Shown: positions 1 to 43,047 of the stretch, one piece after another
Position numbering within the stretch: the first letter of the stretch is position 1
Layout: each line of letters opens with the position of its first letter
Translations under genes and position numbers: made by a program
NCBI GenBank assembly: GCA_020852475.1
Contig: JADZAR010000159.1
Span: 1 to 43,047, forward strand
DNA length: 43,047 nucleotides
DNA from: Nitrosomonas sp.
GTDB taxonomy: Bacteria; Pseudomonadota; Gammaproteobacteria; Burkholderiales; Nitrosomonadaceae
Reading direction: 5' to 3'
The notes under the pieces: generated by a model
Databases searched by the model: none
What the model saw: only the letters and a program-made list of their open reading frames with translations
Told to the model about the DNA's origin: nothing

Positions 1-62
1 CCGCCGCCGACAACCAGGCAGGTCTTATTGTTGACATCCAGAAATACAGGCAGATAATCCAT
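1..62 (-). CDS. cysG: Siroheme synthase / precorrin-2 dehydrogenase N-terminus (partial, runs off the window)
   Basis: The reverse strand from ATG at 62 reads MDYLPVFLDVNNKTCLVVGGG, matching the CysG/Met8 N-terminal Rossmann start (MDYLPLF...VLVVGGG). Confidence 0.7.
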   Translation of the reverse strand, partial: MDYLPVFLDVNNKTCLVVGG

Positions 63-78
63 CGACAACTAACCCGGA

Positions 79-891
79 TCAGCGTGCGAAAGGATTTTGT
101 CCGGTTGCCGGTGGTTGTCCGGATGATCCGCCACCGCCCTGACCGCCGAAGATATTCTGTCCACCACCGCCTGACCTTGCTCCGCCCGCGCCGCCCGATC
201 CGCCAAAAGGCGAGGCTGGCGGTGCTGCGCCGGAACTACTCTGCTGGCCTTGCTGACCGGTGGAGCCGGTTCCAGTCTGTTGCTTGAAAACAAAATGCCA
301 GTCCTGATAGGTTTTAGCCTCGGAAAAATTCGCGAAATGCTCCGGGAATTGTGCTTTTTTGCGTGGCGCCTGCATGGACAGGCTGTACACGCCCGCGATG
401 CCCTGCGTTAGGGAAACAGGGCTGGCGGCTGCGCTGGCATTGAGTCCCAGTCCTGCCTGACCTGCCGCGCCCTGTGCGCCGGTTTGCGGGCCGGTAGTCT
501 GCTGCTGTTGCGGTGGTTCTTCAATAATCACTCCCCATTCGTCATCCCGCGTCATCGGGTCGATATAAATTTTCCGCAAATGGCGGATGGGTACAGGGCC
601 GCGCTTATCTTCCAGCAGGTCTTCGAGTTTTTCGGGATATTGCCGGACGCCGGTAAGCGGGTTGTTGTAATAGGACATGATCGCTTTTCTGAACTGATCG
701 CCGATGAAGAGCAGCTCCAGCTCTTTTTCCCGCTGTGTCTTAATTTGCCATACCTGTCCGGTGGCGGCCAGAACGACACCGGCGACGGTTACTGCAAACA
801 ATGCCCAGAGATACACCACGCCTTTTTGCGCACGCTTCATGTTTTTAGTTCCAATACGATACCGGTCGGATAGCAGGCGCACCGTCACCAT
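79..891 (-). CDS. Pseudopilin-like protein with a low-complexity Gly/Gln/Ser C-terminal tail
   Basis: N-terminal hydrophobic segment (MKRAQKGVVYLWALFAVTVAGVVLAATG), a pseudopilin-like body (YPEKLEDLLED...IYIDPMT.DDEW), then a GGSGGAGGARSGGGGQ-type tail. Last gene of the operon. The start may be the internal ATG at 840. Confidence 0.7.
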   Translation of the reverse strand: MVTVRLLSDRYRIGTKNMKRAQKGVVYLWALFAVTVAGVVLAATGQVWQIKTQREKELELLFIGDQFRKAIMSYYNNPLTGVRQYPEKLEDLLEDKRGPVPIRHLRKIYIDPMTRDDEWGVIIEEPPQQQQTTGPQTGAQGAAGQAGLGLNASAAASPVSLTQGIAGVYSLSMQAPRKKAQFPEHFANFSEAKTYQDWHFVFKQQTGTGSTGQQGQQSSSGAAPPASPFGGSGGAGGARSGGGGQNIFGGQGGGGSSGQPPATGQNPFAR

Positions 892-1307
892 TCCTCGTAA
901 AACGTGCCATCCAGTGCACGGCCGGTAAAGCCGCTATGCACATCGTAAACGCCTTCCTCCTCGTCATTCGGCGGCGGCATGACGATCCAGGTTTCATTGC
1001 TTTCGGTCAGCGGATCGATCGGAATACTGCGCAAATAACGCCGGTCGACGAGTTCTTCAAGATCCAGGGGGTATTTGCCGAAATCGGCGTAAAATTGGTC
1101 GATGGCGTCGCGCATGATCTGAAGATCCTGACGCAGAACGGCTTCCTTGGCTTTATCGATGGCGCTGAAATAACGCGGCGCGACAATGCTCAGCAGGGTG
1201 GCGATGATCGCCATGACGACCAGCAGCTCGATCAACGTGAACCCGCTTTGTCTGGTTGGGTTACATTGCCGGAGCGGCCGGAGAATCGACAACATTCGCG
1301 TTACCAT
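885..1307 (-). CDS. Type II secretion GspG-like pseudopilin
   Basis: Prepilin motif QSGFTLIELLVVMAIIATLLSIVAPRYF, then YPLDLEELVDRRYLRSIPIDPLT. Confidence 0.9.
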   Translation of the reverse strand: MVTRMLSILRPLRQCNPTRQSGFTLIELLVVMAIIATLLSIVAPRYFSAIDKAKEAVLRQDLQIMRDAIDQFYADFGKYPLDLEELVDRRYLRSIPIDPLTESNETWIVMPPPNDEEEGVYDVHSGFTGRALDGTFYEEW

Positions 1308-1828
1308 TTGTAATATTCAATGCCGTTCAGGCCGACGGCTTCCGAACGGGAGTAAACATCAAACACGTCATCACCTTCCCGCGGGTTCTCCGGTGAGCTT
1401 TCATAACTGCGTTTGCCCCAGGTATCCGCCGCCGGTGTTTCTTCAATTCCGGCGACATCCATGTCCTGATGCATCGGGTCGCGCGGCAGCCGCCGCAAAA
1501 AATAGATGACTTTTTTCTCCGGACTCTTGACATCGGGTACACCGATCACCAGATCGTCGAGTGTCCGCGGGTAGCCGGATTCATCTTCCTTTTTCTCGAT
1601 CCGTCCGTCATCCGTGGCCTGTTTGTAGGCATCGATGGCGTTGCGGATCTGGCGCAGCGCCGCGCGCAGTTCCTGCTCCTTCTCGCGTTTGACAACCAGC
1701 TCGCGTAACGGCATGGCTGCGGTCGCCAGTATCGCCATGATCGCCAGCACGATCATGAGTTCGATCAGCGTAAAACCGCGCAGAGAGACTTGCGATGCAT
1801 TAACGCGATATGATCGATGTCTATTCAT
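1301..1828 (-). CDS. Type II secretion GspG-like pseudopilin
   Basis: Prepilin motif RGFTLIELMIVLAIMAILATAAMP and a GspG-like body (YPRTLDDLV...LRRLPRDPM). Confidence 0.88.
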   Translation of the reverse strand: MNRHRSYRVNASQVSLRGFTLIELMIVLAIMAILATAAMPLRELVVKREKEQELRAALRQIRNAIDAYKQATDDGRIEKKEDESGYPRTLDDLVIGVPDVKSPEKKVIYFLRRLPRDPMHQDMDVAGIEETPAADTWGKRSYESSPENPREGDDVFDVYSRSEAVGLNGIEYYKW

Positions 1829-1837
1829 CTCAACGAT

Positions 1838-4357
1838 TTATTGGATTTTTATCGTCGCTGGCGACGGCAACGCAACATCCACCGATTCGCTGGTTTCCTT
1901 GTCTTCAGCCGCCGCGCTCTGGACACTGATTTCCGTTTCTCCCGCGTTCGGCGTGATGACTTTAAAGCGCAATTGCGCGGCCATGCCGGATGGCTCGTCT
2001 TTGCCCAGCTTGACCGTATGTGTGCCACTGTTGTCAGCGTCGAGCAATTCGATCATGCCCGGATCGTAGCTGACCTGCGCGGTGCCGGCAACCGAAGCTT
2101 TTGCACCAACCATTCTGACCCGTACTGAGAATTCCCGGTCAAAAGTGATGTTGGTTGGCGCTTGAATCGTCAAGGTGGGTTCGGAGGTATTATTTGCCGC
2201 GATCTGCTGCGCAAACGGATTGGACGGAACTTCCGATCTGTCTCCCCCGAACGCCTGCGCGCCGCGGCTCAGCAGGGATGCACCGCCTCTGCCGCCCGCA
2301 CCTGCCGGTGCGATGGCCAGAGAGCTGGCTGACGTCTTGCGGATCCTGACCGGTAGCTTGCCTGCTTCGTTCGACGTGCCATAATGGAATTCGCTTTCCA
2401 GGTTGGTTAATTGCGAAAGATTGCGGATGATGCGTGGCGTGATCATCAGCATCACTTCTCGCTTCTGTCGATCAACTGTTTGTTTTGAAGTCAAGCGATC
2501 AAGCCCGGGAATATTAATCAGCCCCGCCAGACCGCCAACCGCCCTGGTGTCAATATCTTCAATCAAACCGGCCAGTATCTGGGTTTCTCCATCCTTTAGC
2601 GTCAAGTGTGTTTCCGCGCTCGTCGTAGCAATAATTGGCGCTCTAGTGCTGATTCCAGCTGCTCCTGTGTTTGCTACTTCAAAACCGTTAATGCTGCTTA
2701 CTTCCAGTTGAACTTTCATGGTGACATCATTATTCATGCCGATGATCGGTTCTATATCGAGCTTGGTGCCGATCTCGATAAATGTCGGTGTTGAAGTAAC
2801 TACGTTACTGATCCCGCCACCGGCGACACTGGCGGAAAACACGGGTTGTCTTGTACCGATATGAATTTTAGCTGCTTCACGGTTTTTTACCCGAATACGC
2901 GGATTAGCCAGAATATCCGCATTCGATAAATTATGCGCAAAATCAATGGCAACCTGATTCGCTACTACAAAATTTCTCAGATTTGGAAATCCCCTTTCAT
3001 CAATTACTTGATCAATCTGACTAAGTTTAACAGAACCAGTTGCACCACCAGTTGTTGTAGTTGTGCCTGTACCTGTCCCGGCGGAAGGAACAGCGCCTAC
3101 TCCCGGGACGAAGCTGAACGTGGCATTTTGTGGCAGAGTGGGACCGAGAGTGAATTTGTTGCTACGATTGACAGTCAGTATCACAACTTCCAGCATCACT
3201 TCCGGTTCAGGCAAATCATTCAGCGTAACCAGTTTCTCGACGATACGTATCGCCTCCAGCGTGTCGCGCATGATGAACAGATTCAGTTGCTCGTTCACAT
3301 AAATATCCTTGGCTTTGACCAGCCCTCTGACCATCGCCACCATTTGTTTCACATCAGCATGCGCCACCGGAAAACTGCGCACCACCAGCTCCTGGTATTC
3401 TTTTTGTTTGGCGGGCGTGTTTTGATAGATCAGCAGGGAATTGTCGTTCAGCCGGGTGTAGGCCAGCTGATTGGTCATCATCAGCAGTCTCAGGATATCC
3501 TCGACGGTGTTGTCGCGCACGAATACCGATACTTTGACTTCCTGGCGGACATCCTTGTCGAACACAAAATTGATTCCTGCGGTGCGCGACATGATTTCAA
3601 ACACCGATTTAAGTTCGGTGTCCTTGAACTCCATCGACAGCGGTTTGCTGAATGCGGTGTCGAGTGTCAGATCCATTGTTTCAGCGCGCGCGATATGCTT
3701 GTTCAGTTCCTTGATCAATTCCCGCGCCTGCTGTTGCATCGGATTTTCCTGCAGTACGGCTCTCACGGCATTTTCCGCGGCCTCCAGGTCACCGAGCGCC
3801 AGCAGCTGCTGCGCGTACTCGATGGAGGCGACATGGTATTGCTCTTGCTGAAGCGCTTCCAGCCCGGCCTGCGCGCGCTCGTTGCGCGGGAACAAATCGA
3901 GAATCCGCTGGTATTTTTCCTCGGCGAATTCGAATTCGCCGGACAGCCGTGCATTGTTCGCATCAGCCAGCATCTGACTCAGTACAGAATCACGCTGCCG
4001 CGCCAGCACTGTACGTATTTCCTTGTTGTTGGGTTCTTCACGCGCCGCCTGTTCCAGGCGCATCAGTCCCAGCTCCAGTTCGCCTAGCTCAATCAGCCGC
4101 TGACCTTCTTCGAGTGACTTGTTCCGGTTCAGAAAAGTTTTGTTATTGATCGCGCAACCGCTGAGAAGCAGAACCAGCATCAATAAAAGAACGGCGCATC
4201 GCTTAACAGGCTGCGGAGAAACGATCTGCATTGCCACTGCGGTGTTCAGAACAGGTTCGGAATGCGCATTTATCCGACATAAACGCCGTTTCTTCGCCTG
4301 TTTTTGCTTTGCATCGGCTGCCTCGAATACGTTTCTCAATAACCTGTTAACTCTCAT
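1838..4357 (-). CDS. GspD/PilQ/MshL-type secretin lipoprotein with N-terminal TPR-like region and C-terminal cohesin-like domain
   Basis: Lipobox MLVLLLSGC, TPR-like helices (LIELGELELGLMRLEQAAREEPNNKE), STN/secretin N-domains, a C-terminal secretin core (TSAETHLTLKDGETQILAGLI...REVMLMITPRII), and a terminal cohesin-like beta domain. The start may be the ATG at 4231, given the lipobox position. Confidence 0.92.
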   Translation of the reverse strand: MRVNRLLRNVFEAADAKQKQAKKRRLCRINAHSEPVLNTAVAMQIVSPQPVKRCAVLLLMLVLLLSGCAINNKTFLNRNKSLEEGQRLIELGELELGLMRLEQAAREEPNNKEIRTVLARQRDSVLSQMLADANNARLSGEFEFAEEKYQRILDLFPRNERAQAGLEALQQEQYHVASIEYAQQLLALGDLEAAENAVRAVLQENPMQQQARELIKELNKHIARAETMDLTLDTAFSKPLSMEFKDTELKSVFEIMSRTAGINFVFDKDVRQEVKVSVFVRDNTVEDILRLLMMTNQLAYTRLNDNSLLIYQNTPAKQKEYQELVVRSFPVAHADVKQMVAMVRGLVKAKDIYVNEQLNLFIMRDTLEAIRIVEKLVTLNDLPEPEVMLEVVILTVNRSNKFTLGPTLPQNATFSFVPGVGAVPSAGTGTGTTTTTGGATGSVKLSQIDQVIDERGFPNLRNFVVANQVAIDFAHNLSNADILANPRIRVKNREAAKIHIGTRQPVFSASVAGGGISNVVTSTPTFIEIGTKLDIEPIIGMNNDVTMKVQLEVSSINGFEVANTGAAGISTRAPIIATTSAETHLTLKDGETQILAGLIEDIDTRAVGGLAGLINIPGLDRLTSKQTVDRQKREVMLMITPRIIRNLSQLTNLESEFHYGTSNEAGKLPVRIRKTSASSLAIAPAGAGGRGGASLLSRGAQAFGGDRSEVPSNPFAQQIAANNTSEPTLTIQAPTNITFDREFSVRVRMVGAKASVAGTAQVSYDPGMIELLDADNSGTHTVKLGKDEPSGMAAQLRFKVITPNAGETEISVQSAAAEDKETSESVDVALPSPATIKIQ

Positions 4358-4941
4358 CGGAAATTTCCTGCTTGCTTATTGTCATGAATAGGAAGAATCT
4401 GTTTTGCATTCAGCGGTAAATACGTCAGCGTGACGGATTCATCGCTGATCGTATCCAGACGATACTGGTCATCAATTTTTTCACCGATTTTGGCAATATA
4501 ATTTTCGTCGGCCTGGGTGAGAAATACCCAGATCTGGTTACCTTCAATGGCTTTGCCAATATATTTGAACTGCAAAGGCGGCGGTGTCGGCGCTGGCGGC
4601 GGCGCTTTGGGCTGAGCGCGTTGCTGTTGCTGCAATAGCAGGGCGGCCTGCTGTTGCGGTGTAACGGGTGGCGGTTTGGGCGCCCATGAATTCGACGCAA
4701 ACAGATCTCCCGCCAGTGCATCGAATTTTCGTTGTCCGAGTTGATCAACATTCAGATTGTTATTTCGCGTTTCCACAACAGGCGCGCGCGCGGATGGCGA
4801 TCTTACCTGCCGGGTTGATGCCGCCGGCTCCACCGTGTCTAGCGCTGTTTCGTCTTCGTCTTCGACCAGCACGGCTGCGATCAGCGTTGCCACCAGCGCT
4901 GCGCCGATAATGATCTTGCGTTTCTTTTCAGCTGGATCCAT
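4354..4941 (-). CDS. PilP/MshK-like inner-membrane lipid- or TM-anchored pilus/secretion assembly protein
   Basis: N-terminal TM (KIIIGAALVATLIAAVLV), a Pro/Gln-rich linker and a small beta domain (FKYIGKAIEGNQIWVFLTQADENYIAKIGEKI) similar to PilP/GspC-HR. ATGA overlap with the secretin gene. Confidence 0.65.
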   Translation of the reverse strand: MDPAEKKRKIIIGAALVATLIAAVLVEDEDETALDTVEPAASTRQVRSPSARAPVVETRNNNLNVDQLGQRKFDALAGDLFASNSWAPKPPPVTPQQQAALLLQQQQRAQPKAPPPAPTPPPLQFKYIGKAIEGNQIWVFLTQADENYIAKIGEKIDDQYRLDTISDESVTLTYLPLNAKQILPIHDNKQAGNFR

Positions 4942-4945
4942 GCGT

Positions 4946-5545
4946 TTATTCGTTCAAGTAAAGACTGATCTCCAGTCGCATCTCGAGCTGCGTTGACTGG
5001 ATATTGTCGCGCTTGATGGCAAAGCCGGTTATCGCCATGTTGGGGACAGCCTCGAGTGCATCGGCCATAAACCCGCGAATCTGTGAATAGCGTCCGCGCA
5101 CCGGCATGATGATTTCATACCTGGACAAGCGCCAATCGCGCTCAAGCGTCAATTTAAAATCACTGCTGTTGATTTCTACTCCCTGTTTTTGCGCAGCCCG
5201 AACCAGCTCGCGAATCCAGTAGGGTGACGAATCGAAACGCGGAAAGAATTCATAAAAAGCCTGCAACGCCTGGTCGTTGGTCAACTGCTTCTCGACCGCC
5301 GATACTTCGCCGGATAACAAGCGTTCCTTGGCCTGCAACTGTAATGTTTCTGCACGCTCCTCCAGCATTTTGCGTTCTTTCTTTGCGGGTAACACCGCGC
5401 CCAGAAAAAAAATGCCGGCGACAACGCATAAGCCCACGCCGATTTTGCCCGCTGTTCCGAGGCGCGCCAGTTGCCAGCGTAATTGCTGCATGATGCGATT
5501 GAATTGGCGTTGTATCAATTCCTGATTCACATTCTCGTCGTCCAT
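4946..5545 (-). CDS. PilO/MshJ/GspM-like assembly protein
   Basis: N-terminal TM, coiled coil, C-terminal PilO-like fold (YEIIMPVRGRYSQIRGFMADALEAVPNMAI). Synteny M-N-O-P-secretin. Confidence 0.7.
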   Translation of the reverse strand: MDDENVNQELIQRQFNRIMQQLRWQLARLGTAGKIGVGLCVVAGIFFLGAVLPAKKERKMLEERAETLQLQAKERLLSGEVSAVEKQLTNDQALQAFYEFFPRFDSSPYWIRELVRAAQKQGVEINSSDFKLTLERDWRLSRYEIIMPVRGRYSQIRGFMADALEAVPNMAITGFAIKRDNIQSTQLEMRLEISLYLNE

Positions 5546-6081
5546 ACCGCAGTTAATAAAAAATCGACCGGCCGATAGGGACTGTCTTGTTTAATCTTGT
5601 AATTGACCAGATGCGCTTTCTCAAAAATGATCTCGCGTTCCATCGCTTCGATAAAATCGAGCAGTACCGCCATGTTGCGGGCTTCTCCACGGATACGCAG
5701 CGTCCGGTTGGTTACATCGGGCTGTAATGACAGCAGCGCGATATCCTCGGTGGTGATATGCTCAATGGAATCAAACAGCGATTCCCACGGCAGATTGATC
5801 TGTTGCAGAATGGCATTGGCTTTTTCCAGATCCTTGCTGATCTCCTGGCCCGTGTCACGGCTGCGCGGCGCAGCGCGCGTGCGGGGGGCAGCAGTTATTG
5901 CTCTGGGTTGTTCTTTTTCCAGCTTTTCGACACGCACGCTCCAGTAACTGGATTCCTCGGAAATGCGTTTGAATTGATAAAATGCGGCAAGCAAAACGAT
6001 CAGACCGATGAGCAGCAGTGAAATATCGATAACGCGTACATTCTGTCCGGAATAGGGAAAACTGAGTTTCATGCGTGACAT
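5527..6081 (-). CDS. PilN/MshI-like assembly protein
   Basis: N-terminal TM (VIDISLLLIGLIVLLAAFYQF) then a coiled coil and ferredoxin-like region (LRIRGEARNMAVLLDFIEAMERE). The ORF is open to 6174; the ATG at 6081 is preferred because it is preceded by GAGGAAA. Confidence 0.7.
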   Translation of the reverse strand: MSRMKLSFPYSGQNVRVIDISLLLIGLIVLLAAFYQFKRISEESSYWSVRVEKLEKEQPRAITAAPRTRAAPRSRDTGQEISKDLEKANAILQQINLPWESLFDSIEHITTEDIALLSLQPDVTNRTLRIRGEARNMAVLLDFIEAMEREIIFEKAHLVNYKIKQDSPYRPVDFLLTAVWTTRM

Positions 6082-6935
6082 GCATTTTCCTCTGCAGATT
6101 CGGTCAGTGGTTTTGGATAGTGTTCGGGCGCGGAATTGCTCCCGGCTAACAGCGGCGTTGTCTGCCAGCCGCAATCCGGTGGCAGAACGAGCGACGGATG
6201 CTCGGGCGCAAACAGAAAAACCTGTTCGATGCTGTTTTTATGTCCGGACAATACGGCCTCCTGATCAAGCACCGCCCATAATGCTTCCGCGATGCTGTGC
6301 TGATTATGCTGGCCGGACTGAAGCCGCTGGTTGCGGATATTGCGCCAGATATTGTTTTCCAGCACGCCGATACACAACCGGCCGGTTTCGATGACAGCCA
6401 CATAAGATTTATTGCGGTCGAGCTGTTTTTCCCATCGATCGAGCACAGCCGTAAAATAAGGTTCAATACCGTTCAACCGGATAGTGTGACGTTCGCAAAT
6501 TTCCACTATTTTTGCCATCAATTCCTGCGGAATCGCGGCGCTGATGGCGCCATAGACAGGATTCCAGCTGCTGATACTGATCACCCAGTGATCGACACGG
6601 GTTCCATAAATTTCACGCATGCGGAAATCCGCGTAGGCCATCACTTCTTCGGGGGAAGTGATTTCCACCTGTGGCATCAGTGTCGCGTAACGGACAAAAT
6701 GATTGGACAGGGTCATGGTCATGCTCGCACCGGTGCTTTTGTGCAGTATTTCATCCAGTTGCTGCAGGGGTTTTTCCCAGGCAACATGCCCCGGCTCCGG
6801 CGGTGCAATCGGGATAGTCACTGCCGGATGGGCCGCGGATGGTTTTACGGGTATGCGGTTACCCGGCGATTGCACCAGCGTGATGTGTCCCGGCGCCAGA
6901 AAGACATCAATCCGGTTACGCCACAATAGTGACAC
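6069..6935 (-). CDS. PilM/GspL-like cytoplasmic assembly protein
   Basis: Position between gspE and pilN-like genes. Weak actin-like/PilM-like text (SYVAVIETGRLCIGVLENN). Overlaps both neighbours. Confidence 0.5.
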   Translation of the reverse strand: MSLLWRNRIDVFLAPGHITLVQSPGNRIPVKPSAAHPAVTIPIAPPEPGHVAWEKPLQQLDEILHKSTGASMTMTLSNHFVRYATLMPQVEITSPEEVMAYADFRMREIYGTRVDHWVISISSWNPVYGAISAAIPQELMAKIVEICERHTIRLNGIEPYFTAVLDRWEKQLDRNKSYVAVIETGRLCIGVLENNIWRNIRNQRLQSGQHNQHSIAEALWAVLDQEAVLSGHKNSIEQVFLFAPEHPSLVLPPDCGWQTTPLLAGSNSAPEHYPKPLTESAEENACHA

Positions 6936-8610
6936 GATTGGCCTCCTCCAGACTGGTTGCGCCGCTCTTGACCATATCCAGCGCCGCTTCGCGCAAAAAG
7001 CGCGTACCGTTTTTTCGCGCGGCTTCCTTGATTTTTCGTATCGGTTCCTGGGCTATGATCAGTTCCCGGATTTCATCATTGAGCAGAAGTATCTCGGCAA
7101 TGGCGTTACGTCCCCGGTAACCGCTGCCGCGGCACTGGCCGCAGCCTTTGCCGACACGGAATCTGAAGGATTCGGCGCGTTCGCGGTCGATACCGGATTC
7201 CGCGATCAGTTCATCGCTTGGGCGTTCGTCAACAGTACAATGTGGACACAACAGGCGCACCAGCCGCTGCGCTGCAATGCCGTTCAGCGCGGAGACAAAA
7301 CTATACGGATCAACACCCATATGCGAAAAACGCCCGATGACATCAAAGACATTGTTCGCATGTACCGTGGTAAAGACAAGGTGACCGGTCAGCGCCGCCT
7401 GGATCGCGATTTGCGCGGTTTCGGCGTCACGGATCTCACCCACCATGATCTTGTCAGGATCGTGCCTGAGTATGGAGCGCAGTCCGCGCGCAAACGTCAA
7501 TCCTTTCTTCTCGTTGACCGGAATCTGCAACACGCCGGGCAACTGATATTCAATCGGATCTTCAATGGTGATGATCTTGTCGTGACCTTTGTTCACTTCG
7601 GAGATGGCTGCATAAAGCGAGGTCGTTTTGCCGCTTCCGGTTGGTCCGGTCACCAGCAGCATGCCGTAAGGTTCGGAACTCAAGCGGCGCAGCAACTGGA
7701 TATCACTTGCGTTAAAACCCAGCTGATTGAGCGTCAATCCTTCCACATGATCGGACAATGCCTGACGGTCGAGAATACGCAGTACGGCATCTTCACCGAA
7801 AATACTGGGCATGATGGAAACCCGGAAATCAATTTCACGTCCCTGAATCGAGACCTTGAAACGACCATCCTGGGGTACGCGTCGCTCAGCGATATCGAGT
7901 TCGGACATGACCTTGATTCTTGAAATCACCTGCTCCGCCAGATCCGCGCCCTTGATGACGCCGATCGACATCAAAACACCGTCAATCCTGTATTTGATCG
8001 ATAATGCGCCGGGCACCATTTCCAGATGAATATCGCTGGCCTGCGATTTATGCGCATCATACAGCGTGGAATGCACAAGCCGGACGACCTGACTGGTGCC
8101 TTCGCTGATGGTTTTCAGGGATAGATCCTCGACATTGCTCTGAATTTCAACCAGATTCTGGTCGGGCAACACATGATCCATGGCCCGCATGTTTTTTTCC
8201 TGCTGGGCGAAAAATGCCGCCAGATCTGCTGGATGAATCAAACGCCATTCGACATGCATGGCAAAATGTTCTTCCGCCCATAAGCGCAACCGGGAAGAAA
8301 ATGGATCGCTGATCACCAGTAGATAGACATCTTTATCCCTGAACAGCACGCACTCATGCCGGGTTGCTTCGGAAAAAGGCAGAATATCGAAGGCAGGTTC
8401 CAGTGCATGAATCGTTTTCATCTCTACCGGTGGAATATGCAGCAGACGCCCCAGCTCATGAATTAAATCGTGTGGTGAACAACCGCTGGCTTCCTCCAGC
8501 ATTTCAAAAACGGATATGCCGCGTTTTAATGCCTCTGCGCGGACATGACTGAGATAATTAATATCCAGGGGTGATTTGTTTTCGTGCTGCGCTTCTGCGT
8601 GCATTTGCAT
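6916..8610 (-). CDS. gspE: GspE/PilB/MshE-type secretion ATPase
   Basis: Walker A GPTGSGKTTSLYAA, Walker B-type ILRHDPDKIMVGEIRDAETA, Zn motif CPHC...CGQC. Confidence 0.95.
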   Translation of the reverse strand: MQMHAEAQHENKSPLDINYLSHVRAEALKRGISVFEMLEEASGCSPHDLIHELGRLLHIPPVEMKTIHALEPAFDILPFSEATRHECVLFRDKDVYLLVISDPFSSRLRLWAEEHFAMHVEWRLIHPADLAAFFAQQEKNMRAMDHVLPDQNLVEIQSNVEDLSLKTISEGTSQVVRLVHSTLYDAHKSQASDIHLEMVPGALSIKYRIDGVLMSIGVIKGADLAEQVISRIKVMSELDIAERRVPQDGRFKVSIQGREIDFRVSIMPSIFGEDAVLRILDRQALSDHVEGLTLNQLGFNASDIQLLRRLSSEPYGMLLVTGPTGSGKTTSLYAAISEVNKGHDKIITIEDPIEYQLPGVLQIPVNEKKGLTFARGLRSILRHDPDKIMVGEIRDAETAQIAIQAALTGHLVFTTVHANNVFDVIGRFSHMGVDPYSFVSALNGIAAQRLVRLLCPHCTVDERPSDELIAESGIDRERAESFRFRVGKGCGQCRGSGYRGRNAIAEILLLNDEIRELIIAQEPIRKIKEAARKNGTRFLREAALDMVKSGATSLEEANRVTIVA

Positions 8611-8615
8611 GTTGA

Positions 8616-9800
8616 TCAGTTAATGCTGCCGGCGAGTTCAAAAATAGGCATATACATCAGAATGATGATACCACCGATAACCGTGCCTATTACTGCCATC
8701 AAAATCGGCTCGATCAGTTTGGTCGTCCATTCCACCCATCGTGCGATTTCCTCGTCATGAAAATTGCCGATGCGCTCCATCATATCGCCCATTAATCCGG
8801 TGCGCTCTCCCACGCGCAGCATACGATTGCCGACAGCGGTCGTCAACCCTTCGGACTCCATCGCGCTGGAAATGGTTTGGCCTTCACGTATATGCCTTGC
8901 CGCAGCCTCTATTCGCGGACGGAAATGTGCTTGCAACAAGCCACTCACCATTTCCAGCGCCTGTGTAATCGGAATGCCGCCACGCAGCAGCATGCCCAGC
9001 GTTTTGTAGAAACGCGCCAGCTGATAAACGCGCATGCGTTCTCCGATTGCCGGAATGCGCCACAGCAATTGCATGAGATAGGCACGAAAAGACTGCCGGG
9101 AGACTGCGTAACTTACAACCACAACAGACACCAGCGCAAAGATTGCCACTTCCCAACCACGCTCCTGGACGAAATGCCCCCATTCAATAAGTAAAACCGA
9201 TAACCAGGGTAAATCGGAATCCATGTCGTCATAAATAGCGCTGAATTTGGGTACGACAAAAACCAGCAGAAACAGGGATACCAGCAGGCCGACCACCAGC
9301 AGCAGAACCGGATAAATTGAAGCGCCAACCAGCTTCTTGCGAACAAAATCCATCTGTGTCTGATAGGTTACAAAACGGGTCAATGCCTCGGCCAGATCTC
9401 CAGTCCGCTCGCTGGCGCGTACTGTTGCAATATAGAGCATGGGAAATGCTTGGGGATAGGCGTCGAGTGCTTGAGAAAAGGTAACGCCTTCATAAAGACG
9501 TGCCAGCAAATCATGGATAATTTTTCGATTATCTGCATCCTGTTCCTTGTCGACCAGTGTTTCAAGGCATTCAACAAGGCTCAATCCCGCTGTAAGCAGT
9601 GACAGTAATTCCTGGCTGAAATGCACCAGTGGAAAACGCGTCCTGGACTTGAACGACAGACCGGTCAGTCTGCGTTTGACACTCAGCACCATGCCGCCAC
9701 GCGCCAGAACCTGGCGGCGGGCGTCCTCTTCGCTGTTTGCTTCCAGTTCAAGGTGAACAGTGCCTTGCCCGGAGATCACGGCTTTTACTTCATAACGCAT
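8616..9800 (-). CDS. gspF: GspF-type inner-membrane platform protein
   Basis: Two T2SSF domains (FSQELLSLLTAGLSLVECLETL; RFYKTLGMLLRGGIPITQALEMV), C-terminal IEPILMAVIGTVIGGIIILMYMPIFEL. Confidence 0.95.
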   Translation of the reverse strand: MRYEVKAVISGQGTVHLELEANSEEDARRQVLARGGMVLSVKRRLTGLSFKSRTRFPLVHFSQELLSLLTAGLSLVECLETLVDKEQDADNRKIIHDLLARLYEGVTFSQALDAYPQAFPMLYIATVRASERTGDLAEALTRFVTYQTQMDFVRKKLVGASIYPVLLLVVGLLVSLFLLVFVVPKFSAIYDDMDSDLPWLSVLLIEWGHFVQERGWEVAIFALVSVVVVSYAVSRQSFRAYLMQLLWRIPAIGERMRVYQLARFYKTLGMLLRGGIPITQALEMVSGLLQAHFRPRIEAAARHIREGQTISSAMESEGLTTAVGNRMLRVGERTGLMGDMMERIGNFHDEEIARWVEWTTKLIEPILMAVIGTVIGGIIILMYMPIFELAGSIN

Positions 9801-9816
9801 GAATCGTAGATTCTGT

Positions 9817-10269
9817 TTACCAGTTTGTTATATCAGCGGCTTCTCCCTCACCGCCTATCTGCCCATCCTTGCCCATTGAAAACAGATCAAATTCGGCATT
9901 GTCGCCGGGGTATTTATAGACATACGGGCGGCCCCAGGGATCCTGGGGGGTTGCTTTGGACAAATAAGGGCCCTGCCACCGGGGTTCATTGTTGGGTTGT
10001 GTAATCAAGGCCGCCAGGCCGTTCTCGGTTGAAGGATAACTGCCGACATCCAGGCGGTATTGATGCAGTGCTTTTTCTAGCGCGTCAATCTGTGCCTGCG
10101 CCATCTTGATTTCCGATTTACCGACTTGGGAAAAATATTTAGGACCGACATAAGCAGCCAGCAAGCCGATAATAACCATGACAACGAGTAATTCAAGTAG
10201 CGTAAAGCCGTACCCGGATTTCACCAATCGTTGCCGATAATACAGATGCCTCATTTCCAAATTCCTCAA
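9817..10269 (-). CDS. gspG: Major pseudopilin GspG
   Basis: GFTLLELLVVMVIIGLLAAYVGPKYFSQVGKSEIKMAQAQIDALEKALHQYRLDVGSYPSTENGL...W, typical GspG. Confidence 0.95.
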   Translation of the reverse strand: MRNLEMRHLYYRQRLVKSGYGFTLLELLVVMVIIGLLAAYVGPKYFSQVGKSEIKMAQAQIDALEKALHQYRLDVGSYPSTENGLAALITQPNNEPRWQGPYLSKATPQDPWGRPYVYKYPGDNAEFDLFSMGKDGQIGGEGEAADITNW

Positions 10270-10331
10270 TGCGTAGTGTTAAAGTAAAAAAATCAGTTCT
10301 GGGATTTTAATTGTCTGATTCATCGCATGCT

Positions 10332-11045
10332 TCAGCGCCGAAGTATCGCCCACCAGCGGCCAATATTCAACAGTGTCATCAGCGATGCAGAGACATAAGT
10401 CAAAGCGGCAGCGCGCAATATCCGGCGGGCATGCCGTTCGTCACCTTTATGCAAATATCCGCCTTTCTCCAGCATGGGCAGGGCGCGTGAGAAGCTGGCA
10501 TGCATTTCCATCGGTAAGGTCACCAGATGCACCAGTGTTGCCGCGCCCAGCGTCAGCAGTCCACCGACAAAAAACAATGCGCCAGCTACCGGCGCGCGCG
10601 TTGCGGCGACAACCACAGGGGTCAGCATAAGAATCGCGGCGCCAAGCTTCTCCGCGGGCGCAGCAATCTGCACCAGGCGGGTACGCAATCTCAGCGGCGC
10701 ATAACCGTCACGATCCTGAATGGCATGACCGACTTCATGCGCAGCGACAGTAATTGCGGTCAGTGATTTACCATTGTATTTTTCCGGCGTCAGCCTTACT
10801 GCTTTTTCAACAGGATCATAGTGGTCGCCCTGTTCGGTCACTTCAACTTTGACAGAATGAAGCTTGGCCCAGTCAAGCAGAATGCGCGCCAGTTCGGCGC
10901 CGGTGCCCGGATAGCGGTCATCGGGATGACTGTATTTTTCAAGTGTATACCTGACCCAATAGGAAGGTCCGTAAATCAACGCCACCAGAAAAACAGTCAG
11001 TAACAAGTAAAACATGAATGTGCTTAAATACTTATAGTATAGCAA
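10332..11045 (-). CDS. Zinc metallopeptidase, YugP/Zn_peptidase_2 type
   Basis: AAHEVGHAIQ (HExGH) with TM segments. The start may be the internal ATG near 11015. Confidence 0.85.
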   Translation of the reverse strand: MLYYKYLSTFMFYLLLTVFLVALIYGPSYWVRYTLEKYSHPDDRYPGTGAELARILLDWAKLHSVKVEVTEQGDHYDPVEKAVRLTPEKYNGKSLTAITVAAHEVGHAIQDRDGYAPLRLRTRLVQIAAPAEKLGAAILMLTPVVVAATRAPVAGALFFVGGLLTLGAATLVHLVTLPMEMHASFSRALPMLEKGGYLHKGDERHARRILRAAALTYVSASLMTLLNIGRWWAILRR

Positions 11046-11378
11046 GCCTTGATAGGCAAATAATTATAAATGTTCTCGGTTGCAATAAGCAGCTGCTTAA
11101 TCATTATTCCTTTTTAAAACTGGATTGTCGCGCATCAATCACGAAAATTTCGCTTATTTAACGATTAATGACTTGATTAGACAGCACGATGAAGCGGTTG
11201 TTTACTGCAATGCATGCCAGCAGATCCTTTCGATTGAACTCAGCGAAATTGTAATTGATCTGTTTTCAGGCGGCAGCAGGTTATCGGTAGAATAGCCGAA
11301 TTAATATGACAAAAATGTGACATTTATCACTATTTCCATATTCAACCATCTGGTTTAAGCAAAATGCAGTTAAAAACA

Positions 11379-12758
11379 TTAATGTGTTTCTGCCGCGAAT
11401 TTGTTTCTGCACATGGTTTCGTACGCTTCCTGGAAAAAGAATTGCTTTTCTCCAAAAGCCGGTTTTAAATGCTCCAGCCAAGTTGCATCCGGATCGAATC
11501 GCGCATAAAAAGGCCGCTGCACCCACTCAGGATTACGCGCCTGAATGAACCGTAAAACAAAAACCTTTTCACCTTGTATTTCCGATACACCCTGAATTTC
11601 GATTTTACCCGGTCCGGTGCTCATTGACGGTCCGCGCACAGTTCTCGCCAGTCCGGATACGCGTTGTATTGCCCGTCGATAAACTTCCCAGGCGCGCACC
11701 AGTGGAACTTCGAAATAGCGGCGTGCGCCGGTATCGCGTTCCACAAACATGTAATAAGGCACCAATCCCAGGCGCACCTGTTCTCGCCACATGCGGATCC
11801 AGACATCGGGATCATTGTTAATATGATTCAACAAGGGGGACTGTGTGCGAATGACCACGCCAGTCGCACGTAAACGGCGAATTGCTTCCCGAGCTAGCGG
11901 CGTGGTCATTTCACGCCAATGATTGTAATGCGCCATGATCGCAACATGTTTACCTGCTTTGATGATTTTCTCCAGTAATTCAAGCAGGCTATCCGAGTCC
12001 TCGTCGCTGACATAACGCTGCGGCCAGAAACTCAATGATTTGGTGCCGATACGTATCGTCTGAATATGATTCAGTTCGGGGTGGATTAACGATTCCAGAT
12101 AAACCGCCAGATGATCGGTTTTCATCACCATCGGATCGCCTCCGGTGATCAACAGGTCGCTGACATTTTTATGTCTGGCCAGATATTCGCGCAGCCTGTC
12201 TGCTTCCTTGCAGGAAAAGCGCAGATTTTTATCGCCGATGAACTGCGCCCAGCGGAAACAGAAAGTGCAGAAACTATGGCAAACCTGCCCTTGGCTGGGA
12301 AAAAACAGAACGGTTTCATGGTATTTGTGTTGAACGCCGTCGATCGGCTCGTCATTTTCGTACGGCACGTTCAGTGTTTGTTGTTCGGCAGGATGCGGAT
12401 TCAGTTTTTTTCTGATCCTGCTGGCTTTGTCCAGAATCAGGCTGCGATCGTCTGTGCTGCGCAGAATAGCGGCCATTTGATCAAAATCGTCTTTTGCAAG
12501 CATTTCTCTTTGTGGAAATACCAGCCTGAAAATCGGATCATCCGGAATATTATGCCAGTCAATCAGGTTGTCGATCACGTAGCGATTTACCCGGAAAGGC
12601 AAAACATGCGCTACGACGCGCATTTCAAAACGCTGCGCCTCGGTCAGCAGCGTCAATGCATCTATTTTGTCCAGTTGGCGCTCGGTGTACACCTGAAAAG
12701 CCTCGGGCTTGGCGTCAAATCGAGTCGCTTTTATTGGATTGGGTTTTAGAGGTGCCAT
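11379..12758 (-). CDS. KamA-family radical SAM protein (lysine 2,3-aminomutase-like)
   Basis: CHSFCTFCFRW [4Fe-4S] CxxxCxxC motif. LLITGGDPMVMKTDHL, RIGTKSLSFWPQR and HYNHWREMT are typical of the KamA family. Confidence 0.88.
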   Translation of the reverse strand: MAPLKPNPIKATRFDAKPEAFQVYTERQLDKIDALTLLTEAQRFEMRVVAHVLPFRVNRYVIDNLIDWHNIPDDPIFRLVFPQREMLAKDDFDQMAAILRSTDDRSLILDKASRIRKKLNPHPAEQQTLNVPYENDEPIDGVQHKYHETVLFFPSQGQVCHSFCTFCFRWAQFIGDKNLRFSCKEADRLREYLARHKNVSDLLITGGDPMVMKTDHLAVYLESLIHPELNHIQTIRIGTKSLSFWPQRYVSDEDSDSLLELLEKIIKAGKHVAIMAHYNHWREMTTPLAREAIRRLRATGVVIRTQSPLLNHINNDPDVWIRMWREQVRLGLVPYYMFVERDTGARRYFEVPLVRAWEVYRRAIQRVSGLARTVRGPSMSTGPGKIEIQGVSEIQGEKVFVLRFIQARNPEWVQRPFYARFDPDATWLEHLKPAFGEKQFFFQEAYETMCRNKFAAETH

Positions 12759-13293
12759 AACAATCTTCTCTCCTCATGATAGAAATTGCCAAGTGGAGAA
12801 ACCGTTGCCGGCGTCAGGTGTGATGAAAAAATGTTTTACTACGGCGCCTGACAAAAATAGAGCAATCTATTCAATTCGATTGTGATGCAGATACGGAAGA
12901 AACCAACCGTCCTGTATCCAGAGTTTTGACTGTATGCCTCATATCATCGTGTCATGACTCCAATGACACATGTTTTTTAAGGCAAAAGAAATTCGAAAAA
13001 CCGACGTAACAGTGTTTCCTGCAATTTTTAATCTAAAAAAATTTGATAAACAAGGTGTTGGCAATTAACGGTGTGCAAAAGACTTTAACTATAACATGAA
13101 CGAAAATGAGTCGTCTAAAAAAGCATGCCTGATAAATACCCGGAGAGCGGGCCAGAACCCTGTAGATGAAGTGCAGAAAAAAAACAAATTAAGGGTACTT
13201 TACCCTTCTTGTAGCGTCTTTCACTTGCCGCATGCTTTTATAGAATGACGCGCATGTTTGCAACAAGGATGAATCAGTTCAAGGAAAACTGCC

Positions 13294-13473
13294 ATGAAAA
13301 CCCGCTGCGCTGTTAGAGCACAAAACACCCGGCTCATTAAATGCAAAATAAAGCTCACCACGCGTACCGGCGAAACCTATTTCTATTATGGTCTTTTCAG
13401 ATCAACTGCCGACGCAGTCATAGACGCAGTCAACCGCTTTGAAACTGCGGCAATTCAAGCAACTGCCGCCTGA
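13294..13473 (+). CDS. Hypothetical 59-aa protein (below the ORF-track cutoff)
   Basis: ATG at 13294 to TGA at 13471-13473: MKTRCAVRAQNTRLIKCKIKLTTRTGETYFYYGLFRSTADAVIDAVNRFETAAIQATAA. RBS-like AAGGAA lies upstream. Confidence 0.6.
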   Translation: MKTRCAVRAQNTRLIKCKIKLTTRTGETYFYYGLFRSTADAVIDAVNRFETAAIQATAA

Positions 13474-13508
13474 TAAAGACCCGCCAGTCAACCAATCCGC
13501 GATTATTC

Positions 13509-14690
13509 TCAAGATAGAGCGCTTTGAATATTTCTGAGCGCCTGCATGATAATTTCCCGTGGCGCGCCGATATTCAAACGCATAAAACCGCTGCCCTCAT
13601 CGCCAAACAAAGTTCCCGGACTCATGCCAACTTTGGCTTTTTGGATAAAGAAATGTTCTAAATCAGCGTCATTCATGTTTAATGCGCCGCAATCAAGCCA
13701 GAGCAAATAGGTGCCTTCTGCTGGAATCAGTTTGATCTGTGGTAATTGTTCCGACAAAAAAGCTGACACACAGTCTCGGGTGTCGTGTAAGTAGAGGCGC
13801 AACGCTTCCAGCCAGGCCTCGCCTTCGCGGTATGCGGTTTCGAACGCGGTGACGCTGAACGGATTGGATGCGCTGACATGCCAGGTGTTGAAGACATCGG
13901 TAATCGATTTGCGTAACGTTTTGTCGGGAATAATCAGTGCGGATAGATTTAAGCCCGGAATGTTAAAGGTTTTGCTCGGCGCCATTGCCGTAATGACCCG
14001 ATTCGCACTGTCCTCGAGTGTCGCCAGCATGGTATGCTGATTGCCGGGATAAATCAGATCGGCGTGAATTTCATCGGAGAAAATGACGAGGTCATGTTTC
14101 TCGGCAATCCGCAGCAATCGCGCCAATTCGTCAGGAGACCAGACACGGCCAACCGGATTATGCGGCGAACAGAACAACAGCAGGCGAGCATTCGCATCAC
14201 GGATGCACTGTTCAAGATGATCAAAGTCCATGACGTAGCGGCCATGTTCGCGTTTCAATGGATTTCGGATCAATGTCCGGCCCGTCTGGGTCACTGCCGA
14301 AAAAAACGGAAAGTAGACGGGCGGTTGAATAATGGCTGACTCGCCAGGCTGAGTCAGCGCCATCACCGTGGCGTTGAGTGAGGGCACTACGCCTGGGCAC
14401 ATAACAATCCACTCCCGCTTGATCGTCCAGGCATGTCGCCGCTGCACCCAGTCGATGACCGCTTCAAACAGGCTGTCCGGATACAGTGTGTATCCATATA
14501 TCGGATGTCTGGCGCGCTCAATCAACGCTTCGGTAACCGCGGGTGGCGCAGGGAAATCCATATCGGCCACCCATGCCGGTATCACATCCGGTTTGCCGAA
14601 CATGGCCTGCCGTCCGTCGTATTTAGTGCTCTTTGTTCCCGCGCGCTGAATTATCCGGTCGAAGTAACCGGAATCAAATTCATTAGTCAA
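13509..14690 (-). CDS. MalY/PatB-family PLP-dependent C-S lyase/aminotransferase (candidate OvoB)
   Basis: Fold-type I PLP enzyme with YGYTLYPDSLFEAVIDWVQRRHAW, FCSPHNPVGRVW, SDEIHADLIYPG and the PLP Lys in APSKTFNIPGL. Start overlaps the ovoA stop by 4 nt. Confidence 0.85.
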   Translation of the reverse strand: MTNEFDSGYFDRIIQRAGTKSTKYDGRQAMFGKPDVIPAWVADMDFPAPPAVTEALIERARHPIYGYTLYPDSLFEAVIDWVQRRHAWTIKREWIVMCPGVVPSLNATVMALTQPGESAIIQPPVYFPFFSAVTQTGRTLIRNPLKREHGRYVMDFDHLEQCIRDANARLLLFCSPHNPVGRVWSPDELARLLRIAEKHDLVIFSDEIHADLIYPGNQHTMLATLEDSANRVITAMAPSKTFNIPGLNLSALIIPDKTLRKSITDVFNTWHVSASNPFSVTAFETAYREGEAWLEALRLYLHDTRDCVSAFLSEQLPQIKLIPAEGTYLLWLDCGALNMNDADLEHFFIQKAKVGMSPGTLFGDEGSGFMRLNIGAPREIIMQALRNIQSALS

Positions 14691-16816
14691 GAAATTCTCT
14701 CCCAGAGAGTCACTTCTGACAACGTATGCTGGTGTTTGTGACTTGTTTCCCGAATGACGAACGGCACCTGTTGCGGTCCCTGTATCAGTCTGAAATGCTG
14801 GCCTAGTACTTCTTTCAGACCATCCAGCGTGGTGAAGTTTTCGCCATCGCGTTTAAAACCACCGATCCAGAATTCCCGCCGGGTATGTTCGGTGAGCCAG
14901 GTATAGGGTGAGGCAATCATCAGCAATCCGCCAGGATTAATGCGTGTATGAATCGAATGAAGTAATTTGACCGGTTCATAAAGACGATCGATCAGGTTGG
15001 CTGCCAGAATCAGATCATAGCCCGAAAACAGCGGCTTCAGATTGCAGGCGTCGCCCTGATAAAACTCGACTTTGTTCTTGACGTTTTCCAGACCCAGGCC
15101 GGTCAGGGTGCGCTCTCTGTAAAACACCAGATCACCTTCATCAATCAGCGTATAACGCAGTATGCCTTGTTGCGCCAGCTGTACACCCTGACCGATAAAG
15201 CGCGCCGAAAAGTCGATGCCTGTCACGTGATTGAAATGACGCGCAAGCTCAAATGTGGCGCGACCTGATGCACACCCCAGATCCAGCGCTTTTCCGGCCG
15301 GCCGGTCACCCATGGCTTTGATCGCGATTTCAGCAAGCGCCCGGGGGAAATTGGGCACGTCAAAATAGGTATCGCCATAATGAAATTCAGCGTATTCCGA
15401 TAGCAGTTTGTCGGTTTCGTAGTTTGATGTCTGTATCGCAGCTGGCGCATCGGAAACGACATAGCGAAAACCGGCGTGCTGAAAAAAATGCCTGCGGAAA
15501 GCGTAGCGCGAACTGCGCAGTGTTTCGTTACCGCAGGAAATCCACGAACCGCCCTTGATCAGATTATGCTGATTGTCAAAAGTCGGCGTGGTGAAATCAT
15601 CGTACAAGGGATGTACGTCAAAACCTTCAAAAGGATAAGTTGGCGTCTCCGTCCATTGCCAGACATTGCCAATGACATCGTAAAAATCCCCTTGTGGAAA
15701 TGCATTAACCGGACAACTGGATGCGTAATAATCAAGATGCAGATTACCCGCTGCCGGTTTGTCATGCGGCACTTCAGACAATCCCGCCAGATCGTATAGG
15801 CGGTACCATTCGTCTTCGGTAGGCAATCTGACGGGCTGACCGGTTTTTTTGGCTTTCCAGTTGCAAAAAGCCTTGGCTTCATGATAGTTGACGTCAACCG
15901 GCCAGTCCCATGGCATGGGAATTTCATCCGTCATGGTGCGCATGAACCAGTCATTGCCCTTCCTGACCCAGAAGGTCGGCTGCTCGGCCTTGCTGAAGTT
16001 GCGCCACGAAAGACCTTCTTCCTCCCAGTAACGATCCGTTTGATAACCGCTGTCCTTGATAAAGGACAGGTATTCCTGATTACTGACAAGATATTTGCTG
16101 GCCTGAAAAGCAGCCACATCGGCACTATGCGCGCCGTACTCATTGTCCCAACCGTAATGCTGATGCGTGGCCTTGTTTTTACCGATCGCTACCGCGCCAG
16201 CAGGTACACTGATCAGCTCATTTTCCGGCGCGGCGCCTGTTTTCTCGCAAGGCATCCAGTCTTCGTGCGGTTGAACATATTCCAGGGCATGCTGGCGGAT
16301 CAATACTGACGAAGTCTCCAGATGAATCTGTTCATGCTCTATGCCCATGAGAATCGGCCAGAAAGGACTCCCCCAGGTAATTGGCAATGTCAGCGGTAAA
16401 TCACTGATTAGTTGATCCACCCTGTTGCGCATTTTTCTGCGATATTCGGTGACTTCCGTGGCAGTGGGCCAGTCGTAATGCTTGTTATCGAGGTCGTCCC
16501 AGCTCATTTCATCCACGCCGACCGCGAACATGGATTCAAAACGCGGATTGATGCGCTCGGTAATCAAGCCGGCCAATATCAATTTGTTCACAAAGAAAGT
16601 CGCGGTGTGGCCATAATAGAAAATCAGCGGATGGCGCAGTGCAATGGGTTTTTTATAATACGCGGCGTCGTTGCGCAGTGTTTTAAACAGTTGCTCGTAA
16701 CAATCCAGCGTACCGTGAAAATAAGCGCGTATCTCTTCGCGCTTGGCATTGACGTCATCGCCATAAAGCAATGGTGTTCTTTGAATCTGTGGTCTAGGCA
16801 TATTCTTTATAGTCAA
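14687..16816 (-). CDS. ovoA: 5-histidylcysteine sulfoxide synthase / 4-mercaptohistidine N1-methyltransferase (OvoA)
   Basis: DinB-like plus FGE-sulfatase domain with HEQIHLETS (HX3HXE), KGGSWISCGNETLRSSRYAFRRHFFQHAGFRYV, and a C-terminal class I methyltransferase (LDLGCASGRATFELAR). The architecture is that of OvoA rather than EgtB. Confidence 0.9.
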   Translation of the reverse strand: MTIKNMPRPQIQRTPLLYGDDVNAKREEIRAYFHGTLDCYEQLFKTLRNDAAYYKKPIALRHPLIFYYGHTATFFVNKLILAGLITERINPRFESMFAVGVDEMSWDDLDNKHYDWPTATEVTEYRRKMRNRVDQLISDLPLTLPITWGSPFWPILMGIEHEQIHLETSSVLIRQHALEYVQPHEDWMPCEKTGAAPENELISVPAGAVAIGKNKATHQHYGWDNEYGAHSADVAAFQASKYLVSNQEYLSFIKDSGYQTDRYWEEEGLSWRNFSKAEQPTFWVRKGNDWFMRTMTDEIPMPWDWPVDVNYHEAKAFCNWKAKKTGQPVRLPTEDEWYRLYDLAGLSEVPHDKPAAGNLHLDYYASSCPVNAFPQGDFYDVIGNVWQWTETPTYPFEGFDVHPLYDDFTTPTFDNQHNLIKGGSWISCGNETLRSSRYAFRRHFFQHAGFRYVVSDAPAAIQTSNYETDKLLSEYAEFHYGDTYFDVPNFPRALAEIAIKAMGDRPAGKALDLGCASGRATFELARHFNHVTGIDFSARFIGQGVQLAQQGILRYTLIDEGDLVFYRERTLTGLGLENVKNKVEFYQGDACNLKPLFSGYDLILAANLIDRLYEPVKLLHSIHTRINPGGLLMIASPYTWLTEHTRREFWIGGFKRDGENFTTLDGLKEVLGQHFRLIQGPQQVPFVIRETSHKHQHTLSEVTLWERIS

Positions 16817-17145
16817 TTCATTATTTGGATTTGGCGGGTATTATAACGCTTCAAAGAATTGTTTATCACTTGCATCAAGCAAATTAAGTCCCTCATGTCA
16901 TTGGGGATTTTAAATGCAATACGTTCTGACAGGGCAAGTACGCTGTCTGACAGTCATTCGTTTCGATCAATAATGTGAACTTGGAAAACGCCAACCAGGC
17001 GTGCGATCAGAACGCCTCGCGCGCTGCGCGGACAATAAGTTGAGAGACATATTGATTCAATTGTATTTAATTGATAGCATTGGAATTTTTAACGTTTTTG
17101 AGAATCTGCAAACGCTCACCATGCCTGTCTGCGGATAGTAGTCTT

Positions 17146-18177
17146 ATGATAAACGAACGGCGCAACTTCTACCGACTGCTGAATGTTCAACCCGATGCTA
17201 CGCTGTCGGTGATTACAAGCTGTCATCGTGTTCTGATGCAGAAACTGCATCAATGCGTCGATCAGGATTATGCCAATACGCGGGCGCATATACTGAATAC
17301 CGCTTTGATCGTCCTGCAGGACCCGTTAAAACGTAGCACCTATGATCGTCGGCTACGCAAACAGTATTCGATCAGAAAATTGAGTCTGGGTTCTTTTGCT
17401 TCAAAGTCGGCTACCCATGCGTTGGGACAGGAGGGTAAAATGGCCGCCGGCAACCGGCGCAATTATTACCGTATATTGCAGATTCAGCCTGATGCACCGA
17501 CGGCTGCCATCATTGCCAGTTACACCGCATTAGCAGACTATCCTTTGCAGAACCAGGATCTTCTGAGCGAGGCTTTTGCCGTACTGGCGAATCCGGCGAT
17601 ACGCCTGCGCTATGACGACTTTCTCGCTGGCCGCATTCATCCGCGACCAGAACAATCACCATCTGCAAGCCAGTATGGTGCATTGACTCGAAGAATCAAT
17701 GTAAGCACCAGTAAACACCCATGCACCCAATCGGAAACGACAGCAGCTCTGTATCATTGCGTCTTTTGCCATACGCCGTTTGTGTATCAGCTGACGCTTT
17801 ATCCAAGCGCATTATGCCTGGAATGCGGCAGTCCTTTGCCCATTGCGACTATTATCGATCAAAGCGGATTGTGCAGCCAAAATCATCGCGCTTGCGAGCG
17901 TACCAGCGCCGCTGGAGCTCTTGCATTTTATCTGTGTTGGCCTGATACGCCGCGCCATGGCGTGCTGCAGGATTTATCGCCGAAAGGCATGGGTTTTTTA
18001 ACGCGCTCACCGCTGGGTGTTGGCAACGTCATTAAAATAGAAACGCCGCATTTCAGTGCGATTGCGGAAGTTATGCGTATCCAGCAGGCAAAAGACGACT
18101 ATGTTTCCGCCGGCGCACGCTTTCTGACGGTAAAATTTACACAGGAACGCGGCAATTTTATTGTTGCGCAGGCATGA
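17146..18177 (+). CDS. Tandem degenerate J-like domains, zinc ribbon, PilZ domain protein
   Basis: NFYRLLNVQPDATLSVITSCHRVLMQKLH and NYYRILQIQPDAPTAAIIASYTAL (J-like, no HPD), CVFC...CLEC zinc ribbon, PilZ-like LQDLSPKGMGFLTRSPLGVGNVIKIE. The ORF is open from 17071, but MINERRNFYRLL at 17146 is the natural start. Confidence 0.75.
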   Translation: MINERRNFYRLLNVQPDATLSVITSCHRVLMQKLHQCVDQDYANTRAHILNTALIVLQDPLKRSTYDRRLRKQYSIRKLSLGSFASKSATHALGQEGKMAAGNRRNYYRILQIQPDAPTAAIIASYTALADYPLQNQDLLSEAFAVLANPAIRLRYDDFLAGRIHPRPEQSPSASQYGALTRRINVSTSKHPCTQSETTAALYHCVFCHTPFVYQLTLYPSALCLECGSPLPIATIIDQSGLCSQNHRACERTSAAGALAFYLCWPDTPRHGVLQDLSPKGMGFLTRSPLGVGNVIKIETPHFSAIAEVMRIQQAKDDYVSAGARFLTVKFTQERGNFIVAQA

Positions 18178-18183
18178 TACCTG

Positions 18184-19287
18184 TCAGCGCATCATTGCCT
18201 TGCTTTTTGCCTCAATGGCGCGCACTGTTTTATAAAGCAGGTGCGGTAACAAGATATGCAGTGGCATGCGTATCAGATGACTGCGCAAGTAGAGTATCCA
18301 GCGCGCCAGCGCAGCCCGTTTCATCGGCCTGTCCGGGTGCTGTGGAAACAGGGCCAGCGGAACCAGCCGGTGCATTATCCTGCGTTTCAAGCTGCCGGGT
18401 TTTGCATGTAACTGATCCGCAACGCCTTCCGGCACAGGCGTCTTGAAAATCAGCTGACTGAAATAAAGACCGTAATACAGGATGCATCCCAGTTTCAGTT
18501 GATTGGCGCGATCAATGAGTAGCTTCCAGAAATCGTTATTCTGACGACTGAAAAAAAGCAGCAAGTCATGCAAATCCAGCAGATCGCGCAAATCGTCGGC
18601 CAATTCATTATTCTGAAAAAGATTCAGCGCGCAATGCAGCGTCATGTCGATCGGGCAGAGTAGTCTCACCTTGGCGAGCGATGTTGTCTGCGCATTTGCA
18701 AACAACAATCCGCTATCAATTTTTAACCGGCTGGTCAATGGTGCAAGGGTATGATGGATGTCGACCTCGGTTTCCCGTTCAGCGTGGATAAGCGGTGGAA
18801 TCTCATGACTCCAGACACGATAGTAGTGCTCGTCATATACTGAAATCTGACGATGCCGCCATCCCTTCACCTTGAGTAGTGATTCGATATCGGCCAGATC
18901 GTCAGCAGGAACCAGCAGGTCGAGATCAACCGACAGTCTGCCTTCGGCATAAGGCAAGCCAGTCAGTGCATAGGCAGCGCCTTTGAGCGCAACAATGGTG
19001 GTATCAAAATCCTCCAGCGCCCATAAAATTCTGTCCAGTTCCCACAGCGCCGATTGTCGTAGCTTGGTGGCCTGAATCAACGCGGATGTCAGCTGATTTG
19101 TCGTCCGTAGCGGCGCGCACGCCCAAAGGTCGTATTCTTTTACCAGCAAAGCCAGGCGTCCCAGCAGTTTTACGCGTCTCGCCAGCCGGATTAACAACTC
19201 CCATTCTGCATTCGTGTAATGCGCAAGGCATGCCGGGTTTGTCAGCGCTGCAAGCAGAATCTGATGATGGCGGTAGTCAGGATTCAT
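18184..19287 (-). CDS. Uncharacterised nucleotidyltransferase family protein (NTP_transf_5-like)
   Basis: TTIVALKGAAYALTGLPYAEGRLSVDLDLLVPADDLADIESLLKVKGW...VDIHHTL. Matches the KG(A/S)...R..D.DLLV pattern of this family. Confidence 0.85.
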   Translation of the reverse strand: MNPDYRHHQILLAALTNPACLAHYTNAEWELLIRLARRVKLLGRLALLVKEYDLWACAPLRTTNQLTSALIQATKLRQSALWELDRILWALEDFDTTIVALKGAAYALTGLPYAEGRLSVDLDLLVPADDLADIESLLKVKGWRHRQISVYDEHYYRVWSHEIPPLIHAERETEVDIHHTLAPLTSRLKIDSGLLFANAQTTSLAKVRLLCPIDMTLHCALNLFQNNELADDLRDLLDLHDLLLFFSRQNNDFWKLLIDRANQLKLGCILYYGLYFSQLIFKTPVPEGVADQLHAKPGSLKRRIMHRLVPLALFPQHPDRPMKRAALARWILYLRSHLIRMPLHILLPHLLYKTVRAIEAKSKAMMR

Positions 19288-20185
19288 CGGTCAACTGATG
19301 CAGTGCAGTGGTAACTTCATCCAAATCGGAATAGGTCAGCGTATAGCAATCGCACTGGGCAACCAGCTGCTCAACTGCGCGAAATCCGCTTGTACCAAGC
19401 ACTTCATAGTTGAAGGCGTTACTGGCCAGCAGCATGAACGCTTCGGCATCGGCAATGGGTTCCAGTTGTGTCGTTGCTTGTGCAATCCATTTGGGAAAAA
19501 TAATCCAGCGGGCTTTTGCTGTATTTTCAGACAAGCGCATGCTTTCCTCGGGCGGACGAACATGTGCGACAGTGCCTTTGTGTGTATTCGGTATCGACTG
19601 ACCGATTATGGCCTTCGGTAGAAGCTTGCGGATCACTGCGATGGATTCATTCTTCAGCGGCATCAGGCGAGGTATCGGATAAAAAACACCACGCCGGTAA
19701 TCCATTAATCCAAATTCGTCGGAAAATAGGCGGAATCCACGATGACACAATGCTGTGCACAGTGTGGTCTTGCCGCTGCCCGGCCAGGCCGGAAACAGGA
19801 TCGTCGCGCCTTTTTTTTCAACTACCGCGGAATGCAGCAATAAAAGATGATTGACGCGAACGGCTATCGCAAGATTGATTCCCCATTCCAGCACAGCCAG
19901 CGCCTGTTCTTCCGGAAAACTTTCAAAGGGAGATTGACCATCAATCAGAAAACGGACATTCAATCTCAATGGATTTCTGATTGAACGTTCGGTATTGATG
20001 CGTACATGAAACTCGATAATTTCGTCATGCACCAGCCGGTAGTGACTGTATAGCCCATAGAGCTGTTTGATGAGCGGCAGGTGTTGCGTGTTTATCCGCA
20101 CATTGAAAGGGCCCATCGCTACCTTGAGGCCCTGGTTCTGCAGCAGCATGCGGAATTCCTGAAATGGAACCTGATTGACCGTCAT
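19277..20185 (-). CDS. HprK-related kinase A
   Basis: P-loop FPAWPGSGKTTLCTALCHRGFRLFSDEFGLMD, MPLKNESIAVIRKLLPKA, KGTVAHVRPPEESM, typical of the HPr kinase-related A family. Confidence 0.88.
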   Translation of the reverse strand: MTVNQVPFQEFRMLLQNQGLKVAMGPFNVRINTQHLPLIKQLYGLYSHYRLVHDEIIEFHVRINTERSIRNPLRLNVRFLIDGQSPFESFPEEQALAVLEWGINLAIAVRVNHLLLLHSAVVEKKGATILFPAWPGSGKTTLCTALCHRGFRLFSDEFGLMDYRRGVFYPIPRLMPLKNESIAVIRKLLPKAIIGQSIPNTHKGTVAHVRPPEESMRLSENTAKARWIIFPKWIAQATTQLEPIADAEAFMLLASNAFNYEVLGTSGFRAVEQLVAQCDCYTLTYSDLDEVTTALHQLTDES

Positions 20186-20196
20186 GCTTTGAATCG

Positions 20197-20472
20197 CTAA
20201 CTTTCCTTTTTAATTAAACCCAATGCATCAAAATGATAGAGTATTTTTTCAATATTGTCTTGAAAGTTTTTATCCGGCGCCTGTCCGGATTGCCTGCTCA
20301 GATAGTCACAGATTTCCTCGGTTGAAGCCGGGCGCTGGCTTAAAAAAGACAGCATATCCATACTTGTCTGATTAAAAAAATGCGTCTTTCCGGAATCGGG
20401 CTGAAACACCGTATATTCATCATTCCAATTCGCAACCAGCAGCATGCGAAAATTATTCGATAGCCAGCGCAT
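20197..20472 (-). CDS. PqqD-family peptide-chaperone-like protein of the HPr-rel-A type
   Basis: 91 aa: YTVFQPDSGKTHFFNQTSMDMLSFLSQRPASTEEICDYLS...HFDALGLIKKES, a PqqD/RRE-like fold. Directly upstream of the HprK-related kinase. Confidence 0.8.
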   Translation of the reverse strand: MRWLSNNFRMLLVANWNDEYTVFQPDSGKTHFFNQTSMDMLSFLSQRPASTEEICDYLSRQSGQAPDKNFQDNIEKILYHFDALGLIKKES

Positions 20473-20508
20473 TGAGTGTGCGAATTCTTTCTGAGGCTTT
20501 AATTTGTA

Positions 20509-20988
20509 TCACAGTATCATCAGATTATCGAAAGCACTTGTCTTGGCCGCAATAGAGGTAAAAGCCGCTCCCGAAATCATGATGCCGCCAAGCATATGAC
20601 AATTTTCCAATTGTTCATTTTTTTTTGCCAGGATTGTTGCGGGATCATCGGTAAGCGGATGTATCGGCGGATTGGTAATCAGGGTATACCCCGGCGTATC
20701 GCCCAGATCATACGCGCCGCTATCCAGTTTCTCCTTCGGCAGCACACAAAGCAATTGAGGGCCATTGCCCATATTGACAAAGACAGCTTCGGTGATCGAA
20801 GCGGCTTCTCCGGTAATATTGCTGGTACGCGCCAAAGCTGCGCCACTGTATAACGTCATAACGACAGGAAGTGCAGCGCCGCCTTTTAGCAGCATTCTTC
20901 TTTTCTGTTTTTTCGCGCTGCTTTGTTGACACATTTTTTGCGCGGACGCTGAATGATTGTTTTGTTCGAATAATTTATCTTTATCCAT
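20509..20988 (-). CDS. Small exported protein with Tat-like signal; possible client of the HPr-rel-A system
   Basis: KKQKRRMLLKGGAALPVVMTLYSGAALA: RRxxLK followed by a hydrophobic stretch and an A-x-A-type site. First gene of the operon. Confidence 0.65.
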   Translation of the reverse strand: MDKDKLFEQNNHSASAQKMCQQSSAKKQKRRMLLKGGAALPVVMTLYSGAALARTSNITGEAASITEAVFVNMGNGPQLLCVLPKEKLDSGAYDLGDTPGYTLITNPPIHPLTDDPATILAKKNEQLENCHMLGGIMISGAAFTSIAAKTSAFDNLMIL

Positions 20989-21316
20989 ACGACTTAATCT
21001 CTTCTGTTAAAAGCGCTAACTAAAAATTTTTGCTGCTGTTTTTTCAACGGCAGATCAAAGGCAACATGACTATTCAATCATCATAAAAAAATGTGGAACC
21101 CAATTTAACACGCACGCTGGACACCTATTGCGCGAAAAATGCACAGACTGTCCTTATTTAATATACAAGCAATTTTCGGGCCAGTTTTGATAAAAAATTA
21201 TATCTCTTTGAAAATAAGAATATTTAAATATTGTCTTGCCCGTTCATGAAGAATCAGGGTTTGAGGTGTAAAAAAAATCGACACCTTTCTTGATCCCACG
21301 AATAGAAATCCGCGCA

Positions 21317-24300
21317 TTATTTCTGCTTTTCATTCTTTTTCATTCCACTGGCAATCTGGTACAACACCGGAAGAACCAGCATGGTCAGCGCGGTAGAAGT
21401 CAGGATACCGCCGATGACGACCGTCGCCAATGGTCGCTGAACTTCAGCGCCTATACTGACAGCCAGCGCCATGGGTACAAACCCGATCGCGTCAGTCAGG
21501 CCGGTCATTAAAACAGGCCGAAGCCGCGTTAGTGCACCCGTTTTGACAGCGTCTTCCAGCGTGTAATTTTGTTCGCGCAGATTGCGGATGAATGTTAACA
21601 GCACCAGACCATTCAGTACAGCGATGCCTGACAGCGCGATAAAACCGATTGCCGCAGAAATGGAGAACGGTATATCCCGTAACCAGAGCGCCAGAATTCC
21701 GCCGGAAAGCGCAAAAGGCACCCCGGTAAAAACCAGCAAGCCATCGCGTAAATTGCCGAACATCAAATACAGCAGCATAAAAATCAAACCCAGCGCAACC
21801 GGCACGACAATGACCAGACGTTCCGTCGCGGAAACCAGCTGTTCATACTGTCCTCCCCAGGCGATCCAGTAACCGGGCGGAATCTGCACTTCGCTGGCGA
21901 TACGTGACTGCGCCTCGTGCACGAATGAACCCAGATCGCTGCCGCGCACATTGGCGCTGATAACAACCCTGCGTTTACCGTTTTCGCGGCTGATCTGATT
22001 TGGGCCTTCAATCACATCGAAAGTCACAACATCGCCCAGCGTCAGATAAGCCGCAGGGGGAGCGGCTGCATTGGGTTGTACATTCAAGACCGCATTCGGT
22101 AGCTGAATAGGCAGCCGTTTCAATGCATCGATATTCCCGCGCAATGGTTCCGGTAGACGAACAACCAGATTAAAACGACGGTCGCCTTCGTAAATCAGGC
22201 CGGTAGGCAATCCTCCGACTGCAATCGCGATAACATTTTGAACATCTGCAACATTCAATCCGTAACGCGCCATTTTAGCGCGGTCCATTCGAATGGACAG
22301 CATCGGCAGGCCGGTCAGCTGCTCAATTTTCGTATCCGCAGCGCCGGGGATGGTTTCGATCACTGAAAGAATCCTGTCGCCGACATCATGCAGCACATCC
22401 ATGTTGTCGCCAAAAACCTTGATCGCGACATCGGCGCGCACACCCGATATCAATTCGTTAAAACGCATTTGTATCGGCTGCGTGAATTCATAATTATTGC
22501 CCGGCACAGTGTTGACCGCCCGCTCCATGGCGGCGATCAGTTCGGCCTTAGTTTTATAAGACCCTTCCCATGCATCCTGATCCTTCAGAATGATAAAAAT
22601 ATCGGCGACGCTGGGCGGCATCGGATCGGTTGCGATTTCCGCTGTACCAATCTTGGAAAACACGCGTTCAACTTCCGCAAAGGTTTTGATTTTTTCTTCA
22701 AGCTCGTTTTGCATCTCGATGGCCGTGGTCAGACTGGTGCCGGGAATACGGATCGCATGCAGCGCAATATCGCCTTCATTCAGACTCGGTACAAACTCGC
22801 TGCCCAGCCGGGTCGCTAGCAATCCGGAAAGCACCATGACCGTAACCGCCAGCGTAATCGTTAATGCCTTGTTGCGCAGCACCCAGTTCAGCATGGGCAG
22901 GTAGAGCCGCTTGGAAAACACAACCACCTTGCTTTCCTTGTCCTGGATATCACCGCTCAGGAAAAGCGCCACCGCCGCGGGAACAAAGGTGATCGAGAGA
23001 ATAATGGCGCCAACCAGCGCAGTCACCACGGTAAAGGCCATCGGATGAAACATTTTGCCTTCGACGCCGGTAAGTGCAAAAATCGGAATATAAACAATCA
23101 TGATGATCAACTGTCCGAAGAGCAGTGCTCTGCGCGTTTCCTTGCTGGCCGAAAAGACAACCGACAGCCGCTCGGACAGCGTCAGACGCCTGCCGAGCCG
23201 CGCTTGTTCCTGCGCCAGATGACGGATGCAGTTCTCAATAATGACGATGGCGCCGTCAACGATAATACCGAAGTCCAGCGCACCGAGACTCATTAAATTA
23301 GCGCTGACATCATTGGCGACCATGCCGGTCAAGGTAAATAACATGGACAGCGGAATCACCAGCGCGGTAATCAGCGCCGCGCGCAAATTGCCGAGAAACA
23401 GAAACAGCACCACAATAACCAGAATTGCGCCCTCGGTCAGATTGGATGCGACCGTTTGTATGGTTTTGTCGACCAGCGTCGTGCGGTTGTAAACCGGCGT
23501 CGCAACAATGCCCTCAGGCAGGTTGCGATTAATTTCGTCGAGCTTTGCCGCCGCAGCCTTTGAAACAATCTGGCTGTTTTCACCGATCAGCATGTGCGCC
23601 GTTCCCAATACAACTTCCCGGCCGTTTTGCGTCGCGGCGCCATTGCGCAATTCCTTGCCGATAATAACTTCGGCCACGTCCTTGATGCGTATCGGAATAC
23701 CTTGCCGGCTGCCAAGAATAATTTCACCGATTTCCGTCAGATTGGCGACCTGACCGGGAACCCTGACAAGATATTGTTCGCCGCTTCTTTCAATATAACC
23801 CGCGCCGACGTTCAGATTGTTAAGTGACAATGCCGTCACGACATCCTGCAGCGTCAAGCCCATCGAAATCAGCTTTTCCGGATAGGGCGTTACATGAAAC
23901 TGCTTGACATAGCCACCAACTGAGTTGACTTCGGTCACGCCGCGAACAGTCAATAATTGCGGACGGATAATCCAGTCCTGAATCTCGCGCAGATCCGTGG
24001 TTGTATAAGCTGTGCCATCCGGTTTTCTGGCGTCTGCCCGGGCATCGACCGTCCACATGAAAATCTCGCCCAGTCCGGTGGAAATTGGCCCCATGCGCGG
24101 CTCGATTCCAGTCGGCAGGCGATTTCTGGCTTCCTGTAGACGCTGACTGACCAGCTGACGGGCGAAGTAAATATCGGTGCCGTCTTTGAAAACAACGGTA
24201 ACCTGCGACAGGCCGTACCGTGAAAGCGATCGCGTGTAATCGAGATGCGGCAGCCCCATCATGATCATTTCGATCGGAAAAGTCAGTCGCTGCTCGGTTT

Positions 24301-24478
24301 CCAGTGGCGAATAGCCCGGCGCTTCGGTATTGATCTGCACCTGAACATTGGTAATATCCGGTACTGCGTCAATCGGTACTTTCTGGTAACTGTAAATACC
24401 CAGCAAAGCCATCGCCAGCACCGCCACCATGACCAGGCCACGGTGATCTATAGAAATCTGTAAAATACGTTCAAACAA
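21317..24478 (-). CDS. czcA: CzcA/CusA-type heavy-metal RND efflux pump
   Basis: 1053 aa. SLGALDFGIIVDGAIVIIENCIRHL is the CzcA-type TM4 motif. Full-length RND. Confidence 0.92.
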   Translation of the reverse strand: MFERILQISIDHRGLVMVAVLAMALLGIYSYQKVPIDAVPDITNVQVQINTEAPGYSPLETEQRLTFPIEMIMMGLPHLDYTRSLSRYGLSQVTVVFKDGTDIYFARQLVSQRLQEARNRLPTGIEPRMGPISTGLGEIFMWTVDARADARKPDGTAYTTTDLREIQDWIIRPQLLTVRGVTEVNSVGGYVKQFHVTPYPEKLISMGLTLQDVVTALSLNNLNVGAGYIERSGEQYLVRVPGQVANLTEIGEIILGSRQGIPIRIKDVAEVIIGKELRNGAATQNGREVVLGTAHMLIGENSQIVSKAAAAKLDEINRNLPEGIVATPVYNRTTLVDKTIQTVASNLTEGAILVIVVLFLFLGNLRAALITALVIPLSMLFTLTGMVANDVSANLMSLGALDFGIIVDGAIVIIENCIRHLAQEQARLGRRLTLSERLSVVFSASKETRRALLFGQLIIMIVYIPIFALTGVEGKMFHPMAFTVVTALVGAIILSITFVPAAVALFLSGDIQDKESKVVVFSKRLYLPMLNWVLRNKALTITLAVTVMVLSGLLATRLGSEFVPSLNEGDIALHAIRIPGTSLTTAIEMQNELEEKIKTFAEVERVFSKIGTAEIATDPMPPSVADIFIILKDQDAWEGSYKTKAELIAAMERAVNTVPGNNYEFTQPIQMRFNELISGVRADVAIKVFGDNMDVLHDVGDRILSVIETIPGAADTKIEQLTGLPMLSIRMDRAKMARYGLNVADVQNVIAIAVGGLPTGLIYEGDRRFNLVVRLPEPLRGNIDALKRLPIQLPNAVLNVQPNAAAPPAAYLTLGDVVTFDVIEGPNQISRENGKRRVVISANVRGSDLGSFVHEAQSRIASEVQIPPGYWIAWGGQYEQLVSATERLVIVVPVALGLIFMLLYLMFGNLRDGLLVFTGVPFALSGGILALWLRDIPFSISAAIGFIALSGIAVLNGLVLLTFIRNLREQNYTLEDAVKTGALTRLRPVLMTGLTDAIGFVPMALAVSIGAEVQRPLATVVIGGILTSTALTMLVLPVLYQIASGMKKNEKQK

Positions 24479-24552
24479 AGTCTTGCTCCGTTATCCGATG
24501 GATTGATGTTTTTCTGTATATTGCGCCGGGTAGGCGGCAAACCGAATGCATT

Positions 24553-26058
24553 TCAGTGGTCGTGCTCGGCGCCCGCTTTGCCCAGTTCGGCCTTGAGCGC
24601 AAAGCTGTTGCCCGCTGCATAGCGCTCGTCCGGAAGCAATCCATTCAGCACTTCAACCAGCTCACCATCATTGCGGCCCAGTTCAACCGGGCGCGCTTCA
24701 AAATAATCACCATAACGGCCAAAAACGACTGTCCAATCGAAAAGAGTCTGCAAGGCATCCATGCGGACAGCCAGCGGCACTTCGATTTCTTCTGTAACCA
24801 CAAAACCATTGACAAACATGCCATCGCGCCACAGGCCTGTTGCGTTATCCAAAATGATACGCGCCATCGCCGTGCGGGTCTGCGGATCAAGCATCGCAGA
24901 AATAAAGGTAATTTTACCCGTGCCTTCAATTCTGGCCGCCGTGGATTTTACGTTAACCCGCTGACCGATTTTTACCGTGTCCAGATCCTTGGGATAAACA
25001 TTCAGGTCGGCATACATGGTGGAAGTGTCAACGACGGTAAAGATAGGATCGTCTTCCCTGAAAACCTGTCCACGTGCAATGGCTCGGGTTGTAATCAAGC
25101 CGGCAATTGGCGAGCGAATTTCATAGTGTGTCAGATTTTTTAACAGTTTGACTTTTTCGGGTTCCTCGCCAATGGCGCGCAATCTTGCGGCGGCAAGATC
25201 CAGCGCAATCTCGGCTTCACTGAGCAGTTGCTGTGTAGCCAGGTATTCCTGCTTGGCAGTGATTTTTTCTTCCCAGAGCTGCTTTTCACGCTGAAAATTG
25301 ACTTTCGCCAGACCCAGTCTTTTTTCCGCGGCGAGGTACTGGCTGCGTAAATCGGCCAGCAACTGACTCAGAAAAACCGCCAGAACTTCGCCTTTTTCAA
25401 CTTTCTCACCCACATCACGAGGAACTTCAATGGCAATACCGGTCGCCCGGGGCACAACCGGAACGATATTGAGCCTGTTGAAAGTGACGATACCGGGTAA
25501 CTGAATTTTTGGACGAATAATGGCAGCGCCTGCGGCCTTGATTTCGATTCCGGCTCTGGCGAGTGTTTCATCGTTCATTTCAATGCGCGCTTCAACCTGA
25601 TCGTAGCCCCAGTGAAACACTTTATTTTTCCATTCGGCGGCAATGGCCACTTCAAAGGAGTGTGGCTCTTCCACAATCTGATCGCCGAGCAGATAATCAC
25701 CCACCGGTTTGAATGAAAACAACTGCGCGGATCGTCCCAATCGTGACAGCGTAATGGCTAGTTTGGCCTCATGCGGCGGTACCGGTTTATTTTTTTCATA
25801 AAGATAGACACGGAATTGGGGTTCAACACCTTTTTCATAAATGGTGACCTCCACACTGAAATCATCCGTGGTAAAAATTCTGCCACCTTTTGGGCCGACC
25901 GCCTCTTCCCGGCTTGAATCGGCTGCTAAGTTTGAATCGCCGCTGTTACTGGCTTCTTCTGAAACAGTCTTTTTTTCCATGTTAAGAATGACTGTTCCCA
26001 GTATGACACCGACAATTATTACGATAAAAATCGGTTTAAGATTGGTTTCGCTCACCAT
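24553..26058 (-). CDS. czcB: RND periplasmic adaptor (membrane fusion protein), CzcB-like
   Basis: N-terminal TM, lipoyl/hairpin region (IVPVVPRATGIAIEVPRDVGEKVEKGEVLAVF), HDH C-terminus. Confidence 0.9.
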   Translation of the reverse strand: MVSETNLKPIFIVIIVGVILGTVILNMEKKTVSEEASNSGDSNLAADSSREEAVGPKGGRIFTTDDFSVEVTIYEKGVEPQFRVYLYEKNKPVPPHEAKLAITLSRLGRSAQLFSFKPVGDYLLGDQIVEEPHSFEVAIAAEWKNKVFHWGYDQVEARIEMNDETLARAGIEIKAAGAAIIRPKIQLPGIVTFNRLNIVPVVPRATGIAIEVPRDVGEKVEKGEVLAVFLSQLLADLRSQYLAAEKRLGLAKVNFQREKQLWEEKITAKQEYLATQQLLSEAEIALDLAAARLRAIGEEPEKVKLLKNLTHYEIRSPIAGLITTRAIARGQVFREDDPIFTVVDTSTMYADLNVYPKDLDTVKIGQRVNVKSTAARIEGTGKITFISAMLDPQTRTAMARIILDNATGLWRDGMFVNGFVVTEEIEVPLAVRMDALQTLFDWTVVFGRYGDYFEARPVELGRNDGELVEVLNGLLPDERYAAGNSFALKAELGKAGAEHDH

Positions 26059-26114
26059 GCACTCCTACCATTTTTGTATTGGAAAGGCAGGTTTTTACTC
26101 TGCCGAATGAATTT

Positions 26115-27533
26115 TCAGCGCTTGTCATCGACCTGTTCCATAGGGCCGGCAATTAAACGCTCGACTTCGTTGATCAGCCGCTGGTAATTGGCCAGAGCCT
26201 GAAGATACAACGTTTGGTTTTGAAATAATGTTCGCTGCGCATCGAGCAACTCCAGAAAACCGAATCGACCCAATTCATAGCCGCGGCTGGCCATTCTGAA
26301 GGTTTCCTTTGCGCCGGGAAGAATTTCGTCGCGCAGTTTGCCGATTTGCGCGTCTGCCGCGATTAGCGATTCATACGCCTGCGTCAGCAGCGCTTTCAAT
26401 TGCAGATCGGTTGCCGCCTGTTCGTCGATGGCCCGGTTGATACGCTGCTGCGCGGCAATCAGATTACCCTGATTGCGATCAAATAACGGCAAGGGGATTG
26501 AGATGCCAACCAGCGCGGTGGTGTCATGGGCAATATCATGTCCATAACGCCTGATCCCCGCATTGACGGTAACATCAGGAATTCGGCGGGCCTTTTCCAG
26601 CGTGAATAGTGCCTGCCGCTGCTCAAGATTTTTCAGGCTGCGCAGCGCCAGGGGATTTTGCTGCAAACGGGTTTCCAGTTCGTCCAGTTCAGGTATCGCT
26701 ACAAATGTTTCCAGTTCACCGGTGACATTCGAAAAAACCGGATTATGGCTCCCCCATAGCAGGGCGAGTTGTCGGCGAAACGAAATCAGGTTGCGCTGCG
26801 CCTGCTCCACTTCGATATTCGCAGTGGCAAGCGCAACGCGCGCCCTTGTTTCTTCAATTGGCGGCGCTTTGCCTGCCATGACGCGTTTTTCCGCCGCATC
26901 CACCACCTTTTGCGCGAGATCCTGACCCACCAGTGCAAGCTTCAGCCGCTCCTGTCCCGCCAGAACATCCAGAAACACGTTGGCCACACGGGCAATCAGG
27001 TCCAGTCGCCGGGCGGCGTAGTCCTGTTCAGCGGTTTCCTGCCCCAAAGCAGCGGCGCGCGTGCGCGCGGAGCGCTTGCCGCCGGTTTCAAATAACTGAC
27101 TGATACGTATCGAATCAAATCGCGCCCCCGGACTATTTGATCGGGAACTGATATCTTCGGCATCGTACTGCATGACAGGATTGGGTAATAATCCAGCCTG
27201 TATCGTTAATCCATGCAAGGCCCGAATTTCCTTGTCGAATGCCGCTAGTTCGGGGTTGTGCCGCAGCGTCAGCTGCGCAGCGGTCTGCAACGTCAATTCG
27301 ACTTCTTCAACAGGCAATACTTCGACAGCATCCCCATCCTGAGACAGAGTAATACTCGCAATATCCTTTTTCGTCATGCGCTCAGCCTGCAAATCAGTAG
27401 CCACAGAGAACATGAGCAGCAGGCAGAACATCGCGCCCGGACGATAAATCTTCAGTCCCGGCGCAGACTTCAATCCAATTAAATTCATGTGAGAATCCTT
27501 GTGGGATTCGTGCAAATGCACAGAATGATACAT
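26115..27533 (-). CDS. czcC: Outer-membrane efflux protein, CzcC/TolC-like
   Basis: LTLQTAAQLTLRHNPELAAFDKEIRALHG...GISIPLPLFDRNQGNLIAAQQRINRA, typical OEP repeats. The start may be the internal ATG at 27488. Confidence 0.9.
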   Translation of the reverse strand: MYHSVHLHESHKDSHMNLIGLKSAPGLKIYRPGAMFCLLLMFSVATDLQAERMTKKDIASITLSQDGDAVEVLPVEEVELTLQTAAQLTLRHNPELAAFDKEIRALHGLTIQAGLLPNPVMQYDAEDISSRSNSPGARFDSIRISQLFETGGKRSARTRAAALGQETAEQDYAARRLDLIARVANVFLDVLAGQERLKLALVGQDLAQKVVDAAEKRVMAGKAPPIEETRARVALATANIEVEQAQRNLISFRRQLALLWGSHNPVFSNVTGELETFVAIPELDELETRLQQNPLALRSLKNLEQRQALFTLEKARRIPDVTVNAGIRRYGHDIAHDTTALVGISIPLPLFDRNQGNLIAAQQRINRAIDEQAATDLQLKALLTQAYESLIAADAQIGKLRDEILPGAKETFRMASRGYELGRFGFLELLDAQRTLFQNQTLYLQALANYQRLINEVERLIAGPMEQVDDKR

Positions 27534-27633
27534 AGAGAATCAGCGCATCCGGCGAATCCGGTCAATAACAAACAATTCAATCCGACGCGGAGGGGCTATA
27601 CATGCCGTGCGTCAAATGTCGGCTGTTTTTGAG

Positions 27634-28005
27634 CTATGCTGCGTGAATACGCGGAGGATGATATGGCGACTCCGGAATCAAATCCGGTAAAAAAAGGGCT
27701 CTATGCGGTGCCAGTGTTTCTTTGCCTGCCAATGGCGGCACCAAGGCGATACGCAGGAAATAAAAAGGCTGGTATTGACCGGCTGCATGCAGACATAAAT
27801 GCGCTGCCGCATCAAGTTCGGCATTATCCATAATGACGCTATCACGATGTGCATCCAGGTGCATTTCAGGATTGGCAGAAAGCGATTGGCGAACATGATC
27901 CAGTTCGTGCGCAAAAACTTCCGGCTGAAATGAGATGCCTATTCCGTTCGTCAACATGACGGTAACCAGAATAAATATCATGGAAGAAGCGGAAAATTTT
28001 CTCAT
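27634..28005 (-). CDS. Small His-rich exported protein, CzcI-like candidate
   Basis: N-terminal signal-like hydrophobic segment, then HELDH, HLDAH and HLCLHA. Upstream of czcCBA on the same strand. Confidence 0.55.
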   Translation of the reverse strand: MRKFSASSMIFILVTVMLTNGIGISFQPEVFAHELDHVRQSLSANPEMHLDAHRDSVIMDNAELDAAAHLCLHAAGQYQPFYFLRIALVPPLAGKETLAPHRALFLPDLIPESPYHPPRIHAA

Positions 28006-28122
28006 CTCAGTGATGACGGCATCATTTTTACGAGGATAGCTTTGACGACTCGAACTTAAGTGGACATGATCTTTTCACATTATTGTATTTTTTGCAATGT
28101 GCAATTACTCGGTTGTTTCAGG

Positions 28123-28719
28123 TTATAGAATATGTACTTCTTCGTTATCCAGCATTTCGATCAGCGCGATCAGCGGCAAACCGATCAGCGCGTTCGGGTC
28201 ATCGCTGCGTATATACTCGATCAGCGCGATTCCCAGACCTTCCGATTTTGCGCTGCCTGCACAATGATACGGCTGTTCTTTGTGCAGGTAATTTTCAATC
28301 TGTTGATCGCTCAATTGCCGGAATTTCACTTGGCAGGGAACTGATCGGGTCTGCGCGTGACCAGTGCTGCTATTCAACAGGCATAACGCGGTATGAAAAA
28401 ATACTTCCTTGCCACGCACGCGTTGTAATTGCCGAATTGCATTGTCATGCGTCATCGGTTTTCCCAGTTGCGCCCCATCCAGCACCGCAACCTGGTCTGA
28501 GCCGATAATCAGCGCGCTGGGACATTTCGCAGCGACAGCGCGTGCTTTGACCTCAGCCAGACGCACAGCCGACTGCTGTGGTGTTTCGTCCGGCAGGAGT
28601 ATTTCGTCAGCCTGTGGATCGACCGTTTCAAATGTGATCTGCAGTCGTTGCAGCAATTCGCGACGGTAGATCGAGGTGGAAGCCAGTATGATTTTTGGGG
28701 TAATTTTTTGTATTTTCAA
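28123..28719 (-). CDS. maf: Maf-family nucleotide pyrophosphatase (YceF/MafB type)
   Basis: [45 protein letters not shown]. Confidence 0.93.
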
Positions 28720-28775
28720 ATTTTATTTTCCAATTTTTTGACACTGTAAGATAAAAAATATAACATGCGCGCCTT

Positions 28776-29288
28776 ATGTCTGTAAGATTTGTAATTGATC
28801 CTTTTGATTTTGTACGCAAGACTGAAGTGCATCATGGTAGAATGCCGCTCGCTGAATTTCCACGCCTGCAGGATTTTCTCCATGAAAATCATGGGGAAGT
28901 AGCATACCAGATCAGTGGCTTTCTTGATCAGGATGACAAGCCGCGCTTGCGCATTAAGATAACGGGTGAGGCTCAGTTATGCTGTCAGCGTTGCCTCGGC
29001 GGTTTGGCCCACAGGATCGATATTGACACTGCTCTGTTACTGGCAAAAACAGAGCGCGAACTGATTCTGGCGGATGAGGATAATTCGGTTGACGCCATTT
29101 TGGCAACCGCTGAGATCAATGTATTGGATTTGATAGAAGAAGAAATAATATTGAGTTTGTCGATATCCATACGTCACAGTGAAGGCAAATGTGATGTGCA
29201 TCAATCGGAATATTATGATTCAACGGAAATTGCAAACCCCAAAAACCCATTCGCGGTTTTAAGTACGCTAAAAAAGAAATCGCATTGA
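28776..29288 (+). CDS. yceD: YceD family (DUF177) protein
   Basis: [21 protein letters not shown] and the position immediately before rpmF. Confidence 0.9.
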
Positions 29289-29307
29289 TTTAAGGAGTAA
29301 TATAAAC

Positions 29308-29493
29308 ATGGCCGTCCAACAAAATAAGAAATCACCTTCCAAAAGAGGTATGCACCGTTCACACGATGCGCTGAAAAACCCTCCATTAGCCATAGAACCC
29401 AGCACAGGAGAAGTTCATCTGCGCCATCATATCAGTCCAGATGGTTATTATCGCGGCAAGAAAGTGTTGCATAAAAAATCTGACGACGAATAA
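29308..29493 (+). CDS. rpmF: 50S ribosomal protein L32
   Basis: [53 protein letters not shown]. Confidence 0.97.
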
Positions 29494-29568
29494 ATGGTGT
29501 GTCACTTTGTGATTTGTGGTTTTTAGCGGGTCGTATTTAAGGATGTATTGCCAGAAAAGGCCTAGGAA

Positions 29569-30603
29569 TTGGATATCACTGTCGCAATAGATTGCATGGG
29601 AGGAGACCACGGACCGCATGTAACAGTGCCTGCTGCGATTGATTATCTCAGCCAGGATCCAGCGGCGAATATTATTCTGGTAGGCATTCCGGAAGCCATT
29701 GAAGCAGAATTGAAGGCAGCCGACTTCAAACCCAATCCCAGATTAAGAATACATCCAGCCAGCGAAGTGGTCGGCATGGATGAATCCCCGGCGCTGGCAT
29801 TGCGCAACAAGAAAGATTCGTCCATGCGTGTGGCCGTCAATCTCGTTAAAACAGGAGAAGCGCAAGCCTGCATCAGCGCCGGAAATACCGGTGCGCTGCT
29901 TGCGACATCGCGGTTTGTTCTGAAAACCATCCCTGGAATCGACCGTCCCGCACTGGCGGTCATTCTGCCTACAATCAGAGGCCATACTTATGTACTGGAT
30001 CTCGGCGCCAATGTGAATTGTACTGCTGAACACCTGTTGCAATTTGGTGTCATGGGCGCCTCGCTGGTTTCTTCGATTGAAAACAAGGCATCGCCCAGCG
30101 TTGGCCTGTTGAATATTGGCGAGGAAGAAATCAAAGGCAACGAAGTTGTCAAGCAGGCAGCTGAATTGCTCAGAAAAAGCGGGTTGAATTTTTATGGCAA
30201 TGTTGAAGGTGATGATATTTATAAAGGTACCACTGATGTTATCGTGTGCGATGGTTTTGTCGGTAATGTCACATTAAAAACATCGGAAGGACTGGCGCAA
30301 ATGCTGGCCACCTACCTGCGTGAAGAGTTTAAACGCAACATGCTGACAAAAATTGCCGGCGTTGTTGCGCTGCCTGTTATCAAGGCCTTCAAGCGCCGGG
30401 TAGACCATCGCCGGTATAATGGCGCAAGTTTTCTGGGTTTGAGGGGCATTGTTATCAAAAGCCACGGCTCAGCTGATATTTTTGCTTTCACCTCGGCGGT
30501 CAAACGGGCGTCCGATGAGGTGCGCGGTGGCATGCTGCGGCACATTACTGAGCGCGTATCCGAGCTTTCCAGACAATCTTTAACCACAATACAAAACAGT
30601 TAA
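29569..30603 (+). CDS. plsX: Phosphate acyltransferase PlsX
   Basis: TTG start; [48 protein letters not shown]. Confidence 0.97.
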
Positions 30604-30607
30604 ATTC

Positions 30608-31564
30608 ATGTATTCACGAATTATTGGTACAGGCAGTTACCTGCCGGAGCGCGTACTCACCAATCAGGATCTGGAAAAGATGGTGGACACCAGTGATGAC
30701 TGGATACGAACACGCACAGGTATTACGCAACGGCATATCGCCCGGGAAGATCAGTCAGCCAGTGATCTGGCCATGCTGGCCAGCCTGAATGCGATGACGG
30801 CGGCCGGCGTAACCAGCAAGGACATTGATCTGATCATTGTGGCCACGACGACGCCTGATATGGTCTTCCCGAGCACGGCCTGTATTCTTCAGGACAAGCT
30901 GGGTGTGGAGAACTGCCCGGCTTTTGACGTTCAGGCCGTTTGCAGCGGCTTTGTCTATGCGCTTGCTACGGCTGATATGTTCGTCAGTTCCGGAAAATGC
31001 CGCAATGCACTGGTCGTTGGCAGTGAAATTTATTCCAGAATACTGGACTGGAATGACCGCAGCACCTGTGTATTGTTCGGCGATGGTGCGGGCGCGGTGG
31101 TGCTCTCCCAGAGTGACAAACCGGGCATTCTGTCGAGTCACCTGCATGCCAGCGGCAATTATCGTGATGTCTTGTCGGTTCCGGGCAGTATCAGCGGCGG
31201 CATTATACGTGGCAATCCCTATATCAATATGGATGGTGGTGCGGTATTCAAGTTCGCGGTCAAGGTACTGGAGGATGTGGTGCATGAAGCTGTCGCGGAG
31301 AATCAGCTACAGACTTCCGATATTGACTGGTTGATTCCGCATCAGGCCAATATCCGTATCATCCGTTCCACCGCCCAGAAACTAGGCATCCCTCTCGACA
31401 AGGTGGTCATCACGGTTGATAAGCATGGCAACACATCCGCTGCATCCATTCCGCTTGCGCTCGATATTGCGGTCAGAGATGGACGCATTCACAAAGACCA
31501 ATTGGTCATGCTGGAAGGTGTTGGTGGTGGATTTACTTGGGGTGCGGTTTTGCTGCGCTGGTGA
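30608..31564 (+). CDS. fabH: 3-oxoacyl-ACP synthase III
   Basis: [14 protein letters not shown] active-site Cys, [21 protein letters not shown]. Confidence 0.98.
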
Positions 31565-31569
31565 CGGTT

Positions 31570-32508
31570 ATGAAATTGGCTTTTGTTTTTCCCGGACAGG
31601 GTTCTCAATCGGTTGGCATGATGGCAGGCTACGATGACTTGCCCATCGTGCGTGAAACATTTGTGGAAGCATCGGATATTCTTGGGCAGGACTTTTGGAC
31701 ATTGGTCAGCAATGGTCCGGCTGAAGATCTCAATATGACGATTAATACCCAACCGCTGATGTTGATGGCGGGTGTTGCTGTCCACAGGGCGTGGGAAAGT
31801 CTTGACGGGGCGAAGCCATCGATTCTGGCGGGTCATAGTCTTGGCGAATATACCGCACTGGTTGTTTCAGGCGCGCTTGGCTTTCAGGATGCGCTGTCCT
31901 TGGTGCGTTATCGTGCACAGATCATGCAGGAAGCCGTTCCGGAAGGCGTCGGCGCCATGGCGGCGATACTTGGATTGGCGGATGAAGTTGTCGCATCGAT
32001 TTGCCAGGATGTCAGTCAGTCCGATAAGCCGGAATCACTGGAGCCGGCTAATTTCAATTCGCCTGGACAGGTGGTCATTGCCGGTCATAAAAATGCAGTT
32101 CTGAAGGGTATCGATCTGGCCAAGGAAAAAGGTGCGAAACGCGCTGTAATGCTGCCGATGAGTATTCCATCCCACTGCCGGTTGATGGCGGCGGCGGCAG
32201 AAAAGATGCGCTCGCAACTGACATTGATACCGCTGCAAACGCCTGGTACACCTGTATTGCACAATGTCGACGTAAGAACGTACCGTGACGCTGACGCGAT
32301 CAGGGATATCCTGGCGCAGCAGCTGTTCAGTCCTGTACGCTGGGTCGACACAATCCGCAAGCTCGCGGCCGACGGCGTGACGCATATTGTGGAATGCGGG
32401 CCTGGCAATATATTGACCGGACTCGATAAACGAATTGACCGCGATCTTCAGCATTTGTCGCTTTCGAAAAGTGAAACTATCAGGGAAGCGATTTCAGTTC
32501 TATGCTAA
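31570..32508 (+). CDS. fabD: Malonyl-CoA-ACP transacylase
   Basis: MKLAFVFPGQGSQSVGMM, GHSLGEYTALV, VECGPGNILTGL. ATG at 31570. Confidence 0.98.
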   Translation: MKLAFVFPGQGSQSVGMMAGYDDLPIVRETFVEASDILGQDFWTLVSNGPAEDLNMTINTQPLMLMAGVAVHRAWESLDGAKPSILAGHSLGEYTALVVSGALGFQDALSLVRYRAQIMQEAVPEGVGAMAAILGLADEVVASICQDVSQSDKPESLEPANFNSPGQVVIAGHKNAVLKGIDLAKEKGAKRAVMLPMSIPSHCRLMAAAAEKMRSQLTLIPLQTPGTPVLHNVDVRTYRDADAIRDILAQQLFSPVRWVDTIRKLAADGVTHIVECGPGNILTGLDKRIDRDLQHLSLSKSETIREAISVLC

Positions 32509-32567
32509 CGCACAGGCTATGCACGATGTCCGGATCGGTTACACTGGAATTAAAGGAGATTTGAGTT

Positions 32568-33305
32568 TTGGAGAATAAAATAGCGCTGGTTACCGGAGCA
32601 AGCCGCGGAATCGGGCAGGCGATCGCACATAAGCTGGGACAACAGGGCGCGATAGTTGTGGGAACAGCCACCTCCGAACAAGGCTCCGGGGCAATAACGC
32701 AATATTTGAGCAAGTCGAATATCAGGGGAACCGGTATCGTTTTAAACGTCAATGACGTCGATCAGATCAGCAATGCTATCGATACGATTCGCAGTCAATT
32801 TGGCGATGTTGAGATATTGGTCAACAATGCCGGTATTACGCGTGACAACTTGCTCGTCCGCATGAAAGATGAAGAATGGGATGACATTATGAACACCAAT
32901 CTCAAATCCGTCTTTCGCCTCAGTCGTGCGGTTCTTCGTCCGATGATGAAAGCGCGCTACGGCCGCATTATCACAATTTCTTCCGTAGTCGGCGCGATCG
33001 GAAATGTCGGTCAGACTAACTATGCCGCAGCCAAAGCGGGTATTTTCGGCTTCAGCAAATCACTTGCGCGCGAAGTCGGCAGCCGCAATATCACGGTCAA
33101 TTGTGTTGCGCCGGGATTTATTGATACGGATATGACGCGCAATTTGAGTGAGGAGCAACAACAGAATCTGATTCAGCACGTGCCTGTCGGCAGACTGGGG
33201 CGTGCGGAAGAAATCGCTTCAGCGGTCGCTTTTCTGGCGTCATCCGCCGCCGGATATATCACTGGAACGACATTGCATGTTAATGGCGGTATGTATATGG
33301 ATTGA
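32568..33305 (+). CDS. fabG: 3-oxoacyl-ACP reductase
   Basis: TTG start with AAAGGAG upstream; TGASRGIGQAIA, NNAGITRDNLLVRM, YAAAKAGIFGFSKSLARE. Confidence 0.98.
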   Translation: MENKIALVTGASRGIGQAIAHKLGQQGAIVVGTATSEQGSGAITQYLSKSNIRGTGIVLNVNDVDQISNAIDTIRSQFGDVEILVNNAGITRDNLLVRMKDEEWDDIMNTNLKSVFRLSRAVLRPMMKARYGRIITISSVVGAIGNVGQTNYAAAKAGIFGFSKSLAREVGSRNITVNCVAPGFIDTDMTRNLSEEQQQNLIQHVPVGRLGRAEEIASAVAFLASSAAGYITGTTLHVNGGMYMD

Positions 33306-33418
33306 TACGCAGGGATGATTAATCCTTACATTCCTCATTGCATGGAATCTATTGCGTCGTGCTTTTTTAGCCGGTAATTTCAGCGTAGATTCTTGTTTTG
33401 CAGAGATTTAAAATTTGC

Positions 33419-33424
33419 TAATAT
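33419..33424 (+). promoter_or_regulatory. Possible -10 box (TAATAT) of an acpP promoter
   Basis: TAATAT about 40 nt upstream of the acpP ATG in a 156-nt intergenic gap. No strong -35 is evident. Confidence 0.3.
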
Positions 33425-33461
33425 AGTGAACATTTTTATTACCTTAGAAGGAAGCATCTAG

Positions 33462-33701
33462 ATGGAAAATATAGAGCAGCGTATTAAAAAAATCGTGGCT
33501 GAACAACTTGGCGTAAATGAATCGGAAGTCAAAAATGAATCCTCTTTTGTCAATGATCTCGGTGCGGACTCGCTGGATACCGTTGAACTTGTCATGGCGC
33601 TAGAAGAAGAATTCGAATGCGAAATTCCAGATGAACAAGCCGAAAAGATCAATACCGTTCAGGAAGCGATCGACTACGTGACCAACAATACAAACAATTA
33701 A
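33462..33701 (+). CDS. acpP: Acyl carrier protein
   Basis: [30 protein letters not shown]. Confidence 0.98.
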
Positions 33702-33738
33702 TTTTTCTAGTCACAATATATAGTTTATTGGAGTTAAT

Positions 33739-34980
33739 TTGTCCAAACGCAGGGTTGTTGTCACCGGATTAGGCATTATTTCCCCCGTTGGCAGCACAGT
33801 AACAAAAGCATGGAATAATATCGTATCCGGAAAATCCGGTATTACCCAGATCACTCGCTTTGATGCATCAGCTTTTTCATCTCGAATCGCGGGAGAAGTC
33901 GATGACTTTGATGTGAATGAATATCTTCCCGCCAAAGAAGCGCGACGCATGGATCGTTTTATCCATTTCGGCATGGCTGCGGCGATACAATCCATCAAAG
34001 ACGCCGGACTCGAGGATATATCCGATCTTGAGGCCGAACGGATCGGCGTCAATATCGGCTCGGGTATTGGCGGCCTGCCGATGATTGAAGACACCGATGA
34101 AGCCTATCATAAAGGCGGTCCCCGGAAGATTTCACCTTTCTTCATACCCAGTACCATCATCAATATGATAGCGGGTAATATCTCTATCAAATATGGCTTC
34201 AAAGGACCGAACCTTGCGATGGTGACTGCCTGCACGACAGCAACGCACAGTATAGGCAGCGCGGCGCGCATGATCGAATACGGCGACGTTGACGTCATGA
34301 TCTGCGGTGGGGCGGAATCCTGTGTCACGCCGCTGGCAATCGGCGGCTTTTCCGCTGCCAAGGCGCTTTCGTCGAGTAATGCCGTTCCGGAAGCGGCCAG
34401 CCGGCCTTGGGACACGGCTCGCGATGGTTTTGTACTGGGCGAAGGCGCCGGTGTGCTGGTGCTGGAAGAATTGGAACATGCCAAACGCCGCGGTGCGACT
34501 ATTTACGCTGAACTCGCCGGTTTCGGCATGAGCGCGGATGCTTTTCATATGACTGCACCGAGTGAAGATGGAGAAGGTGCGGCGCGGTGTATGCTGAGTG
34601 CGATCAGGAATGCGGGAATCGATATATCCCAGGTCGATTACATCAATGCGCACGGCACATCAACGCCGCTGGGTGATATTGCGGAAACCATAGCCGTAAA
34701 ACGCTGTTTCGGCGATTACGCCAGAAAGCTTGCCGTGAGTTCAACAAAATCCATGACAGGGCATCTGCTTGGAGCCGCTGGGGGTATTGAGGCGATTTTT
34801 TCCATATTGGCGGTATATCATCAGATTGCGCCGCCAACCATCAATCTTGATGATCAGGATCCGCAATGCGATCTGGATTACGTCGCCAATACGGCGCGGG
34901 AAATGTCGATCAATGTTGCTTTATCAAATTCCTTTGGATTTGGCGGCACCAATGGAACATTAGCCTTTCGTAAAATGTAG
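33739..34980 (+). CDS. fabF: 3-oxoacyl-ACP synthase II
   Basis: TTG start; VVVTGLGIISPVGS, TACTTATHSIGSAARMI, NAHGTSTPLGD, SFGFGGTNGTL. Confidence 0.98.
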   Translation: MSKRRVVVTGLGIISPVGSTVTKAWNNIVSGKSGITQITRFDASAFSSRIAGEVDDFDVNEYLPAKEARRMDRFIHFGMAAAIQSIKDAGLEDISDLEAERIGVNIGSGIGGLPMIEDTDEAYHKGGPRKISPFFIPSTIINMIAGNISIKYGFKGPNLAMVTACTTATHSIGSAARMIEYGDVDVMICGGAESCVTPLAIGGFSAAKALSSSNAVPEAASRPWDTARDGFVLGEGAGVLVLEELEHAKRRGATIYAELAGFGMSADAFHMTAPSEDGEGAARCMLSAIRNAGIDISQVDYINAHGTSTPLGDIAETIAVKRCFGDYARKLAVSSTKSMTGHLLGAAGGIEAIFSILAVYHQIAPPTINLDDQDPQCDLDYVANTAREMSINVALSNSFGFGGTNGTLAFRKM

Positions 34981-34997
34981 CGTTTATTTGACAGCGC

Positions 34998-36023
34998 ATG
35001 CTGACGCTAAAACGCCTTTTCTTTATTTTTTCCGGCTTCTTTGTAACAGCCATCCTGCTTGCAGGATGGCTTTATCATCACTATCACCGTGAAATTGCCC
35101 TACCGCATACGCCTTACGAATTTTCGATCGAATCCGGCAGCAATCTGAAACAGATAGCGCAGCAGCTGGTTGACGCCGGCATACTTTCCGATACCTGGTC
35201 GTTCATTCTGTTGTCGCGCTATCTCGGCAAAGATTCCACCATTAAGGCGGGCGATTATCTGCTTACTGAAAACTTGTCCCAATTTGAACTGCTGGAGTAT
35301 TTGATTAAAGGCGATATCCGGCAAAACGAAATCCGCTTTATCGAAGGCTGGACTTTCGCGCAATTCCGTCAGTCGCTCTATAATCATCCGGACATACGAA
35401 ATACGACAGACGGCATGAGTGAAACAGAAATCATGCAATTGATCGGTGCAGACGAATCATTCGCTGAAGGCCTTTTTTTTCCGGATACTTATTTTTTCGT
35501 GAAAAACAGCACTGATATCGAGATATTGCGCCGCGCTTACCAGAGCATGCAGAGTCACCTGCAGGCAGCCTGGAACGAAAGAATTGAATCCCTGCCGCTG
35601 GAATCGCCTTATGAAGCACTTATTCTGGCGTCCATCGTTGAGAAGGAAACCGGGCTGGAAAGCGATCGCGCCGAAATTGCCGGTGTTTTTGTCAATCGCT
35701 TGCGTATCGGCATGCGTTTACAAACCGATCCGACAGTTATTTATGGCATGGGCGATCAGTTTGACGGTAATCTGCGCAAAAAGGACTTGCAGACAGATCA
35801 CGACTTCAATACCTACACCCGCTCGGGTTTGCCACCCACGCCTATCGCTATGCCCGGGCTCGCGTCTATCCAGGCTGCCGTAAATCCGGCGATAACCGAT
35901 GCACTGTATTTTGTCGCCAAGGGTAATGGCGAATCCAAATTCTCGACCAATCTGCAGGATCATAATCGCGCCGTTGCAAAATATCAGAAGCAGCAAAACC
36001 AAAACAGCAGCCAAAGCAACTGA
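34998..36023 (+). CDS. mltG: Endolytic murein transglycosylase MltG
   Basis: ILASIVEKETGLESDRAEIAGVFVNRL, MRLQTDPTVIYGMG, TYTRSGLPPTPIAMPGLASI. Confidence 0.97.
   Translation: MLTLKRLFFIFSGFFVTAILLAGWLYHHYHREIALPHTPYEFSIESGSNLKQIAQQLVDAGILSDTWSFILLSRYLGKDSTIKAGDYLLTENLSQFELLEYLIKGDIRQNEIRFIEGWTFAQFRQSLYNHPDIRNTTDGMSETEIMQLIGADESFAEGLFFPDTYFFVKNSTDIEILRRAYQSMQSHLQAAWNERIESLPLESPYEALILASIVEKETGLESDRAEIAGVFVNRLRIGMRLQTDPTVIYGMGDQFDGNLRKKDLQTDHDFNTYTRSGLPPTPIAMPGLASIQAAVNPAITDALYFVAKGNGESKFSTNLQDHNRAVAKYQKQQNQNSSQSN
35048..35071 (+). other. Strong perfect hairpin (11-bp palindromic arms) within the 5' coding region of mltG
   Basis: AGCCATCCTGC TT GCAGGATGGCT. The arms are exact reverse complements. 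Confidence 0.8.
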
Positions 36024-36063
36024 TCATGCGACAGACAGCTAAAACAGTACCGGCTGGCGCGGT

Positions 36064-38694
36064 ATGACGCAATTTTCGATTGTAGTACCCACGCTGAACG
36101 AATCAGAAAATATCGATTTGCTGCTCACGCAGATTTTTGCACTGGATATTCCGCCGGCATCCTATGAAATCATTTTTGTCGATGACAACTCAAGCGATGG
36201 CACGCCGGAGAAAATTCGCGTCTGGCAAAAAGAATCGCGTGTCCGCCTGATTGAAAGGAGCGGAAAACCGGATCTGGCAGCCTCGGTTTTGGCGGGCGTT
36301 GCGGCTGCGCATAGTGATGTCATCGTTGTCATGGATGCGGATTTAAGCCATCCGCCCGAGCAATTGAGTGCGCTGGTTTCTCCTGTTCTGCATGGACAAT
36401 ATGATGTTGTCGTTGGCAGCCGTTATGTCGCAGGTGGTGACATTCACGACTGGCCGCTGCATCGGCGCCTTTTGTCGCGCATCGGCGGACTGCTGGCCTG
36501 CCCGGTATGCGATGTCAACGACGCGACCTCGGGATTCTTCGCGTTCCGGCGGCCGCTGGCCGCTCAAGTTTCCAGTCAGGCAAAAGGCTATAAAGTCCTG
36601 CTTGAGATACTGATGGCCAACGCCGGTAATTTACGCATCAAGGAAATTCCGATTCGCTTTCGTGATCGCCAGCACGGCGCTTCGAAACTGTCATTGACGC
36701 ACCAGTTCGCCTATCTGCAACGGCTGATGACGCTCGCCGGAGGCGCGGTATCGATGAATACTGCGGGTCGGTTCGCGATAGTGGGGCTGCTCGGCGTTGT
36801 TGTCGATGCGCTGACTTTTCAATGGATGATCAATCGTGATACCGGATTGGCGCTGGCGCATTTCACCAGTTTTCTGGCCGCTGTTGTTTTCAACTATACA
36901 CTGAACACAAAATGGGCTTTTGTTCAACACGGCGCAGGCCGTTCGTTGCAATGGCGTCAGTTTCGCCGCTTCCTGACCGTCGGAGTGCTCGCACTGCTGC
37001 TGCGTGGCGGGGTGCTGGCCCTGCTGGTCGATGTCTGGCGGATACCGCCCGAATTCGCCATTCTTCCTGCAATTCTCGCAGCGGCCGCAATCAATTACCT
37101 GGGGGCCGCGTTTTATGTTTTTCCGGAGGCAAAAAATGTATCGCCGCCTGATTTGCGCTGGCGCGTTGCCGCAATCGGATTGATTCTGTTCTGCGTGCTG
37201 CTGCGCCTGATCTATCTGGGCGCCGCGCAATTAATTCCCGATGAAGCTTATTACTGGCGATATGCGCAACATATCGACCTGAGTTACTATGACCATCCGC
37301 CGCTGGTTGCATGGCTCATCTGGCTGGGAACAGCGGTTCTGGGCGACAATGAAGCGGGTGTGCGCATCGGTGCATTCTTGTCGCATTTGATTGGCATGGC
37401 GTTTCTGTATGCCTTTGCGCAGAACTTGTACGGTAAATCCGTCGCGCTGCGAACAATCATGCTGTACGCCGTTCTGCCATTTGGTTTTGGAACCGGCCTT
37501 CTGATGACGCCGGATGCGCCGATGGTCGCCGCATGGATTGCCGCACTTTTCTTTCTGGAACGGGCGCTGATCGCCGGACAGTCATCCGCCTGGATTGGCG
37601 CGGGCATCGCTTTCGGCGTAGGTCTGCTGGCCAAATACACCCTGGTGTTGCTGGGTCTGGCGGCGCTGGTTTTTGTTCTGTCCGATCCAGTCGCGCGCCG
37701 CTGGCTGCGGCATCCCCACCCCTATCTGGCCGCATTGCTTGCGTTGGTGTTGTTTTCGCCGGTGCTGATCTGGAATTATCAGCACGAATGGGCTTCTTTT
37801 CTGTTTCAGACAACCCGGCATGCCGCGGGCGGTCATCAATTCTCGATGCATTTTCTGTTGCTTTATTGCGTCCTCCTGTTAACACCCGCCGGTTTTCTGG
37901 CCGCGGCATGGTTGTTCTTTTCCGGCGGTCAGCGGCAAGAGGAATCGGCGCAACAGCGAAAACAGCTATTTATCAAAATTTTTACCGGCATCCCGTTTCT
38001 GATCTTTCTTGTTTTCAGCGTGTTCGATCATCCCAAATTTCACTGGAATGGCCCGGTCTGGCTCGCTGCGCTGCCCGCGATCGCCTGGCTGATTGACGCC
38101 AATACGCCCGGCAGATTCGCGCGGTGGCTGAGAAAATCATGGCCGCCCACCCTAATCGCCTGCTTGCTGGGCTACGCTTTTACACTGCATTATCTTGTAC
38201 TGGGCATCCCCGCCATCCCCTATGTAATGTTCACGCAACATTACTTCTGGCGCGAAACCACGGCCGTTGTGCAGCAAATCGCCGATGAAGTTCGCCAGCA
38301 GACAGGACAGGAACCCATCATTGCCGGAATGAGTAAATGGTCGATTGCCAGTTCGCTGTATTTTTACAATCATGCGCACCGGAGTCTGGATATCCGTTCG
38401 CGCAATCTGTTCGGCGATACCGGCGTTATGTACGATTACTGGCTTCCCGCACAACCGCCGACAACACGGCCGATTATCCAGATCGCCATGAAACCGGACC
38501 ACCTCGATCACATCCGCGAAGGCGACAACCTCAAGCAGATGCTCATCGCCCCCGGTGAAATCATGAGTCGCGTCGTCACGCGCAATGCCGTTCCGCTCAG
38601 GCGTGTGTATTATCGTATTTCGGGTGGATTCAGGGGGGTTAAAGGTGATCGCGCGGATGATGCCAGGCCGGATCATGTGAACAGTACAAAGTGA
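36064..38694 (+). CDS. Fusion of GT2 (DPM1-like polyprenyl-P-sugar synthase), GtrA domain, and GT39/ArnT-like membrane glycosyltransferase
   Basis: FSIVVPTLNESENIDLLL...FVDDNSSDGT...VMDADLSHPPE (GT2). RFAIVGLLGVVVDALTFQWM...FNYTLNTKWAF (GtrA). PDEAYYWRYAQHIDLSYYDHPPLVAWLIWLG (GT39/PMT_2). Confidence 0.92.
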   Translation: MTQFSIVVPTLNESENIDLLLTQIFALDIPPASYEIIFVDDNSSDGTPEKIRVWQKESRVRLIERSGKPDLAASVLAGVAAAHSDVIVVMDADLSHPPEQLSALVSPVLHGQYDVVVGSRYVAGGDIHDWPLHRRLLSRIGGLLACPVCDVNDATSGFFAFRRPLAAQVSSQAKGYKVLLEILMANAGNLRIKEIPIRFRDRQHGASKLSLTHQFAYLQRLMTLAGGAVSMNTAGRFAIVGLLGVVVDALTFQWMINRDTGLALAHFTSFLAAVVFNYTLNTKWAFVQHGAGRSLQWRQFRRFLTVGVLALLLRGGVLALLVDVWRIPPEFAILPAILAAAAINYLGAAFYVFPEAKNVSPPDLRWRVAAIGLILFCVLLRLIYLGAAQLIPDEAYYWRYAQHIDLSYYDHPPLVAWLIWLGTAVLGDNEAGVRIGAFLSHLIGMAFLYAFAQNLYGKSVALRTIMLYAVLPFGFGTGLLMTPDAPMVAAWIAALFFLERALIAGQSSAWIGAGIAFGVGLLAKYTLVLLGLAALVFVLSDPVARRWLRHPHPYLAALLALVLFSPVLIWNYQHEWASFLFQTTRHAAGGHQFSMHFLLLYCVLLLTPAGFLAAAWLFFSGGQRQEESAQQRKQLFIKIFTGIPFLIFLVFSVFDHPKFHWNGPVWLAALPAIAWLIDANTPGRFARWLRKSWPPTLIACLLGYAFTLHYLVLGIPAIPYVMFTQHYFWRETTAVVQQIADEVRQQTGQEPIIAGMSKWSIASSLYFYNHAHRSLDIRSRNLFGDTGVMYDYWLPAQPPTTRPIIQIAMKPDHLDHIREGDNLKQMLIAPGEIMSRVVTRNAVPLRRVYYRISGGFRGVKGDRADDARPDHVNSTK

Positions 38695-38800
38695 TTTCAG
38701 GTTCAATCTTGATCGAAGCGAAATATTGTTATGGAATATGGATTTTCAGCGCCGCAACGACAGCACGGAGCATTCTTTTTAACGCACTGCTAATCCACAA

Positions 38801-40102
38801 ATGACTACACCAGTGATTATCTTTTGGTTCCGCCGTGATCTGCGCTTGCATGACAATGCAGGACTAGCGCAAGCACTGGGATCGGGACACCGGGTTTTAC
38901 CGGTATTCATTTTTGATGCCAACATTCTGACTGAGTTGCCGAAGGACGATGCACGCGTCACATTTATTTTTGATACCCTGCAGACGCTGCGCGCAGAGCT
39001 GGAAGCAAAATATGGCAGTTCGCTTGCCCTGTATCATGGGGAGCCATTGGCAGTTTTCGAACGAATCCTGCACGCGTATCCAGTCGCCGCGGTTTACACC
39101 AACGAGGACTATGAACCTTACGCACGTGAACGCGATGACGCCGTGAATCGGTGGCTAAGCGCAAGATCGGTGGCATTTCATTGCTTCAAAGACCATGTGG
39201 TGTTTGAAAAAAAAGAAATCGTCAAGGACGACAGCAATCCTTACGCAGTGTATACCCCCTATATGCGTAAATGGCGGAGGTTACTGAATCAGGCCGCATT
39301 GGCAATGTATCCAAGCGCTGAACGATTAGCGGGATTGGTGACATGCCTGCCTTTTCCCAATATCTCACTGGCTGATATGGGTTTTGTTCGATCGTCGATC
39401 ACCGTTCCCATGCACCAGCTGAGCATGGACAGGCTGCAACGCTACGCAACGGACAGGGACTTTCCGGCTCGGCTTGTTGCTTCAGGATTATCCCCGCATT
39501 TGCGTTTTGGTACCGTCAGCATTCGCCAGATTGTTCAGCAGGTACTCAATATTAGCGATACTTTCTGCAATGAATTGATCTGGCGGGAATTTTTCAGTCA
39601 GATTCTGTGGCATTTTCCACATACCGCGCATAAAAGCTTTAAGCCACGGTACGACCACATTCAATGGCGCAACGATCAATCGGAATTCGTGCGCTGGTGT
39701 GAAGGGACTACGGGTTATCCGCTGGTTGATGCCGGCATGCGCCAGCTCAACGCCACGGGTTTGATGCATAACCGTGTTCGCATGATCACCGCCAGTTTCC
39801 TGTGCAAACATCTGCTGATCGACTGGCGTTGGGGTGAAGCTTATTTTGCACGGAAACTGCTGGACTACGACATGGCGAGTAATATTGGGAACTGGCAATG
39901 GGTGGCGGGTTGTGGTGTCGATGCCGCGCCTTATTTCAGAATGTTCAATCCAACCACGCAGATTGAGAAGTTTGACAAACATCTCGACTATATCCAGACC
40001 TGGGTGGATGACTGGGGGACATTCGACTATCCAGCGCCAATAGTGGATCATGCCACGGCGCGCGAACGATGCCTGAGAATATACCGGCAAGCAGTCGGTT
40101 GA
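38801..40102 (+). CDS. phrB: Deoxyribodipyrimidine photolyase / cryptochrome family
   Basis: IIFWFRRDLRLHDNAGLAQAL, ELIWREFFSQILWHFP, YPLVDAGMRQLNATGLMHNRVRMITASFL, NIGNWQWVAGCGVDAAPYFRMFNP. Confidence 0.95.
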   Translation: MTTPVIIFWFRRDLRLHDNAGLAQALGSGHRVLPVFIFDANILTELPKDDARVTFIFDTLQTLRAELEAKYGSSLALYHGEPLAVFERILHAYPVAAVYTNEDYEPYARERDDAVNRWLSARSVAFHCFKDHVVFEKKEIVKDDSNPYAVYTPYMRKWRRLLNQAALAMYPSAERLAGLVTCLPFPNISLADMGFVRSSITVPMHQLSMDRLQRYATDRDFPARLVASGLSPHLRFGTVSIRQIVQQVLNISDTFCNELIWREFFSQILWHFPHTAHKSFKPRYDHIQWRNDQSEFVRWCEGTTGYPLVDAGMRQLNATGLMHNRVRMITASFLCKHLLIDWRWGEAYFARKLLDYDMASNIGNWQWVAGCGVDAAPYFRMFNPTTQIEKFDKHLDYIQTWVDDWGTFDYPAPIVDHATARERCLRIYRQAVG

Positions 40103-40440
40103 TTGAAATTCCTTGCAGGTCTAGCGGAAATTCGGCGTCTTCGAAGAATGAAAATTCCGGCAGCGTGATTTGTCAGCTATGTATGGTAATAGTCGTCAAA
40201 GATTGTACTGCATAGTTGAATTCGCCAAGTGTAAAAAATACCGACAAAAATGAAACCGGGAAATGTCCAGAAATGCGGTGAGTACAATCACGTTCCTGCC
40301 GAAAATCAGGAAAAGCCATTGAATTATGGATTTTTTTACACTATCCGGGGTGTCTTGCGCCATTACAATACATAGAATTAATTCTTCGCGAAAAATCAGG
40401 TATTGGTAATGATTCTGTTCAGTATGAAATGGCTGGTATG

Positions 40441-42510
40441 GCATCCGTAAACCCTGTCTTTTTTGCATTGCTCGCATTGTTTTTCTGCGTCGGGATGACG
40501 GTACAAACCCGGAGTGAAGCCAATAACGCGATCAATCGTGACAGCAATTTGTTTCATATGGATCTGGAAGAACTGATGGCGATCGAAGTCGTCAGTGTTG
40601 CAAAAAGAAAACAGAAGCTGGATGAAACACCTGCCGCGGTTTTTGTGATTACCGGTGATGATATACGCCGTTCCGGCGCAACCAGTATTCCTGAAGCGCT
40701 ACGTATGGCACCGGGCGTACAGGTTGGCAGAATCGGCGCCGACAAATGGTCCGTAAGCATTCGCGGTTTCAACGGGCGCTTTTCCAATAAGCTGCTGGTG
40801 CTGATCGATGGCCGCAGCGTTTACACGCCATTATCTTCCGGAGTTATCTGGAGCCAGCAGGACGTGTTCATGGAAGATATTGAACGTATCGAGATTGTTC
40901 GCGGCCCCGGCGCAACGCTCTGGGGTGTCAACGCGGTCAACGGCGTTATCAATATTTTGACCAGAAATGCCGCCAAAACCCAGGGTGCTTTGGTTACCGC
41001 GGGCGGGGGCAGTTTCGAGGAAGGTTTTGTCGGCGCGCGCTATGGCGGCAAAATCAGCGAATCCACCGCCTTCCGTGTCTACGCGAAAGGCTTTAAACGT
41101 GACAATACGACAACGCTGTCAGGAAACAGCGCCCAGGACAACTGGCGTTCCGCCCGCGCCGGTTTTAGGGTTGATCATACGCATGATCGTGACGAACTGA
41201 CGCTGCAGGGCGACATATTTGTCAATGACATCAGTGATGCGTTACTGCCTTTTAGCGCATCAGCCACCGGTCTGGATATTATCCAGCGAAAAGAGTTTGG
41301 CGGAAATATCCGGTTGCGCTGGGATCGAAAATACTCCGATCGATCAGCTTTGATGTTTCAAACCTACTATGACCGGGTGCAGAATCAGCTCGCGCCGCAG
41401 GCCAGACATGTTGAAAGCTTTGATGTCGAATTGCAGCACCGGTTTCCCGTGCTCGACAAGCATGATGTCAGTTGGGGATTGAATTACCGTCTGTTTCATA
41501 CCCAGGCGCTGAATACATTGATCACCTCCTTCACGCCACAATCGCGATTGAACTATTTTGTCAGTGGTTTTGTTCGTGATGAGATAGAACTGCTTCCCGA
41601 TCAATTGAAATTTTCATTGGGCGTCAGGCTCGACTATAACAATCTCAGCGGAATCGAGGTGCAACCCAACGCCCGTCTGATGTGGAAACCGGATTCCAGG
41701 AACTCGCTGTGGGCTTCCGTGTCCCGCGCAGTACGAACGCCAGCGCGAGGAGAGCAGGATGTCATGATCAGTATGGGTATTCTGCCTCCGCAACCGGGTA
41801 TGACGGGGTCGTCATTGCCCATCATGCCGGTAGTTTTCGGTTCGAATCGGTTTAAATCCGAGACTTTGCTGGCCTACGAACTGGGTTACCGTCATCAGTT
41901 CAATAATCAGGCATCGCTGGATATCACGGGTTTTTTTAATGATTACGATAGATTGAGGGATTTTGGAGCGGGTGCGATCCAGCCAGCTTCAGGAATGCAT
42001 CGTGATTTGTTTTTATCGGTTTTGCAGCAGGATCATCTGATGTTGCCTTTGTTCTTCAACAATAGCGGTTCGGCGCATGCCTATGGCGCCGAGATTTCCA
42101 TGGACTGGCTGCCGCATGAAAAATGGCGATTGCAAGCCAACTACAGTTATTTGACGATCAACACCCGATCAAATCCCGCGTTCGCGGAAATTGACGCCTC
42201 TACCGGCGGCGCCGGCAAGGCCAGTCCCCATCATCAGGTATCGCTGCGCTCTTTGTTTGATTTGTCCGACAGACTGCAATTTAATTTATGGCTGCGCTAT
42301 GTCAGCGCGCTATCGTTTTACAATATTCCGGGCTATGTCACCATGGACGCCAATATGACATGGCGTCCCATAAAAAATATTGAATTTTTCCTGGTTGGGC
42401 AGAATCTTTTCAGCCAACAACACCGTGAAGCGCAATCCGATTTTATCGCAACAGTACCGTCTGCCGTGCCACGCGGTATTTATACCGGCGTACGCTGGGA
42501 ATTCCGATGA
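40441..42510 (+). CDS. TonB-dependent outer-membrane receptor
   Basis: Plug domain KQKLDETPAAVFVITGDDIRRSGATSIPEALRMAPGVQV...IEIVRGPGATLWGVNAVNGVINI and a C-terminal aromatic end (GVRWEFR). The ORF is open from 40429. Confidence 0.92.
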   Translation, partial: ASVNPVFFALLALFFCVGMTVQTRSEANNAINRDSNLFHMDLEELMAIEVVSVAKRKQKLDETPAAVFVITGDDIRRSGATSIPEALRMAPGVQVGRIGADKWSVSIRGFNGRFSNKLLVLIDGRSVYTPLSSGVIWSQQDVFMEDIERIEIVRGPGATLWGVNAVNGVINILTRNAAKTQGALVTAGGGSFEEGFVGARYGGKISESTAFRVYAKGFKRDNTTTLSGNSAQDNWRSARAGFRVDHTHDRDELTLQGDIFVNDISDALLPFSASATGLDIIQRKEFGGNIRLRWDRKYSDRSALMFQTYYDRVQNQLAPQARHVESFDVELQHRFPVLDKHDVSWGLNYRLFHTQALNTLITSFTPQSRLNYFVSGFVRDEIELLPDQLKFSLGVRLDYNNLSGIEVQPNARLMWKPDSRNSLWASVSRAVRTPARGEQDVMISMGILPPQPGMTGSSLPIMPVVFGSNRFKSETLLAYELGYRHQFNNQASLDITGFFNDYDRLRDFGAGAIQPASGMHRDLFLSVLQQDHLMLPLFFNNSGSAHAYGAEISMDWLPHEKWRLQANYSYLTINTRSNPAFAEIDASTGGAGKASPHHQVSLRSLFDLSDRLQFNLWLRYVSALSFYNIPGYVTMDANMTWRPIKNIEFFLVGQNLFSQQHREAQSDFIATVPSAVPRGIYTGVRWEFR

Positions 42511-42533
42511 TGTATTCAGCAAAAATCGACCGG

Positions 42534-43002
42534 CTATTGCAGTGTGCTTGCCTCGGGAAATCGCTTGATGAATGTATATGCTTTTCGATCAGTACTCCGT
42601 ATCCATCGGTCGCGTCTTTCCTTCAGTATTCTTTCTCGCAGCGGGACAAAATCGGCGGTATTCAGCAGGTGGCGCGTCAGTAGCTGCGCGTAGGTCGTGT
42701 CGTCGCCCAGCAGGCGCTGACCTTTGAGAACCCCCCAAGAATCGGCTCCGGCGCTTCATTGACATTCACAATGTCTACCGGACAGCCAAATTCGGCGCTG
42801 ATCGTCTCGATCAATTGCCGCTTAAAGCAATCGCTTACCGGCGATCGGTCATGATCGCCAGATCGATATCGCTGCCAAAGTGTTTTTGCCGCTCAGGGTT
42901 CGCCTGGGAACCGAACAATATCGCCAGCCTGATAGCGGGGTAGCGTGACAACAGCCTGGTCAATTGCGCAGCAAGCTGTGACTTTGCTTTGATGCGGGTC
43001 AT
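42534..43002 (-). pseudogene. MNT-type nucleotidyltransferase disrupted by two frameshifts
   Basis: Frame 1 reads MTRIKAKSQLAAQLTRLLSRYPAIRLAILFGSQANPERQKHFGSDIDLAIMTDRR*. The next frame reads SDCFKRQLIETISAEFGCPVDIVNVNEAPEPILGG. The third reads VLKGQRLLGDDTTYAQLLTRHLLNTADFVPLRERILKERR...TLQ*. Confidence 0.8.
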
Positions 43003-43047
43003 GTTTATACCGTGGATGAAAGCGCTTGATGTGTCAAAAGAGTAAGC

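Follow-up and report, generated by a model that had tools for sequence, protein, structure and literature searches.

A four-gene HPr-rel-A operon of Nitrosomonas sp. that probably forms a dedicated modification-and-export cassette for one exported protein

Four tightly packed minus-strand genes in the 43,047-nucleotide window analysed here, which is part of a 3-Mb Nitrosomonas sp. genome, encode a 159-aa protein with a twin-arginine leader (RR protein), a PqqD-like protein, an HprK-related kinase and a nucleotidyltransferase and, judging from their sequences, probably constitute a dedicated modification-and-export cassette for one exported protein (Table 1). In the reading that we favor and consider fairly likely, the PqqD-like protein would act as a RiPP-recognition element (RRE) that guides modification of the RR protein (the putative precursor) by the kinase at Ser56, followed by export through the Tat pathway. 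The computed support covers the gene set, its co-occurrence, the RRE fold model, catalytic motifs, the spacing between a leader proline and the serine, the promoter and the association with PrsR. An initial annotation of the DNA had suggested a modification system built on an RRE fold with a leader-bearing substrate, a proposal that was borne out at the sequence level by HMM searches, the RRE model and the conservation of the upstream gene; recognition of the leader as a Tat-type signal, of one particular serine, of the parallel with linear polyphosphorylated peptides (LPP) and of the PEP-CTERM-box/RpoN promoter goes beyond it.

The four ORFs were intact at the positions originally annotated, with gaps of 36 bp between the RR and PqqD-like genes and of 11 bp between the PqqD-like and kinase genes, and with the proposed overlap of the kinase and nucleotidyltransferase genes amounting to 11 bp. 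The HMM check that had been suggested for the three enzymes placed all of them over curated cut-offs, the kinase in TIGR04352 (352 bits, cut-off 200), the PqqD-like protein in PqqD_rel_X TIGR04353 (60 bits, cut-off 35) and the nucleotidyltransferase in NTP_transf_5 PF14907 (160 bits, cut-off 31), while an HMM family search with the RR protein returned no family match. The window genes flanking the cassette encode a CzcA-type RND efflux protein, 328 bp upstream of the RR gene, a DnaJ/PilZ protein, OvoA and PatB; the earlier remark that neither a radical SAM enzyme nor a protease is adjacent holds.

Table 1 Features of the cassette and its upstream region, with positions in the window.
Feature	Position	Strand	Basis
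159-aa putative precursor/substrate (RR protein)	20509..20988	-	ORF, 30-member alignment, AF2
Predicted leader/Tat signal, residues 1-53	20830..20988	-	RRMLLKGGAALPVVMTLYSGAALA followed by RTSN, conserved in class I; predicted signal-peptidase cut after ALA (A53)
Twin arginine R30-R31	20896..20901	-	Invariant in 30-member alignment
Pro41, leader position -13, proposed RRE anchor	20866..20868	-	Invariant; same position as LppA Pro-13 (PMC13381572)
Ser56, mature +3, predicted phospho-acceptor	20821..20823	-	Invariant; 15 residues past Pro41
PqqD-like RiPP-recognition element (modeled), 91 aa	20197..20472	-	TIGR04353, AF2, Foldseek
HprK-related kinase A, 302 aa	19277..20185	-	TIGR04352, invariant residues, profile matches to HPr kinases
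Kinase Walker A, G136-T141	19763..19780	-	Invariant in kinase alignment
Nucleotidyltransferase NTP_transf_5, 367 aa	18184..19287	-	PF14907, D121-x-D123 and D176 kept
PEP-CTERM box motif 1, TGTCGATTTTTTTTACA, putative PrsR site	21267..21283	-	17-nt motif ending TTTACA of PMC1569441
Sigma-54 promoter element TGGCCCGAAAATTGCT (motif 2)	21168..21183	-	83 nt after motif 1, 179 nt before ATG

The gene for the precursor proved to be the fourth, obligate part of the HPr-rel-A system. Among 125 Nitrosomonadaceae genomes the kinase was over cut-off in 32, and the RR-protein profile was found in exactly 30, in single copy and always adjoining the kinase, and in none of the other 95; the two additional kinase-positive genomes carry a divergent kinase, and neither PqqD nor precursor was found in them. 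The order RR-PqqD-kinase-nucleotidyltransferase recurs in 29 other loci of the family. Across Pseudomonadota, 61 of the 399 genomes sampled had a kinase scoring above the curated cut-off, and the TIGR04352 search of these genomes, together with a scan of genome contigs with the kinase alignment, provided 152 loci. Upstream room was available in 145, of which 132 had a PqqD gene, and a Tat-signal-like ORF of 90-420 aa lay directly upstream of PqqD in 119 of these 132 loci, and in some of the others inspection showed such an ORF that had escaped the search pattern or the rule used to set start sites. The background in the same loci was 92 of 2619 other ORFs of equal size (3.5%), so the cassette arrangement is far above chance expectation. 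The suggested genome-neighborhood analysis revealed a small leader-bearing gene that is conserved upstream and whose presence in a genome goes with that of the cassette. A merely co-regulated 159-aa protein, with the kinase and nucleotidyltransferase directed at another protein or a small molecule, would be compatible with neighboring genes that differ by lineage (RND efflux, XrtA amidotransferase, EpsE-type export), but is distinctly unlikely given the exact per-genome co-occurrence, the gene order fixed across Pseudomonadota, the RRE fold adjoining a leader-bearing gene and the invariant serine at a set spacing from the leader anchor.

The RRE fold anticipated for the 91-aa PqqD-like protein emerged from structural modeling. 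A sequence search against the PDB returned nothing useful, and the RRE identity comes from the fold search only: the AF2 model (pLDDT 93) had as its best Foldseek match the lasso RRE TbiB1 with bound leader (5v1v, TM 0.75, E 9e-4), with a lasso B1-leader complex (6jx3) and PqqD (5sxy) as further best matches. The protein thus models as a winged-helix RRE fold of the lasso type.

In the kinase, H118, the Walker A motif, D156-E157 and T201-x-K203-G204 are invariant, the histidine, Walker A and acidic residues being of the HprK type, and its profile matched best, over residues 115-158, the HPr kinases 1jb1, 2qmh and 1ko7 (E 0.002-0.003). This distant resemblance to HprK is what speaks for an operon of a PTS-type HPr kinase/phosphorylase acting on PtsH, an extremely improbable reading that we regard as refuted, since the cassette kinase did not match TIGR00679 (HPr kinase/phosphorylase) and a separate HPr kinase (TIGR00679, 341 bits) is encoded elsewhere in the host genome. 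The nucleotidyltransferase alignment has D121, D123, D176 and R117 as invariant residues; we take D121-x-D123 and D176 to be the carboxylates that a nucleotidyltransferase of the pol-beta fold should have.

The leader of the precursor carries the features of a Tat signal, namely a twin-arginine motif, a hydrophobic stretch and an AxA site, and TatC is encoded in the host genome (226 bits). In the 30-member alignment the invariant leader residues are R30, R31, L33, K35, P41, T45, L46, S48, A51 and A53, and those of the mature part are S56, N57, C81, D94, G96, C130, G135, S139, A142 and S145; between the predicted cleavage site and residue 80, S56 and N57 are the only residues invariant in the 30 precursors. 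The leader proline and hydrophobic residues could also be conserved for Tat or signal peptidase instead. In the AF2 model residues 57-159 are folded at high confidence and residues 1-56 are disordered, which would place Ser56, the predicted acceptor, where the flexible tail meets the folded domain, an arrangement that suits Tat export. Neither the sequence nor the fold of the precursor found a counterpart in the PDB, the sequence search giving nothing useful and the domain no match (best E 1.8). The confidently folded mature domain, roughly 100 residues long and with its cysteines conserved, also bears on the very unlikely alternative of a small-molecule or short-peptide RiPP, in which the core would be excised from the precursor to yield a diffusible natural product. 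An RRE with tailoring enzymes is a hallmark of RiPPs, and a kinase and an NTP transferase are common to LPP and lasso clusters; against excision stand the folded domain, the precursor length of 90-300 aa in other lineages and the failure to find a peptidase, cyclase or dedicated exporter nearby.

The precursors fall into four classes. Class I (Nitrosomonadaceae) conforms to RRxLLKxxxAxPVIMTLxSGAALA/R[TS]SN (slash, predicted cut), with two cysteines, YDLG and GGIxIS; class II ends in a C-terminal SCWxSF, with 8 of its 17 loci near an XrtA/PEP-CTERM amidotransferase (TIGR03108); class III, the largest (Burkholderiales, Gammaproteobacteria), has C..PSGF.SGN.S...C.G.SPGYWK; and class IV (sphingomonads) has QTAGSVLNCEIPVP...GFTCFASLQMPR. 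Mapped on the kinase tree, precursor class required four changes, the minimum being three and the mean after shuffling 31, an agreement that also tracks species relationships. Counting from the leader proline, for which class IV has an equivalent residue, position +15 is a serine in 28 of 29 precursors of class I, in all 17 of class II and in all 8 of class IV while adjacent positions vary, these counts not being independent events since the class members are related. The spacing is kept in class IV even with a leader two residues shorter, and in the control set of other signal-like ORFs only 5 of 49 had a serine at mature +3. A universal ruler of 15 residues was rejected because class III lacks a serine at fixed spacing, having a Cys- and Ser-Gly-rich start instead, and in one class I precursor (L037) proline and serine stand two residues further apart.

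The LPP system of Bacillota, reported in 2026, comprises a precursor, an HprK-like kinase, an RRE and an NTP transferase, and its kinase LppK phosphorylates Ser3 of LppA in the core AQSNWK (PMC13381572). The agreement of its leader-to-serine spacing with that of the cassette favors Ser56 over the unlikely possibility that the same system modifies a C-terminal acceptor, Ser145 or Ser139, in a [S/T][C/A][W/F/Y]xS motif, in the manner of paeninodin. Ser139 and Ser145 are invariant in class I, a serine in a C-terminal [ST][CA][WFY]xS[LFI] motif is seen in class II and class IV precursors as well as in class I, and in paeninodin and pseudomycoidin it is a C-terminal serine that the kinase modifies (PMC9266682); in the AF2 model, though, Ser145 lies in a helix and Ser139 at its cap, inside the folded domain, and no such motif was seen in class III.

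The region ahead of the operon connects it to the PEP-CTERM genes. In Proteobacteria these genes are preceded by a 17-nt motif ending in TTTACA, a spacer of 63 ± 11 nt (32-92) and a sigma-54 site (PMC1569441), and both elements sit in the 328-bp gap ahead of the RR gene. With motif 1 and the sigma-54 motif 2 upstream and PrsR in the genome, the operon has the features of the PrsR/RpoN PEP-CTERM regulon. A scan for sigma-70 promoters and terminators gave signals near chance. The composite promoter lies upstream of the precursor in 25/29 class I loci (expected 0.00) and 29/62 class III loci (expected 0.02). The same two-part promoter precedes five PEP-CTERM genes of the host genome, which has eleven such genes over cut-off; the PEP-CTERM tail (TIGR02595) was not found on the window contig. 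PrsR was over cut-off in 56 of the 125 Nitrosomonadaceae genomes, the 30 cassette genomes all being among them, and within one genus (g1) the cassette was present in 27/33 PrsR-positive versus 0/52 PrsR-negative genomes. In the phylum sample PrsR occurred in 24 of the 25 kinase-bearing genomes from families other than those of class II and in none of the 36 from the class II families, the Fisher values on the association of PrsR and cassette ignoring phylogeny. From these sequence features the operon is probably switched on together with the surface-matrix (PEP-CTERM/exopolysaccharide) genes. A matrix role for its product is plausible given that PepA, an RpoN-dependent PEP-CTERM protein, acts in floc formation (PMC9850573).

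We infer RRE binding, phosphorylation, the acceptor site, extension by the nucleotidyltransferase, Tat export and the surface role, and the favored reading would run as follows. PrsR and RpoN would induce transcription from the sigma-54 promoter with its PrsR-type PEP-CTERM box. The PqqD-like RRE would bind the Tat leader around Pro41 and pass the precursor to the HprK-like kinase, and this binding may mask the Tat signal until modification is finished. The kinase would phosphorylate Ser56 (mature Ser3) in the cytoplasm, at a fixed distance past the anchor and on the flexible tail before the folded domain, and the nucleotidyltransferase could then add a nucleotidyl or sugar-phosphate group onto the phosphoserine. 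The folded, modified protein would be exported by Tat, with signal peptidase I cutting after ALA, and would act in the PEP-CTERM setting, at the exopolysaccharide or the cell surface. Our confidence in the putative substrate relation and the regulon is higher than in modification at Ser56 with Tat export, and it is lower for the chemistry of the nucleotidyltransferase and the surface role; the nucleotidyltransferase step is weak because its LPP counterpart LppN had no detectable effect in the published heterologous host (PMC13381572).

The terms HPr-rel-A and HprK-related kinase appeared in no paper of the searched literature, and the system is named in NCBIfam, with TIGR04352 as its kinase and TIGR04353 as its PqqD-family chaperone. 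All three enzyme genes described here are over the curated cut-offs of that system, whose family names carry neither a Tat-signal substrate gene nor an acceptor serine, an LPP parallel or a PEP-CTERM-box promoter; for a system that had no assigned function in that literature, there would now be a candidate substrate with a likely acceptor residue, as well as a proposed route of export and a regulon. If true, recognition of leaders of the RiPP type would be extended beyond short peptides to folded proteins exported by Tat, the LPP chemistry of 2026 would be tied to Gram-negative bacteria, and there would be a second kind of protein marking in the PEP-CTERM/exopolysaccharide world. More tentatively, and with considerable doubt, the cassette may represent a widespread Gram-negative counterpart of the phosphorylated RiPPs, in which the Tat leader doubles as the RRE leader, a phospho- or glycophosphoserine is installed in the cytoplasm near the mature N terminus of folded proteins, the bound RRE keeps the Tat signal from acting until modification is complete and the product is exported into the PEP-CTERM/exopolysaccharide setting, perhaps to be joined to surface polysaccharide via that phosphate.

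Several known systems share parts of the cassette. With the PEP-CTERM/exosortase regulon (EpsH, PrsK/PrsR; PMC1569441) it has in common motif 1 and the sigma-54 motif 2, the co-occurrence with PrsR and, in some lineages, location in exopolysaccharide loci, but the precursor has a Tat-like signal and no PEP-CTERM tail. The HprK-like and PqqD-like pair also occurs in SynChlorMet (ScmC, ScmD), with weak HMM cross-hits; the cassette, however, lacks the radical SAM enzymes and scores far under the Scm cut-offs. The paeninodin and pseudomycoidin lasso clusters contain the same tailoring set of RRE, HprK-like kinase and nucleotidyltransferase, and in pseudomycoidin like enzyme types phosphorylate a serine and then append a hexose (PMC9266682). 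In contrast to these clusters, the genes adjacent to the cassette include no lasso macrolactam cyclase or B2 peptidase, and the precursor has no acceptor serine at its extreme C terminus. Besides the lack of a fixed serine in class III, two features weigh against the favored reading: the kinase has D-E where the published motif of the lasso kinases is D-D, and the leader is without the Tyr/Trp of YxxP RRE motifs.

LPP and the cassette have in common a precursor, a discrete RRE, an HprK-like kinase and an NTP transferase, a leader Pro-13, a Ser+3, variable cores and, often, location in polysaccharide loci. The LPP leader consensus is YxxPxVLxHQxIxFET/xxS, with Pro-13 sandwiched by residues of the RRE LppB (PMC13381572); compared with its YxxPxV motif, the cassette leader retains Pro-13, a hydrophobic residue at -11 and Ser+3 but not Tyr-16. 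LPP further includes an SpI-like (SipW-type) peptidase and an MsbA-like exporter, neither of which is among the immediate neighbors of the cassette in the window, possibly because the Tat system and signal peptidase I of the host stand in for them; other class I loci have the same four-gene core. Membership in the lasso or LPP families was ruled out by the missing cyclase, peptidase and exporter, and both were retained as analogies. Relative to LPP of Bacillota, the cassette is set apart by a leader that is predicted to be a Tat signal peptide, by a mature product modeled as a folded protein and by its Gram-negative hosts.

Genes surrounding the HPr-rel-A cassette in the window
Feature	Window position	Strand	Remark
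OvoA and PatB-type C-S lyase genes	13509-16816	-	TIGR domain matches for OvoA
Unusual DnaJ-domain protein	17071-18177	+	Convergent with the cassette
CzcA-type RND efflux gene	21317-24478		Cassette lies downstream

The CzcA-type RND efflux gene was detected upstream of the cassette in 25 of the 29 Nitrosomonadaceae loci compared (L034-L062). The protein encoded convergently with the cassette carries a DnaJ domain at its N-terminus, a further DnaJ-like stretch behind it and a weak PilZ match at the C-terminus. OvoA, a 5-histidylcysteine sulfoxide synthase fused to a methyltransferase, exceeded the cut-off for both TIGR domains, and the gene for a PatB-type C-S lyase directly follows it. The two genes likely form an operon for ovothiol A, in which the lyase would act as OvoB.

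PrsR, the putative regulator of the PEP-CTERM-box/sigma-54 promoter upstream of the cassette, may be decaying in genome G013, in which its match (C1:2610633-2611634) contains four in-frame stops and the cassette is retained. Two Nitrosomonadaceae loci (L032 in G002 and L033 in G003) encode an HprK_rel_A kinase (TIGR04352) above cut-off together with the nucleotidyltransferase; neither a PqqD gene nor a Tat precursor was found upstream, where L033 offers little sequence. The L166 kinase, from a Phycisphaeraceae MAG, shares 39% identity with that of the window and is also accompanied by a PqqD-like gene; its occurrence in a Planctomycetota-labelled contig reflects either horizontal transfer or a binning error.

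Weaker HprK-like kinase ORFs were also observed. At L063 (G062:C3), from another Nitrosomonadaceae genome and with different neighbours, such an ORF is overlapped by a 144-aa PqqD-like ORF. At L064 (G003:C49), a 403-aa kinase ORF follows a 104-aa twin-arginine protein composed of Gly/Ser/His-rich repeats (GGSRFHGGSRGGSGWF), the two possibly representing a related kinase-substrate pair outside HPr-rel-A.
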